Shown in pieces: positions 1 through 56,774 of a DNA stretch of 56,774 nucleotides. The stretch is from NCBI GenBank assembly GCA_022447625.1, contig JAKVAX010000022.1, forward strand, positions 1 through 56,774, in the 5' to 3' direction. This DNA comes from Flavobacteriales bacterium. GTDB taxonomy: Bacteria > Bacteroidota > Bacteroidia > Flavobacteriales_D > Sanyastnellaceae. The notes under the pieces are model-generated. The model made no database searches. It worked only from the letters and a program-made list of their open reading frames with translations, and was not told the origin of the DNA. A program made the translations under genes and the position numbers. Position 1 is the first letter of the stretch, and every line of letters starts with the position of its first letter.

Positions 1-34
1 TTACAATAGGCTTGTCTGATTTTTTCTTTTTCAT
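1..34 (-). CDS. Possible start of a gene running off the left edge
   Basis: Reading leftward from an ATG at 34-32, the frame is open to the window edge and would give MKKKKSDKPIV. The transaldolase terminator lies just upstream of it, so a new minus-strand gene could begin here. Only 11 codons are visible, so no function can be given and the call is tentative. Confidence 0.3.
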   Translation of the reverse strand, partial: MKKKKSDKPIV

Positions 35-85
35 TCCATATCTAAGTTAAGTAGACACAGTTGAATGAACAGTCTCATTTGGGAC

Positions 86-116
86 AAAAAAAGCCCCAGT
101 GGAAGGGGCATTTTTT
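86..116 (-). terminator. Intrinsic terminator of the transaldolase gene
   Basis: The stem GCCCC (93-97) / GGGGC (105-109) has a 7-nt loop, with an A-tract at 86-92 and a T-tract at 111-116. It is therefore bidirectional in form. On the minus strand it follows the transaldolase stop by about 65 nt. Confidence 0.8.
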
Positions 117-179
117 CCGGCGTCCGCCGTCCGTTAATATATTGGTACCGGCTTACAGCATACTGCCTACCGCGTACAA

Positions 180-836
180 TTACGCGTTTACTTTCGCGTG
201 ATCAGCCAAGAACTTCTCCAAACCACTATCTGTTAGTGGGTGCTTGAGAAGACCTAGAATCGCGCTCAATGGTCCAGTCATAACGTCTGCTCCGATTTCA
301 GCACATTCGATGACGTGCATTGTGTGGCGTACAGAAGCCGCTAGGATTTCAGTGCGGAAATCGTAGTTATCGTAGATCAAGCGAATCTGCTCAATCAACT
401 GTAGACCATTTGTGCTGATATCATCCAAACGTCCGATGAATGGAGATACGTAAGTAGCACCTGCTTTCGCAGCTAGTAGTGCTTGTCCGGCAGAGAATAC
501 AAGGGTACAGTTGGTCTTGATCCCTTTATCTGAGAAGTAACGAATCGCTTTCACACCGTCTTTGTTCATCGGAACTTTAACAACGATGTTTTCGTGAAGG
601 TCAGCCAAAGCTTCCCCTTCCTTGATCATGCTTTCGTAATCTGTTGAGATTACTTCTGCACTTACATCACCGTCAACGATATCGCAGATCGCTTTGTAGT
701 GGTTGATTACATTCTCATCACCGCTGATTCCTTCTTTCGCCATCAATGATGGGTTGGTTGTTACACCGTCAAGAATTCCAAGGTCTTGCGCCTCGCGGAT
801 CTGGTCAAGATTTGCTGTATCAATGAAGAATTTCAT
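180..836 (-). CDS. tal: Transaldolase (type 3B / fructose-6-phosphate aldolase-like)
   Basis: This 218-aa protein matches the short transaldolase subfamily (about 215-220 aa). It carries the N-terminal [11 protein letters not shown], the GVTTNPSL motif at residues 24-31, and the Schiff-base lysine in IVVKVPM (K87). It transfers dihydroxyacetone units between sugar phosphates in the non-oxidative pentose phosphate pathway, in the cytosol. The ATG at 836 is preceded by a perfect TAATTTTG promoter box (853-860), which implies a leader of only about 10 nt. It lies 30 nt downstream of the ABC-F gene on the same strand but has its own promoter and terminator. FSA aldolase activity versus true transaldolase activity cannot be told apart from sequence alone. 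Confidence 0.93.
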
Positions 837-852
837 GGTCTAGGTATTTGGG

Positions 853-860
853 CAAAATTA
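853..860 (-). promoter_or_regulatory. TAnnTTTG promoter box for tal
   Basis: Minus-strand TAATTTTG matches the Bacteroidota -7 consensus TAnnTTTG and lies 17 nt before the start codon, in the short gap after the ABC-F gene. Confidence 0.6.
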
Positions 861-866
861 AGGTTA

Positions 867-2561
<1,695 letters not shown>

Positions 2562-2640
2562 TTAACTCAAGCCAACCGATGATATATCTCCCTGATCTCC
2601 AAGGTCTTTTCAGTATATTGAAAACATCATAACACCTGCA

Positions 2641-5600
2641 ATGAAACAACTACTACTTTCACTTCTTTTGAGCATTCCTTTTTGGTTAGCTGCACAGTGT
2701 GACTTTACAGAGATCACCGTCCTAACTGAAACTGAAAATTACGGCCCAGAACAGGGATGGCAAATCATCGATGCCAATGGGAATTTATACTACACTTTTC
2801 AAGCAGATGCTGATTTTACATCTTATGAAGACATCATTTGCCTAGAAGATGGTTGTTACATTTTTGAATCTATCGATACTTATGGCGATGGATGGAATGG
2901 TGGAACGGTTTCTGTGAATGTTGATGGCGTTATCTACGATTATGTTTTGACAGACGGAACAGGAGATCTTTCTCCGTTTGGAGTCAATGAAACCGGATGC
3001 ACTTTGGCTGGAAGCTGTATGCTCAATCAAGTTTATATTCAGACGAGTACCCAAGCATATGGAGCGGAGGTTGGATGGCAGATTATGGATAATGAAGGCA
3101 ACGTGTACTACTCATTCGCCGCAACTGCAGACAATTCGACATACAATGATTTCGTATGCATCGAAGATGGTTGCTACGTATTCATTGCTACTGACACCTA
3201 CGGCGATGGGTGGAATGGTGGTTCAGTGATCATTGACGTCAGCGGAGCCTTGACGAATTATCAAATGGACGACGGAACGCAAGAGGCAATAGCGATTGGG
3301 GTAAATGCTGAGGGATGCGAAGTCATCATTCCTGGATGTACGAATCCAGACGCCTTGAACTATGACGAAGCCGCAACGGAAGATGATGGATCGTGCTTGA
3401 CGATTCAAGATTACCTGGATATTCAGAATATTACACCACTGATTGCCTCGGGCCCTGTCCATAACCGAGTCAACTGGGGTATTCAAAACAGAAGTTCGGG
3501 GAATCCAAATGCTGATTTTATCGATGAGGATGACTTTGTATCGATGTTACAGGATTCGCTTATCCCATGTTTCACCATTGGTGATCCCCTCGAGAAAGAA
3601 CCTTATGCCCGCTATCGGAACTTCTTCAATATTGACGCTTGGTGGTGGGAAGATGCCCCTGCGGAAGGTGAAGGATGGAGCTGGGATATTTTGAAAGGGC
3701 TACGTGATGAATATTACTTGCCTTGGCAAGACGATGAACACGGTTGGGCCACCTTATTTTCAAATACAAAGTTTGGAGGAGGTGGAGGAGCTGGTGTCCA
3801 GCCTGAAACCAGGACGGGAGATGGGTTCATGTTCGGACTTGGCTGGGAGACGCTGCTTCATGAATTTGGACATACCATGCCTCAAGTTCCTGACGAATAT
3901 ACCTCAAGTGGTGTTTGGTCTGGAGGAGAATGCTGGGAAGGAGCGAATACAACTGGCTGGTCTATTCGAGATAGTATTCCATGGAGAAACTGGATTGCAG
4001 AAGATACACCTCTTCCTACGCCTTACGAAGAAGAATACATGGAAACCATCGGAGCTTTTGAAGGGGCCCTAACCAACTATTTTGGATGTCATCGACCTTC
4101 TGCTCGTGGCTGCTACATGGGAGCAGGAGGCTTTGGTCCTGAATTCGGACAAGACATGTGTATTCCTTGTCGACAGCGTGTAGTTTGTCTACTATACAGG
4201 TACGTAGATGTTATTGAAAACCCCATGCCGGCCAATCAAAATGTGGCGGTTAATGGGGATGAGACGATCACTTTCTCCGCCGATATTGTAAAACCAGAGC
4301 CTAATACCCAGACCTATACTTGGTTGCTCAATGGCAATATCATTGGTGAAGGTAGCGAGACCATTGATGTGACTTTTGGAAGTTGTGATGTCTACGAATT
4401 GACTCTTGTTGTTGAAGACACAACAGACTGGGTTCGATTTGATGCACACTTCAGTGATCTGTATCCAAAACCGATGGAAACCCATACATGGTTTATTGAT
4501 CAGACGGCAATAGAGAGTTATGATTTATCGGTTGAAACCGAATCAGTTGCAGTGAATTGTACAGCTGGTCCTAACGGACAGCTTTCCCTCTTGCCATCGG
4601 GAGGAGAAGCCCCTTACACTGCATATTGGGAAGGTCAGGACGTAGGCCTGTTACATGCGGAGCTTGTTGCAGGTGAATACACGCATTGGCTCGTAGATGG
4701 CAATGGATGCGGGGTTTCCGTTACTTCTGAAGTGACACAAGATCCGTTCTTGGGGATTTCTGTTTGTGCAGAATACACGGAATTTTGGTCGGTTGATTTG
4801 ACGGTCGAGGGCTATGATCCAAACCTTTGTACCATTTTGTGGTCAAATGATGCGGACGGATTAAATTCTGGCCCTATATCTTCTGGATTACAATGGGTTA
4901 GCGTGACTACACCCGGAGGTTGTTCACGCACATTGGAGTTTGAGGTAGACAATGAGCCTTCTCCAATGTCTGTCAGCGCTCAATATTTTGCATCAGAGGC
5001 AGACACTCCCACGGGTTCCATTTACTTAAATGTAACTGGGGGTCAACCTGAGTTTACCGTGCGTTGGTATGACAAAGAGGCACGAGACTTAACGGAAGGA
5101 ATTCAAGAAAACGCTGTCGCAAGTGGATTCGATTTCGGCCATTTACCGGAGGAGGCATTCGACGATAATCAATTCTCTAAATGGCTTCAGATAGGAACCA
5201 GTGATGTCTGGATTGGTATTGAATTCGAACAGCCGGAACAGATTCAGTACTACACAATCATGTCTGGAGATGATGTGGAAGAGAGAGATCCAACAGCATG
5301 GGAACTGCAAGGTTCGAACGATGGCTCCGATTGGACGGTAATCGATACACGTTCAGGAGAGGATTTTCCGGAACGTCGCCAAGTGCGTGGTTTTGGATTT
5401 GACAACCCGAATGAATATAGCTTCTACCGGTTGTATGTTACAGCAAACGCAGGCGCTAACGAGGTGCAATTGCAAGAGATCCAATTGATAGGAACTACAG
5501 CCGATGATGAATTCGTCTATAATCCAAACGCTGATGATATGCTCACGCGCTTGGAGCTCGCAGCGGGTGAGTACCAATACCTTGTTCAAGATCTCAATTC

Positions 5601-7017
5601 ACTTTGTGCCGATGGAACCATTGATATAACTGGATCTGATGCCTTTACTCCTGAAGGGCTAATAGTTGTGCAAGAGAGCACTTGTACAGTAGCTGTTGAA
5701 AACCCAGATGCTTCGTTGGAGTACGTTTGGTTAGATAGTGAAACGGGAAATACCATTCTAGGTCAAGGGACGAGTTTCGCACCCCCCTCAAATGGAAACT
5801 ACTGGTTAGCAGCCATCAACCCGAATACAGGAGTTATGAGCTCTAATCGACCTGGTTTTGCAGTTACAATGCCTGAGATGCCTTCTGTATCTGAAGTGTC
5901 AGAAGGAGTGCTCGGAATTGTAGATCCAAATTCTGATCTCATTTACCGTTGGTATGATATGTCTTGTGGAGGCAATTTATTGGCAGAAGGAGAAGAATAC
6001 ACTCCAGGTAGTGAAGCGATGAACCTTTATGTTGGCTCTTGGTGGGCAGAAGAGTTCCCTGATCCAACTGATCCACTATCAATTCCTGGGTTAATGGTTC
6101 GAATGGATGCAGCTGATCTCAATGGCGATGGACAAATTGATGATCCTGGTCCTGTAAGCAGTTCCCTCTATGGATGGAATTTCTACCCAGATAACCAATG
6201 GAATGAGGGGTCGTGGTTCGCATTCCGCGGTAATTATCAGAACGGATTGGGTATTGTTGACTTTGCTACCATGTGGTTGCAATGTATTGAGCAGTCTGTA
6301 TCAGACTACCAGACGGTCATAATGGCCTACAAAGAGAACGCATTGTCGTTTGAAGGATCCGCTCCTTTCTTCGGGATGGATGATATGATGCCTTATTCAG
6401 CGATGCCCGGATTGCAGTTGTATAGTAACAATGTGCCGCAGCAAACATTAAATGGCACCACTATTCTGAATGGGGATATCGTTGATCCTATGTCTACCCC
6501 GAATCCATTAGAGTTTTGCGTATTAGGACAAACGTTCACTCAAGGACCTGGTTTTACCGATTGCACGGATACTCATTGGGAAGGTCAAGTTGGAGAGATT
6601 ATTTTTTACGAAGACCAGCTTTCAGAAGAAGAGTTGATTGGTGTGTCTGAGTATTTACGTCGAAAGTGGATTAGTCTTGCTGATCTTGAAAGCAAACGTT
6701 TCGAGGTTATATGGGATGGCACCGGGATTGGAATTGATGAGGTGCTACCAGAAAGTGTCAACAGCGAAAAATTCAGAGTATACCCTAACCCAACCGATGG
6801 AAGACTGGCCTTGGACGTTTCCAATTTATCATCGAGGGTAATGGAAGTGCAGCTTTATGATGTTGGAGGAAGAAGGCTTGCGAGCCGTTCCGCCGTTGGC
6901 GAGAAACAGATTATTCGTCTTGATGAAGAATTCAGTATGTTAGGCAGCGGTAGTTATTTGGTGATCGTGCTCACGGAAAACGGAAAACGACACCACCAAG
7001 TAGTCATCAAACGCTAG
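2641..7017 (+). CDS. Large secreted M64-like metallopeptidase with T9SS sorting domain
   Basis: A 1458-aa secreted protein. A signal peptide (MKQLLLSLLLSIPFWLAAQC) is followed by two ~90-aa repeats, each with a GDGWNGG motif (about residues 25-125 and 128-228), and one Cys-rich GCTNPDALNYD repeat. The peptidase region has HEFGHTMPQVPDEY (H407, E408, H411, D418). This fits the M64 (IgA-peptidase) pattern HExxH followed by DEY. Downstream are Ig/PKD-like segments, a discoidin (F5/8 type C)-like domain near residues 835-960, and a C-terminal T9SS type A sorting domain (YPNPTDGRLALDV to the end). It is predicted to be exported through the outer membrane and either attached or released. The esterase gene starts 4 nt after its stop, so the two are probably cotranscribed. 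The peptidase substrate is unknown. Confidence 0.82.
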   Translation: MKQLLLSLLLSIPFWLAAQCDFTEITVLTETENYGPEQGWQIIDANGNLYYTFQADADFTSYEDIICLEDGCYIFESIDTYGDGWNGGTVSVNVDGVIYDYVLTDGTGDLSPFGVNETGCTLAGSCMLNQVYIQTSTQAYGAEVGWQIMDNEGNVYYSFAATADNSTYNDFVCIEDGCYVFIATDTYGDGWNGGSVIIDVSGALTNYQMDDGTQEAIAIGVNAEGCEVIIPGCTNPDALNYDEAATEDDGSCLTIQDYLDIQNITPLIASGPVHNRVNWGIQNRSSGNPNADFIDEDDFVSMLQDSLIPCFTIGDPLEKEPYARYRNFFNIDAWWWEDAPAEGEGWSWDILKGLRDEYYLPWQDDEHGWATLFSNTKFGGGGGAGVQPETRTGDGFMFGLGWETLLHEFGHTMPQVPDEYTSSGVWSGGECWEGANTTGWSIRDSIPWRNWIAEDTPLPTPYEEEYMETIGAFEGALTNYFGCHRPSARGCYMGAGGFGPEFGQDMCIPCRQRVVCLLYRYVDVIENPMPANQNVAVNGDETITFSADIVKPEPNTQTYTWLLNGNIIGEGSETIDVTFGSCDVYELTLVVEDTTDWVRFDAHFSDLYPKPMETHTWFIDQTAIESYDLSVETESVAVNCTAGPNGQLSLLPSGGEAPYTAYWEGQDVGLLHAELVAGEYTHWLVDGNGCGVSVTSEVTQDPFLGISVCAEYTEFWSVDLTVEGYDPNLCTILWSNDADGLNSGPISSGLQWVSVTTPGGCSRTLEFEVDNEPSPMSVSAQYFASEADTPTGSIYLNVTGGQPEFTVRWYDKEARDLTEGIQENAVASGFDFGHLPEEAFDDNQFSKWLQIGTSDVWIGIEFEQPEQIQYYTIMSGDDVEERDPTAWELQGSNDGSDWTVIDTRSGEDFPERRQVRGFGFDNPNEYSFYRLYVTANAGANEVQLQEIQLIGTTADDEFVYNPNADDMLTRLELAAGEYQYLVQDLNSLCADGTIDITGSDAFTPEGLIVVQESTCTVAVENPDASLEYVWLDSETGNTILGQGTSFAPPSNGNYWLAAINPNTGVMSSNRPGFAVTMPEMPSVSEVSEGVLGIVDPNSDLIYRWYDMSCGGNLLAEGEEYTPGSEAMNLYVGSWWAEEFPDPTDPLSIPGLMVRMDAADLNGDGQIDDPGPVSSSLYGWNFYPDNQWNEGSWFAFRGNYQNGLGIVDFATMWLQCIEQSVSDYQTVIMAYKENALSFEGSAPFFGMDDMMPYSAMPGLQLYSNNVPQQTLNGTTILNGDIVDPMSTPNPLEFCVLGQTFTQGPGFTDCTDTHWEGQVGEIIFYEDQLSEEELIGVSEYLRRKWISLADLESKRFEVIWDGTGIGIDEVLPESVNSEKFRVYPNPTDGRLALDVSNLSSRVMEVQLYDVGGRRLASRSAVGEKQIIRLDEEFSMLGSGSYLVIVLTENGKRHHQVVIKR

Positions 7018-7021
7018 TCTA

Positions 7022-8404
7022 ATGAAGAACGTCCTCCTATTTTTTTGGTCGATAATACCTATGCTGTCATTTGCACAATTGACCATCGTTGTTGACGAAA
7101 TTCCATCGAACACGCCAGAAGGCAGTGACATTCATATTGCCGGTGATTTCCAGGGTTGGGACCCAGGTTCATCTGATTACATGCTGAATGACAATGGAGA
7201 CGGCACCTATTCAATTGAGCTTGATATTGCGGCAGGAACCATCACTTTCAAATTCACTCGAGGTGGTTGGGACACCGTGGAAGGAAACGAAAACGGAGGT
7301 TTTCTCCCGGATAGAACTTACTCGTACAACGGCCTTGAAGAGACGCTGAATCTTCAAATTCTCAGTTGGGAAGATGTAGGTGGTACTAACTCCTCGGCGG
7401 CAGAGAATGTAGAGATCATGGATACGGATTTCTACATCTCACAGCTTGATCGTTACCGTCGCATTTGGGTATACACGCCTCCGAACTATGATGATACCGA
7501 CGAGCATTACAAAGTGCTCTACATGCATGATGGACAAAACCTTTTCGACGCAGCCAGCAGTTTTTCAGGGGAATGGGAAGTAGATGAAACACTCAATGCA
7601 TTGTTTGACCAAGGCGATGAAGGATGCATCGTGGTAGGGATCGATAACGGAGGTATCCATCGCATCGATGAATATTCGCCTTGGGTAAACGTTCAATACG
7701 GCGGCGGAGAAGGACGCCTTTACATGGATTTTATCGTCAACACACTCAAGCCATACATTGATGAGAACTACCGTACTCGTCCAGAACGCGAATGGACAGG
7801 CATCATGGGAAGCTCAATGGGCGGTTTAATTTCAGCCTATGGGGGGGTAGAACACAGTGATGTGTTCAGTCGAATCGGTGCTTTTTCACCCAGCTATTGG
7901 TTCAGTGATGAGACGTATGATCATATGCAAGTAAACGTGGTTACAGCAGAGATGCGTATTTATACCATTGCCGGCGAACAAGAAGGCCCCGTCATGACCA
8001 ACGGCGTCGCCAACATGAATAACATCATGAGCAACACCGGCTGGTACGATGAGAATGAGTTCATCACCCTCACTCACGAATACGGCACCCACAGCGAATC
8101 CTACTGGCGCAATGAATTCGAAGACGCCTATTTGTGGTTATGGGATAATGATACTTCAGTTAATGATTTCGCTAGCGCGGAATGGGTCGTCTACCCAAAC
8201 CCAAGCGAAACAGTTATTCAACTGGAAATTGAAAACAGCTCCCAGGTAACCAAAATCGAACTTATCGATTCCACCGGGAAACTTATATACACTACTTCTC
8301 AATTCGAGCGCATGATCGATGTATCTCAATGGGAAGGTGTACATGTTATAGCGATCTACCTCGAAGGAGGAGAGAAGCTCACGAAACGCATCGTCCTCAG
8401 GTGA
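7022..8404 (+). CDS. Secreted alpha/beta-hydrolase esterase with carbohydrate-binding-like N-domain and T9SS tail
   Basis: This 460-aa protein has a signal peptide (MKNVLLFFWSIIPMLSFAQ). An early-set/starch-binding-like domain follows (about residues 20-110, HIAGDFQGWDPGS). Next is a putative-esterase (esterase D/Fes-like) alpha/beta-hydrolase domain, about 130-365, with the nucleophile elbow GSSMGG (S265). The C-terminus is a T9SS sorting domain starting near YPNPSETVIQLEI. It probably cleaves ester bonds in polysaccharide-linked or siderophore-like substrates outside the cell. It follows the M64-like gene by 4 nt. No T-tract terminator was seen; a heptamer repeat array occupies its 3' flank. 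Confidence 0.85.
   Translation: MKNVLLFFWSIIPMLSFAQLTIVVDEIPSNTPEGSDIHIAGDFQGWDPGSSDYMLNDNGDGTYSIELDIAAGTITFKFTRGGWDTVEGNENGGFLPDRTYSYNGLEETLNLQILSWEDVGGTNSSAAENVEIMDTDFYISQLDRYRRIWVYTPPNYDDTDEHYKVLYMHDGQNLFDAASSFSGEWEVDETLNALFDQGDEGCIVVGIDNGGIHRIDEYSPWVNVQYGGGEGRLYMDFIVNTLKPYIDENYRTRPEREWTGIMGSSMGGLISAYGGVEHSDVFSRIGAFSPSYWFSDETYDHMQVNVVTAEMRIYTIAGEQEGPVMTNGVANMNNIMSNTGWYDENEFITLTHEYGTHSESYWRNEFEDAYLWLWDNDTSVNDFASAEWVVYPNPSETVIQLEIENSSQVTKIELIDSTGKLIYTTSQFERMIDVSQWEGVHVIAIYLEGGEKLTKRIVLR
8170..8182 (+). repeat. Iterated 13-mer CGCTAGCGCGGAA (exact copy)
   Basis: It lies inside the esterase gene, in frame as ...FASAEW. One of five exact copies in the window; see findings. Confidence 0.7.
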
Positions 8405-8584
8405 GTCGAGAGTCTAGAGACGAGCGTCTAGGGATTTTTAATCTATAATCCATAAACCATAATCTATAACTGTTGAAGCTACGTCGTCGATTGAAATGAC
8501 AACCAAAGACCAAGAACCAAAAGCAATAATCTATAACGGTTACGGGTGTACCAATCAGTCCACCGTCCACGGTCCACGGTCCAC
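8405..8584. repeat. Heptamer repeat array R1 (reverse orientation)
   Basis: The array is built of degenerate 7-bp words: AGTCTAG/AGACGAG/CGTCTAG, then TCTATAA/TCCATAA/ACCATAA/TCTATAA, and finally blocks of CCGTCCA/CGGTCCA. The words are the reverse complements of those in arrays R2, R3 and R5. It sits between the 3' ends of two convergent genes. Confidence 0.75.
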
Positions 8585-8593
8585 TAAAAGCGC

Positions 8594-8953
8594 CTATGGC
8601 CTCACGTATCCGTCAAGAATCTCCTCCAAATTCGGTTTCGGAACCACCCCAGCATAGCGCTCAACGAGTTGTCCTTTATCGAAAATGAGGAGGGAAGGGA
8701 TGCTACGGATCTGGAATACTTGAGAGAGTCTTGGTGATACTTCGGTATTGACTTTTCCGATAATCACTTTCCCTTCATACTCTGCAGAAAGTTCATCGAT
8801 GATAGGTCCCATCACACGACATGGTGCACACCAAGAAGCCCAAAAGTCAATGAGTACCGCGTGATCATTCTGCGCTACAATTTCTTTGAAATTGGCTTCT
8901 GTGATCTCCATGGCCTTGGGCTTTGGAGCTCTATTCTTCTTTTTCCAAAACAT
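8594..8953 (-). CDS. Thioredoxin-family protein
   Basis: With the ATG at 8953 the protein has 119 aa: a short basic N-terminal stretch, then a thioredoxin fold with the active site WCAPC (C42, C45) and the cis-Pro loop IRSIPSLL. It reduces disulfides in the cytosol and has no signal peptide or membrane segment. An upstream ATG would add 10 residues, but a perfect TACCTTTG promoter box (8961-8968) lies within that extension, so I chose MFWKKKN; the message would be almost leaderless. The next in-frame ATG (MEITEANF, 8911) is the other reasonable start. It is flanked on both sides by heptamer repeat arrays. Confidence 0.88.
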   Translation of the reverse strand: MFWKKKNRAPKPKAMEITEANFKEIVAQNDHAVLIDFWASWCAPCRVMGPIIDELSAEYEGKVIIGKVNTEVSPRLSQVFQIRSIPSLLIFDKGQLVERYAGVVPKPNLEEILDGYVRP

Positions 8954-8960
8954 AACAGTA

Positions 8961-8968
8961 CAAAGGTA
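8961..8968 (-). promoter_or_regulatory. TAnnTTTG promoter box of the thioredoxin gene
   Basis: Minus-strand TACCTTTG ends 7 nt before the chosen ATG at 8953, implying a leader of only a few nucleotides. Confidence 0.55.
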
Positions 8969-9019
8969 GGGCAGGGGTGTCATAGATTTGTGCCACTTCA
9001 GTCACAGAAAGGCTTTTAC

Positions 9020-9120
9020 TGTGGACCGTGGACCGTAGACCGTAGACCGTAGACCGTGGACAGCAGACGGTTGGTTATCAGTTATAGTTTATCGTTTATA
9101 GACCCTAGTCCCTAGTCTCA
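9020..9120. repeat. Heptamer repeat array R2
   Basis: Tandem 7-mers GTGGACC, GTAGACC (three times) and GTGGACA are followed by GTTATCA/GTTATAG/TTTATCG/TTTATAG and then CCTAGTC repeats. The first ~80 bp are almost identical to R3. It sits 3' of the WYL-PhyH gene. Confidence 0.8.
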
Positions 9121-9132
9121 TGCCTCCAAGAG

Positions 9133-10860
9133 TCATGTGTTCCACTCAAATGATTCAGCCCACGAAAGTTCTTCGGGTAGTTCAGCTGAAGTAAACTCTA
9201 AATGAATCACTCTTCGTTGTTTTTTGGAATTAGATGAGCCTGACGCGTGAAGAAGTAATGGGTGCATGACATGCACGGCACCGGCATTCACTTCAATAGA
9301 TGAAGGAATAGCGTTGTCGACGATTGTCTTGATTTGGTTATCGTCATGGATGCGTTTGTGGCTGCCCGTAAGAATCATCAAAGCTCCGTTCTGTTTGTGG
9401 CAATCGTCTAGATGAATGCGTAACGTAAATACTTTTTGCATGAACGACTCCGGAGGCATGACACTGTAGTATCCATCTTTTTTAAGCCACCCGGAAAAAC
9501 CCTCAACTTCATGTTTTTCTTGAACGTTAATCGTTCGGTCTTGGTGCCAATTAACTTTCCAGTTGCTCTCTTTATTTTTATCGAAGTAGATGGACTTTAT
9601 AAGTCGAGCGTTTTTATCAATGCGAGTGATGATAGACTTTAAGTTCGGAAGGAATAAGTGAGAACTCAGTTGAGGAATTTCACCTAGGACATTCCGGATG
9701 GCATATGGGTCTGTCTTTTTTGATTCTAAATAACCTCTGATTTCTCGCTTCATTGCTTTTATAGAGCGATGTCTCATGGCATGGTCAATAACCCCCGAGC
9801 CTCTATATGTTAGTTTTGATTTCAGTACTGTTAGCCCTCTTTCACTCAGCTCCGTATTGTAAACGTCTATAGCTTCAGAGAGCCGCTGTCTAATTGAACG
9901 TTTAAGTCTTTCGGGAGCCAAAACTTGAACATTCTCTCCAAAAGAAAGCAAGTCTCGTTCAAGCTCATAGTTCCACTGAACTGTGAGGGAGACTACAGTA
10001 CCTCGTTCATCCCGGCCCAAAAATTTTTGAGAGGAATGGAGGGGTTTAGTCAGAACATACGGCGAGGTATTTCGATTGAATCGAAGGATAACTTCCTGAG
10101 GTTCTTCATTAACATTAACTGTTACACCGATCACATGCTGGAAGTGGCGCTCAGGATCAAAATTCTCATTTGGTAAGAAGGCCTTGCTACTTCTATTAAT
10201 TTCTCTAATTCTATCTAAGGCTAGATTCAGTAACTGGTCGGACTTTTGATTTCTTCCAATCACGAACCATCGGTTGCGGTGCTCTTTTAATAGATAAGGG
10301 TGGAATGTGATGGTTGAAGGTTGGCGTGCCTTGAAAGATTGATAGGTTATTTCCAATGGGTACGACTGCTGAATTGCTTTGTAGATCCGCGAGAGGTATC
10401 CGATTCCAACCAAATCATCATTACGTTCAATGCTTATAACTTCTGCGGTTCGAGTCTTTTTGGCGTATACATGGTCTTCGAGTTTCTGAACCATTGCGCC
10501 TAACTCTTTAAAATGATCAAAATTCTGGAATTGCTGCAGAAAACCTATGGTTTCACTCAAACGCTCCAAGTCGGCTTCAGAAACAGGACTATTAGTAATA
10601 CTGTATTCAGAATCGTCGTACATGTAGTACTTCCGGTCAACAACAATAATTGGTGCGTTGTAACCCAGTTTGTCACTACGCATAAGCTGAATATCGGCTT
10701 GAACAGTTCGTCTACTCACTCCTTTGTCTATGCCTTCATATTCATAAAGTGCATCTGAACAAGCTTCCATGAGATCTTCTAAGGTCCACTTCCTGAACCG
10801 ATTAGATAGGCAAAGGTCGATAGTTCGATACCGAATAAGGGCGTTACGATTCGCTGGCAT
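9133..10860 (-). CDS. WYL-domain transcription regulator fused to a PhyH-like Fe(II)/2-oxoglutarate dioxygenase
   Basis: One unbroken 575-aa frame holds two unlike halves. Residues ~5-70 resemble a DeoR-type helix-turn-helix. Residues ~150-235 form a WYL domain (ITYQSF, HPYLL, RWFVIGR, LALDRI), and a WCX-like C-terminal extension runs to about 340. Residues ~350-575 resemble phytanoyl-CoA dioxygenase: the iron ligands would be H439 and D441 (WHQD) and H538 (LLLHASG), and the 2-oxoglutarate arginine R549 or R550 (RRVIHLEF). WYL proteins usually bind DNA and sense a ligand or nucleic acid. Here an oxygenase replaces or supplements the sensor. The gene is divergent from the ncRNA-slipin-rtcB unit across a gene-free interval, so it is the likely regulator of that unit. 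The dioxygenase substrate is unknown. Confidence 0.85.
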   Translation of the reverse strand: MPANRNALIRYRTIDLCLSNRFRKWTLEDLMEACSDALYEYEGIDKGVSRRTVQADIQLMRSDKLGYNAPIIVVDRKYYMYDDSEYSITNSPVSEADLERLSETIGFLQQFQNFDHFKELGAMVQKLEDHVYAKKTRTAEVISIERNDDLVGIGYLSRIYKAIQQSYPLEITYQSFKARQPSTITFHPYLLKEHRNRWFVIGRNQKSDQLLNLALDRIREINRSSKAFLPNENFDPERHFQHVIGVTVNVNEEPQEVILRFNRNTSPYVLTKPLHSSQKFLGRDERGTVVSLTVQWNYELERDLLSFGENVQVLAPERLKRSIRQRLSEAIDVYNTELSERGLTVLKSKLTYRGSGVIDHAMRHRSIKAMKREIRGYLESKKTDPYAIRNVLGEIPQLSSHLFLPNLKSIITRIDKNARLIKSIYFDKNKESNWKVNWHQDRTINVQEKHEVEGFSGWLKKDGYYSVMPPESFMQKVFTLRIHLDDCHKQNGALMILTGSHKRIHDDNQIKTIVDNAIPSSIEVNAGAVHVMHPLLLHASGSSNSKKQRRVIHLEFTSAELPEELSWAESFEWNT

Positions 10861-10946
10861 GACAAAAAAAAATCAAACTTTTTTCTAAGTACGCAAAAAG
10901 ACTGCGCACTTCCATAAAACCTTTGCTTTGTCAAAGAAAGAAACCC

Positions 10947-10984
10947 GCCCCGCTGCCGGTAAGAAGAAGTTTTGGCAGCGGGGC
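10947..10984 (+). other. Strong 11-bp RNA hairpin at the 5' end of the ncRNA region
   Basis: GCCCCGCTGCC (10947-10957) pairs perfectly with GGCAGCGGGGC (10974-10984) around a 16-nt purine-rich loop. No T-tract follows on either strand, so it is not a terminator. It may cap the 5' end of the ncRNA or form an operator-like cruciform in the divergent promoter region. Confidence 0.6.
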
Positions 10985-11179
10985 TCCGTAAGGGTAAAAG
11001 TACTGGAATTGACAACACGTTCTGCGAAATACTGCCTTTTGGCACTTAAAATATGCACCGTTGGTGCAAAGACGCTTGACTTCGAGGAGTTCAACCTTGC
11101 GCTCGCGATTCTGTATATCGCGGCAGTGTATGATGGAATGCATTTATACATGCTAGAAAGAATGACTCGAGTTAGGCTT

Positions 11180-11247
11180 GAACATGGGTCGAAGGTTCGA
11201 ATCCTTCCCGAGTTTTCTCGGTAACTCAGTTGGTTAGAGTAATGTTC
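11180..11247 (+). ncRNA. Circularly permuted tRNA-like element with acceptor sealed by a UUUU loop
   Basis: In order: AACAT (11181-11185, anticodon stem 39-43), GGGTC (44-48), T-arm GAAGG-TTCGAAT-CCTTC (11191-11207), acceptor CCGAG (11208-11212), TTTT, acceptor CTCGG (11217-11221), U8 A9, D-arm ACTC-AGTTGGTTA-GAGT (11224-11240), A26, ATGTT (11242-11246, anticodon stem 27-31). All four tRNA helices pair perfectly, with a 5-bp acceptor, and G180-C247 extends the anticodon stem. The conserved bases U8, A14, G15-C48, G18, G19, U54, U55, C56 and A58 are present. There is no CCA end and no closed anticodon loop, so it cannot work as a translating tRNA as it stands. The shape equals a tRNA cut in its anticodon loop. 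Confidence 0.75.
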
Positions 11248-11253
11248 CTTGGG

Positions 11254-11298
11254 ATTGCATTGGGTTCGATTCCCATCTAACTGAAAATTAGAAGCAAT
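11254..11298 (+). ncRNA. Second tRNA-like three-helix module with canonical T-arm, no D-arm
   Basis: The closing stem ATTGC (11254-11258) / GCAAT (11294-11298) encloses a T-arm TGGG-TTCGATT-CCCA (11261-11275). Next comes an acceptor-like stem TCTAA (11276-11280) / TTAGA (11288-11292) capped by CTGAAAA. The topology matches the permuted element just upstream, minus the D-arm. A competing fold pairs CTAACTGA (11277-11284) with TCAGTTGG in the preceding D-loop, so the two modules could switch between structures. Confidence 0.5.
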
Positions 11299-11335
11299 GG
11301 GTCCGTTGGACAACCGTGAGCTACCACTCACAATT

Positions 11336-11361
11336 GGTGACTTCCATATCACCCTTTTTTT
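11336..11361 (+). terminator. Intrinsic terminator ending the tRNA-like ncRNA
   Basis: GGTGA (11336-11340) / TCACC (11349-11353), followed by C and seven T. It lies about 250 nt upstream of slipin, so it separates the ncRNA from the protein genes or partly attenuates them. Confidence 0.75.
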
Positions 11362-11611
11362 AAGGAAGAGTGCTATCGATACTGATCCCGCCGACTTGAT
11401 CGGCAATTCAGAAGCTCCCGAGTGCATGGTATCAATTGTGACCGGGGTGCGAGACGTGATCACAACTCCTTCAAAAATAAGGATCGAGTTCTGATTACCG
11501 ACCGCGACCTTCGGAACAGCCTGCGAAACATGTACTCCGCAGCAGAAGAATGGAACAGATCGGTGGCCTCTTTTTAAACGAAATGAATTAGTAACAAATA
11601 AATATACCGTC
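11362..11611 (+). other. Structured region between the ncRNA terminator and slipin (second ncRNA or long leader)
   Basis: No ORF is apparent. Hairpins include GCCGA/TCGGC (11390-11404) nested in GATAC/GTATC, TTGTGA/TCACAA closing around 11436-11465, TCCTT-CAAAAAT-AAGGA, and CTGCG/CGCAG (11521-11541). The 8-bp palindromes TATCGATA (11374) and GTGATCAC (11456-11463) could be operator half-sites. A T-tract at 11571-11575 follows a long-range ACCGA/TCGGT pairing and might end a second short RNA. The remaining ~35 nt before slipin are A-rich, as in typical Bacteroidota leaders. Confidence 0.4.
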
Positions 11612-12709
11612 ATGAAACGGGTAAAGATTTACGCTGGCTACGTCGGCATGGTATTTAGGGATGGAGAATTAGTTCGTGTGCTTCCGAAGGGAAGCCACTG
11701 GATTAAGATGAACGAGTTGTGCAAACGCCGTTCGTTGCGAGATGCCATCACGCCACATGAATTTGATCTTGATCTGTTAATGCAAAACAAAGACTTTGCG
11801 ATGCAAGTCGATGCCTACCAGATCATGGATGATGAGCTCGGTCTAGAGTTCGAGAACGGCATTCTGCACTGCATACATGAGGCTGGAAGAATCGCCTTCT
11901 GGAAGAGCGATTTGGATAGAGAAGTAATCATTTATTCTCGCGATGAGGTGACGATTCCTTCCGATATGAAATTCGCTGTCGTGAATCACCGACTGATGTC
12001 AAATTACATCCGGAAAATGACGGTGCCACACTTTCATAAAGGACTGCTTTACATCGATGGTAAATTTATTGAGGTGTTGCCTCCTGGAGCATATGCTTTT
12101 TGGAAAACGGCTACTTCGGTAATGGTCGAGACGGTGCCGGTGAGGACGCAAAGCTTTGAAGTTCAAGGTCAAGAGATGTTGACGAAAGACAAAGCCGCGC
12201 TTCGAATCAATTTCACTGTGAACTTCACCGTAACGGACGTCATGAAGGCAGTGTTGGATGCGTCGAATTATCGGAATGAATTCTATGGAAAAGCACAAAT
12301 GGCACTTCGAGGAGTCATTAGTGCGCTCACCTTAGATGACTTACTCGAGCAAAAGAATGAAGTGAGCGCTGAGATTGCCAAAAACCTGAGTGCTGAAGCG
12401 AAAGCCATGGGGTTGAGCCTTGATTCATGTGGTATCAAAGACATTATTCTCCCAGGAGAAATGAAAGAGATTATGAATCAAGTGTTGGTTGCTCAGAAAC
12501 GAGCACAGGCCAACAGCATTCTTCGAAGAGAGGAAAACGCCTCAACGCGAAACTTGCTGAATACAGCAAAATTGATGGAAGACAACGAGATGCTATTGAA
12601 GCTCAAGGAGATGGAGTACATCGAAAAAGTAGCGGACAAAGTGAATAGCATTTCGGTCTCGAATGGAAACCAGGTATTGGAACAATTGAGAACGCTATTT
12701 GGAAATTAA
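11612..12709 (+). CDS. Slipin (SPFH/band-7 family protein)
   Basis: This 365-aa SPFH protein lacks an obvious signal or hydrophobic anchor. The N-terminal part contains two similar short segments (residues ~4-26, AGYVGMVFRDGELVRVLPKG, and ~132-155, HFHKGLLYIDGKFIEVLPPG). The band-7 core is at about 155-300, and a helical C-terminal region includes the ALTLDDLLEQK and LEQLRTLFGN segments. SPFH proteins form membrane-bound oligomeric scaffolds. Slipin genes beside rtcB are known from many bacteria and are thought to belong to RNA-damage response operons, though the mechanism is unclear. It is followed by rtcB after 42 nt containing a strong hairpin, so the pair is probably one transcript. Confidence 0.88.
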   Translation: MKRVKIYAGYVGMVFRDGELVRVLPKGSHWIKMNELCKRRSLRDAITPHEFDLDLLMQNKDFAMQVDAYQIMDDELGLEFENGILHCIHEAGRIAFWKSDLDREVIIYSRDEVTIPSDMKFAVVNHRLMSNYIRKMTVPHFHKGLLYIDGKFIEVLPPGAYAFWKTATSVMVETVPVRTQSFEVQGQEMLTKDKAALRINFTVNFTVTDVMKAVLDASNYRNEFYGKAQMALRGVISALTLDDLLEQKNEVSAEIAKNLSAEAKAMGLSLDSCGIKDIILPGEMKEIMNQVLVAQKRAQANSILRREENASTRNLLNTAKLMEDNEMLLKLKEMEYIEKVADKVNSISVSNGNQVLEQLRTLFGN

Positions 12710-12713
12710 CTTA

Positions 12714-12735
12714 GCCCCGGGAATACGCCCGGGGC
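12714..12735 (+). promoter_or_regulatory. Intercistronic hairpin between slipin and rtcB
   Basis: GCCCCGGG (12714-12721) / CCCGGGGC (12728-12735) is a perfect 8-bp stem with a 6-nt loop and no T-tract. It is too GC-rich to be chance in this gap and is probably an RNA processing or stability element that sets the slipin:RtcB ratio. Confidence 0.6.
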
Positions 12736-12751
12736 CTCAAAGAAGAAGAAA

Positions 12752-14164
12752 ATGACCTTTACAGGTAAAGAAATATTGAACCTCGGTTTTGAGGAAGGAA
12801 AGGAAGTAGCATTGGCCATAGAAATCGCCAATACACTTCTGGATACACAAGACGAAGAAGTGGTCAACATAGCACTGAAAAGAGTGCTAGAGAAGCCAGA
12901 ATCTTTTATGGAAGATCGAAAATGGGCAGCTTTGGCAAATCAATTGATTGAAAAGAACAATGTTGACCCGGTGATTGAGCTAAATGAAACTCCAGTTGAT
13001 CTTGAAATTTTCGGGCAAGAACACATTGAACAAGGAGCACTTGATCAAATCCATGTTGCGTCAAAGTTACCTGTTGCGAAATCTGCCGCTTTAATGCCAG
13101 ATGCACATCAGGGATACGGTCTTCCCATCGGAGGTGTACTGGCAACTGATAACGCTATCATTCCCTACGCTGTAGGTGTGGATATCGGTTGCCGAATGTG
13201 CCTATCGATTTACGAAATCGACCCTGAGATCATTGAAGAGAAGGAAGCCATGCTATCTAAGATGTTGAACAGAAATACCGCTTTTGGCCGACAAACGGTG
13301 AAGAATCGAAAAGACCATGAAGTTTTACACAACGATCTCTTCTCAGAAATCCCTTTGATTAAAGGATTGAAGGAGAAGGCAGCGTCTCAAATTGGATCTT
13401 CCGGTGGTGGAAATCACTTCGTGGAATTTGGCATCGTTGAAATCAAAACCCTAAGCACAGAATTAGGCCTTGAACCAGGAAGCTACTTGGCACTACTTTC
13501 ACATTCTGGCTCAAGGGGGCTTGGGGCAACGATTGCTAATCATTACACCAAACTTGCAATGCAAGAAACTAAGCTTCCGGATGAGGCGAAGCACTTGGCT
13601 TGGCTCGACTTAAATACCGAGCTCGGACAAGAGTATTGGTTAGCGATGAATCTCGCTGGTGATTATGCTTCAGCATGCCACCACCAAATTCATGAGAGAA
13701 TGTCGATTGGTCTGAGAACTCGTCCGGCGGTAATGGTGGAAAATCACCACAACTTTGCATGGAAGGAGCTAGATCACGAGGGTAAGGAGGTTATAGTCCA
13801 CAGAAAAGGGGCGACTCCAGCCGGAGAAGGTGTCTTAGGAGTAATTCCTGGATCGATGACAGCACCTGGATATATTGTTCGAGGAAAAGGAGATCCAAGG
13901 TCTATCGCTTCAGCTTCTCACGGGGCTGGACGAACCATGTCAAGGACAAAAGCGAAGAATACTCTTGATCATGAAGAAGTGAACAAATTCCTTGCTGACA
14001 GAGGAGTCAAAGTCATTGGCTCAGGATTAGATGAAGCGCCTATGGCATATAAAGACATTGATGCAGTAATGGCGTGTCAACAAGACTTAGTCGATGTTCT
14101 GGGGAGCTTTCACCCAAAAATCGTGCGAATGTGTGGCGATAAAGGATTCTTCGAAGTCGACTAG
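12752..14164 (+). CDS. rtcB: RNA 2',3'-cyclic phosphate/3'-phosphate-5'-OH ligase RtcB
   Basis: A 470-aa RtcB of the usual bacterial length. It joins RNA 3'-phosphate or 2',3'-cyclic phosphate ends to 5'-OH ends, using GTP and Mn2+, as in tRNA splicing and in repair after ribotoxin cleavage. Family motifs are intact: MPDAHQGYGLPIGG, the metal ligands in GVDIGC (D144, C147), GGGNHFVEFG (H222), LLSHSGSRG, VENHHNF, and the guanylylated histidine in ASHGAGR (H390). The ~65-residue N-terminal extension is helical and resembles other Bacteroidota copies. No archease or RtcA gene is nearby. The slipin, ncRNA and WYL neighbours point to regulated RNA repair rather than constitutive tRNA splicing. A terminator follows at 14180-14204. 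Confidence 0.97.
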   Translation: MTFTGKEILNLGFEEGKEVALAIEIANTLLDTQDEEVVNIALKRVLEKPESFMEDRKWAALANQLIEKNNVDPVIELNETPVDLEIFGQEHIEQGALDQIHVASKLPVAKSAALMPDAHQGYGLPIGGVLATDNAIIPYAVGVDIGCRMCLSIYEIDPEIIEEKEAMLSKMLNRNTAFGRQTVKNRKDHEVLHNDLFSEIPLIKGLKEKAASQIGSSGGGNHFVEFGIVEIKTLSTELGLEPGSYLALLSHSGSRGLGATIANHYTKLAMQETKLPDEAKHLAWLDLNTELGQEYWLAMNLAGDYASACHHQIHERMSIGLRTRPAVMVENHHNFAWKELDHEGKEVIVHRKGATPAGEGVLGVIPGSMTAPGYIVRGKGDPRSIASASHGAGRTMSRTKAKNTLDHEEVNKFLADRGVKVIGSGLDEAPMAYKDIDAVMACQQDLVDVLGSFHPKIVRMCGDKGFFEVD

Positions 14165-14179
14165 TTACGTGTAAAATAA

Positions 14180-14204
14180 AACCCGCCATTCAGGTGGGTT
14201 TTTT
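14180..14204 (+). terminator. Intrinsic terminator of the slipin-rtcB unit
   Basis: AACCCGCC / GGTGGGTT stem (one G-U pair) with a 5-nt loop, followed by TTTT. Confidence 0.85.
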
Positions 14205-14241
14205 CTTAAGTCACTTTCTGGCCGAAGGCTTTTGGCGATTT

Positions 14242-14320
14242 TGGTGGACGGTGGACCGTAGACCGTAGACCGTAGACCGTGGACAGTTGGTTATCAGTTA
14301 TAGTTTATCGTTTATAGATT
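14242..14320. repeat. Heptamer repeat array R3
   Basis: The sequence reads GTGGACC, GTAGACC (three times), GTGGACA, then GTTATCA/GTTATAG/TTTATCG/TTTATAG, almost identical to R2 located 5.2 kb away. It lies between the rtcB terminator and the 3' end of the MORN-type gene. Confidence 0.8.
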
Positions 14321-14346
14321 TTGGCTCAAATCTTTGATTTCAAGCA

Positions 14347-14754
14347 CTAACCAATCACTTTCTCGCCTCTGACGATTTCGCCATCACGGTAAATTTTCTC
14401 GGTGATTCTCCCTGCACGTGTATACCAGAGGTAACGGCCATTCCACTTTCCATTCACATAGGTGCCTTTCTTTTCTGGAGTTCCGGTGTTGTAGTATGAC
14501 TCCCAAGTTCCATGAGGTAGACCGTTTAAGTAGAACCCTTTTGACTCAATTTTTCCGTCTGAGTAATAGTACGTGTTAGGTCCTTCCCATTGGCCGTTAA
14601 GAATTGATCCTTCAACTTTCACTTGACCATTTTCATAGTATTCAGAGTAAGGACCATCTTCAAGATTAGATGTGTCTATCTGCTGTTGTTTAATCTGTGC
14701 AGTAAGGCTTGCAGAAAGCACAAGCAATAAAATCAGTGATGCTAAATATTTCAT
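14347..14754 (-). CDS. Secreted MORN/YwqK-repeat protein
   Basis: The protein has 135 aa from the ATG at 14754. That start gives a clean signal peptide (MKYLASLILLLVLSASLTAQ), whereas an upstream in-frame ATG would add 17 polar residues ahead of it. The mature part is four or five ~20-aa repeats of the form YYENGQVKVEGSILNGQWEG, as in MORN and YwqK-type antitoxin repeat proteins. It is probably periplasmic or cell-surface. No toxin partner is visible, so the YwqK antitoxin name should not be taken as function. Heptamer arrays lie on both flanks. Confidence 0.72.
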   Translation of the reverse strand: MKYLASLILLLVLSASLTAQIKQQQIDTSNLEDGPYSEYYENGQVKVEGSILNGQWEGPNTYYYSDGKIESKGFYLNGLPHGTWESYYNTGTPEKKGTYVNGKWNGRYLWYTRAGRITEKIYRDGEIVRGEKVIG

Positions 14755-14810
14755 AATGATGGTGATTTTGAAATATATACGTTCGTGACACTGGTTTTGG
14801 ATCACGGGGG

Positions 14811-14888
14811 ATGGTTGACGGTTGACGGAATGTTATCAGTTATAGTTTATAGATTATAGATTAGCGTGCCTAGACGCCCGTCACTCGT
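14811..14888. repeat. Heptamer repeat array R4
   Basis: GGTTGAC words, then GTTATCA/GTTATAG/TTTATAG/ATTATAG, then a CTAGACG/CTCGTCT-like part that runs into the stop codon of the CotH-family gene. Confidence 0.7.
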
Positions 14889-17800
14889 CTATTGAAGAAC
14901 TAACCGCTGAACATAAGTCTGATCCGCCATCACCTCAACCATATAAACTCCCTTCGGCAACTGACTTAAATCAAGTACCGTGGTGCTTGAGTTTGACCCT
15001 ATGTTTAGTTGCTTTGTGTAGACTGCTTGTCCGATAGAATTCAAGACACGCACTGATCGCGCACGGGTGCCGTTGTCGAACAACTCGAGGTTGACGTAAC
15101 CGCTGGATGGGTTTGGGAACAATTTGAATTCAATGTTCTTAGTTGATTCGGATATGGAGTTGTCGATCTCCTCTATGAAGTTGGCGACGAAGATATCGTC
15201 TTCACTCAATGACAACAATAACTGTTGATCGAGAGACTCACCCCCGAGTAAGTTGTTCTCGCTCCAGTGAGAAAAGATGTAGCCCTCATTCGCAATGGCT
15301 TCAACATTGACCGGACAGCCATCAAAGTAAACCCCTTGCCATGGATAAGCGTCAGGTGTAATGGTACTGATCTTCACCTGGCCTGCGCCGGCAGGAAGGA
15401 CATCTAGGACAATTTCAACTTGCTGGCCCAAGCCTAAATTACTTTGGAGGTGTTCGCGTGCTGTTGGAATTCGGTCTTCCATGTAGTTGACCATGAGATC
15501 AATGCTATATTCCCAACTTGTTACGCTCTCGGGTGACGCCCATCGATCGACGTGATCAGGTATTCCAGACTGCATTTCTGCTTGCATGTCGTTCGCAATC
15601 TGGATGAACGATTCAGGTTGGAATATCGTATTGATGAGGTCAGCATATCGATTGCTAAAACTGCACCTGAACTCGTCGTTGGTGCACATTTTATCGAAGA
15701 TTTGAGAATTCGGACTCGCATACAAGGGGGTTCGAGCGAATGCCAGGTAGTTGTCGTTGATATTTTGGCCGAAGTATCCCACGGCACCATCCACATCGTA
15801 CATCATGTATCTCCACTTTCCGTCTTCATTGTGAGGACGCCAAGCCTTGACATTGTTCAGACCCCAAGCAATACCCATCCAGTCTACGTTCTGAATGAGC
15901 GTTTGAACAGCGAAGTAGTCCATGTAATTATCCATGTCGAAGTACGAATCGGCTAGGGTATAGAACGACTCGCTGTCTGCATCTTCGGCCATAATTGCCA
16001 AATACGCCTCCGTGAATTGATCCGTGGTACCTGCAAGCGCTTCTTCAGAATTAATTGTTGCCAGTCCAGCAGGATTCAACAGATCCAGGGCATCACTGCT
16101 TACGGAATGATTACTCTCGAGATAATGCTCATCCATCTTCTCTCTAACCTCATACATCCCCCAATACTCACCGTTGAGATAGACAATACACGGTTCCCAA
16201 GCCATGTTATCGATGGCGGTATTGTCATTCACAATACGACTCACCCATCCATCTTGCATCTTGTCAGACCAGACGTGCTGTCCACCGTTTCTCAAATTCA
16301 GATTATTGAAGTCTTGAATAAATGGTTTCTGACTGAACAGAGGGTATTCTAGTCGACCAGTATATGCACTCTTGAAGTCGATTCGGAAAGACTTTTGGGG
16401 CTCAGCTCTAGACCAACCACCATGAATTTCGAGATCGAAATGCTCCTGAGAAACAAGTTCTTTATCTTGATTGAAGACCTCCATTCTACTGTACTTCGAC
16501 CAGGGTTGCCAGAAATTGCTTCCGAAGAACGGATAGTCTTGGCTCGCATTCGGACCTGAAACATAGATTCCTTCATCCCAGTCCCAAAGATTGTCTTGAT
16601 CAGTATGGATAGAAAAGACCAATAGGTCATGGTTGTCTTCATTGAAGATGTAGGTTCGATCCACAACTTGACTTGGTAAGAAGTTGCCATCGCCAAAAGC
16701 TCTGACTGTCAGTGTCGCATTCTCATCAAATTCAAGGATGCCATTGTAAACTGGGTCGTTTTCAGTTGGTATATCTCCATTTAACGTGAATCGAACGGTG
16801 GCATTTGGTGCCGAAACTCCAGTAGACTGTGTTCCAGAATACCAACCAGATGGGAGCTCAATACTCGGGGTGGGTGTGATGGCATCGTAGCACCAACTTG
16901 GTTCATTCCCTTCGTCGGGTGTCGGTTGATCAAAAAAGCACCAATCCCCCACACCATCTGGGTATCTGCCTTGACTAAGTCCAAAAGACAGTAAATCGCT
17001 CACGGGGTGTGCATCCTCTAGTGTGTTGTTTGTGTGGGTTATAAGGACGTCTTCACCAGGACTGAGCTTGAAATTAGTGTGATAGTATGCATTGGTACTA
17101 GTTGATGTGTTAAACCACGAAGGTGCGTTTTCATAACCTCCTTCGGATCCTAAAAGACCCACCGATAAATAGAAGTTAGCTGTCAAGTCAGAAGACCATG
17201 GAGTTGAATTGTGCACCTGGATGGCCAGGGTGTTTAGGCCTTCAATCAAAATGCTCTGAATGTAGTCCGTATCAAGTAAAAACTCTTCATGCTGCCCTCC
17301 CTGATAAACTAGAGCTTCGTGTTCCCCGTCTGCGTAGGTATCGAAATCAGGAGGAGTGCCCGACACATTGGAACGAGCAATTTCAACCCCATTCAAATAG
17401 GCTACAAACCCGTCGTCGTAGTCGGCATGAAAGGTGAATGCCAACATATTCTCGAGTTGAATAGCAGTAAACTCTCGCCGCATGTAGAGGGCGGTAGTCT
17501 CCGGAATCTCTGTGTTATCGTCTCCGTCGTTGTATCCCAATCCACCAACGTTCGAATTCCAATCAGAGGCATCAAAGTCAACATCAATCCAGTTATCCGG
17601 AATATCACTTGTAGCGATCTGCCAGTCCCAGATATTCTCAGCCACCACAAAAGACTCCCAAGTACCCACACTTTCATTCACATTCCATCCAGATGCACAG
17701 ATTGTTATGAATTCACCAGCTCCCAATTCATATTCGGGCATTTGCCATTTGAGCGGGTTCTCCGTTTTATCAGACAAAAAGTAATCAGAGAGTTGGACCG

Positions 17801-17948
17801 GCTGCGCACCAGTATTCATGATCTCAATCCAATCATGCTCTTCACCACCGTCTACAAGTCCTTTGTGGGCAGAGAATTCATTGATTCTCAGTTGAGCGTT
17901 CGCCATATGAACGCAGAATGATATTGCGAGTAGTAAAATAATTCTCAT
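14889..17948 (-). CDS. Secreted CotH-family protein with lamin-tail domain and T9SS sorting domain
   Basis: This 1019-aa protein has a signal peptide (MRIILLLAISFCVHMANAQ). A lamin-tail domain follows (about residues 20-105, RINEFSAHKG, HDWIEIMNTG). Next are a jelly-roll-like segment (about 110-270) and a chitobiase C-terminal-like domain near 365-430. A CotH-kinase-like domain is at about 440-800 (EIHGGWSRAEPQKSFRIDF, LNGEYWGMYEVREK, MYDVDGAVG). The T9SS tail begins at LFPNPSSGYVNLELF. CotH-type domains are protein kinases in spore coats of other bacteria; here the role is probably extracellular or surface-attached and unknown. A TATCTTTA promoter-like box lies ~28 nt upstream of the start. 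Confidence 0.85.
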   Translation of the reverse strand: MRIILLLAISFCVHMANAQLRINEFSAHKGLVDGGEEHDWIEIMNTGAQPVQLSDYFLSDKTENPLKWQMPEYELGAGEFITICASGWNVNESVGTWESFVVAENIWDWQIATSDIPDNWIDVDFDASDWNSNVGGLGYNDGDDNTEIPETTALYMRREFTAIQLENMLAFTFHADYDDGFVAYLNGVEIARSNVSGTPPDFDTYADGEHEALVYQGGQHEEFLLDTDYIQSILIEGLNTLAIQVHNSTPWSSDLTANFYLSVGLLGSEGGYENAPSWFNTSTSTNAYYHTNFKLSPGEDVLITHTNNTLEDAHPVSDLLSFGLSQGRYPDGVGDWCFFDQPTPDEGNEPSWCYDAITPTPSIELPSGWYSGTQSTGVSAPNATVRFTLNGDIPTENDPVYNGILEFDENATLTVRAFGDGNFLPSQVVDRTYIFNEDNHDLLVFSIHTDQDNLWDWDEGIYVSGPNASQDYPFFGSNFWQPWSKYSRMEVFNQDKELVSQEHFDLEIHGGWSRAEPQKSFRIDFKSAYTGRLEYPLFSQKPFIQDFNNLNLRNGGQHVWSDKMQDGWVSRIVNDNTAIDNMAWEPCIVYLNGEYWGMYEVREKMDEHYLESNHSVSSDALDLLNPAGLATINSEEALAGTTDQFTEAYLAIMAEDADSESFYTLADSYFDMDNYMDYFAVQTLIQNVDWMGIAWGLNNVKAWRPHNEDGKWRYMMYDVDGAVGYFGQNINDNYLAFARTPLYASPNSQIFDKMCTNDEFRCSFSNRYADLINTIFQPESFIQIANDMQAEMQSGIPDHVDRWASPESVTSWEYSIDLMVNYMEDRIPTAREHLQSNLGLGQQVEIVLDVLPAGAGQVKISTITPDAYPWQGVYFDGCPVNVEAIANEGYIFSHWSENNLLGGESLDQQLLLSLSEDDIFVANFIEEIDNSISESTKNIEFKLFPNPSSGYVNLELFDNGTRARSVRVLNSIGQAVYTKQLNIGSNSSTTVLDLSQLPKGVYMVEVMADQTYVQRLVLQ

Positions 17949-18037
17949 AGAAGAGTCCCAAGGTTGTTATAAAGATACGGGTTCCATTAATACACGCTGA
18001 AGGAGTTTTAGGCAACTGTTGTAGGGGGCTCTATACC

Positions 18038-19279
18038 TCACTCAAACACCACCAACTTCCGCTCCAACAAGTGGTACTCCAGGTAATCAGCTCCTGTGAC
18101 TTCCTCGCTTTTGGCAATCATAGCTGCACCCTGACTTCCACAATTGCGCATTAAGCTGCGGGTGAGTTGGATGTGCGTAGTAGTTGAAGAAGCGCGGGTA
18201 TTCAAATTGGTAGCCACCTTCTCACAATCTGTTTCGATTTCATTGACCGGGTAGCTTTCTTTGAGGTATGGAAATACCGTCAATTGAGGCATCCAGAGAT
18301 GGTTATTCGTGCTTGCCGAGACCTTCAGATCGCTGAACATATTAAATGCCTGAGCTGATTTTAATCCGAGATAAGGCGTAAGAAAGTTGAAAAGTAGTAG
18401 TCCGATCAAGACCTGTTGTGGGAGCTTAACCTGTTCTGAGTTTTCATCCAGATTAACCGTAAACCAATCCCAAATGAACATAACCACAATGATGTAGAAG
18501 CTCAACTCCAATGCCGTCATGCGCAAGGTGTAGTCGAATTGAGAGATGCCCACCAAGGCAATCGATACCGGCCAAAGGATCATCACCTTCGTCCGTGATT
18601 TTGGAAGAAAGAATGAGAGCCAAACCACTCCAAGCATGCTGAAGCTGATGATTCCCGCATCACCGGTCATGGCGAACAATACATGCATCACTAAGGCCAA
18701 GGCAATGCCCCATTTCCGCGTTCGCGAAAGTAAAAGCAAGATTCCAGCACTCAGTTCTAATAGAATGGTTCCCAACGCCAAAACAAGACTTGGAAGCTGC
18801 ATCCCGCTGCCCAAACGATGCATGATGGCACCTTCTAATACATGGGCACTGTATGCACTATCGAGAAAGTCTGTATTGCATTTTTGAAGCGCTGCTAGGA
18901 TATAGAGTATTGGCAGCGCCATCCTAAAATGCCTGAAGCGGACCCTCGGAATGTTTTGTCTCTTGGCCAGGCGAATCAAGGAGGTGATGATGAGCACCAA
19001 GATGACCAATCCTTCAAATAATAGGTGATTCGCCATGTAAGGCGTGCGCATCCATAAGACGGCGAGCCAGATGAAGAGGATGATCAGTTGAATCGGACGA
19101 GTCAACAGCTCAAACATGCGTTTTCGACTGAATACGAGTAGGGGCAGTTGCAACATAACGATCGCCAACACCGCCCATGGAGCGAGTTGCCACCATTGAA
19201 AGGCAACAATATGAAAGACGATCAGGGCGAAGTACAATAAGTACTCCTGATCTTCGATGCGTTTGTTGGTGAAAATCAC
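18038..19279 (-). CDS. HTTM-like polytopic membrane protein
   Basis: This 413-aa protein has about nine or ten hydrophobic segments, a short C-terminal soluble tail (about residues 305-413), and no signal peptide cleavage site. The motif NFLTPYLGLKSAQAFNMFSDL resembles the HTTM (vitamin K-dependent carboxylase-related) family of Bacteroidota. A carboxylase activity is not implied, since bacterial HTTM proteins mostly have unknown roles. Neighbours are unrelated secreted proteins, divergent from the M1 peptidase gene by 58 nt. Confidence 0.65.
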   Translation of the reverse strand: MIFTNKRIEDQEYLLYFALIVFHIVAFQWWQLAPWAVLAIVMLQLPLLVFSRKRMFELLTRPIQLIILFIWLAVLWMRTPYMANHLLFEGLVILVLIITSLIRLAKRQNIPRVRFRHFRMALPILYILAALQKCNTDFLDSAYSAHVLEGAIMHRLGSGMQLPSLVLALGTILLELSAGILLLLSRTRKWGIALALVMHVLFAMTGDAGIISFSMLGVVWLSFFLPKSRTKVMILWPVSIALVGISQFDYTLRMTALELSFYIIVVMFIWDWFTVNLDENSEQVKLPQQVLIGLLLFNFLTPYLGLKSAQAFNMFSDLKVSASTNNHLWMPQLTVFPYLKESYPVNEIETDCEKVATNLNTRASSTTTHIQLTRSLMRNCGSQGAAMIAKSEEVTGADYLEYHLLERKLVVFE

Positions 19280-19337
19280 GACTGGAAACTAGTAACTTTT
19301 CACGCAATTAGATCGTCTTGACGTCAAGCTACACCGC

Positions 19338-22300
19338 ATGAAACGACTTTTATCAACCCTCTTCGCCCTGATCTGTCTGACTACTTGGGCGCAACAAGAC
19401 TACTTCCAACAAGAAGTCAATTACACCATCGAAGTGGCGCTTGACGATGAGAACCACCAGTTGAACGGCTTCATTGAAATGGAGTACATCAACAATTCTC
19501 CTAACGCGCTTCCCTTCATTTGGATGCACCTCTGGCCGAACGCCTATGGTGATCGTAATTCCGCGTTAGCGAAACAGCAATACCGAAACGGAGATTTGTA
19601 CATGTTCTACACCATGCAGAAGAACTTGGGTGGGATTGATTCACTTGATTTTAAAGTTAATAACGCTAGCGCGGAATGGAGTTTCCATTCTGAGCACACC
19701 GATATTGCCAAGTTGATGTTGCCTATGCCACTGAAAAGCGGAGAACGTGTGACGATCAGCACCCCATTTAGAGTGAAGATCCCCAGCGGTGTGATTTCGC
19801 GTTTAGGACACGTAGGGGAGAGCTACCAAATTACACAGTGGTACCCAAAACCTGCAGTGTATGATAAAGATGGCTGGCATGAAATGCCATATCTCAACCA
19901 GGGAGAATTTTATTCTGAGTATGGTTCATTTGATGTTTCGATCACGCTACCGCGGAATTACGTCTTAGGCGCTACTGGAGATCGCTATGATTCAAAAGCT
20001 GAAGAAGCGTTTATGGATTCATTAGCTATAGCAACGGCTGAAAAATCAGAGTTCCCAAGCAATATGGAATTCCCAACATCATCTTCAACAATGAAGACGG
20101 TCAAGTTCAAGCAAGATCGTGTCCATGATTTTGCTTGGTTTGCTGATAAGCGTTGGCATGTGTTGAAGGGTGAAGTTGAGCTTCCGCACTCGCGAAGAAA
20201 AGTGACTACTTGGGCCATGTTCACTTCTAGGGAAGCTGATCTATGGCAACGTAGTATCGAGTATTTAAATGATGGTACTTACTACTATTCCCTTTGGAAC
20301 GGTGACTACCCATACAATCATGTAACAGCCGTTGACGGAACAATCTCTGCTGGAGGGGGAATGGAGTACCCAAATATCACAGTCATTGGTGGTAGCGGTT
20401 CTGATCTGAGCCTTGAAACGGTAATCGTTCACGAAGTAGGGCACAACTGGTTCTACGGGATCTTAGGAAGCAATGAACGCACCACCGCATGGATGGATGA
20501 GGGAATCAACTCGTTCAATGAAACGCGCTACTTCTACACGAAGTATGACACCATGAAGTTGGGAAGCACTTGGTTGCCACAGGGAATTCGAGAACGCGCA
20601 GGCTTTGCTGATGAACCCTACCGCAGACAAGATGAGCTCACCTACTTGATTAGTGCGCGATTGCAGCAAGATCAGCCGATGCAGTGCCACAGTGATGAGC
20701 TCTCCCAGTTGAATTATGGGGCGATCGTTTACAAGAAGACGGCAGCCACTTTTGAATACCTCAAAAGCTACCTCGGAGAAGATCGCTTTGATCAAGCCAT
20801 GCAAGCGTACTTCGATGCATGGAAATTCAAGCACCCGCAACCCGAAGACCTCCAGGCCATTTTGGAGAAAGAGACGGGGGAAGACCTCACTTGGTTCTTT
20901 GAAGAACTTGTCAAGACTGACGGACTCATTGACTTCAAAGCTGGAAAAGTCAAAGAGGTAGGAGGTAAGCTTGAAGTCACAGTCAAGAATACAGGAGATA
21001 TTTCCGGACCAGTAGAGGTCACTTCGTTCAAAGACGGAAGACGTGTAGAAACAACCTGGACCAGTTCCGCGCTAGCGAAAGGAGAGAAAGCTACGCTATC
21101 ATTAGCCAATACCAATGTAGACAAAGTCATCGTTGATGGAGGAAAAACAGCCCTCGATTACAACCGCAAGAACAACAACTCACGAACCAGCGGAATCTTG
21201 AAGAAAGTAGATCCGCCGAGCTTGAAGTTCTTTACGCGCTATGAAGATCCAGAGCGTACCCAGATCTTCTGGACGCCAGCTGTTGCATGGAATAACATGA
21301 ACAAATGGATGCTCGGACTGCATTTTCACAATACGAGCATTCTCCCGAAAGACTTTGAATTCGCACTCACCCCCATGTACAGCATCAGCACAGGAACCCT
21401 CACTGGTTTCGGACGATTGAGCTATTACAAAGGTCCGTGGGAAATTGAGCTCAACACCAAGACTTTCCGTGAAAATGATGGGTTCTGGGGGTACAATTCT
21501 GATTACGTCCGTTCAAACTTCAACATCAACTACACATTCGACAAAGAAGTCAATTCAGGGTTGAGTTCGAAGCTAACGCTCGGCGTAGGCCACTACCGTG
21601 TATTCAGAGAGTATGACAACACGATTCTATTCGGAGACGATATCACTACTCCTGAATTGCTGTGGCCAGAATTCGAACGTTTCCTTCCTGAGTTGAACTA
21701 CCACGTAGACCTCGATCAAAAACGTGTGTCACATGACCTTGACGTCAACCTAAAGGCGCTGTTCGAAGAGGAATTATCTAGCCCAATGGCCTCATTGCGC
21801 TATGAAGGAGCCTTTAAATACAACCGCAAAGGCAAGAAGATTAAGTGGATGGTATTCGCCGCCGCAAGAGATGCAGGTGTCAACGGCCTTTACCCACTCA
21901 CCCTAGCCGGTGTTGGACCAGGACAAGACATCTTCGCTGATCATCTATTCCTAGACCGTGACCGTTTCAAATGGCCAGACAACGATAATTACTTCAAGAC
22001 CCTCTTGTCTCGCCAAATCACAGATACCCAAGGAGGAATGTTCTTACTACAAGAGTACGCCTTGAACGATTGGGTAACCTCGGCAAGAGTAGAATACCAA
22101 CTCCCAATCGGCTTCCCAGTTTCCATCTGGGCCGCAGGAGGAGCATACGATAACCTCTTCTTAGGAACGGAATACGCCTACAGCGCAGGAGTCACTCTCG
22201 AACTCATCCAAGACGTCTTCGAGATCCACGTACCCCTCGCAGGAAACCGTATGTACACGCTTCAAAACACAGGCCCTCTCGATTACCTAACCTTCGAGTT

Positions 22301-22352
22301 GAATCTTGCAGCGCTGTCACCACAAAAACTACTCAGAAACCTAAACTTTTAG
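19338..22352 (+). CDS. Secreted M1-family aminopeptidase-like metalloprotease
   Basis: A 1004-aa protein with a signal peptide (MKRLLSTLFALICLTTWAQ) and an M1 gluzincin domain. Substrate-side motif GGGMEYP corresponds to the G-A-M-E-N exopeptidase loop. The zinc site HEVGHNW gives H365, E366 and H369, with the third ligand E388 nineteen residues later, as required for M1. After about residue 620 comes a long beta-rich C-terminal region (LGLHFHNT, LTPMYSIST...) that looks like an outer-membrane or surface beta structure rather than a T9SS sorting domain. It probably digests peptides in the periplasm or at the surface. Two copies of the iterated 13-mer and one variant lie within it. Confidence 0.87.
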   Translation: MKRLLSTLFALICLTTWAQQDYFQQEVNYTIEVALDDENHQLNGFIEMEYINNSPNALPFIWMHLWPNAYGDRNSALAKQQYRNGDLYMFYTMQKNLGGIDSLDFKVNNASAEWSFHSEHTDIAKLMLPMPLKSGERVTISTPFRVKIPSGVISRLGHVGESYQITQWYPKPAVYDKDGWHEMPYLNQGEFYSEYGSFDVSITLPRNYVLGATGDRYDSKAEEAFMDSLAIATAEKSEFPSNMEFPTSSSTMKTVKFKQDRVHDFAWFADKRWHVLKGEVELPHSRRKVTTWAMFTSREADLWQRSIEYLNDGTYYYSLWNGDYPYNHVTAVDGTISAGGGMEYPNITVIGGSGSDLSLETVIVHEVGHNWFYGILGSNERTTAWMDEGINSFNETRYFYTKYDTMKLGSTWLPQGIRERAGFADEPYRRQDELTYLISARLQQDQPMQCHSDELSQLNYGAIVYKKTAATFEYLKSYLGEDRFDQAMQAYFDAWKFKHPQPEDLQAILEKETGEDLTWFFEELVKTDGLIDFKAGKVKEVGGKLEVTVKNTGDISGPVEVTSFKDGRRVETTWTSSALAKGEKATLSLANTNVDKVIVDGGKTALDYNRKNNNSRTSGILKKVDPPSLKFFTRYEDPERTQIFWTPAVAWNNMNKWMLGLHFHNTSILPKDFEFALTPMYSISTGTLTGFGRLSYYKGPWEIELNTKTFRENDGFWGYNSDYVRSNFNINYTFDKEVNSGLSSKLTLGVGHYRVFREYDNTILFGDDITTPELLWPEFERFLPELNYHVDLDQKRVSHDLDVNLKALFEEELSSPMASLRYEGAFKYNRKGKKIKWMVFAAARDAGVNGLYPLTLAGVGPGQDIFADHLFLDRDRFKWPDNDNYFKTLLSRQITDTQGGMFLLQEYALNDWVTSARVEYQLPIGFPVSIWAAGGAYDNLFLGTEYAYSAGVTLELIQDVFEIHVPLAGNRMYTLQNTGPLDYLTFELNLAALSPQKLLRNLNF
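19664..19676 (+). repeat. Iterated 13-mer CGCTAGCGCGGAA (exact copy)
   Basis: It lies inside the M1 peptidase gene (NASAEW). A one-mismatch copy in reverse orientation lies at 19559-19571. Confidence 0.7.
21065..21077 (-). repeat. Iterated 13-mer CGCTAGCGCGGAA (exact copy, minus strand)
   Basis: It lies inside the M1 peptidase gene, read on the minus strand; the coding strand gives SSALAKG. Confidence 0.7.
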
Positions 22353-22354
22353 AC

Positions 22355-22728
22355 TAGAGACGAGGGTCTAGCGTCTAGGGGTTCTCAATCTATGATCTAT
22401 AAACGATAATCTATAACTAATGGTTTCTGGATCAACTAAGAACCAGTCACCATGAACTGAAGTTTCGGGTATCAATAGTAGACCGTGGACTGTGGACCGT
22501 GGACAGATTGACTCACACCTAAACGTTATGGTTTATAGATTTTCGTTTATAGATTCATCTACCAAGAACTAAAGACTCGAGATTCATTAGTAGACTGTGG
22601 ACTGTGGACTGTGGGCCGTGGACCGTGGACAGATTGACTCACACCTAAACGGTATAGTTTATAGATTATCGTTTATAGTTTGTCGAATCACCCCTAGACC
22701 CTAGACCCTCGTCTCTCGTCTGTCAGGA
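22355..22728. repeat. Heptamer repeat array R5 with internal duplication
   Basis: This is the largest array. A reverse block (GTCTAGC/GTCTAGG; TCTATGA/TCTATAA/ACGATAA/TCTATAA) is followed by two ~80-90 bp copies of a composite unit (22478-22554 and 22589-22680). Each copy has TGGACTG/TGGACCG/TGGACAG words, a spacer ATTGACTCACACCTAAACG, and TTATAGA/TTATCGT words. It ends with CTAGACC, CTAGACC, CTCGTCT, CTCGTCT. It fills almost all of the gap between the M1 gene and the small Cys/Lys-rich gene; no ORF or ordinary terminator is seen in it. Confidence 0.8.
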
Positions 22729-22785
22729 CGAGAATACCCTAAATAAGGTATGTCGTGAACCACTATCGCTTCCGAACTTTGCCGC

Positions 22786-22935
22786 ATGGCAAATCCATCA
22801 TGTAAGACAGTTAGTGGGTCGTGTGCTTGCTTTGACTTTGATGAAGTGCGCTCTTTCGACAAGAAGAAGAAGTGCTGCAAGAAGTATAAAAAGGCAAAGG
22901 GAAACCGCTGCAAGAAATGTCCAGGACGTATCTAG
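22786..22935 (+). CDS. Small Cys/Lys-rich protein (49 aa), unknown function
   Basis: The ATG at 22786 opens a 49-codon frame ending TAG at 22935. The product begins MANPSCKTVSGSCACFDF and ends in a very basic segment, KKKKCCKKYKKAKGNRCKKCPGRI. Seven cysteines sit in CxC, CC and CxxC spacings, which suggests zinc or disulfide binding; the lysines suggest nucleic acid or ribosome contact. A near-consensus box GAACTTTG lies 4 nt before the ATG, typical of leaderless messages here. An inverted repeat GATGGC/GCCATC (22984-23008) follows the gene, and tRNA-Arg comes next. I do not recognise a named family. Composition and promoter spacing make it more likely real than a chance ORF. Confidence 0.6.
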   Translation: MANPSCKTVSGSCACFDFDEVRSFDKKKKCCKKYKKAKGNRCKKCPGRI

Positions 22936-23014
22936 TCTGGACCACCCAACGAAATGAACTTTATGAATGTCATCACCTAGGTCGATGGCATTTTCTATTT
23001 TCGCCATCTGAACT

Positions 23015-23086
23015 GGCCTCGTAGTACAATGGATAGTACGTGGGTCTCCGGAACCCAAGATCCAGGTTCGATTCCCGGCGGGGCTA
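23015..23086 (+). tRNA. tRNA-Arg (anticodon CCG)
   Basis: Acceptor GGCCTCG / CGGGGCT (two G-U pairs), U8-A9, D-arm GTAC-AATGGATA-GTAC, anticodon arm TGGGT-CTCCGGA-ACCCA with anticodon CCG, T-arm CCAGG-TTCGATT-CCCGG (one A-C mismatch), discriminator A. CCA is not encoded. It reads CGG codons. A strong terminator follows directly. Confidence 0.93.
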
Positions 23087-23093
23087 CTTCCTC

Positions 23094-23126
23094 AGGCGAT
23101 GATCGAAATCATCGCCTGTTCTTTTT
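23094..23126 (+). terminator. Intrinsic terminator of tRNA-Arg
   Basis: AGGCGATGAT / ATCATCGCCT is a perfect 10-bp stem with loop CGAA, followed by GTTCTTTTT. Confidence 0.88.
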
Positions 23127-23230
23127 CTCCTTTTTCAGTCCATCCTAAAGGGTGATGCATTCCGTCGAAAAATTGCCCCTCTTCGTCGAAGTATAAGCCG
23201 GCTTAACCTAGCAATATGGAATATTTGTAG

Positions 23231-23533
23231 CAGACTTTAGTTTTTGTTCGGGGTGTAATACGCTGGAAAACAACAGGCTGCGATGGAAACCTAGTTTCGC
23301 ATACGTCAACGGTAAGTTTAGAAGGAGACGGTATTCCTACCCCAGTAATCGGACCTAACTCCTGCCCGGCTGACTTTAACAACGACGGATTCATCGGAGC
23401 GCCAGACTTACTTATGTTCCTAGCAGATTACGGATGTGAAAATAATTTTGGATGCGACCTCAATGGTGATGGACGTGTTGACACTCAGGATATGCTTTAT
23501 TTCCTTGCAGCGTTCAACACAAGCTGTAGCTAG
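23231..23533 (+). pseudogene. Orphan C-terminal remnant of a secreted protein with a dockerin-like tail
   Basis: An open frame of 100 codons follows a TAG (23228-23230) and lacks a start codon. Its end, CPADFNNDGFIGAPDLLMFL then CDLNGDGRVDTQDMLYFLAAF, is the same paired calcium-loop module that ends the proteins at 23688-26852 and 31250-35383. It has its own good terminator (23553-23583). It reads as the 3' stump of a once larger gene, its 5' part lost upstream of 23231. A programmed frameshift or TAG readthrough from MEYL (23216) is possible but unlikely. Confidence 0.65.
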
Positions 23534-23552
23534 AATTACTCTCTTATACTGT

Positions 23553-23583
23553 AAAACCGGATCAAGAATGGTCCGGTTTTTTT
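23553..23583 (+). terminator. Intrinsic terminator after the dockerin-like remnant
   Basis: AAAACCGGA (23553-23561) / TCCGGTTTT (23572-23580), continuing into a T-tract. Confidence 0.85.
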
Positions 23584-23687
23584 CATTTCAGGCGTTCCAA
23601 AATCGGCTGTAGGATACATAGCCTAAGAAGAAAGAAAGCTCGTTCGTCATACTTTTTCCTTACCTTTAGAGAACCAATTATGTTTAT

Positions 23688-26600
23688 ATGAGAGCCTTGA
23701 CCATAAGCGCTCCAGCGCCAAATTCGCTGCGAGTACGCCGGATTATTTTGACCGTTTCATTCTTCTTAGCTGCAACCTTCTTTACAATTACAGCTTTTTC
23801 TCAATCATTTACTGATGCTTCTGCCAACCTCCCTTCCAACTACAACAGTGGTGGAACTGTAGGTGTAACTGATATGAATAACGATGGACTAGATGACATC
23901 GTAACACTCGATCAAGCAGATCACTTGAAAATTCTTTATCAAACAGCAGGGGGCTGGGTAGAAGAAGACTACGGTGTGGTTTCAGGTAACAACCAATGGG
24001 GTTTTGCGGTTGGAGATTTGAACAACGATGGTCACAATGACGTGATCAGTGGTGGAGCCTATGACGGAGTTCACTTCGTTTCTATCGACGCTCAAGGAGT
24101 TTCGACGATATCGAACTTAGCGAATGGCTCTATGTTCATGCAAGATTGTAATATGGCCGACATTGATAATGATGGTTATCTTGATTACTTCGCTTGTCAC
24201 GATGATGCAGCATCTCGCATTTGGCACAATGACGGTGCTGGTGGTATAGTTCCAAATACAACACTCATCGATTTTACAGATTATGACTACGGAGGCTACA
24301 ACAATACTGACCACTCAGGCAACTATGGTTCAGTGTGGTCTGATTTCGATGATGATGGAGACCTTGATCTTTTCATCGCAAAGTGTCGCCAATTTGTAAA
24401 TGACCCGAACGATCCACGTCGTATCAACCAGCTTTGGGTAAACGACGGAAATGGTAACTTCACAGAGGAGGCTGCAGCTCGTGGTCTCGTCCTGAACGAG
24501 CAGTCATGGACCGCTGACTTTGCTGACTACGACAACGACGGTGATATGGACTGTCTGATCACAAACCACAGCACGAATATGATGCTGCTTGAGAATGACG
24601 GAACAGGAAACTTCACGGATGTAACAGCTGCAGCTGGTGTATCTACAACAGGATTCTTCCTCCAAGCTAAAATGGCTGATCTTGACAACGATGGATACAA
24701 CGACATCGTGTACGCAGGTGGGGTGCACCGTTACTACCATAACAATGGTGATGGTACATTCTCTTACATCGCGAATACATTCCCATACGGTGATACCATG
24801 CACAGCTTCGGAATCGGAGATTTGAACAACGATGGTTCACTTGACCTTTACTCGTCATATGGAAATGGATACGTTAACCCAGACAATGGTAATGACGATA
24901 TTCTTTGGTTGAATGATGGTAACAGCAACAACTGGGTCGTATTTGACCTCGAAGGAATCATCTCTAACGCAAATGCAGTTGGAGCTAAGATAAAGATCTA
25001 TGGAGACTGGGGAGTTCAGGTACGTGAAGTTAGAGCTGGGGAGAGCTATGGTATTGTAAATACATTCCACGCGCACTTTGGCCTTGGATCTAGTACTTCG
25101 ATTGATAGTGTAGTGATCGATTGGCCAAGCGGAACACAAACAGTAATCAGTGATCCAGCAATCAATACATACAACAACGTTCTTGAAGCGGAATGTCAGC
25201 TCGCTGGAATCACAGTTACGGCAAATGGTGGAACAGGTCTTTGTCCGGGTGAAACAGTTGAACTTACTGCTCCAGCAGGGTACGATGTATATGACTGGAA
25301 CAACGGAGAAAGCACACAGTCAATCATCGTTTCAGCTGCAGGTAACTACAGTGTGAACGTATATGATACTGACGGGTGCATTGGTATTTCAAATAGCGTA
25401 CTAGTTGAAGAGATTACACCGGTAGTTCCAACCATCGCTGCAGATGGAGACTTGACTTTCTGTGAAGGAAGTTCGGTTACCCTCACGGCTTCAGAAGGTA
25501 CGAGCTATAACTGGTCAAACGGAGAAGACACACAATCAATCATCGTAACTGCCGCAGGTAGCTACACGGTGGGGGTTGTTGATGTATGTGCATCTGAAAC
25601 ATTGTCTGAAGCTATTGAGGTTTCAACCTTGAACACACCAGATACCCCAGCTGTGATGGACGTAGATATTCCTGCGCCAGGAACAGCTGACGTTTCATGG
25701 ACGGGAGACAACGTTCAATGGTATGATGACGAATTCGCAAATGACCCAATTGCTACTGGAAATGACTTTACTACGCCGGTAGTCAACGATCAGTCAACTT
25801 TCTGGGTAGATGACTTTACGCTTCATGGTGGTGAAACCGGAAATGGTGGTAAGCCCGGAATTACAAATGGAGCAGGACAGTACCACTTCAATTCGAGCTA
25901 CTGGTTGGAATTTGATGCGGCTGAAGACATCATCATTGACAACGTAAGAGTATTTGCCAGTGGTGCAGGAGACCGCGGCATTGAGGTGATTGATGATCAG
26001 GGAACGGTGATCGCTTCAGGAACATTCAACCTTCCTGATGGAGAATCTGTAGTTACACTTGATTTCTTCGTTCCTCAAGGAACAGGATACGGATTGCGAA
26101 GCACCAATGCTGATCCTCAGCTTTGGCGTGATTCAAACACGAATGAGATTCAATACCCTTATGACTTGAATGGATTGGCAACAATCACATCAAGCTCAAT
26201 CGATGGGGCCAACGCCTTGAACTTCTACTACTTCTTCTACGATTGGAACGTATCTACGCCAAGCACTGAATGTACTACAGCGCGTACAAGCTTTAATGTC
26301 ACTGTAGCTGGTATTGAAGGGTGTACGAACCCTTCAGCTTGTAACTACGATCCTGAAGCAAATGAAGATGACGGTAGCTGCGAATTCTTGAGCTGTCAAG
26401 GGTGTACTGACGTGAATGCATGTAATTACGACGCCACTGCAACCGTAGATAATGGTTCATGTACTTACGCAGTGATGTACTACATGGATGGAGACATGGA
26501 CGGCTTTGGTGCTGGAGCAGCAACGCCATTCTGCGATGATCCTGGGAACGGCTGGTCATTGAGTGATCAAGATTGTGATGACTCATTAGGTACTGTTTAT

Positions 26601-26852
26601 CCGGGAGCGCCAGGAACAGCAGAGGGAATTGACAACAACTGTAATGGTTCAATTGAACCAACAGAGGAGATCCCTGCAGATTGTCCAGGTGACTTCGATG
26701 GAGATGGATTGGTAACTGCAGCTGATCTTTTGGTGATGCTTGGAGACTATGGATGTCTCGCTAACTGTACTGCAGATCTAGATGGTGACGGGGAGGTAAG
26801 TACTTCAGATATCTTGGCCTTCTTTTCTGCCTTTGGTACCATTTGTGAGTAG
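23688..26852 (+). CDS. Secreted FG-GAP/ASPIC repeat protein with Ig-like repeats and dockerin-like C-terminus
   Basis: A 1054-aa protein with a long basic n-region before a signal peptide ending near TITAFSQS. FG-GAP/VCBS beta-propeller repeats with calcium loops (DMNNDGLDD, DLNNDGHND, DFDDDGDLD) span about residues 45-420. An ASPIC/UnbV domain (VREVRAGESYG, HFGLGSS) covers about 420-490, and two Ig-like repeats (GLCPGETVEL, TFCEGSSVTL) about 500-655. Then come two Cys-rich repeats, a MopE-like segment (YYMDGDMDGFG, DCDDSLGTVYPGAPG), and the dockerin-like pair CPGDFDGDGLVTAADLLVML / DLDGDGEVSTSDILAFFSAF. There is no ordinary T9SS type A tail. It is predicted to be cell-surface or extracellular; its binding partner is unknown. 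Confidence 0.83.
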   Translation: MRALTISAPAPNSLRVRRIILTVSFFLAATFFTITAFSQSFTDASANLPSNYNSGGTVGVTDMNNDGLDDIVTLDQADHLKILYQTAGGWVEEDYGVVSGNNQWGFAVGDLNNDGHNDVISGGAYDGVHFVSIDAQGVSTISNLANGSMFMQDCNMADIDNDGYLDYFACHDDAASRIWHNDGAGGIVPNTTLIDFTDYDYGGYNNTDHSGNYGSVWSDFDDDGDLDLFIAKCRQFVNDPNDPRRINQLWVNDGNGNFTEEAAARGLVLNEQSWTADFADYDNDGDMDCLITNHSTNMMLLENDGTGNFTDVTAAAGVSTTGFFLQAKMADLDNDGYNDIVYAGGVHRYYHNNGDGTFSYIANTFPYGDTMHSFGIGDLNNDGSLDLYSSYGNGYVNPDNGNDDILWLNDGNSNNWVVFDLEGIISNANAVGAKIKIYGDWGVQVREVRAGESYGIVNTFHAHFGLGSSTSIDSVVIDWPSGTQTVISDPAINTYNNVLEAECQLAGITVTANGGTGLCPGETVELTAPAGYDVYDWNNGESTQSIIVSAAGNYSVNVYDTDGCIGISNSVLVEEITPVVPTIAADGDLTFCEGSSVTLTASEGTSYNWSNGEDTQSIIVTAAGSYTVGVVDVCASETLSEAIEVSTLNTPDTPAVMDVDIPAPGTADVSWTGDNVQWYDDEFANDPIATGNDFTTPVVNDQSTFWVDDFTLHGGETGNGGKPGITNGAGQYHFNSSYWLEFDAAEDIIIDNVRVFASGAGDRGIEVIDDQGTVIASGTFNLPDGESVVTLDFFVPQGTGYGLRSTNADPQLWRDSNTNEIQYPYDLNGLATITSSSIDGANALNFYYFFYDWNVSTPSTECTTARTSFNVTVAGIEGCTNPSACNYDPEANEDDGSCEFLSCQGCTDVNACNYDATATVDNGSCTYAVMYYMDGDMDGFGAGAATPFCDDPGNGWSLSDQDCDDSLGTVYPGAPGTAEGIDNNCNGSIEPTEEIPADCPGDFDGDGLVTAADLLVMLGDYGCLANCTADLDGDGEVSTSDILAFFSAFGTICE

Positions 26853-26872
26853 AAACAACAAACCTGAAAATA

Positions 26873-26899
26873 AAAAGGTCCGCTTTGCGCGGGCCTTTT
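26873..26899. terminator. Bidirectional intrinsic terminator between convergent genes
   Basis: AAAAGGTCCGC / GCGGGCCTTTT stem, 5-nt loop, flanked by A and T tracts on both strands. It serves both the FG-GAP gene and the small membrane-protein gene. Confidence 0.85.
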
Positions 26900-26902
26900 C
26901 TA

Positions 26903-27283
26903 TTATATGCCGTCTCGTTCTTTTTGTTCTCGTCGTGCTGTTCTGTATTTGCGCATGGCCGCTACTTCCATGATTTTGAATAACACCCAAACAATAACAG
27001 AGAATCCCGCAATTCCAATCAACAGATTGATGCAGAAAGGGCAGTTCCAATCAGCCCATAGACTTAGGAGAATAAGAAGGCCTAATAGTCCTCCGACTAC
27101 TCCGGCAACAATCAATGTTTGTCGCTCCACCGTTTGTCTCCGGCGAATTTTACGTTGACTGCTGTTTCGCAGTGAACGCACTTTTTCTGCCAAAGGGTCA
27201 CGACGACGTTTCCGTCGTTTCTTTTTTCGGGCGCGGTCAGATTTAGGCTCTTCTTTAGGTGTCAGTTCGATTTCGTCAGGCAC
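26903..27283 (-). CDS. Small membrane protein with highly basic N-terminal domain
   Basis: The 126-aa product has an acidic start (MPDEIELTPKEE), a very basic stretch (residues ~16-52, rich in K/R) and two hydrophobic segments (about 55-75 and 83-105). The second is preceded by ADWNCPFC, whose two cysteines lie at the membrane face. The C-terminal tail is charged. I do not recognise a family. The basic cytosolic domain could contact nucleic acid or anionic lipid. It is upstream of nothing on its strand and probably monocistronic, convergent with the FG-GAP gene. Confidence 0.6.
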   Translation of the reverse strand: MPDEIELTPKEEPKSDRARKKKRRKRRRDPLAEKVRSLRNSSQRKIRRRQTVERQTLIVAGVVGGLLGLLILLSLWADWNCPFCINLLIGIAGFSVIVWVLFKIMEVAAMRKYRTARREQKERDGI

Positions 27284-27336
27284 AACGATGTATTGGTAAC
27301 ACCAAAGTAAGAACTTTCAAAAAATAGAGGTAACCC

Positions 27337-27795
27337 TTAACCCAAAGTTTTGATAATATGAAGGGCCTCAGTTACGTGCTTCTCGGCTTGGGTTTGACTG
27401 TTGAAGATGTGAACGATCTTACCGTGCTTGTCAATGATGTAGGTAACACGACCTGGAATCAATCCGAGCAAATTAGTTGGGACTCCAATCGCTTTGCGAA
27501 GGGTGTTCCCTTTATCAGAAAGCAAAGAAAAAGGTAATTGGTACTTCTCAATGAACTTGCGATGGCTCTTTGGTGAATCTCCGCTTACCCCGTAAACAGT
27601 GACTCCGGCGTCCGTAAACGATGCGTACGAATCTCTGAATGAGCAAGCTTCTTTTGTGCATCCCGGAGTGTCATCCTTCGGGTAGAAGTACAATACCATT
27701 GGTCCGGTCATGTGTGAAGGGCCAAGCTTTACAACTGCATCATTTTCGTCTTTTACTTCTACGCTTGGTAGAGTATCTCCAACCTTAAGTGCCAT
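27337..27795 (-). CDS. bcp: Thioredoxin-dependent thiol peroxidase (peroxiredoxin Bcp/PrxQ)
   Basis: A 152-aa Bcp/PrxQ-type peroxiredoxin of normal length. The peroxidatic cysteine is C46 in YPKDDTPGCTKEAC, with the resolving C51 five residues on, as in the alpha-2-type PrxQ. It reduces H2O2 and organic hydroperoxides, using thioredoxin, in the cytosol. It is followed by a small membrane protein on the same strand after 53 nt. A second Bcp-like gene lies at 53863-54327, so the organism has at least two. Confidence 0.93.
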   Translation of the reverse strand: MALKVGDTLPSVEVKDENDAVVKLGPSHMTGPMVLYFYPKDDTPGCTKEACSFRDSYASFTDAGVTVYGVSGDSPKSHRKFIEKYQLPFSLLSDKGNTLRKAIGVPTNLLGLIPGRVTYIIDKHGKIVHIFNSQTQAEKHVTEALHIIKTLG

Positions 27796-27944
27796 AGGTC
27801 AATTTTAGGGTTAAACCATCAAAGTGCAAGATAGTTCTCATACCTCCGTAGACGAAGTCTAGGGTTTGCATTCCTCTATCCCATCGAAAAACTGGGGGTT
27901 CCTTGAGAATCTTGACGTATATTCCAATGCCTAAATATGTAGAC

Positions 27945-30917
27945 ATGAGGAACTTGTTACTGTTTGCAGCCATTTGCTGCCTGGGTCTAAATCTAAATGC
28001 CCAAAGTGATATTGAATATTATCAAGACATGTATGAAGTCCGATTGGATCAGCCACACAAAGACCGAATCAATCCGCAGCTTCAACAGAACTTGAGGGAA
28101 GCTGGAGCTTGGAAGGCCTTCAGCCAGAATAACAATGGCTGGTATGCCATTATGAGTCCTGAGCACCATTTGCCACACCGCGCGTGGGGTACTCCAATGG
28201 AAATCCCAGGATCAACTACCCAAGACAAAGCAGAATGGTTCATTCAGAACAAGCTATCTGATTTTGGAATCAATCTCGAGGAATTATCGTCGCCTGTGTC
28301 CATCGCTACCAAGAAGAACGACATCATTCGCTACAAGCAAGTAGTGAATGGAATGGAAGTTTTGGGAAGTAACCTAATCTTCAAATTCAATAATGATCGC
28401 CTGATTATGTTCTCTCTTGATTACTTCGGAGAAGCGAATGAGGTAGAAGCGACTCCACTTTCGTTTGAGACCTTGGCTTCTTTCGCTACCGCGGGAATCG
28501 CTCTGAACAACATCGAAGTATCGACTGATGGTGCATTTATCTACGCACTGAAAGCTGAGAATACTACTGACCTTCGTCTGGTTGAGCGCATCTGGGTGAA
28601 AGGATACGAAAGTACAGTACCCAAGAACTACCTCACATTGGTAGACGCAACGACTGGTGAAGTGCTCGTTCGTCAGAATATGGTGCAGCATATTGCTCCC
28701 GATTCCGGCGATAAGCCAAAGAAGAAGGAAAAGAAAATCTTGACGATGGGGATGCCAGTAGTCATTTCAGGTCAAGTGGAAGGAACTATTCTCCCTTTGA
28801 ACGTATTCGATGAAGAAATTGAAGCTCCACTACCATATTTGACATTCAACGTAGGTGGAGAGCAAGTACAAGCAGATGTTGATGGAGGGTTCATCACATC
28901 TGTAACCGGACCTGCTGAAGCAGACTTCGATCTTTCAGGACCATTCTGTACCATCTTTACTGCTGGTGTCACTCCTGAATTTTCGGCAACACTTGACGAT
29001 GGGTATACAGCAGTTTCGTTTGACAATGCAGCGAATATCCGTGAGTTGAGTGCTTACCGCAGCACAAACCAAATTCACGATCATATGAAGGCTTGGTTGC
29101 CAGATTTCGATGGATTGGATTTCTCGCTAACAACAAACATTGACGTTGCAGGAGAGTGCAACGCATTCTACGATGGAGCAAGTATCAACTTCTACCCGAA
29201 TGGTGGAGGATGTAACTCAACAGCGCTCTTAGCTGACGTAGTTTACCACGAGTATGGTCACGGTATCAACAACGAATTCTACCAAGATAACGGTGGATTC
29301 TACTCGAACGGAGCAATGAACGAAGGGTACGCTGATTGGTGGGGCCTAAGTTTGACAGAAAGCCCTCTATTGGCACAAGGATTCTACGATGACTCTGACG
29401 AGCCACTTCGTCGTTACGATATCGATCCTAAAGTATTTGGTATCGATGATGACATCCAAGTACACAGCGGAGGTGAAATCATCTGTGGTGCATGGTATGA
29501 CTCTCACTTGTTGATGGGAGGAGACTGGGATGCTTCAATGGAGCTTTTCATTGCTACTTACTCAGGACTTCAAGCAGAAGAAACTGACAACGCTACTGCA
29601 TTTACCGATGTACTTCTTGATGCACTTCAAGAGGATGACGATGACGGTGATTTGAATAATGGTACTCCGAACGGTTTGGCAATCCTTGAAGGATTCGATA
29701 TCCACGGAATTTCGTTGTTCTCATATACAGAAATTGAGCACGATCCAGTTGAGTTTGCAGATTCAGGTGCGGAAGTCGTTTTGATCGCTGACGCGGAAAT
29801 CGTATTCCCATTCGGTCAGTACTTCGAGAATATGACAGCGTTCTACCGCACTGAACTAAACGGAGAATGGCAATCTGCAGTAATGGATGAAGTAAACGAT
29901 GAGTTCGAAGTGAACATCGGACAGGTTGAAGGACCTAAAATCGTTGAGTACTACTTCGCTATTACAGACGTGCTAGGAGGTAATTCAGCTATTTCGCCTG
30001 CAGGTGCCAACAATGAAGTATATCCTAACCTTCCGTTCATGACACTTGTTGGAGTGGAGCCTGCGCTGATTAATGATTCAGATGATTACTCTGAATTTGG
30101 TGATTGGGATCCAAGTATCAACGGTGATACAGCTACAACAGGACAATGGGAAGAAGATGAGCCAGTAGGATCAACAAGTGCTGAAGGAACGCCGGTAGCT
30201 CCGTCTGAAGACCACACACCAGTAGACTTTGGATTCTGTTTCCTTACAGGAGTAAGTCCAGGTCCGAATGGTGGAGTAGGTGAGAACGACGTAGATGCGG
30301 GACACACCACACTCCTTTCTCCTGTGGTTGACCTTACAGAATACCAAAACCCAATCTTCTCCTACTGGCGCTGGTATGTGAACGCACCTCCAGGAGGAGC
30401 AAACCCAGGATCAGACTGGTGGCAAGTAGAAGTTTCAGATGACGGAGGCGACTCTTGGATATACATTGAGAACAACTTAACTCAAGATGTTGCTTGGAGA
30501 CGGAATGCGTTCTTCATTAGTGACTATGTCGATATCACGAATGAATTCCAAATTCGATTCATTGCTTCAGACAGCACAACCATTGGTGAAAACCTTGATG
30601 GAGGTTCGTTGATTGAAGCTGCAGTTGATGACATCGTATTGTACGATGTAGCTACTGGGGACGGAGTGCTAGAAGAGTCATTGATTGATTTCGCAGTGTG
30701 GCCTAACCCAACGAATGGAGAGCTACGTGTACATATCGAACGCGCTGGTGGTCAATTAGACATCATTGACCACAAAGGACGTTTGATCGAGTCAATTCCT
30801 GACCAAACTTTAGGACAAACAGTGATCGATTTGAACGGTTATGCTCGGGGCCAATATTTTGTGAGGTACACGGTTGACGGCATGTCGGTCAGTAAACTCA
30901 TACAGTTGATTGAGTAG
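27945..30917 (+). CDS. Secreted M36/M4-like metallopeptidase with T9SS sorting domain
   Basis: 990 aa from the ATG at 27945, which gives the signal peptide MRNLLLFAAICCLGLNLNAQ; the longer frame would add 14 residues ahead of it. Residues ~25-250 form an FTP-like propeptide (RYKQVVNGMEVLGSNLIFKF). The zinc site is HEYGHG (H435, E436, H439), and NEGYADWW downstream supplies the third ligand Glu, as in the fungalysin/thermolysin class. After the peptidase come beta-rich segments and a MAM/jelly-roll-like region (WWQVEVSDDGGDSWIYIENN). The C-terminal T9SS tail starts at VWPNPTNGELRV. It is predicted to act outside the cell on proteins. Confidence 0.88.
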   Translation: MRNLLLFAAICCLGLNLNAQSDIEYYQDMYEVRLDQPHKDRINPQLQQNLREAGAWKAFSQNNNGWYAIMSPEHHLPHRAWGTPMEIPGSTTQDKAEWFIQNKLSDFGINLEELSSPVSIATKKNDIIRYKQVVNGMEVLGSNLIFKFNNDRLIMFSLDYFGEANEVEATPLSFETLASFATAGIALNNIEVSTDGAFIYALKAENTTDLRLVERIWVKGYESTVPKNYLTLVDATTGEVLVRQNMVQHIAPDSGDKPKKKEKKILTMGMPVVISGQVEGTILPLNVFDEEIEAPLPYLTFNVGGEQVQADVDGGFITSVTGPAEADFDLSGPFCTIFTAGVTPEFSATLDDGYTAVSFDNAANIRELSAYRSTNQIHDHMKAWLPDFDGLDFSLTTNIDVAGECNAFYDGASINFYPNGGGCNSTALLADVVYHEYGHGINNEFYQDNGGFYSNGAMNEGYADWWGLSLTESPLLAQGFYDDSDEPLRRYDIDPKVFGIDDDIQVHSGGEIICGAWYDSHLLMGGDWDASMELFIATYSGLQAEETDNATAFTDVLLDALQEDDDDGDLNNGTPNGLAILEGFDIHGISLFSYTEIEHDPVEFADSGAEVVLIADAEIVFPFGQYFENMTAFYRTELNGEWQSAVMDEVNDEFEVNIGQVEGPKIVEYYFAITDVLGGNSAISPAGANNEVYPNLPFMTLVGVEPALINDSDDYSEFGDWDPSINGDTATTGQWEEDEPVGSTSAEGTPVAPSEDHTPVDFGFCFLTGVSPGPNGGVGENDVDAGHTTLLSPVVDLTEYQNPIFSYWRWYVNAPPGGANPGSDWWQVEVSDDGGDSWIYIENNLTQDVAWRRNAFFISDYVDITNEFQIRFIASDSTTIGENLDGGSLIEAAVDDIVLYDVATGDGVLEESLIDFAVWPNPTNGELRVHIERAGGQLDIIDHKGRLIESIPDQTLGQTVIDLNGYARGQYFVRYTVDGMSVSKLIQLIE

Positions 30918-31249
30918 ACAAAAAACATGTTTAGAAGGAAGAGCTATCCGATAGGATGGCTCTTTTTTTATTTCTACCCCTCTTTAGGTCTAGGGGTTAA
31001 GTGTTTGTTATACAGTATAATGGATGGTTTTTGGCGGGCTTGCTAACTCTACCTTGCGCTCGATTGCCGAATACTCGGTGAGAACGACCAATTACTCATT
31101 TTGGAGCTTCTTGTTTGTTCAATTCGAGCACCTTCGCAAAGTCTTCTGTAACATGCCGTAAGTAGGAGAGGCGCTCTGTGCCCTTGGTAGATAGAGTGCA
31201 TGATTCAGAAAGCCGAAAACTGTAACTGAATATCTCAACCATAACCAAA
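30918..31249. other. Gene-free interval with terminator only
   Basis: Apart from the terminator at 30939-30970 I see no ORF, tRNA or heptamer array. The phrase TTTGGCGGGCT occurs at about 31040 in an imperfect form and again near 35480, downstream of the next gene, so the two flanks of the S8 protease gene share a short motif. The last 30 nt are A-rich and serve as the leader of the protease gene. Confidence 0.5.
30939..30970 (+). terminator. Intrinsic terminator of the M36-like peptidase gene
   Basis: AGAGCTATCC / GGATGGCTCT stem, loop GATA, followed by a T-tract. Confidence 0.85.
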
Positions 31250-34200
31250 ATGAATCCTATGAGACGGTACTATCTTTTTCTATTGGCCTGTTGTTTGTCT
31301 TTTGTGACAATGGGTCAAGAAGCACCTTATGTTGACGGCGAGATCATTATTATCACTGACGGTTCTCAACCAGAAGCGATAGTTAATGAATTCTCTTCCA
31401 TCAATGGAGTGCAAACACAACTCTCAATTAAACAAACCATCAGTAATGATTTGAGTACATGGTTGCTCAAATTCGATTTCAATCAGATCAGCCACGAAGC
31501 AATGTTGGCGAAGATCAGAACTTCATCGAAGATTAAGGCAGCTCAGTTCAATCACTACATCGAAGACCGCGCGGTGCCAAATGACCCACAATTCGGTAGC
31601 CAATGGCACCATATTGATGGTTCTGATAATGACATTGACACAGACTTAGCATGGGACGTGACCACAGGAGGAACAACTCCTAATGGTGACAACATTGTTG
31701 TTTGTGTAATTGAAACGCAAGGCGCCAACTGGGCACACACTGATTTGATTGCCAATCACTGGACTAACAGCGGTGAAATCCCAAACAACGGCGTTGATGA
31801 TGACGGCAACGGATACGTTGATGATTTCGACGGATGGAACGTCACAAACAACTCTGATAACATCAATCCAGGAGGACATGGAACAGCGGTTTCTGGTATG
31901 ATCGGTGCTCGTGGTAACAACGGCAACGGTGGAGCTGGTGTGAACTGGGACGTAGATGTCATGCAAGTACAAATGGGGGGTATTACAGAATCCAATGTGC
32001 TCGCAGCTTACGCTTACGCTTTCACCATGCGTAACCTTTACAATACATCAGGTGGAACACAAGGAGCTTTCGTGGTAGCTACAAACGCTTCTTGGGGTAT
32101 CGACAACGGTAACCCAGCAAACTTCCCAGCGTGGTGTGCTTACTACAATACGTTGGGTGCAGCTGGTATTCTAAACTGTGGAGCAACAGCTAACAATAAC
32201 GTGAACGTCGATGTAGTTGGAGATATGCCAACAGGATGCACATCAGACTACATGATTGCTGTGACTGCAACCAATAGCAGTGACCAAAGAACATTCTCTG
32301 GATTCGGAGCTACTTCAATCGATCTCGCAGCACCAGGACAAGCAGTGTTTTTGCCTTCTGGATCAAACTCGTACGCGAACGCAACAGGAACTTCATTCGC
32401 GTCACCTTGTGTCGCAGGTTCTATTGCCTTGTTGTACAGCGCACCATGTACAAACCTAGCTAACCTTGCGATGAGCGATCCTCAAGGAACAGCTGATATT
32501 GTTCGCGGGTTGATCCTGGATAACGTAGACGCTGTTGCCGGCCTATCAGGTGAAGTAGCAACAGGAGGACGTCTGAACGTGAACAACTCAATGCAAGCAT
32601 TACTCGGTGACTGCGCCATTCTTGGTGGAGGAGTACCAGGATGTATCGATGGTAACGCATGTAACTTTGATCCAGCAGCTACGATTGATGATGGAACTTG
32701 CTGTTACAGCAACTGTCACTCGGTAGTTGCAGGTGGTGGTACGTTCGATGCTGAAATCAGTTGGAATATCATCAACTCTGCTGGAACAATAGTCCAGTCA
32801 GGAGTTGCAGGTACGATTGGTGCTTGTCTTCCTGATGATTGTTACACGATTGAACTTCTAGATAACTTCGGAGATGGATGGAATGGAGCTACCATTGATA
32901 TTACTAACGAACTTGGTGAAGTTATATTCACAGGAACCCTAGCTGGTGGAGCATCAGAGGTTTTTGAGTTCGTAGTTGGAAACCCTTCATGTGCAGGATG
33001 TACAGACAATACAGCTTGTAACTACAATCCTGCAGCTATTGTAGATACTGGTGACTGTTGTTTCAATACTTGTTACACAGTGAATGTAGGAGGTGGAATA
33101 TTCGACAGCGAAATCGGATGGACCATCCAGAGCTACGGTGGTGATTTTGACTACGCTCAAGGCGTATCGGTTGATGGAGCTCCATTGTGTTTGAGCGATG
33201 GATGTTTCCAAATGGTGTTGACCGATTCTTTCGGTGATGGATGGAACGGTGCCACTATCAATATCCTCCAGTTCGGTGATATCATCTTTAGTACCACGCT
33301 TGAATCAGGTTTTGTTGCAACGATTCCTTTCTCTCTTGGATCTGGATGTGAACTTGGGTGTACTGACGAAGGGGCATGTAACTACGATCCAGCGGCAGAT
33401 ATCAATGACAACTCTTGTACTTACCCAGGTTGTACAGATGTTAACGCGTGTAACTACGATCCAAACGCAGGATGTGGCGGAGGTCAATGTGTATTCGATA
33501 ACCAGTGTGACGACTGTCTAACGGCTGCGAACACAGGGGTAGGATTCTACGGACCGTACTCTCCTTTGGCATGGACAACAGAAACAAACGGTGGTGATGG
33601 TTTCGCTGAAATCAGCACAGGATTTGCCGTGGTAACAGGGAATAATGCTGGCGATTCAAACATCGAAACGCAAATTACATCAACAGTAGCGGTAGCAGGT
33701 GATTTCAGCTTCGACTGGAACTATGCAACAGACGATAGTCCTTCATTTGACATCGCATACTACATCAACGGTGTAAGAGTTGATCTGACGACCAACGTCG
33801 GTGGACTCCAGCAAGAGGGATCGGTGACATTCTCAGCGAATGCAGGAGATGTGATTGGATTCGGAATCGAATCTACAGACGGATGCTGTGGACGCGGATG
33901 GGTATCGATCACCAACTTCACTTGGCCTTCTGATGATAGCTGTGTTGGTGGATGTACAGACCCTAATGCATGTAACTACGACGCAACTGCAGGGTTCGAT
34001 GACGGATCTTGTGAGGCTGCAGGTTGTACTGATTCATTTGCAATCAATTTTAATCCCACAGCTTCATGTGACAACGGTACGTGTCTTTTCCTGAATCAAT
34101 GTAACGAGGTGGTAAATGAATTCGGTATACCATCAGGGTTCTTTGGAGATTACATCGCAGGAAACTGGCTCATCGAACTAGGAGCTGGAAACGGCCAGAT

Positions 34201-35383
34201 TGATATCGATTTCGCAACAATGGATATCACAGGTAACGATAACGGAACGAGTGGAGTGCTAACACAAGCAACAGTTGCTGCAGCCGTAACAGGTAGCTAC
34301 TCATTCAACTGGGACTACTTCTCAGAAGATAGCGGAGCAGAATATGATATCGGCTACTACATCAATGGAGTTCGCGTAGACCTGACAGACAACTTCGGAG
34401 ACCTAGAACAAGACGGATCAGTGACTTTCTCTGCGAATGCTGGAGACGTGATCGGATTCGGAATTGAGTCTACAGACGGATGTTGTGGAGCTGGTCATTT
34501 GATTATTACCGACTTCCAACCAGCATTCGAGGTATTCTGTGATCCGGGTTGTACTTGTCCTTGGGCTTGTAACTATGACTCAGTTGCAAACTTCGATGAC
34601 GGTTCTTGTGAGTTTACTTCATGTCTAGGTTGTACGGATCCATCAGCATGTAACTTAAATTCATTGGCTACGCTTGATGACGGTTCATGCGCACCTAGCG
34701 GTTGTACTGATCCTGCAGCTTACAACTACAGCAGCCAAGCCACTTGTGATGGAGGTACATGTTTGTACATCAACGGATGTGGGAACGTAGTTGACGGAAG
34801 CGGAAACGCAGCTGGTTTCACAACTGACTACATGTCTGACAACTGGACCATTGATCTTGGTGCGGGTGATGGTGTCATCTCTATCAGTGATGATCAAATG
34901 GTCATCGAAGGAAATAACAACGAAGTAGAAGACGTCTTGACACAAGCTTCTATCGTGGTTACAGAATCAGGTTCGTTCTCATTCACTTGGGATTACGTTA
35001 CTGCTGATGGCCCATTCTTTGACATCGCTTACTACATTAATGGAGTTCGTTTTGACCTGACTGATGTAAACAACGGTGTGCTTCAAGGAGACGTAGTAAC
35101 ATTCATGGCGAATGCTGGAGACGTTATTGGATTCGGAATCGATGCCACAGATGGATGTTGTGGAACAGGGTGGTTGACCATCACTGATTTCACCTACCCA
35201 GGCGAGTCATGTGTCGCTGGATGTACATATGCAGATGCTGACAACTACAACAACGCAGCTCAAGTAGATGATGGTTCATGTGTCTACACTGAGTCATGTG
35301 TTGGAGACTTTGATAACGATGGCTTTGTAAATGCCGGTGACTTGCTAGTGTTCCTAGCTGCCTTCGGTTCAGTTTGCCCGTAA
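31250..35383 (+). CDS. Large secreted S8 (subtilisin-like) protease with many Cys-rich repeats and dockerin-like C-terminus
   Basis: A 1377-aa protein with a signal peptide (MNPMRRYYLFLLACCLSFVTMGQ). A pro-region is followed by an S8 domain at about residues 100-430. H210 (GGHGTAVSG) and S382 (GTSFASP) are present, but the Asp position reads Glu (VCVIETQG, E155). After the protease come about ten copies of a Cys-rich repeat of type GCTDPNACNYDPxAxxDDGSC, two GDGWNGA domains and three ~110-aa modules (DIAYYINGVR, FSANAGDVIGFGI, CCGRGW). The C-terminus is CVGDFDNDGFVNAGDLLVFL, a single dockerin-like loop. It is probably a surface or secreted adhesive protease. The repeats suggest recent internal expansion. 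Confidence 0.82.
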   Translation: MNPMRRYYLFLLACCLSFVTMGQEAPYVDGEIIIITDGSQPEAIVNEFSSINGVQTQLSIKQTISNDLSTWLLKFDFNQISHEAMLAKIRTSSKIKAAQFNHYIEDRAVPNDPQFGSQWHHIDGSDNDIDTDLAWDVTTGGTTPNGDNIVVCVIETQGANWAHTDLIANHWTNSGEIPNNGVDDDGNGYVDDFDGWNVTNNSDNINPGGHGTAVSGMIGARGNNGNGGAGVNWDVDVMQVQMGGITESNVLAAYAYAFTMRNLYNTSGGTQGAFVVATNASWGIDNGNPANFPAWCAYYNTLGAAGILNCGATANNNVNVDVVGDMPTGCTSDYMIAVTATNSSDQRTFSGFGATSIDLAAPGQAVFLPSGSNSYANATGTSFASPCVAGSIALLYSAPCTNLANLAMSDPQGTADIVRGLILDNVDAVAGLSGEVATGGRLNVNNSMQALLGDCAILGGGVPGCIDGNACNFDPAATIDDGTCCYSNCHSVVAGGGTFDAEISWNIINSAGTIVQSGVAGTIGACLPDDCYTIELLDNFGDGWNGATIDITNELGEVIFTGTLAGGASEVFEFVVGNPSCAGCTDNTACNYNPAAIVDTGDCCFNTCYTVNVGGGIFDSEIGWTIQSYGGDFDYAQGVSVDGAPLCLSDGCFQMVLTDSFGDGWNGATINILQFGDIIFSTTLESGFVATIPFSLGSGCELGCTDEGACNYDPAADINDNSCTYPGCTDVNACNYDPNAGCGGGQCVFDNQCDDCLTAANTGVGFYGPYSPLAWTTETNGGDGFAEISTGFAVVTGNNAGDSNIETQITSTVAVAGDFSFDWNYATDDSPSFDIAYYINGVRVDLTTNVGGLQQEGSVTFSANAGDVIGFGIESTDGCCGRGWVSITNFTWPSDDSCVGGCTDPNACNYDATAGFDDGSCEAAGCTDSFAINFNPTASCDNGTCLFLNQCNEVVNEFGIPSGFFGDYIAGNWLIELGAGNGQIDIDFATMDITGNDNGTSGVLTQATVAAAVTGSYSFNWDYFSEDSGAEYDIGYYINGVRVDLTDNFGDLEQDGSVTFSANAGDVIGFGIESTDGCCGAGHLIITDFQPAFEVFCDPGCTCPWACNYDSVANFDDGSCEFTSCLGCTDPSACNLNSLATLDDGSCAPSGCTDPAAYNYSSQATCDGGTCLYINGCGNVVDGSGNAAGFTTDYMSDNWTIDLGAGDGVISISDDQMVIEGNNNEVEDVLTQASIVVTESGSFSFTWDYVTADGPFFDIAYYINGVRFDLTDVNNGVLQGDVVTFMANAGDVIGFGIDATDGCCGTGWLTITDFTYPGESCVAGCTYADADNYNNAAQVDDGSCVYTESCVGDFDNDGFVNAGDLLVFLAAFGSVCP

Positions 35384-35403
35384 TCTTAACTACAATGTGA
35401 TAG

Positions 35404-35440
35404 AATACCGAACCCTCAATAGGGTTCGGTATTTTTTTTA
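35404..35440 (+). terminator. Strong intrinsic terminator of the S8 protease gene
   Basis: AATACCGAACCCT / AGGGTTCGGTATT is a perfect 13-bp stem with loop CAAT and a long T-tract. Confidence 0.92.
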
Positions 35441-35600
35441 TTTAGGCTAATATACTGTAAACCAGAGGGTAAAGATCTATTTGGCGGGCTAGATGAAAAT
35501 TTTTTGAAACCTCTTTGAATACCCCCCGTAATAGATAATAAGAAATTGATGTGCTAGAACACAACGCAATTTGGATAAGCATTTTTTTGGTTAAGGTTAA

Positions 35601-35632
35601 GGTTCTGAAAACGTTCGGAACCTTTTTCTTTT
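35601..35632 (+). terminator. Repeated terminator unit, copy 1
   Basis: GGTTCTGAA-AACG-TTCGGAACC then TTTTTCTTTT. It is preceded by the leader word TTTGGTTAAGGTTAAGG. No ORF lies between it and the previous terminator, so it must end a non-coding transcript or be a spare. Confidence 0.8.
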
Positions 35633-35824
35633 GTCTAAACTTTTGAATGTCAGATTTCTCCTACATTCATTTACCATCGAGTTCCTACACCCTAACAATT
35701 ATCCCTGTTCTACTTTCGGTAACGAAAGCAATAGCTTTTTATCTATATCAAGCATGATGTCCGCACAGGACAAAGCGCAAAGGTTTAATAGTAGTTAAGT
35801 ATTTAAGTTAATTTGGTTAAGGTT

Positions 35825-35860
35825 AAAAGTCTCGATAACGATCGGGACTTTTGATTTTTG
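35825..35860 (+). terminator. Repeated terminator unit, copy 2
   Basis: AAAAGTCTCGAT-AACG-ATCGGGACTTTT (12 bp with one G-U pair, same AACG loop), preceded by the same TTTGGTTAAGGTTAA word. Confidence 0.8.
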
Positions 35861-35865
35861 TAACC

Positions 35866-36009
35866 AATTCTTAGTTCTTAGTTCTTAGTTCTTAGTTCTC
35901 GATTCTCGATTCTTGGTTCTCGATTCTTGGTTCTCGATTCTTTGTCGTTAGTCATGTTCAGAGGCGATCAGTTATAGATTTCAGTTTCTAGATTATCGAT
36001 TCGTTTCTA
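35866..36009. repeat. Heptamer repeat array R6
   Basis: Clean 7-bp words: TTAGTTC (four times), then TCGATTC and TTGGTTC alternating, then TTTGTCG, and a degraded GTTATAG/TTCTAGA/TTATCGA part. It lies between repeated terminator copies 2 and 3. Confidence 0.8.
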
Positions 36010-36096
36010 CCCCCAATTAGCACATCTTAACAGTGTAATCCTTGTCCTACAGGCACTTGAGGAATCATTCTTACGTTAATATTAGGTAGGGTAAAA

Positions 36097-36104
36097 TACA
36101 TTTG
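36097..36104 (+). promoter_or_regulatory. TAnnTTTG box before repeated terminator copy 3
   Basis: TACATTTG is a perfect match. With a start near 36111 it would drive a ~130-nt RNA that ends at the copy 3 terminator. Confidence 0.45.
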
Positions 36105-36110
36105 AAGTGT

Positions 36111-36243
36111 ACAAGTAGCAAAGAGCTTTTTCATAGTTGAGGCGTTCCAGTCTCAACGAAGGTTAAGTTTAGTAGTTAAGTTATTTAGTATTTTGGTTAA
36201 GGTTAAGGCAGGGTCCCGAAAACGTTCGGGACCTTTGCTTTTT
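36111..36243 (+). ncRNA. Candidate small RNA (unit 3) ending in the repeated AACG-loop terminator
   Basis: A plus-strand interval of ~130 nt between a TACATTTG box and the terminator GGTCCCGAA-AACG-TTCGGGACC + TTTGCTTTTT (36212-36243). No ORF is seen. It shares GTAGTTAAGT...ATTTAGTATTTTGG and GGTTAAGGTTAAGG with unit 2 and partly with unit 1. The bat operon is on the other strand, so this terminator does not belong to it. Confidence 0.45.
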
Positions 36244-37000
36244 ATATACCTTCGATAGCATTGTTCTTAACCCAGCCTACTTGACCGTTCGCAATGCGAA
36301 TTTCAGTCCAAGCACCTTCTACCGTTTGGATCTTCACCTTAGTTCCTTCATGTAAGACAAAAGCATTCGAACCATTTTCGCTCGGACCATTTTTCACATC
36401 GATCTTTGGAGACATGATTACCGCTTCTGTATTGGCTTGAATTCGCGAGTAACTTACACGTGAGATCACGTAAGATGCCATGGCCAAGAAGATCATAATG
36501 GCACCAATCCAAAACAAAGCCCGCTTCAGCCCTCCTGAACGAGAGAATAGCCAGATCATCAATAGTCCAAATCCAATCACATTCCCTAGAATCGCAATCC
36601 ATGTCCACATACCCAATCGGTCAGTTGCGGTGATGGCACTCCAAATGTTTTCTACTCCTAAGCCTTTCAACTCAGGAATGCGGTCAGCTACCTTTTCGTT
36701 GGCAATTGCCAAGTTCACCAACAAGTCGTCAGCAGTGGGATTGATTTTTCGTGCACGTTCGTAGTATAATATGCTCTCGCCTAACATACCCGCTTTGAAT
36801 GCCGCGTTTCTGGCATTAAAACACAGTTCAAAACTTCGGTAGTCTATAGCAATAGAATCATAAGTTGCGTAGGCATCACTGTAGGCCTCAGCTTCAAAGG
36901 CTGCATTGGCTTCAAAGAACAAACGCTCTGCCTCAATCTTATCCATTGAGAAACTCGGAATCTGCAAGAGCAAGAACAGAATGGCAAGGATACTTCTCAT
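36242..37000 (-). CDS. batE: BatE: TPR and SH3-domain membrane protein
   Basis: This 252-aa protein has a signal-like N-terminus and TPR-like helices at about residues 22-105. Two membrane segments (about 128-175) precede a bacterial SH3 domain (KIQTVEGAWTEIRIANGQVGWVKN). The order TPR-TM-SH3 identifies BatE, last gene of the Bat (Bacteroides aerotolerance) operon. Its start overlaps the batD stop by 4 nt (ATGA). It probably lies in the periplasm or inner membrane with the other Bat proteins. No minus-strand terminator is obvious just downstream. Confidence 0.85.
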   Translation of the reverse strand: MRSILAILFLLLQIPSFSMDKIEAERLFFEANAAFEAEAYSDAYATYDSIAIDYRSFELCFNARNAAFKAGMLGESILYYERARKINPTADDLLVNLAIANEKVADRIPELKGLGVENIWSAITATDRLGMWTWIAILGNVIGFGLLMIWLFSRSGGLKRALFWIGAIMIFLAMASYVISRVSYSRIQANTEAVIMSPKIDVKNGPSENGSNAFVLHEGTKVKIQTVEGAWTEIRIANGQVGWVKNNAIEGI

Positions 37001-38706
37001 GACTGTGATTCAATTTTATCGATGAGCTGCTTCGCTTCTTCAAGTATGTCGTTCTTGCTCATTTGGCTCACGGGTGCAAAACGTGCTTGCTGACAAGTTT
37101 TCCAGACCGTCATAAATCGTTCAGCCGTTTCTTCGTCGGTAGCAGAACGAACGATGTTATTCATGCTGCGTTCATTTAATCGGCTTCGATCAATGGTGAA
37201 TTTGTCCATGACATATTGTTCCATTCCTCTCGCTAGCGCGGAATAGAATACGTTGCTATTGTCTCGGCCTTTCGAAGCTTCGCTGAGCCACTTCTTAGCA
37301 GATCTCTTCGCTTTCTTGCGGCGCCTACCCTCAATATCACCTGCCTCATTGATTTTCTTGCGTCTATATGCGATAGCACCAATGAAAATCAAGAATGGGG
37401 CACCATAACTCAGATAGAAGGGGAGTGATCCAAAGAAAATATTCGCGGGACGTGTCAATTTACCTGCATCTGAACGGATGTATCGAATATCCTTATTCAA
37501 AATCTGCACGTCTGATTTGGCATTGAAACTATATGGAACATCACTTCCTGCTTCACCAGGCGAAACATTCAAGGTAATGGCCTCCAAGTTGATCTTCTCG
37601 TATTGCTTCTTGATGGTGTTGAAATAGCTAAAGTCCAAACCTGGGATCTTATAATTACCTTCCGTTCGTGGGATGACCACGTAACTATAAGTTCGTTTAC
37701 CACTTACTCCAGATGCTGTTGTACTTATTCGGTCCCGAACCTCTGGGTCAAATACTTCCATATCAGAAGGCCAGTTAGTTTTTGGTTCCTGGATCAGTCG
37801 CAACGCTCCTTTTCCTGAAAATTCTATACCCATATCCAAAGCTTGGTTCGCTTTCATGTCGAGTGCAGAATAGGTTCTACGTATCGATAGGGAAGGGAAG
37901 CTCCCCAAGAAGTTCGCTGGCTTTCCATCCGGAAGAGGAAGAACCTCTATGTTCACTGACTGCGAAGTAGATTCTACGCGCTGTCGGTTGAAGAAGCCAC
38001 CAACAACTCCTGACATGTTGAAGCCAAATAGCGTAAAATCGCCTGTGCGCTGCGGGAAGATCACATCAATCTTAATCGTTGCCACTGAATAGCGTTGGCC
38101 ATTGATGATCTGGTTTTCCCAGCGTCCTTGGTGGTCACCTACGTTTTCAACCCAGAATCCATCAAATTCAGGAAGGTCATAGCTCTCGATGTTGAACGAG
38201 TTGTATCGCTGATAGACTTTGTATTTGATTACAACGGGCTCTCCCAAATACACTTTTGTCTTTGAGGCCTCAATAACCGTCACGAAGTTCTGGCTAATGG
38301 AAGAGTCTGAATTCTTGCTTACGTTCAGTGTGAAAGGATGCGTTTTCAAAACGCCCGTACTGGTTCTGACAGGAATAGCCGGGATCTCTATCTTGCCCTC
38401 CACATTCGCGCGGAAGGTATAGGGGTAGCTCGTTTCAGAAGTCTTACGGCCGTTATCTATGCGAACGCTTTGTCCGGTGCTTGGACCGTACAAAAGCTGC
38501 AAACCATCCACGGCTGGAAGTTTGATTTGGCCATCGCTGTTCGTGATAGTAATGGTCAGTTTAAATGCCTCTCGCGGAGCAACAGGGTTCTTGCTAACGC
38601 TAGCAGAAACGCTCACGTCTTGTCCTTGAATTGCCCCGGAAATAAAGAAGGCAACCAAGAACAGGATCAGACTACCAGTCTTTCTCGATCTTCTTCTTTT
38701 TGCCAT
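36997..38706 (-). CDS. batD: BatD: oxygen-tolerance protein
   Basis: A 569-aa BatD with a signal peptide after a basic start (MAKRRRSRKTGS...GAIQGQD). The beta-sandwich periplasmic region spans about residues 30-420 (VSVSASVSKNPVAPREAF at its start). One membrane segment near 430-455 (LPFYLSYGAPFLIFIGAIAY) is followed by a basic cytosolic helical tail. Its first 35 nt overlap the end of batC in another frame. It is thought to be part of a MoxR-controlled periplasmic complex for envelope stress or aerotolerance. The iterated 13-mer (37231-37243) lies inside. Confidence 0.92.
   Translation of the reverse strand: MAKRRRSRKTGSLILFLVAFFISGAIQGQDVSVSASVSKNPVAPREAFKLTITITNSDGQIKLPAVDGLQLLYGPSTGQSVRIDNGRKTSETSYPYTFRANVEGKIEIPAIPVRTSTGVLKTHPFTLNVSKNSDSSISQNFVTVIEASKTKVYLGEPVVIKYKVYQRYNSFNIESYDLPEFDGFWVENVGDHQGRWENQIINGQRYSVATIKIDVIFPQRTGDFTLFGFNMSGVVGGFFNRQRVESTSQSVNIEVLPLPDGKPANFLGSFPSLSIRRTYSALDMKANQALDMGIEFSGKGALRLIQEPKTNWPSDMEVFDPEVRDRISTTASGVSGKRTYSYVVIPRTEGNYKIPGLDFSYFNTIKKQYEKINLEAITLNVSPGEAGSDVPYSFNAKSDVQILNKDIRYIRSDAGKLTRPANIFFGSLPFYLSYGAPFLIFIGAIAYRRKKINEAGDIEGRRRKKAKRSAKKWLSEASKGRDNSNVFYSALARGMEQYVMDKFTIDRSRLNERSMNNIVRSATDEETAERFMTVWKTCQQARFAPVSQMSKNDILEEAKQLIDKIESQS
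37231..37243 (+). repeat. Iterated 13-mer CGCTAGCGCGGAA (exact copy)
   Basis: It lies inside batD, on the non-coding strand; the coding strand reads FYSALARG. Confidence 0.7.
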
Positions 38707-39388
38707 CTTTTTTCTTTTTCAAGTTTTGTTGTAGTTCTTTCTCTCGTTGGTTCAACGCCTCCAGCAGTTTCTCAGCATCTTCTTTGCTGATGCGATCAGG
38801 ACGCGTTCCTTCTCCTGGATCTTCTTTCTTTTCCTCACTTTTCGAGTCTCCATTCTGGTTCTGATCCTCGCTTTCATCCTCTTTCTCACCTTGACGCTCA
38901 TTCTGCTTTTCGCCGTCTTCACCACCTTCGTCGTTCTCTTGCTGCTGTTGTTGCTGCTGTTGCTGCTGTTCAAGCTGTTGCATGGCCATTGCCAGATTAT
39001 GGCGTGTATCGTTGTCGTTTGGGTTAGCCATCAAGGCATCCTTGTAGGCATCAACGGCGCCTTCAAGGTTTTGTTGGCGCATCAAAGAGTTACCTAGGTT
39101 GTGATAAGCTTGTGCCTTCGCGTCTTCTGTTTCAAAGCTCTCTGCTGCATTTCGGAAGGCGTCTGCTGCTTCATCGAATTTCTCTTGGCGATAAAGCGCA
39201 TCGCCACGGTTGAAATCGCCGATAGCACGTTGTCCATCGTTCCCTTCTGATAAGTTGAACAGTTCACTGGCAGCGTCAAAATCCCCACGCTCATAAGCCT
39301 GTTGGCCTTTGTTCAATTGCTTCTTCGCTGATTGCGCTTGAAGGCTCACAGTGAAACCAAGAAGTGCTATGACTAAGATGAACCTCAT
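38672..39388 (-). CDS. batC: BatC: secreted TPR protein with polyglutamine stretch
   Basis: A 238-aa protein with a signal peptide (MRFILVIALLGFTVSLQAQ) and three TPR-like repeats at about residues 22-135. A run of about ten glutamines (near 140-150) precedes a long acidic/basic low-complexity tail rich in E, D, K, Q and N. The position between batB and batD identifies BatC. The polyQ tract is CAG/CAA and could vary in length. It overlaps batB by 4 nt and batD by 35 nt, suggesting translational coupling. Confidence 0.9.
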   Translation of the reverse strand: MRFILVIALLGFTVSLQAQSAKKQLNKGQQAYERGDFDAASELFNLSEGNDGQRAIGDFNRGDALYRQEKFDEAADAFRNAAESFETEDAKAQAYHNLGNSLMRQQNLEGAVDAYKDALMANPNDNDTRHNLAMAMQQLEQQQQQQQQQQENDEGGEDGEKQNERQGEKEDESEDQNQNGDSKSEEKKEDPGEGTRPDRISKEDAEKLLEALNQREKELQQNLKKKKDGKKKKIEKDW

Positions 39389-40524
39389 GATATAGTGAAT
39401 TTATGTTTCCATGCGCGTTCACTCAAGAGGGTTTCAGTAACCAACAAGAGTAAGGCCGCAATGGCAAATAGTCGGAAACGGTGTTCGTAATCAACGAAGT
39501 TGGCCGTACCTAAATCTCCCAGTTCGAGCTCCTTGAAGGCATCGAGTATAGGACGAACATCAACAATCTGTTCGTTGGCCCTCACAAACGTACCATCTCC
39601 GATTTTCACCAGATCAACCAACATCTGCTCGTTTAATTGGGTCACCACAGTCTTACCATTGGGGTCCGTCTTGAATCCATTACGACGACCATTTCGATCG
39701 AATTCAGGAATAGGTGCCCCCCCAGGAAGACCTGCTCCAATTGCACAAATTTGAATCCCTCGACTAGCTGCCAATTCCGCGCTAGCGATAGCATCATCTT
39801 CATGATTCTCACCATCAGTGATCAATAAAATGGCCTTTCCGGCTTCGCTGTCTTGATCAAAGCTATTTATACAGAGGTCTAAGGCCGCCCCAATAGCCGT
39901 GCCCTGGGTAGGAACGCTATTCGTTTCAATGGCATCCAAAAAGATTTTCGCCGCCTTCGTATCGCTGGTGAGTGGAAGTTGAACGTAGGCGTCTCCAGCA
40001 AAAATGACGATACCAAGTCGGTTGCTGCCCATGTCATTGACAACCTGCTGCACGGAGCGCTTAGCCAACTTCAAACGATTAGGCTTGAGATCTTCCGCCA
40101 ACATGCTATTCGAAACATCAATCGCTACCATCAAATCAATCCCTTGCGTCTCAACTTCTTCGATTTTACTTCCCACCTTCGGATCCAATAAGGCGATGAT
40201 AATCATACCGAGGACCAGTCGCCATATGATGAACTTGAAAATGGTTCGGGTAGGCGACATGCGGGGCGCCATATTGCTCAAAAGATGTCCGTCAGCTAAA
40301 CGGCGTAATGCGCGATTCTTCCAAGCCAGATTGATCAGGAAAATGATCATGCTCATCGGCAAAAGCAGCAAGGTCCATAGCCAAGGTCGGTTGTGCAGAG
40401 CCAAACTCGGATCGAACTGACTGACAAGGTAGTACAGACCGATCATTCCCGACCAAAAGAGTACTTCTATCGCCATAAAGAGCAACACCAGTAGCGGCAT
40501 CTTATATGTGTTCGACTTTCTCAT
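39385..40524 (-). CDS. batB: BatB: membrane-anchored von Willebrand A domain protein
   Basis: This 379-aa protein has two N-terminal membrane segments, a VWA domain at about residues 125-330 with the MIDAS motif DVSNSM and a conserved LITDGENHED loop, and a C-terminal membrane anchor. It is probably the metal-dependent binding subunit paired with BatA in the inner membrane. Both ends overlap neighbours by 4 nt (ATGA). The iterated 13-mer lies inside at 39775-39787 (ASAEL). Confidence 0.92.
   Translation of the reverse strand: MRKSNTYKMPLLVLLFMAIEVLFWSGMIGLYYLVSQFDPSLALHNRPWLWTLLLLPMSMIIFLINLAWKNRALRRLADGHLLSNMAPRMSPTRTIFKFIIWRLVLGMIIIALLDPKVGSKIEEVETQGIDLMVAIDVSNSMLAEDLKPNRLKLAKRSVQQVVNDMGSNRLGIVIFAGDAYVQLPLTSDTKAAKIFLDAIETNSVPTQGTAIGAALDLCINSFDQDSEAGKAILLITDGENHEDDAIASAELAASRGIQICAIGAGLPGGAPIPEFDRNGRRNGFKTDPNGKTVVTQLNEQMLVDLVKIGDGTFVRANEQIVDVRPILDAFKELELGDLGTANFVDYEHRFRLFAIAALLLLVTETLLSERAWKHKFTIS
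39775..39787 (-). repeat. Iterated 13-mer CGCTAGCGCGGAA (exact copy, minus strand)
   Basis: It lies inside batB and reads in frame as ASAE. Confidence 0.7.
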
Positions 40525-41588
40525 ATTGGTGTTCTGAATACCGTTACGCGCAAGGCCATTTCTAATAGCATCAACGCAATTGCGATCAATAAGAATGGAG
40601 TAAACTCTTCTGTTTTTCGGTTGTATTGAAGCACATTGAACCGTGTCTTTTCTAACTGATCAATCTCTTGGTAAATAGAGTTGAGTTTGTTCTTACTTGT
40701 CGCTCGGAAGTACTTGCCTCCAGTCTCTTCAGCAATGTCTTTCAGTGTTTCTTCATCGATTTCTACTTCAATCCAATCATAGATGTACTGTCCGTTTGAC
40801 ATGCCTACAGGACTCTTCGCTTTACCAATCGTTCCAACACCAATCGTGTAAACACGAATACCGTAGAGAGATGCAAGCTGTGCCGCATCGGCTGGTTTGA
40901 TTTCACCAGCATTGTTGACACCATCGGTCAATAGAATCACAACTTTACTCTTGCCTTCGCTTTCTTTCAGTCGATTCACTGCTGTGGCCAATCCCATACC
41001 AATTGCGGTTCCACCAGTAAGTTGACCAGTGTGCAATTGAGCGAGTCCGTTTGTCACTACGCGATGGTCACTTGTGAGCGGAACCTGAGTAATGCTCTCG
41101 CCTTCATAAACAACCACGCCAATACGGTCATCAGAACGTTCAGAAACAAAGTTGACCGCCACCTCTTTGGCACTTTCCAATCGATTCGGCTCAAAGTCTT
41201 TCGAAAGCATCGAAGCAGACACATCCATTGCAATGACGATGTTGATTCCCTCGCGAGTGAGGTCTTCAAAGCTGTCGCTGGATTGAGGTCTTGCAATGAC
41301 GTAGATCAAGAAACCAATCGTCATGAGACGAATAGCAAAGAGCAGGTGGCGATTCAATTGAGGTAGAATCTTCTTCCAGTCTTCAGGCAAGTAGCTTGTG
41401 TTGACGCTTTCTCGTCGGTAGAATTGACGGAAGAAGTAGATGCCGCTGAGTGCTGGAATCAACAAAAATAACCACAGCGCATTCGGGTAGGCAAGCTCGT
41501 ATCTGTCGTGAAAGAAAAATACGATACCCCCCACGATCATATTGATCACGAACAATGATATAGCGAGTATGATCCTCTTCTTTGTCAT
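40521..41588 (-). CDS. batA: BatA: membrane-anchored von Willebrand A domain protein
   Basis: This 355-aa protein has two N-terminal membrane segments (first about residues 5-27), a VWA domain at about 105-310 with MIDAS DVSASM and VILLTDGVNN, and a C-terminal hydrophobic anchor. Both gene ends overlap by ATGA. Its position and similarity to BatB assign the name. Confidence 0.92.
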   Translation of the reverse strand: MTKKRIILAISLFVINMIVGGIVFFFHDRYELAYPNALWLFLLIPALSGIYFFRQFYRRESVNTSYLPEDWKKILPQLNRHLLFAIRLMTIGFLIYVIARPQSSDSFEDLTREGINIVIAMDVSASMLSKDFEPNRLESAKEVAVNFVSERSDDRIGVVVYEGESITQVPLTSDHRVVTNGLAQLHTGQLTGGTAIGMGLATAVNRLKESEGKSKVVILLTDGVNNAGEIKPADAAQLASLYGIRVYTIGVGTIGKAKSPVGMSNGQYIYDWIEVEIDEETLKDIAEETGGKYFRATSKNKLNSIYQEIDQLEKTRFNVLQYNRKTEEFTPFLLIAIALMLLEMALRVTVFRTPI

Positions 41589-42502
41589 TGTTGTATCACT
41601 TCCGCCGTTTGTTCTACAAATTGCTGAGCCGAGCTCATGCTTTGACCATTTTCAGTGTTAATTGGCTTGTATTTGGCAAACTTCACCATATCGGCAAGTT
41701 CCAGAATCCCCTTTACGCGCTGCTGTTCATCAATGGGCAGACCAAGTGTACGCAGTTGAAGGAGAATTTCTCGTGTGGTTTTCTCGGTGCAAGCAATCGC
41801 AAATCGACGTTGGAGGTAGTTTCGAATGATATCACTAAGAATAGTGTAGTGTTCCTTTACTTTTCCTTTGGCTATCAATTCCATCGCCCGCAATTCAGCG
41901 AGGGCTTCATTGGCTTCAATATGCGCTGGTAATGAAGGCTTCTTTTTGATGACAGGAACGAATTCCTTGTTTTGAGTGCGCTTGCTAAGAATATAAATCA
42001 CCACAGCGATTACCAAAGCCAGAACGATCAACAGCACAGCCAACCATTTCTCCATCAAGACATCCCAAAGGGTATACTGAACTTCAACGATTTCCTTAAT
42101 ATCCTTGAGTTCGGCATGTTGATCAAGTTGCATGCCTTCGACATAAAGAAGGGCTGCATTTGACTCAATCGATCCACTTTCCAAAGAGAATATAATCGGA
42201 GGAATAGCAATGTATCCTGTGTCAAAGGATGTCAATGTTATCTCTTGTGCTATGACATACTTTGCTTCTTGAAACGACGTATCAATGCTTCCTTTAGAAA
42301 CGATGTCCAGCGCATGAATGGAGTCTCCTTGAATTGGCCATGGATTGATATTAGGAATCTCTCCTTCACCATAAAATCGAATCAGTGCCTTGACATGTCC
42401 TCCAAGCGGAATGTCTGTGGTGTCAAGCGTAATGTCTGCTCGTTGCCCCAGAGAAGCAAGACTGATCAAACTAACTATAGCCGAAAGTAGAATCCTTTTC
42501 AT
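41585..42502 (-). CDS. Bat-operon membrane protein, signal peptide plus single membrane helix
   Basis: The 305-aa product has a signal peptide (MKRILLSAIVSLISLASLGQ) and a beta-rich periplasmic domain, about residues 22-145. One membrane helix (WLAVLLIVLALVIAVVIYIL, about 155-177) precedes a cytosolic helical domain of ~110 aa (ELRAMELIAKGKVKEHYTIL, IIRNYLQRRFAIACTEKTTREIL). This arrangement resembles the DUF4381-type protein between DUF58 and BatA in Bacteroidota bat operons. No catalytic motif is visible; it is probably structural in the MoxR/Bat complex. Confidence 0.75.
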   Translation of the reverse strand: MKRILLSAIVSLISLASLGQRADITLDTTDIPLGGHVKALIRFYGEGEIPNINPWPIQGDSIHALDIVSKGSIDTSFQEAKYVIAQEITLTSFDTGYIAIPPIIFSLESGSIESNAALLYVEGMQLDQHAELKDIKEIVEVQYTLWDVLMEKWLAVLLIVLALVIAVVIYILSKRTQNKEFVPVIKKKPSLPAHIEANEALAELRAMELIAKGKVKEHYTILSDIIRNYLQRRFAIACTEKTTREILLQLRTLGLPIDEQQRVKGILELADMVKFAKYKPINTENGQSMSSAQQFVEQTAEVIQQ

Positions 42503-43368
42503 CGTGTGCGTTGTTTGAAAAGGTTCATAAGTGAACGCACGTATGGTTTGTTCGTGCGAATAGTGATGTTATCGACTCCGGCACGTGTGAATTGTTCCTT
42601 GATACGCTTATCCCGTTCAAGAAAGGCATGCTTCAATCGAAGTCTATTTCTTTTGAGATTACTATTCACCCAGGTCATTTCACCATTCTCGCTATCGCGG
42701 AATAGCAACCAACCTGCTTTCGGTAGTTCTTCTTCGCCTGGATCTTCAATTTTCAGAGCAACCAAATCATGCTTTCGGGAAGCGATCTTCAAACTCTGCT
42801 CAAAGTTGTCATCAATAAAATCTGAGAGCACGAAACAAATTGATCGCTTCTTGATCACGCGGTTCATGTAATCAAGAGCAAAGGCAATATCTGTTTTCGT
42901 TCCTTCAGGCTCGAAGTCAAGCAATTCGCGAATGATACGCAGGATGTGGCTTCTTCCTTTTTTCGGAGGAATGAACTTTTCAATGCGATCAGAGAAGAGA
43001 ATGACCCCAATTTTATCGTTGTTCTGAATCCCACTAAACGCCAATACCGCCGTTAGATCTGTGATCAGTCTTTTCTTAAGCTGCGTGCGTGTCCCGAAAT
43101 TTCCTCAAGAAGAAACGTCAACCAAGATCATGGCGGTCAGCTCACGTTCTTCTTCGAAAACCTTCACATAGGGGTGTCCCATTCGTGCCGTGACGTTCCA
43201 GTCAATGGTTCGGATTTCATCCCCATGCTGGTACTCACGGTTCTCACTGAAGGCCATCCCACGTCCTTTGAAGGCTGAGTGGTATTCACCGGAGAAGATC
43301 TGTTTCGACAGTCCTCGGGTTCTCAATTCAATGGCTCTGTCCTTCTTTAAAAGTTCGGTCGTTTCCAT
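42499..43368 (-). pseudogene. DUF58 (VWA-like) protein gene interrupted by one in-frame TGA
   Basis: The frame runs from METTELLKKDRAIELR (43368) through DVSS, hits TGA at 43105-43107, and continues in the same frame with GNFGTRTQLKKRLITDL to a normal C-terminus at 42499 (289 codons in all). Both halves align with the usual ~288-aa DUF58 protein (SGEYHSAFKGRGMAFSE, ...NNDKIGVILFSDRIEKFIPP). The TGA falls inside the short loop after DVS, where Ser is common, so one change (TCA to TGA) explains it. The 3' end overlaps the next gene by 4 nt, so the operon is otherwise intact. A sequencing error, true nonsense mutation or readthrough cannot be told apart here. Confidence 0.8.
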
Positions 43369-43377
43369 AGAGCTGTA

Positions 43378-44409
43378 TTAAGGGACGTCGATTTGATTCA
43401 GGATCTCTATAATGATCTGTTCTTGAGTGATATTTTCGGCTTCCGCTTCGAAGGTAATTCCTATGCGGTGGCGCATGATATCCATACACACAGCACGCAC
43501 ATCTTCTGGAATGACAAAGCCTCGACGGTTAATAAAAGCGTAGGCCTTGGCTGCAAGAGCCATGCTAATTGACGCACGTGGTGACCCTCCAAATTGAATC
43601 AACTGACTGAGGTGTCCAAGTCCATGATCTTCTGGGGTACGTGTAGCGAATACCAGGTCGATGATGTATTGCTCGATCTTTTCATCCATGTACACTTCGC
43701 GCACCGCTTTGCGGGCCTCGAGAATTTCAGACGCTTGAATGACTTTCTTCGGCTTCGGCATTCCGTCAATAGAAATGTTATTTCGAACAATCATCTTCTC
43801 TTCGGCCTTTGTAGGGTAGCCAATTACTACTTTCAACAGGAATCGGTCAACCTGTGCTTCAGGAAGAGGGTAGGTACCTTCCTGCTCCACTGGGTTTTGA
43901 GTGGCAAGCACAAGGAATGGTGCAGGAAGTTTGAAAGTCTGAGGTCCGATGGTTACTTGGCGCTCTTGCATCGCTTCAAGGAGAGCAGATTGCACTTTTG
44001 CCGGTGCACGGTTGATCTCATCAGCTAAGACGAAGTTGGCAAAGACAGGTCCTTTCTTGACACTGAAGTCTTCGCTCTTCTGATTGTATATCATCGTACC
44101 TACCAAGTCGGCAGGGAGAAGGTCAGGAGTGAATTGGATCCTCGAAAAATCGACATCAATACAAGACGCCAATGATTTGATAGCAAGGGTTTTCGCTAGT
44201 CCAGGAACACCCTCCAGAAGGATGTGTCCGTTCGCCAACAATCCAATAAGGAGTTTGTCTACCATGTCTCGCTGGCCAATGATGACCTTTTCCATCTCAA
44301 GATTGAGGAGGTCAACAAACGCGCTGGCCTTTTCGATCTTCTCACTGAGTGCGACGATGTCTTCAGACTGCATTTGATTAGATCCGGAAATACCTTGTTC
44401 CATGTTCAT
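43378..44409 (-). CDS. moxR: MoxR family AAA+ ATPase
   Basis: The 343-aa product carries Walker A GVPGLAKT (about residues 70-77), Walker B VLADEI with RAPAKVQSALLEAMQE, and sensor/ATQNP segments, all of MoxR type. It probably acts as a chaperone that loads metal or assembles the VWA-domain Bat proteins. It starts the operon (minus strand): moxR, DUF58, a membrane protein, batA, batB, batC, batD, batE. The gap to DUF58 is 9 nt. Confidence 0.95.
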   Translation of the reverse strand: MNMEQGISGSNQMQSEDIVALSEKIEKASAFVDLLNLEMEKVIIGQRDMVDKLLIGLLANGHILLEGVPGLAKTLAIKSLASCIDVDFSRIQFTPDLLPADLVGTMIYNQKSEDFSVKKGPVFANFVLADEINRAPAKVQSALLEAMQERQVTIGPQTFKLPAPFLVLATQNPVEQEGTYPLPEAQVDRFLLKVVIGYPTKAEEKMIVRNNISIDGMPKPKKVIQASEILEARKAVREVYMDEKIEQYIIDLVFATRTPEDHGLGHLSQLIQFGGSPRASISMALAAKAYAFINRRGFVIPEDVRAVCMDIMRHRIGITFEAEAENITQEQIIIEILNQIDVP

Positions 44410-44659
44410 ATAATCGACTTCTAACTTGCGTTTACTTTATAATTAGTGTGGCTTACAAATTTCCTACATCGTACGCCAGCCGTGAGAGTGCCGCTGTTAA
44501 AAGTTGTTAAGTATAGTAGCTTATTTAACGCGTTTTGGACGCGTCGGGCGGCGCAATTTAATGTATTCAGCTTGATGGTTGATAAAAGTAGCAGTACTAG
44601 TGGAAAACTACAGGGCCAAATATGAGTTGTCTAGTCATCCTAAAAGTAACTTGCTCCTG

Positions 44660-45088
44660 ATGGATCGGAACCAAACGAAAACCTTTGAAGAGATCATAGA
44701 CCACGTGCGTGACTTTCATGACGCTTTTATGATCGGTAATGCATACGAGCCTACAGCTGAAATAGGCGCTGACCAGGTAGCCCTTCGTCATCGTTTGATG
44801 CATGAAGAGAATGAAGAGTACCTGGAGGCAGCTCAGAATGGAGATCTTGTAGAGATTGCTGATGCCTTGGGTGATCAGCTGTATATTCTTTGTGGTACCA
44901 TCCTAAAGCACGGGTTGCAATACAAGATCGTCGAGGTGTTTGAAGAGATTCAACGTAGCAACATGTCGAAACTTGACGCCAACGGAAAACCGGTGACGCG
45001 CGAAGACGGCAAGATCTTGAAAAGTGACTTGTACTTCAAACCAGACATTGCATCTATTCTCCAATTGGAGAAGCAGATTCAGGAATAG
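44660..45088 (+). CDS. Nucleoside triphosphate pyrophosphohydrolase-like (MazG/PRA-PH fold) protein
   Basis: 142 aa from the ATG at 44660 (MDRNQTKTFEEIIDHVRDFH). The longer frame starts at TTG far upstream and passes through a region with a promoter-like TAACTTGC box just before 44660, so the shorter start is preferred. The MazG-type metal-binding pattern is visible in HEENEEYLEAA and EIADALGDQLY (E..EE and D..D on two helices). Such enzymes hydrolyse (d)NTPs or phosphoribosyl-ATP to monophosphate and PPi. No his genes are nearby, so a housecleaning role is more likely than histidine synthesis. Confidence 0.78.
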   Translation: MDRNQTKTFEEIIDHVRDFHDAFMIGNAYEPTAEIGADQVALRHRLMHEENEEYLEAAQNGDLVEIADALGDQLYILCGTILKHGLQYKIVEVFEEIQRSNMSKLDANGKPVTREDGKILKSDLYFKPDIASILQLEKQIQE

Positions 45089-45154
45089 ACTTATCGCTCT
45101 TAATGACGCTGAGGCAGCGAGAGAGATAGTGTGGGGAACTCAGTTTTCTTCATC

Positions 45155-45184
45155 AGGGCCATCTTGGGGGATGGTCCTTTTTTT
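45155..45184 (+). terminator. Intrinsic terminator of the pyrophosphohydrolase gene
   Basis: AGGGCCATC / GATGGTCCT stem (one G-U pair), loop TTGGGG, then seven T. Confidence 0.85.
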
Positions 45185-45195
45185 ATCTTCATACC

Positions 45196-45702
45196 ATGGA
45201 ACTGAAAGCACTTTTTGAAAAAGCCAAAGCGGGTAAGCGGGGAAGATTTATTCTAGATCGAGTTTTGTGGAAAGGAATTCCCTTCAATCGTCCGCACCGC
45301 TTCAGTATCCAAGAGTTGACAGATGAGTCAGTGGTGGTGCTTATTCCATTCCGTAAAAAGAACTTGAATCACCTGAATGGGCTGCATGCATGTGCACTAG
45401 CTACCGGTGCCGAATATGCTTCGGGGTTGGTGATGCTGCAGCATTTTGATCCTTCTTCGTATCGATTGATCATGAAACGGATCGAAATCGATTATCACTA
45501 CCAAGGAAAAACGAACGGATTGGTGAAGTTTGAACTTCCCACGTCAGTGGTAGAATCAGAAATCAAGAATGCACTTGAAACCCAAGATGCCGCCCTCTTC
45601 CTCTGCAAGGTTCCTGTAGAAGATGAGAACGGCAACTTGTTATGCTCAGCCGTGGTTGAGTGGCAGATCAAACCTTGGACGAAGGTCCGAACGAAATCAT
45701 AG
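45196..45702 (+). CDS. DUF4442 hotdog-fold protein (thioesterase-like)
   Basis: The 168-aa product has the DUF4442 pattern: FNRPHRFSIQEL near the N-terminus, KKNLNHLNGLHACALATGAE (central helix of a hotdog fold), and MKRIEIDYH. DUF4442 proteins are predicted acyl-CoA thioesterases of unknown substrate. It begins just 12 nt after the previous terminator. It converges with the SH3-like gene, overlapping its 3' end by 6 nt. Confidence 0.75.
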   Translation: MELKALFEKAKAGKRGRFILDRVLWKGIPFNRPHRFSIQELTDESVVVLIPFRKKNLNHLNGLHACALATGAEYASGLVMLQHFDPSSYRLIMKRIEIDYHYQGKTNGLVKFELPTSVVESEIKNALETQDAALFLCKVPVEDENGNLLCSAVVEWQIKPWTKVRTKS

Positions 45703-46338
45703 TTGGACGAAGCCGGTGATTTTCCACTGGCCATCGATCATTTTGACTTCCATTCCCTTAGGCAGACCCGCATTAGAAATGGTGAAGTAGGATGCCGCCA
45801 GGTAGCCCTGTACTGATCCCAGTTCAGGGTGGTGAAGTTCTACCGGTTTCCACTCGATTCCAGCTCCGTCTGTGAGACTCGCTTTATTCGAAGAAATATT
45901 CCCAGCGTAAATACCGTCTTGAAGGATACAGATGGTAGCCGACTCTTTTGATGGAAGTTTGCGCAAGCGAAGTGCATTCGCTTCTACCGTTAGCAATTCT
46001 CCGTAGCGTAATTGATTGTGGATAGACACAAAGGTGCGATCAACTTCACTTCCTGTGAATACAAATCCACTCGCGAGTCCTTCCAGAATTTGTTCCGGTG
46101 AACCGAATTCATCGAGGCATTCGAAGACTTCTGCGACGGTCAAGTAATCGACTCTTCCGTCATCTCGTTCCCAGCGTACCGAATCGGTAAAGAAGGCAGT
46201 TGTTAATGAGTTGTTTTTCTGTAAGTCAACTTCCTTGAAGAGTTGAATGAACGCTTCGAAAGAAGAACTGGTAGCCGGTTCTGAAGCGTAAGCGTTCCCG
46301 CCGAAGGCGAGTAAAATAACAAGCACTAAATTTTTCAT
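45697..46338 (-). CDS. Secreted protein with SH3-like domain, unknown function
   Basis: The 213-aa product has a signal peptide (MKNLVLVILLAFGGNAYAS). An N-terminal domain (about residues 25-110) resembles a small helical module. A bacterial SH3-like region follows (VEANALRLRKLPSKESATICIL, about 118-170, then GYLAASYF). It is probably periplasmic. I do not recognise a named family. Confidence 0.6.
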   Translation of the reverse strand: MKNLVLVILLAFGGNAYASEPATSSSFEAFIQLFKEVDLQKNNSLTTAFFTDSVRWERDDGRVDYLTVAEVFECLDEFGSPEQILEGLASGFVFTGSEVDRTFVSIHNQLRYGELLTVEANALRLRKLPSKESATICILQDGIYAGNISSNKASLTDGAGIEWKPVELHHPELGSVQGYLAASYFTISNAGLPKGMEVKMIDGQWKITGFVQL

Positions 46339-46463
46339 GAGTTTTTTCTTTCACAACGGAACGAATTTCAAAATCAGTGTGATGGTGTCCTAGGCTTTGA
46401 AACGAGCGTATAGAAATGGCGAGAATCCGTAAGCAAGAGTGTGTCTATCTCTGGGTAAAATCG

Positions 46464-46471
46464 TAACTTTG
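46464..46471 (+). promoter_or_regulatory. TAnnTTTG promoter box of thrS-infC-rpmI-rplT
   Basis: TAACTTTG is a perfect match 20 nt before the thrS ATG. Confidence 0.65.
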
Positions 46472-46491
46472 CGGCTTGCAAAAACACTGAT

Positions 46492-48432
46492 ATGATTAAC
46501 ATTACACTACCTGACGGCTCGGTCAGAGAAGTGGAACAAGGTACCACTGCCATGCAGGTGGCCCAGTCGATCAGCGAAGGACTCGCTCGAAAAGTACTGG
46601 CCGCTGAAGTGAATGGTGAGGTGTACGACCTCACTCGCCCAATCAATGACAACGCAACGTTGAAGCTATTGACCTGGGATGACGATGGAGCAAAGTCTAC
46701 CTTGTGGCACTCTTCTGCGCACCTGATGGCAGAGGCGTTAGAGGAGTTCTATCCCGGAGTGAAGTTCTGGGTAGGTCCACCAGTAGAAAATGGTTTTTAC
46801 TACGATGTTGACTTCGGTGAAGAAACGTTTAGTGAGCGCGATTTCCAGAAAGTAGAGAAGAAGATGCTCGAATTGGCATCGCAGAAGAATGAGTACGTAC
46901 GCAAGGAAATCAGCAAGGACGAGGCGGTTGCTTACTACAAAGAGAAGGGTGATAATTACAAGCTAGACCTCTTGGAAGACTTGGAAGATGGCACCATCAC
47001 CTTCTATACACAAGGAAACTTTACAGACCTCTGTCGTGGACCGCACATCCCAAACACTGGCCATATCAAGGTGGTGAAATTGATGAATGTAGCTGGAGCA
47101 TACTTCAAAGGTGACGAAAACAATAAGCAACTAACACGTATTTACGGCGTGGCATTCCCGAAACAGAAGATGCTCAACGAGCACCTGACGCTGTTGGAAG
47201 AAGCGAAGAAACGTGATCACCGAAAGCTTGGTAAAGAACTTGACTTATTCCATTTCAGTGAAAATGTAGGTCAAGGATTGCCGTTGTGGTTACCGAAAGG
47301 TGCTGAGTTGCGCGCGCGCCTTGAGCACTTCTTGAAAGAAGCGCAGCGAAAAGCAGGTTACGAACCAGTAATCACTCCACACATTGCTTCTAAAGATCTT
47401 TACGTGACTTCCGGTCACTTTGCGAAATACGGAGAAGACAGCTTCCAGCCGATTGAAACTCCCGCAGAAGGAGAAGTATACCTGCTGAAGCCGATGAACT
47501 GCCCTCACCATTGTGAGATCTACAAATCGCGTCCGCGTTCATACCGTGATCTCCCGATTCGCTATGCAGAATTCGGAACAGTATATCGTTATGAGCAGTC
47601 TGGAGAGCTTCACGGACTAACCCGTGTTCGTGGATTTACTCAGGATGACGCACACATTTTCTGTACCCAGGAACAGGTGAAGCAGGAAATTAGTAATGTG
47701 ATCGACCTCGTACTTTACATTTTCCGTGTACTGGAATTCAAAGACTACATTGCTCAAGTTTCATTACGTGACCCCCAGACGCCAGAGAAGTACATCGGTT
47801 CAACAGATAACTGGGAACAGGCGGAGAAAGCAATCCAGGAAGTGGCCGATGACAAAGGTCTCAAGACGGTTGTGGAATATGGGGAAGCGGCCTTCTACGG
47901 ACCAAAGCTTGACTTCATGGTTCGCGATGCGATCGGACGCAAGTGGCAACTGGGTACAGTTCAGCTTGATTACAACCTTCCAGAGCGCTTTGAACTAGAG
48001 TATACAGGTAGCGATAACGCACCTCACCGACCAGTAATGATCCACCGTGCACCGTTTGGATCGATGGAACGATTTGTAGCAATTCTCATTGAGCACTGCG
48101 CAGGAAAGTTCCCAATATGGCTAACGCCGGAACAAGTTAGGATCCTTCCGATCAGTGATCGCTTTATGGATTATGCTCAAGAACTTTCGAAAGTCCTTGA
48201 AAATTACGATATTCGCGCCCTCATTGACGAAAGGGGAGAAAAGGTCGGGAAGAAGATTCGCGACGCCGAACTAGATCGCATCCCATACATGCTGATCATT
48301 GGAGAAAGTGAAGTAGAGGAGCGAAAGGTGTCAGTGAGAAAGCAAGGTGAAGGAGACGTTGGGTCAATGTCACCAGAAGAATTTGCAGAGGTAATCGATG
48401 GCGAGATTGCCACACTGTTAGAATTGAATTAG
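46492..48432 (+). CDS. thrS: Threonine-tRNA ligase
   Basis: A 646-aa ThrRS of full length. The TGS domain ([19 protein letters not shown]) and N2 editing domain ([16 protein letters not shown], ...[11 protein letters not shown]) come first. The class II core has zinc-binding residues in [10 protein letters not shown], motif 2 [14 protein letters not shown], and motif 3 [11 protein letters not shown]. The anticodon-binding domain ([13 protein letters not shown]) is last. It charges tRNA-Thr in the cytosol and edits Ser-tRNA. It starts the thrS-infC-rpmI-rplT group, the same order as in E. coli. Confidence 0.97.
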
Positions 48433-48451
48433 TAATTAAAAAGTACGAGCC

Positions 48452-49006
48452 ATAGCAATACGAAGAAGACGTAAGAGAGGTCCTGCCAGGGTCATTAAAG
48501 AAGACAAACACAGGATTAACCGCCGTATCACCGCACCGGAAGTGCGCGTGGTGGGTGAAGACATTGAACAAGGAGTTTACCCAATCGCACAAGCTTTGCG
48601 CATGGCGCAAGAGCAAGAGCTAGATCTAGTTGAGATCTCCCCAAACGCGAAACCTCCTGTATGTCGAATCGTTGATTACAAGAAGTTCCTTTATTCGCAG
48701 AAAAAGCGTGAGAAGGAGCTGAAAGCGAAACAACAGAAAGTTGTTGTGAAGGAAATCCGTTTCGGACCGAACACGGATGACCACGATTTCGAGTTCAAGT
48801 TGAAGCACGCGAAGAAGTTCCTTGAAGAAGGAGCGAAAGTGAAGGCTTACGTATTCTTTAAAGGGCGAACAATTGTATTCAAGGAGCGTGGAGAAATCTT
48901 GCTTCTGAAGTTTGCTCAAGAATTGGAAGACTACGCAGCGGTAGAACAGATGCCTAAGCTTGAAGGAAAGCGGATGATCATGATGTTCAACCCGAAGAAG
49001 AAATAA
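48452..49006 (+). CDS. infC: Translation initiation factor IF-3 (non-AUG start, AUA)
   Basis: The IF-3 reading frame is open upstream of the first GTG (48542) back to a TAA at 48437-48439. The conserved Bacteroidota N-terminus (M)[11 protein letters not shown] is encoded as ATA GCA ATA CGA..., so the start codon is AUA at 48452, 19 nt after the thrS stop. The protein then has 184 aa with all IF-3 motifs ([41 protein letters not shown]). IF-3 discriminates against non-AUG starts, so a rare start lets it repress its own synthesis, as with AUU in E. coli. Confidence 0.9.
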
Positions 49007-49022
49007 ATCAAAGTTCACGGTT

Positions 49023-49217
49023 ATGCCGAAAATGAAGACCAAATCGAGCGCTAAAAAGCGTTTCAAGTTTACCGGCTCCGGGAAGATTAAGCGCAAGCAC
49101 GCTTACAAAAGCCACATTCTTACGAAGAAGGCTAAGAAGCGTAAGCGTAATCTGACCGCGTTCACTACGGTAGACAAAGCGGATGAGAAGAGCATCAAGA
49201 AACAACTTCTCGCCTAA
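49023..49217 (+). CDS. rpmI: Large ribosomal subunit protein bL35
   Basis: The 64-aa product [20 protein letters not shown] is bL35 of typical length and basicity. It follows infC by 16 nt in the thrS-infC-rpmI-rplT operon. Confidence 0.97.
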
Positions 49218-49295
49218 GAATTAACCAGGTATGTTTTAACCCGGTTTGCAGTATTAAGTGTCTATGACCGCTGTTGACCAAAAAACACGAACACT

Positions 49296-49640
49296 ATGCC
49301 ACGTTCAGTAAACTCAGTTGCATCAAGAGCGCGCAGAAAGAAAGTCATGAAAATGGCGCGCGGTTACTACGGAGCCAGAAAAAATGTTTGGACAGTAGCC
49401 AAAAACGCAGTAGAGAAAGGGCTTCTCTACTCTTATGAAGGACGTAAACAACGTAAGCGTCAATTCCGTCGACTTTGGATCCAACGTATCAACGCAGGAG
49501 CTCGTCAGCACGGAATGTCGTACTCAGCGTTGATGGGTAAACTCAATGCTCAAGGGATCGAGTTGAACCGTAAGGTACTTGCTGACCTAGCAATGAACCA
49601 TCCTGAGGCCTTCAAAGCCGTAGTAGATAAAGTGAAATAA
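49296..49640 (+). CDS. rplT: Large ribosomal subunit protein bL20
   Basis: The 114-aa bL20 has the basic start [20 protein letters not shown] and a conserved C-terminal globular part. It follows rpmI by 78 nt; that gap may contain a leader for L20 autoregulation, but I could not draw a convincing pseudoknot. A terminator follows at 49661-49686. Confidence 0.97.
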
Positions 49641-49660
49641 GTTTACTTCACAATATTGAA

Positions 49661-49686
49661 AAAGCCAGCATATAGCTGGCTTTTTT
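49661..49686 (+). terminator. Intrinsic terminator of rplT operon
   Basis: AAAGCCAGC / GCTGGCTTT with loop ATATA, then a T-tract. Confidence 0.9.
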
Positions 49687-49740
49687 CATTTAGGCATTTG
49701 ATTTGCTATATCTTCGTTGTACTTCAATAATCTTAACTAC

Positions 49741-51651
49741 ATGCGAGTTCTGCTTCTATTCTTATTCATCTTTGTTTCCGCAACCTCATACAGCCAAGTG
49801 CGCAAGGATTCACTCTATCGATTCCGCAAAGCGCAGGAGGGAGTGACCATTCCGAGAGGGTCTGAGTGGCACAATGCTAAGCGTGCATTCTCTGTATTTG
49901 ATATTGGCGAACGTATCATCATTCTCCATATTTGGGACCCGCGTTCTGTAGATGGGAAAGAATCAATCGAAGCATTTAACGGTTGGAAGCGAGAGTTTTC
50001 ACCCTTCATTCCAATGACAATCATTCCTGATTCCACTTTACACTCGCTCAGTGACAAGGAAATTGATCAACTCATCGAACGTTACGAAATAGAACATCCG
50101 CTTCTCTTCAATAAGAATCTGTCTAGCCTTAAACTTCCTGAGGATTTTGAGGCGCCGGGAGTACTATTGATTCGGGAAGATGGAAGACCGGCAGGAGTAT
50201 ACTATGGAGAAGACTATCTCGATGAGCTGGAATTGAAGCTTAGCGCGTTCGATAAAGAGACGAATACAAAGATTGGTCTTTCTAATACTCGTTTCATTGC
50301 TACACAAGAGCGAATGAGTCTATATACTCCGATGTCGTTCCCAACGGCGGTGGAAGCATCTTCAAGAGAGCAACGTAGCTATGTAGCGGATACGGAGAAC
50401 AACCGAATCCTGCTGGTAGACTTCGACGGACAAGTGAATGAAGTGATAGGAACAGGGGTTCGCGGATTACGAGACGGACGTTACGGCGCTTGTCAATTTA
50501 ATCGCCCTACAGGGTTAGCGCTGGATGAGGAAAACAGAATTCTTTACGTTGCTGATGCTGGGAACCATGTGATTAGACAAGTAGATCTCAAAACACGAAC
50601 CGTAACAAATATCCTAGGGACTGGTTATCGAGCGGCCGCTTCGATTTCAAAGGTAGACAGTACCAATGGACCATTGAATTACCCAATGGCGCTCGAGTTT
50701 GGTGCAGGGAAGCTGACCATTGCCATGGCCGGAAGCAATCAGGTCTGGCAATATGATGTGAAGAAAAAGCAAGCCATTGCCATGGCTGGCAATGGTGCTG
50801 CTCGCTCGATTGACGGGACTGGTATCGCGAGCGCAATCAATGAACCTATAGCGATTACTACAGATAAGAAAGGGACCTACTACGTTCTGGAGCAAGGAGC
50901 GAAGAATGTACGTGTGATTGATCCTCAGTGGAATGTTTCCACCTTGGAGGTTATGGGTAAGAATGACTCTTTGAATTATCCGCAGTCGATTGCGTTCAAG
51001 GAGGATGAGCTATACATCGCAGATACCTATAACAATCGAATTGTCAAGTACAACAAGAAGAAAACGGAAGTTGTCGCCGGAACTGGAATGCCTGGCTTCC
51101 AAGACTCTCGCAAAGACGGTGAGCTATTCAATAAACCGATGGGACTAAGCGTCAAAGGAGATGAGATTTGGGTGGCAGACTGTTTCAACCATAGTCTGCG
51201 TATCGTTGATTCCAAGAAGGGTAAAACGAAGACTCAGCCGCTGACGCGTATCGATAAGCTTTTCCGAAACATCGAAGCCTATAACGAAGGTGACCGTATT
51301 TACTTAGAAGAGCTCATTATCGGACCAGGAGAGAACAGTCTCTACATCGAGCTAGAAACCCCTGAAGGATATGAATTGGTACCAGATGGTCGCAATGAAG
51401 TGTTCATGGAAAGACCTGGAATGAATCAACTGCTCAACTCAAATCCTTCACGAGGGTATATCGAGGTTGAGGTAGCTGGAAAAGAGATGAATCCATACGC
51501 TGGTATGCAGATTTATGTGACAATGCGCCATAAAGAAACAGAACAGGTAATCTTCCGTCCGGTTTTATTGGTGGTGCCGTTCTTGCATGACACCAGTGGG
51601 CCTACAAGTCACGACCTCAAATTCAATTTACTTCAGAAGCAGGAGGAGTAA
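49741..51651 (+). CDS. Secreted thioredoxin-like plus NHL-repeat protein (NHLRC2-like architecture)
   Basis: 636 aa from the ATG at 49741, which gives a clean signal peptide (MRVLLLFLFIFVSATSYSQ); an upstream ATG adds 8 polar residues. A thioredoxin-like domain (about residues 50-180, ERIIILHIWDP) lacks a CxxC. NHL/beta-propeller repeats follow (VADTENNRILLVD, VADAGNHVIRQVD, IADTYNNRIVKYN, VADCFNHSLRIVD). The C-terminal ~130 aa form another beta domain. The order resembles metazoan NHLRC2, here exported. Its stop is 1 nt from the stop of the convergent TPR lipoprotein gene. Confidence 0.8.
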   Translation: MRVLLLFLFIFVSATSYSQVRKDSLYRFRKAQEGVTIPRGSEWHNAKRAFSVFDIGERIIILHIWDPRSVDGKESIEAFNGWKREFSPFIPMTIIPDSTLHSLSDKEIDQLIERYEIEHPLLFNKNLSSLKLPEDFEAPGVLLIREDGRPAGVYYGEDYLDELELKLSAFDKETNTKIGLSNTRFIATQERMSLYTPMSFPTAVEASSREQRSYVADTENNRILLVDFDGQVNEVIGTGVRGLRDGRYGACQFNRPTGLALDEENRILYVADAGNHVIRQVDLKTRTVTNILGTGYRAAASISKVDSTNGPLNYPMALEFGAGKLTIAMAGSNQVWQYDVKKKQAIAMAGNGAARSIDGTGIASAINEPIAITTDKKGTYYVLEQGAKNVRVIDPQWNVSTLEVMGKNDSLNYPQSIAFKEDELYIADTYNNRIVKYNKKKTEVVAGTGMPGFQDSRKDGELFNKPMGLSVKGDEIWVADCFNHSLRIVDSKKGKTKTQPLTRIDKLFRNIEAYNEGDRIYLEELIIGPGENSLYIELETPEGYELVPDGRNEVFMERPGMNQLLNSNPSRGYIEVEVAGKEMNPYAGMQIYVTMRHKETEQVIFRPVLLVVPFLHDTSGPTSHDLKFNLLQKQEE

Positions 51652-51652
51652 A

Positions 51653-52705
51653 TTATTCTCCGAGAACACGTCCTTTGGCAAGGGCAGCAGGAGTGTAGTC
51701 TGGCTGCATGCTCAGCGCACGGTTGTAATCTGCCAAGGCTTCTTGTTTGTTGCCTAAACTCTCGTAGCACAATCCTCGGTTGTAGTAAGCTTGATAGTAG
51801 GCAGGATAGATATCTGCAGCTTGATCGAAGAAAGTAATTGCACTGTCGTAGTGCTGGAAGTATTCCAAGTGAATGTATCCTTGGTTGTAGTATGCCGGGA
51901 CAAATTCCGGATCAATTTCTAAGATTTCCTTGTACTGCTTGAAAGCCTGTGTGTAGCGGTTGGCATCGCGATCACCACTGGATTGCAGGTAGTACGCCAA
52001 GTTGTATTTGGCTTCAATACTTTGAGGTTTGATTTCAGTGGCCGTGCGATAGTATTCAATGGCTAGGTCACTTTTTGCCGATGCATATAAGAGTCCAATT
52101 TCGATGTAAGCGTCGTAGTATTCTGGGTCAACCTCAATGGCTGTCTGGTAACTAGATGCTGCGAGTGTTGTGTCTCCTGTTTCCTTGTAGATTCTTCCTT
52201 TCATGTAGTATCCGAAGGGGAGGAATTCATTGACGGTCAGAGCTTTGTTGATTTCCTCTAGGGCTTTTGGATAATTCTGCAAGTGAATCTGCATCTCACC
52301 AAGTTTCAACAAACAATCCGTATTTTCGGGAGAAAGGTCAACACAAGCTTGATAGTCAACAACGGCTAATTCAAAATCGGTTCTTCCGTAGTGATATTCA
52401 CCTCTCGCGAAGAAGACATCATCTCGTGTGCTGTCTGCATCGAGTGCGTTGGAGAAGTCTTCAAGCGTTCGATTTACGTCTCCTTTTTCCGCGTAAAGAT
52501 GAGCACGTTCAAGGTAATTGTCAGCATTTACTGGATCGGCGATGATACGTTGATTCAAAGAGTCTAGACGGACTTGCACTGTATCGATAGCGACGGTCTC
52601 TACCTCTTGGGAAGTTTGATCACTTGATTGATCCTCTGCAGGGTCATTACAAGCATAGAAGAATAGGGCCGAAGCCGAAAGAATAGCAGCTAACTGGAGT
52701 TTCAT
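51653..52705 (-). CDS. TPR-repeat lipoprotein
   Basis: This 350-aa protein has a lipobox (SALFFYAC, Cys at residue 19) and about eight TPR repeats over residues 55-345 (RTLEDFSNALDADS, KALEEINKALTVNE, EALADYNRALSMQP). It is probably anchored to the inner leaflet of the outer membrane as a scaffold. It lies downstream of recA on the same strand but behind a terminator. A TTAATTTG box ends ~8 nt before its start. Confidence 0.82.
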   Translation of the reverse strand: MKLQLAAILSASALFFYACNDPAEDQSSDQTSQEVETVAIDTVQVRLDSLNQRIIADPVNADNYLERAHLYAEKGDVNRTLEDFSNALDADSTRDDVFFARGEYHYGRTDFELAVVDYQACVDLSPENTDCLLKLGEMQIHLQNYPKALEEINKALTVNEFLPFGYYMKGRIYKETGDTTLAASSYQTAIEVDPEYYDAYIEIGLLYASAKSDLAIEYYRTATEIKPQSIEAKYNLAYYLQSSGDRDANRYTQAFKQYKEILEIDPEFVPAYYNQGYIHLEYFQHYDSAITFFDQAADIYPAYYQAYYNRGLCYESLGNKQEALADYNRALSMQPDYTPAALAKGRVLGE

Positions 52706-52715
52706 AGGTGCAAAT

Positions 52716-52748
52716 TAAAAAAGCCCGCTCCAGTAGAGCAGGCTTTTC
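52716..52748 (-). terminator. Intrinsic terminator of recA
   Basis: On the minus strand, AAGCCTGCTC / GAGCGGGCTT (one mismatch), loop TACTG, then a T-tract that also overlaps the promoter of the TPR lipoprotein gene. Confidence 0.75.
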
Positions 52749-52763
52749 AATCAAAATTATGGC

Positions 52764-53762
52764 TTATTTAGTCAGTTCAGCCTTGATCTTTTCCTCGAGC
52801 TCTTCCATAAGCTCAGGGTTATCGTTCAATAGTTGCTTCACTGCGTCGCGACCTTGTCCGAGTTTTGTTTCTCCATAGGAGAACCAAGAACCACTCTTCT
52901 TGATCACGTTCATATCTACACCAAGGTCGATGATTTCTCCAGTTTTTGAGATTCCTGTACCGTACATGATATCGAATTCGGCACGTTGGAATGGAGGAGC
53001 CACCTTGTTCTTCACGATTTTCACTTTTGTACGATTACCAATAACTCGGTCTCCGTCTTTGATTTGTGAAGAACGGCGAATGTCAACACGTACAGAGGAG
53101 TAGAACTTCAGTGCGTTACCACCCGTTGTGGTTTCAGGGTTTCCGAACATCACTCCAATCTTCTCACGAAGCTGGTTGATGAAGATACAGCAGCATCCTG
53201 TCTTGCTAATCGTAGACGTTAGTTTACGAAGCGCTTTAGACATCAAGCGTGCCTGAAGACCCACTTGGCTATCTGCCATTTCTCCTTCGATCTCTGCGCG
53301 AGGTGTTAGGGCCGCAACCGAGTCAATCACCAATAGATCAATTGCACCTGAACGGATCAAGTTATCTGCGATTTCCAGTGCTTGCTCTCCGTTGTCTGGC
53401 TGTGAGATCAAGAGGTTCTCAGTATCAACACCTAGGTTTTCAGCATAAAACTTATCAAATGCGTGCTCGGCATCGACGATAGCACAGATGCCTCCGTTGC
53501 GTTGCGATTCCGCGATAGCGTGAATAGCAAGCGTCGTCTTACCAGAAGATTCCGGACCATAGATCTCAATGATTCGTCCTTGTGGATATCCGCCTATGCC
53601 TAAAGCAAGGTCAAGAGTCAATGACCCTGAGGGAATGAAATCAAGTTGTTCGATGGCATCATCGCCTAGCTTCATTACCGTACCTTTTCCGTAAGTCTTC
53701 TCCAGCTTGTCTAGAGTCAGCTGAAGCGCCTTCATCTTTTCTTTATTCACTTCTGTTGCCAT
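52764..53762 (-). CDS. recA: Recombinase RecA
   Basis: 332 aa from the ATG at 53762 ([19 protein letters not shown]); a longer frame adds 10 residues that are not typical. Walker [10 protein letters not shown] and Walker [11 protein letters not shown] are intact, as are the DNA-binding loop L2 region ([16 protein letters not shown]) and the [18 protein letters not shown] segments. It drives homologous recombination and DNA repair. Two inverted repeats lie directly upstream (53791-53823 and 53828-53844). A one-mismatch copy of the iterated 13-mer lies inside (53508-53520). Confidence 0.97.
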
Positions 53763-53790
53763 GAGCGTTAGATTTTGAGCTAATGTAGCC

Positions 53791-53823
53791 ATTCAACAAC
53801 GTAATGTATTTACGTTGTTGAAT
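53791..53823. promoter_or_regulatory. Perfect 14-bp inverted repeat upstream of recA
   Basis: ATTCAACAACGTAA (53791-53804) and its exact reverse complement (53810-53823), spacer TGTAT. No T-tract follows on either strand, so it is not a normal terminator. It may be an operator for recA or an mRNA-end hairpin of the upstream bcp-like gene. Confidence 0.6.
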
Positions 53824-53827
53824 GATT

Positions 53828-53844
53828 TTGTCCACGTTGGACAA
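53828..53844. promoter_or_regulatory. Second inverted repeat upstream of recA
   Basis: TTGTCC-ACGTT-GGACAA, 4 nt away from the 14-bp repeat. Both repeats contain an AACGT core on one strand, which suggests two sites for one dimeric regulator. Confidence 0.5.
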
Positions 53845-53862
53845 TCCTTTGTGTGTGTAACC

Positions 53863-54327
53863 TTAGAGGCCGAATCCGTTCAAGATCTGATCGGTATGTT
53901 CTTTGGCTTTTACCTTCTTTATCACATCCACGATCGTTCCTTCTTCGTCGATCAAAAAGGTAGTGCGGTGGGTGCCGTCAAACTCTTTACCCATGAACTT
54001 CTTAGGCCCCCATACACCAAAGGCTTGAAGTACTGAACGTTCTTCGTCTGCGATCAGTGGAAATGGCAACCCGTGCTTATCAATGAACTTCTGGTGCTTT
54101 TTCGCAGGATCATCGTTCACTCCAATGATCTCAATACCATGTCCTTTCAATGCATCGAAGTTGTCGCGGATGTTACATGCCTGAGTAGTACACGTTGGGG
54201 TCATGTCTCTTGGGTAGAAATATACCACGAGTTTCTTCCCGCTGTAGTCTGATGATTTGATTTCGCTTCCGTCTTGGACGATTCCTGAAAAGTCAGGGGC
54301 TTTGTCGCCTTTTTGTAGGGTTGTCAT
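53863..54327 (-). CDS. Second Bcp-type peroxiredoxin
   Basis: The 154-aa product has the peroxidatic C46 in YPRDMTPTCTTQAC and resolving C51, with PrxQ/Bcp length. It uses TPTC in place of the TPGC of the copy at 27337-27795. Expected role: thioredoxin-dependent reduction of hydroperoxides. It lies just upstream of the inverted repeats and recA on the same strand. Confidence 0.9.
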   Translation of the reverse strand: MTTLQKGDKAPDFSGIVQDGSEIKSSDYSGKKLVVYFYPRDMTPTCTTQACNIRDNFDALKGHGIEIIGVNDDPAKKHQKFIDKHGLPFPLIADEERSVLQAFGVWGPKKFMGKEFDGTHRTTFLIDEEGTIVDVIKKVKAKEHTDQILNGFGL

Positions 54328-54546
54328 ATCTATATTCTAATTGGTCTTAGAGTGACAAATATGACACGAATTTGTTCTTGTTATTCACGGTTTGGGATCG
54401 TGAATTCATTTTGTTTTTAGTCGACGAACGAAAGATATCAACAGACGAATGAAAATATTTTGATGACCAAGCCTACTGCTGTACATTCGATTTGGTGCAA
54501 CTTGCATAAGAAGACAATTATTCTGATCTCAAAATTCAATTTCTCT

Positions 54547-56774
54547 ATGAGACACACTACGCTTGTGGCAAACGTAAAAACCCAAAACAACAGGGCTTAC
54601 CGTTTCTCGCGTGTGTTTTTAGCAATGGTTCTGGCACTGGTATTCGCTGGGATCAATGCAAACGCACAAACTCTTGAACCTGGCACCGAGGCTTATGCTT
54701 CTGCAAAAGATGCAGGCCTGGTGGAGCAAATTTCGCTTGCTCTAGACTATGACGGGGAATCTCCAAACGTTCAACACTACCTCGATGCAGCTGCTGCTCG
54801 TGGTGCTGGATGTTTTATTCCTCACGATCCTATGACATGGACAAACTTTCCTGGAAATGATGATGGTTCTGAAGGACCAATCGCACTTCCTTTTTCGTTT
54901 GATCTGTATGGTGATACGTACAGCAGCATTTACCTCAACAACAATGGAAACCTGACCTTCGGCAATAGCCTCTCGTCTTTTACGCCAGATGGTTTCCCGA
55001 TTTCAACGCCAATGATCGCTCCATTTTGGGGAGATGTTGATACGCGAAACGGAAGAGGTGAAGTTTGGTACTACGTGACTGACCATGCATTGTATGTGAA
55101 CTGGGTAGAAGTAGGAGTGTTCTCAGCGAATAACCCTGACCTAGAAAATCTTCGCAATACTTTCCAAGTGATCATCACTGATGGAACAGATGCGGTTCTT
55201 GAACCAGGAAACAACATTGCCTTCCATTATGAAATCATGGATTGGACTACTGGAGACGCTTCTCTCGGTGAACTTGGTTTCGGTGGTGCACCTGCAACAG
55301 TTGGTGTAAACGCTGGAAACAATGTAGACTTCATCCAAATCGGTCGTTTTGGAACAGATACCAATGACTATGACGGTCCTGACGGTGAGGTTGACGGAGT
55401 AAACTGGCTAGAGTTCCAGTGTTTCCAGTTCAACGTTTCAAGTGGAACGAACTTCCCTCCAATTGCACAGAATCTCCCAGTAGGAAACGAAATCAACATT
55501 TGTAACGATGAAAGTGCTACGCTTGACTTAGGTTTCATCGGACCAGAAGGCGATCAAACGGTAACAGTTGCTGTTTCTTCTGGTGATTCTTACACCTTGA
55601 ATTCAAACGATGCCGGAAATCCGGCAGAAGTGTCTGTGACATTCGAAGGGCTAGCTCCAGGATCATACTCATATGATTTCATCGCAACAGATAACGGAGA
55701 TCCGGTAGGAGAAACAACCGTGACGATTACTGTCAATGTTGAAGATTGTACGGGCGAATGCGAACCTAACTTGATGATCACATGTCCTGAAGACATGACG
55801 GTCGAGTGTGGTAGTGACCTTGACCCAATGTCTCTCGGAATGCCAATGGTTGATGCTGACGATTGTTACGCAGGTTCAGTGGATATCACTTATGTGGATG
55901 ATGTCATTTCTGAAAACGGTTGCGAACAAATGATCGCACGTACGTGGATGGCTTCAGCGGATGATGAGACTGACATGTGTACTCAAATGATCACCGTGAT
56001 TGATACAGAAGCACCTGTACTCAACATGCCTCCTCTATACTACTCTCTTGAGTGGAGCGTATATGAAGATAACTTCATCGAAGACTTCCTAAACGGACAA
56101 ATCACACTCGAAGATCTTGAGACACTTAGTCCATTATTCAACGAGCAACTTGAGGCTCAAGGGTACTTCTACCCAACAGCATCAGACGCGTGTGATGATG
56201 ACGTTACACCTTACTACATCCAATCAATACTCGGGCCTGAAGAACTTGAGTGTCCGCTCGTAGCAGAAGTGATTTGGTCATTCTACGCTCAAGATGATTG
56301 TGGAAATGTAACTGGACCATTTGATGTTGTGTGCGAATTCTTCGACACGACTCCACCAGAGTTTATTGACTTCCCAGAAGACGTTCTTGTACAGTGTATC
56401 GAAGATGTTCCAGCCCCAGAAGCAGTAAATGCAGAAGATGCATGTGCTGATGTAGTTTCAGTAGACATCTTCACAAGCGAAACAGGTTTCCCAACTGATT
56501 CATGTGTAGCCACAACAGCATTCGGACCTGGAGATGATTGGGCATTATGGCTACCAGTATTGGAGACAGAAGGTCTATCCCCAACAGATGATTTCGTTCC
56601 AGTAGGAGAGTTGGCTTTCGTGAAGTACAACGACGGAACAGCACGTTTGACTGGTTCAGTGGTAAACGATGAGAATCCAGCACAAGGATGGGACATCGAT
56701 CTGCACTTCGAGAACCAAGCAACATGGGCAGAGTGGGAAGCAATGGGCCGTTCTTATAAGGATGACCTAGGATT
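54547..56774 (+). CDS. Large secreted protein with nidogen-like domain, 3' end beyond window
   Basis: The frame is open from the ATG at 54547 to the window edge (742 codons). A long basic n-region (MRHTTLVANVKTQNN) precedes a signal peptide ending in AGINANAQT. A nidogen-like (NIDO) domain follows, about residues 90-300 (NNNGNLTFGNSL, MIAPFWGDVDTR, GFGGAPATVGVN). Next is an Ig-like segment, then HYR-like cysteine-containing repeats (ITCPEDMTVECGSDLDP; PPEFIDFPEDVLVQC). It probably belongs to the cell-surface or matrix proteins and may end in a sorting domain outside the window. Confidence 0.82.
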   Translation, partial: MRHTTLVANVKTQNNRAYRFSRVFLAMVLALVFAGINANAQTLEPGTEAYASAKDAGLVEQISLALDYDGESPNVQHYLDAAAARGAGCFIPHDPMTWTNFPGNDDGSEGPIALPFSFDLYGDTYSSIYLNNNGNLTFGNSLSSFTPDGFPISTPMIAPFWGDVDTRNGRGEVWYYVTDHALYVNWVEVGVFSANNPDLENLRNTFQVIITDGTDAVLEPGNNIAFHYEIMDWTTGDASLGELGFGGAPATVGVNAGNNVDFIQIGRFGTDTNDYDGPDGEVDGVNWLEFQCFQFNVSSGTNFPPIAQNLPVGNEINICNDESATLDLGFIGPEGDQTVTVAVSSGDSYTLNSNDAGNPAEVSVTFEGLAPGSYSYDFIATDNGDPVGETTVTITVNVEDCTGECEPNLMITCPEDMTVECGSDLDPMSLGMPMVDADDCYAGSVDITYVDDVISENGCEQMIARTWMASADDETDMCTQMITVIDTEAPVLNMPPLYYSLEWSVYEDNFIEDFLNGQITLEDLETLSPLFNEQLEAQGYFYPTASDACDDDVTPYYIQSILGPEELECPLVAEVIWSFYAQDDCGNVTGPFDVVCEFFDTTPPEFIDFPEDVLVQCIEDVPAPEAVNAEDACADVVSVDIFTSETGFPTDSCVATTAFGPGDDWALWLPVLETEGLSPTDDFVPVGELAFVKYNDGTARLTGSVVNDENPAQGWDIDLHFENQATWAEWEAMGRSYKDDLG

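Follow-up and report, generated by a model that had tools for sequence, protein, structure and literature searches.

In the genome of a Flavobacteriales bacterium, a WYL-type transcription regulator runs on, in the same frame, into a PhyH-type oxygenase. What does such a protein control, and why should a switch of this kind carry an enzyme? We addressed these questions from the 56,774-nt stretch of DNA that holds the gene (the window) and from related loci across Bacteroidota. An earlier note on this DNA had described the fusion and judged its oxygenase probably active; it omitted the RNA-repair locus beside the gene, the operator and regulon, and the orthologous regulators that lack PhyH. Gene context is the best clue to the function of the WYL-PhyH fusion. 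Sequence indicates its domains, the intact active site, the conserved locus, the operator with its spacing and a structured leader. We consider it probable that the fusion is a dedicated DNA-binding regulator of a Bacteroidota RNA-repair regulon with an active accessory Fe(II)/2OG oxygenase, and we infer activation rather than repression, an RNA signal, catalysis and the substrate.

A WYL regulator and a PhyH oxygenase in one frame

The fusion gene is a single minus-strand ORF with an ATG start and no internal stop (Table 1), and Pfam places WYL, WCX and PhyH in its 575-aa product, all above curated cut-offs, as the earlier note had read it. The PhyH profile matches residues 359-551 (E = 1.7e-13; 51.8 bits against a cut-off of 22). 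Toward the N terminus, HTH_11 matches residues 47-79 under its cut-off (E = 0.048), and the structural model has helices at 2-19, 27-42 and 50-61 and strands at 71-74 and 78-81. Pfam found neither a CARF domain nor an AAA sigma-54 activator domain of the RtcR type above cut-off in the protein.

Table 1. Features of the WYL-PhyH locus, in window coordinates
Feature	Position	Strand	Basis
WYL-PhyH fusion gene, 575 aa	9133..10860	-	single ORF, Pfam, model
N-terminal helix-turn-helix region, residues 1-82 (approximate)	10615..10860	-	model helices, sub-threshold Pfam
WYL domain, residues 155-221	10198..10398	-	Pfam PF13280, E = 3.2e-14, above gathering score
WCX domain, residues 253-330	9871..10104	-	Pfam PF25583, E = 1.6e-11, above gathering score; DriD sequence match
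PhyH-type Fe/2OG oxygenase domain, residues 338-575 (N-terminal border approximate)	9136..9849	-	Pfam PF05721
PhyH iron ligand H439	9544-9546	-	
PhyH iron ligand D441	9538-9540	-	
PhyH iron ligand H538	9247-9249	-	
PhyH 2OG arginine R549	9214-9216	-	
Predicted operator TACGCA-N7-TGCGCA	10890..10908	.	29 bp before fusion start
TTTG of predicted -7 box, 13 nt after operator, operon side	10922..10925	+	
Leader RNA, tandem circularly permuted tRNA-like (YrlA-type) modules	11167..11300 (ends approximate)	+	Rfam, covariation
Slipin / SPFH Band_7 gene, 365 aa	11612..12709	+	Pfam PF01145, E = 1.4e-30
RtcB RNA ligase gene, 470 aa	12752..14164	+	Pfam PF01139, E = 6.6e-85

The iron triad and 2OG arginine that the earlier note had picked out are numbered correctly and intact: all 78 fused rows of the alignment have H439, D441, H538 and R549, as does every ungapped row among the 59 without an in-frame WYL. 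The 78 rows, like the 74 upstream regions analyzed below, hold a few repeats: the window is counted twice (WIN and L041), and three more genome pairs are duplicates by identity (L150 = G027, L148 = G207, L153 = G272). A vestigial oxygenase was ruled out, no fused row being without a catalytic residue. Many residues flanking the active site are common to standalone PhyH enzymes too. In the regulatory half, R197 and R217 of the WYL domain are invariant among 46 fusions (alignment A3).

We built an AlphaFold2 model of the fusion from those 46 aligned fusions (A3; 46 of the 78 fused rows). Its mean pLDDT is 84.3 and its pTM 0.64. Confidence is poor over residues 91-150 and above a pLDDT of 90 in most 10-residue blocks from 251 onward; the blocks with H439 and R549 have values of 77 and 79. 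The PhyH part (model residues from 330) superposes on 7e06 (Z 22.0, rmsd 3.3, 219 residues aligned), on SnoK 5epa (Z 21.9, rmsd 2.6 over 215) and on human PHYH 2a1x (Z 20.2, rmsd 3.0 over 205). From this superposition on PhyH-fold enzymes (Z 20-22), the C-terminal region is predicted to be a double-stranded beta-helix, which bears out the fold that the earlier note had presumed. The solved folds nearest to it are, judged by their titles, mostly small-molecule enzymes, which says little on substrate. For the whole model, the top Foldseek match is DriD with ssDNA and DNA (8tp8, E = 1.5e-12); because the rmsd over the whole chain is 17, the domain arrangement of the fusion differs from that of DriD.

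The fusion is conserved beyond its own genome. In a search of 60 relatives, the sole other full-length match, from another genus, has 47% identity (G027); together with the one-ORF WYL-PhyH genes at 64 of the best 80 PhyH-related loci, this homolog rules out a frame-merging artefact. Those loci (L100-L179) come from a pattern scan of genome contigs, and were picked by PhyH similarity with the best 80 kept; a fusion is present at 64 of them, and the other 16 have no WYL in frame. Fusions are sparse yet widely spread in Bacteroidota: by frame length and WYL content they occur in 12 of 399 order-sample and 2 of 395 phylum-sample genomes (G000 and G622), the window's own genome included, and the genera represented include Algibacter, Winogradskyella and Pontibacter. 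The PhyH part matches 3 of 114 family genomes, again including its own, and at E <= 0.001 it matches 32 of 399 order-sample and 59 of 395 phylum-sample genomes, many of these matches being standalone or weak. No relatives of the fusion were found among viral contigs (69 pattern matches). In a PhyH tree built by a quick method from 133 of 137 rows (all but the second window copy and three short rows), the PhyH domains of the fusions group in a single clade (SH-aLRT 99; 81 rows, 77 of them fused, plus L049, L102, L143 and L152), so a single fusion followed by losses is the simplest reading.

The divergent RNA-repair locus, its leader and its predicted operator

Upstream of the fusion gene in the window, and divergent from it, lie genes for a slipin and an RtcB RNA ligase, with the leader RNA in between. 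This company recurs. Among the best 80 loci, 57 of the 64 with a fusion have an RNA-repair gene or a tRNA on the divergent side (RtcB 42, slipin 28, tRNA 25, RlaP 12, TROVE 6, PrfH 6), in counts taken, like the others given here, without kinship correction and with neighbor genes named by Pfam from one representative per neighbor family. The remaining seven are L108, L112, L133, L146, L149, L159 and L163, of which L108 and L112 have a contig end close by that limits the view of their neighbors. Of the 16 loci without an in-frame WYL, two (L102 and L143) have a divergent repair gene or tRNA, and both belong to the fusion clade; the divergent side of the other 14 is without an RNA-repair gene. 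Neither RtcB nor slipin was matched beside WYL paralogs of 33-39% identity, in 1.5-kb flanks of L003-L030 and 12-19 kb of L036-L040, and no RNA-repair genes stand near the PhyH matches on two plasmids examined out of five matching records.

Several relatives carry tRNA arrays at the locus. The fullest, at a locus with an unfused WYL (L247, G190:C1:2045500-2060500, positions 8115-13455), has 24 tRNA genes standing among operator sites, slipin and RtcB; 23 of the 24 have an assigned isotype and all 20 amino acids are covered, so that the array is a nearly complete spare tRNA set. On the best reading of these gene sets, the regulon would cover RNA repair together with tRNA supply. The only tRNA gene that ARAGORN finds in the window, a tRNA-Arg (ccg) at 23015-23087, lies away from the repair locus.

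Three further protein families were noted at these and similar loci. A protein of about 750 aa (cluster cl175) recurs in L214 (8533-10776), L215, L253, L259, L261, L262 and L263, adjoining an operator site and a tRNA array in L214, L215, L259, L262 and L263; three members scanned gave sub-threshold Pfam hints of a RING finger, and one of them a hint of NFACT_N. The conserved families c7 (~200 aa, L145:4282-4887) and c16 (229 aa, L138:1393-2082) occur at fusion-type loci, and one representative of each was without a Pfam match.

The leader between fusion and slipin matches the Rfam family YrlA (RF02553) at 11167-11272 with E = 6.2e-8 and 42.3 bits, under the gathering score of 69. We sought tandem T-arm motifs at a distance of 55-90 nt in 30 fusion-slipin gaps and found them in 29, spaced 57-83 nt apart; the gap of L103 had none. 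Twenty-five of these 29 leaders were aligned, L111, L141, L148 and L151 having been omitted before the count for odd spacing or register. Covariation in the 25 supports a module that runs from closing stem through T-arm, capped acceptor hairpin and D-arm to the next T-arm. In the aligned leaders 92.6% of cells are paired, against 73.0% when shuffled, and 20 of 25 pairs show double changes. The covariation score of 0.627 falls to 0.246 on shuffling and does not exceed 0.187 when the partners are slid. Pairing is lowest, at 75.8%, in the closing stem, which we had added by eye. Read from these alignments, the modules have a circularly permuted tRNA order, as the Y RNA YrlA does (RF02553; PDB 6CU1), with T-arm, capped acceptor stem and D-arm in succession; the published account of the 6CU1 bacterial Y RNA, in the part available, describes its relation to tRNA as a circular permutation. 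The leader differs from YrlA in its tandem modules before slipin and in scoring below the Rfam cut-off.

Between the two divergent transcription units lies a 19-bp inverted repeat, TRCGCA-N7-TGCGYA, which we predict to be the operator. It was spotted by eye at a few loci and tested afterwards, mostly on the loci of its discovery; the reversed-pattern control, the unlinked sites, the unfused loci and the 13-nt spacing described below reduce this discovery bias but do not remove it. Of 74 fusion upstreams, 57 have it at spacing 7 with 10 or more of the 12 positions matching (16 score 10, 24 score 11 and 17 score 12); after a single mononucleotide shuffle, 2 of 74 do. Among the 17 upstreams that miss it, eight (L107, L122, L123, L132, L133, L135, L138 and L146) have another gene, c8, in between, and an exact site precedes c8. 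This gene (~767 aa; in pieces in L133) lies on the fusion's strand near 2620-4980 of those loci.

In the window's genome (G000) the exact pattern occurs once, at the predicted operator; because the reversed control also occurs once, it is the place of the site, not the count, that is significant. Across the 64 fused loci of L100-L179 there are 101 exact sites, with at least one in 59 loci; L102 and L143 have one each, and the reversed control is absent from all 80 loci (0.97 Mb). Twelve other fusion genomes hold 36 sites against 2 controls; in each of them a site lies no more than ~3 kb from the fusion, and 23 of the 36 are within 10 kb of it. G001 and G002, which have no fusion, hold one site each (controls 3 and 2), and G061 has none. 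Of 13 sites that are unlinked, lying far from the fusion or on a different contig of a draft genome, five adjoin RtcB, TROVE, slipin or a tRNA array: one before RtcB (L197), one before TROVE (L199), one before slipin (L205), and two flanking a 17-tRNA array plus a c16-RtcB-PrfH group (L202). The other eight have no recognised repair gene beside them (L198, L200, L201, L203, L204, L207, L208, L209; the L204 site is at a contig end).

The site keeps a rigid distance to a TTTG. At 40 of 41 repair-side sites, defined as those within 130 bp of RtcB, RlaP, TROVE, a tRNA gene or either of the linked families c7 and c16, TTTG follows after exactly 13 nt, and it does so on the operon side of 27 of 34 fusion-preceding sites (L102 included). 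The Bacteroidetes promoter consensus is TTG...TAnnTTTG. Set against it, the TTTG spacing centers the operator near -32 and leaves no -33 box, and because TA stands ahead of nnTTTG in no more than 4 of 40 cases, the -7 box is weak. Such a layout is as would be expected of an activator-dependent promoter, and we infer a likeness to PafBC, which is described as acting at promoters via a -26 motif, where it is interposed between DNA and the sigma domain for -35 recognition. A repressor that covers the repair promoters and leaves upon signal could also sit in this position, over the -33 region, and a WYL protein, Sll7009, is described as negatively regulating a CRISPR-Cas system. We nevertheless think repression unlikely, if possible: the spacer at the would-be -33 TTG box is A-rich, the -7 box weak and the 13-nt spacing rigid, as in activator-dependent promoters, and the nearest structural relatives, DriD and PafBC, are reported to activate. 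At the fusion's own promoter, a canonical -7 box (TAnnTTT) is present in just 8 of 34 rows, so autorepression looks weak. Activation of the repair promoters is the reading that we favor.

Regulators without the oxygenase, and the oxygenase without a regulator

Searching 399 order genomes with the WYL part recovered 18 unfused orthologs of 46-60% identity (L247-L264), and all 18 lie near RtcB or slipin, with an operator. Fifteen more distant WYL matches (34-40%) were found, and the two examined (L265 and L266) have neither the repair locus nor the operator. A need for PhyH in regulation is ruled out, in their lineages, by the 18 close orthologs, which keep locus and operator; because they occupy the same loci without it, the WYL part alone can serve, and the oxygenase appears to be an accessory rather than the core sensor. 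In a quick WYL tree of 98 rows, unfused rows are nested among fused ones, with four changes for the unfused label and five for the fused, at least three of each forced by starred branches; several rows of the tree are long-branched. The part that stays constant is thus WYL; PhyH appears to have dropped out repeatedly.

The converse arrangement was found once, in Chryseosolibacter histidini (L102:5953-6690), where there is no WYL and PhyH stands alone behind an operator, divergent from slipin-RtcB. Its ORF begins MTVNR, where the fusion has MPVNR, and then passes directly into PhyH. A standalone PhyH elsewhere in the genome is commoner where the WYL is unfused (6 of 18 genomes against 10 of 381; Fisher p = 2e-5; counted by hand in 399 genomes with 4 weak matches left out). 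We do not rely on this link: five of the six belong to one family (f9), one is a fragment (G372), and none of the six loci has an exact operator.

Could the oxygenase nonetheless be a sensor module, in which Fe(II), O2 or 2OG binding or turnover adjusts how the WYL part binds DNA or activates, so that RNA repair is gated by oxygen or metabolic state? PhyH shares one polypeptide with the regulator, its cofactor residues are invariant in all fused rows, and loss of PhyH with WYL kept would fit the loss of a tuning input. Against this, the residues that flank the site are common to standalone relatives without a DNA-binding part, which points to a retained substrate, and L102 keeps PhyH without WYL; we regard a sensor as a possible but rather improbable role. 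PhyH might also work on RNA, as a repair or modification enzyme that the fusion keeps where the response takes place and that, for example, removes a group from damaged tRNA or its ends or adds one. Such a role would suit both the gene company of RNA repair and tRNA supply and the lone PhyH kept at the slipin-RtcB locus of L102. This role we consider doubtful, since 14 of the 16 WYL-less loci in L100-L179 are without a divergent repair gene and the upstream genes examined are mixed; the nearest solved folds, mostly of small-molecule enzymes, add little. The neighbors of WYL-less PhyH genes were also tried as a guide to the substrate and rejected: at ten such loci (among them L152, inside the fusion clade) the upstream genes are mutually unrelated, encoding GNAT, YkuD, cyclophilin, arginase, MurB, RmuC, ECF sigma, CcmF-like, VWA and topoisomerase proteins.

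Because its residues are kept, because it is dispensable in some lineages and because it stands alone in L102, we read PhyH, with modest confidence, as a response enzyme rather than an essential sensor. The role of the whole protein as a regulator is argued from its position, the operator and the unfused orthologs; for the sequence-specific DNA binding expected of a class A (HTH-WYL-WCX) factor, the conserved operator speaks indirectly. In the mechanism that we propose, the HTH would bind TRCGCA-N7-TGCGYA at the expected -33 box position of repair promoters, and the WYL/WCX part would bind a nucleic-acid signal of RNA damage, with RNA fragments as a guess. Once bound, the protein would bring RNA polymerase to the operon of leader RNA, slipin and RtcB and, in relatives, also to RlaP, TROVE and tRNA genes; the same operator, 29 bp before the fusion's start codon, may control the fusion too, and the PhyH domain would be a working enzyme produced within the response. 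That RNA is the signal is a guess by analogy, made because the WYL parts of PafBC and DriD are reported to bind, and so to sense, ssDNA, because R197 and R217 are invariant and because tRNA fragments are reported to activate the Salmonella rtc operon. A fuller version, in which the WYL activator senses broken RNA directly, its same-chain oxygenase processes an RNA-damage product or the signal, and the operator commands both the repair of cut tRNAs and their replacement by spare ones, strikes us as speculative and quite unlikely to hold in every part.

Relation to known regulators and repair systems

Some of these gene combinations have been described. Among the papers listed in the literature searches, most subscription papers lying outside their scope, none was seen to deal with the WYL-PhyH regulator, its operator or its regulon. 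In the parts available, a survey of WYL architectures leaves out those with fewer than 100 sequences and an earlier WYL survey lists other enzyme fusions; the word "oxygenase" is absent from the main text of both. Control of RNA repair outside RtcR/sigma-54 seems little known, TrcR of Anabaena being the only other regulator met in the accounts available. In genera that are known by name, the analysis provides a family of candidate regulators together with a predicted 19-bp operator, the arrangement of the promoters and a list of predicted targets. If the proposal is true, nucleic-acid sensing by WYL proteins would extend from DNA damage to RNA damage, the cell's answer to RNA damage would be tied to an oxidation reaction, and an oxygenase within an RNA-damage response regulator would be a combination that we have not met. 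Why a switch of this kind should have gained an oxygenase and, by the quick tree, lost it several times afterwards is a further question that the fusion raises.

The slipin/SPFH, tRNA-like RNA and RtcB genes of the fusion loci, and their PrfH, have counterparts in described repair systems. Modules of SPFH proteins with tRNA-like RNA were reportedly named by Burroughs and Aravind in 2016. PrfH-RtcB with TPR and Pol-beta genes is described, in the part available, in Burroughs and Aravind 2019. The slipin/SPFH-tRNA-like RNA-RtcB and PrfH-RtcB-TPR systems share their gene set with the fusion loci; the operator and regulon described here were not met in the literature searched, the 2016 paper apart. 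In Anabaena, the trn operon is described as stress-induced with 26 tRNA genes, and rtcB and a slipin gene as rising in a trcR mutant. TrcR, however, is a repressor of a different family than WYL, and no oxygenase is mentioned in the available part of the Anabaena account.

RtcR-controlled rtcBA and rsr-yrlBA-rtcBA operons, as far as the accounts available describe them, resemble the fusion locus in having the regulator divergent from RtcB and, in some, Ro60/TROVE and a Y RNA. RtcR is a CARF protein and sigma-54 activator, whereas here the regulator is a WYL protein and the promoter has a TTTG box; the fusion loci further add slipin, RlaP and tRNA arrays. The regulator itself is closest to the HTH-WYL-WCX activators of the DNA-damage response, DriD and PafBC, whose domain order and fold are like residues 1-335 of the fusion; DriD is described as binding a 20-bp pseudo-palindromic site and activating. 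The fusion is unlike both in its added C-terminal oxygenase and in its predicted targets, which are those of RNA repair, not DNA repair.
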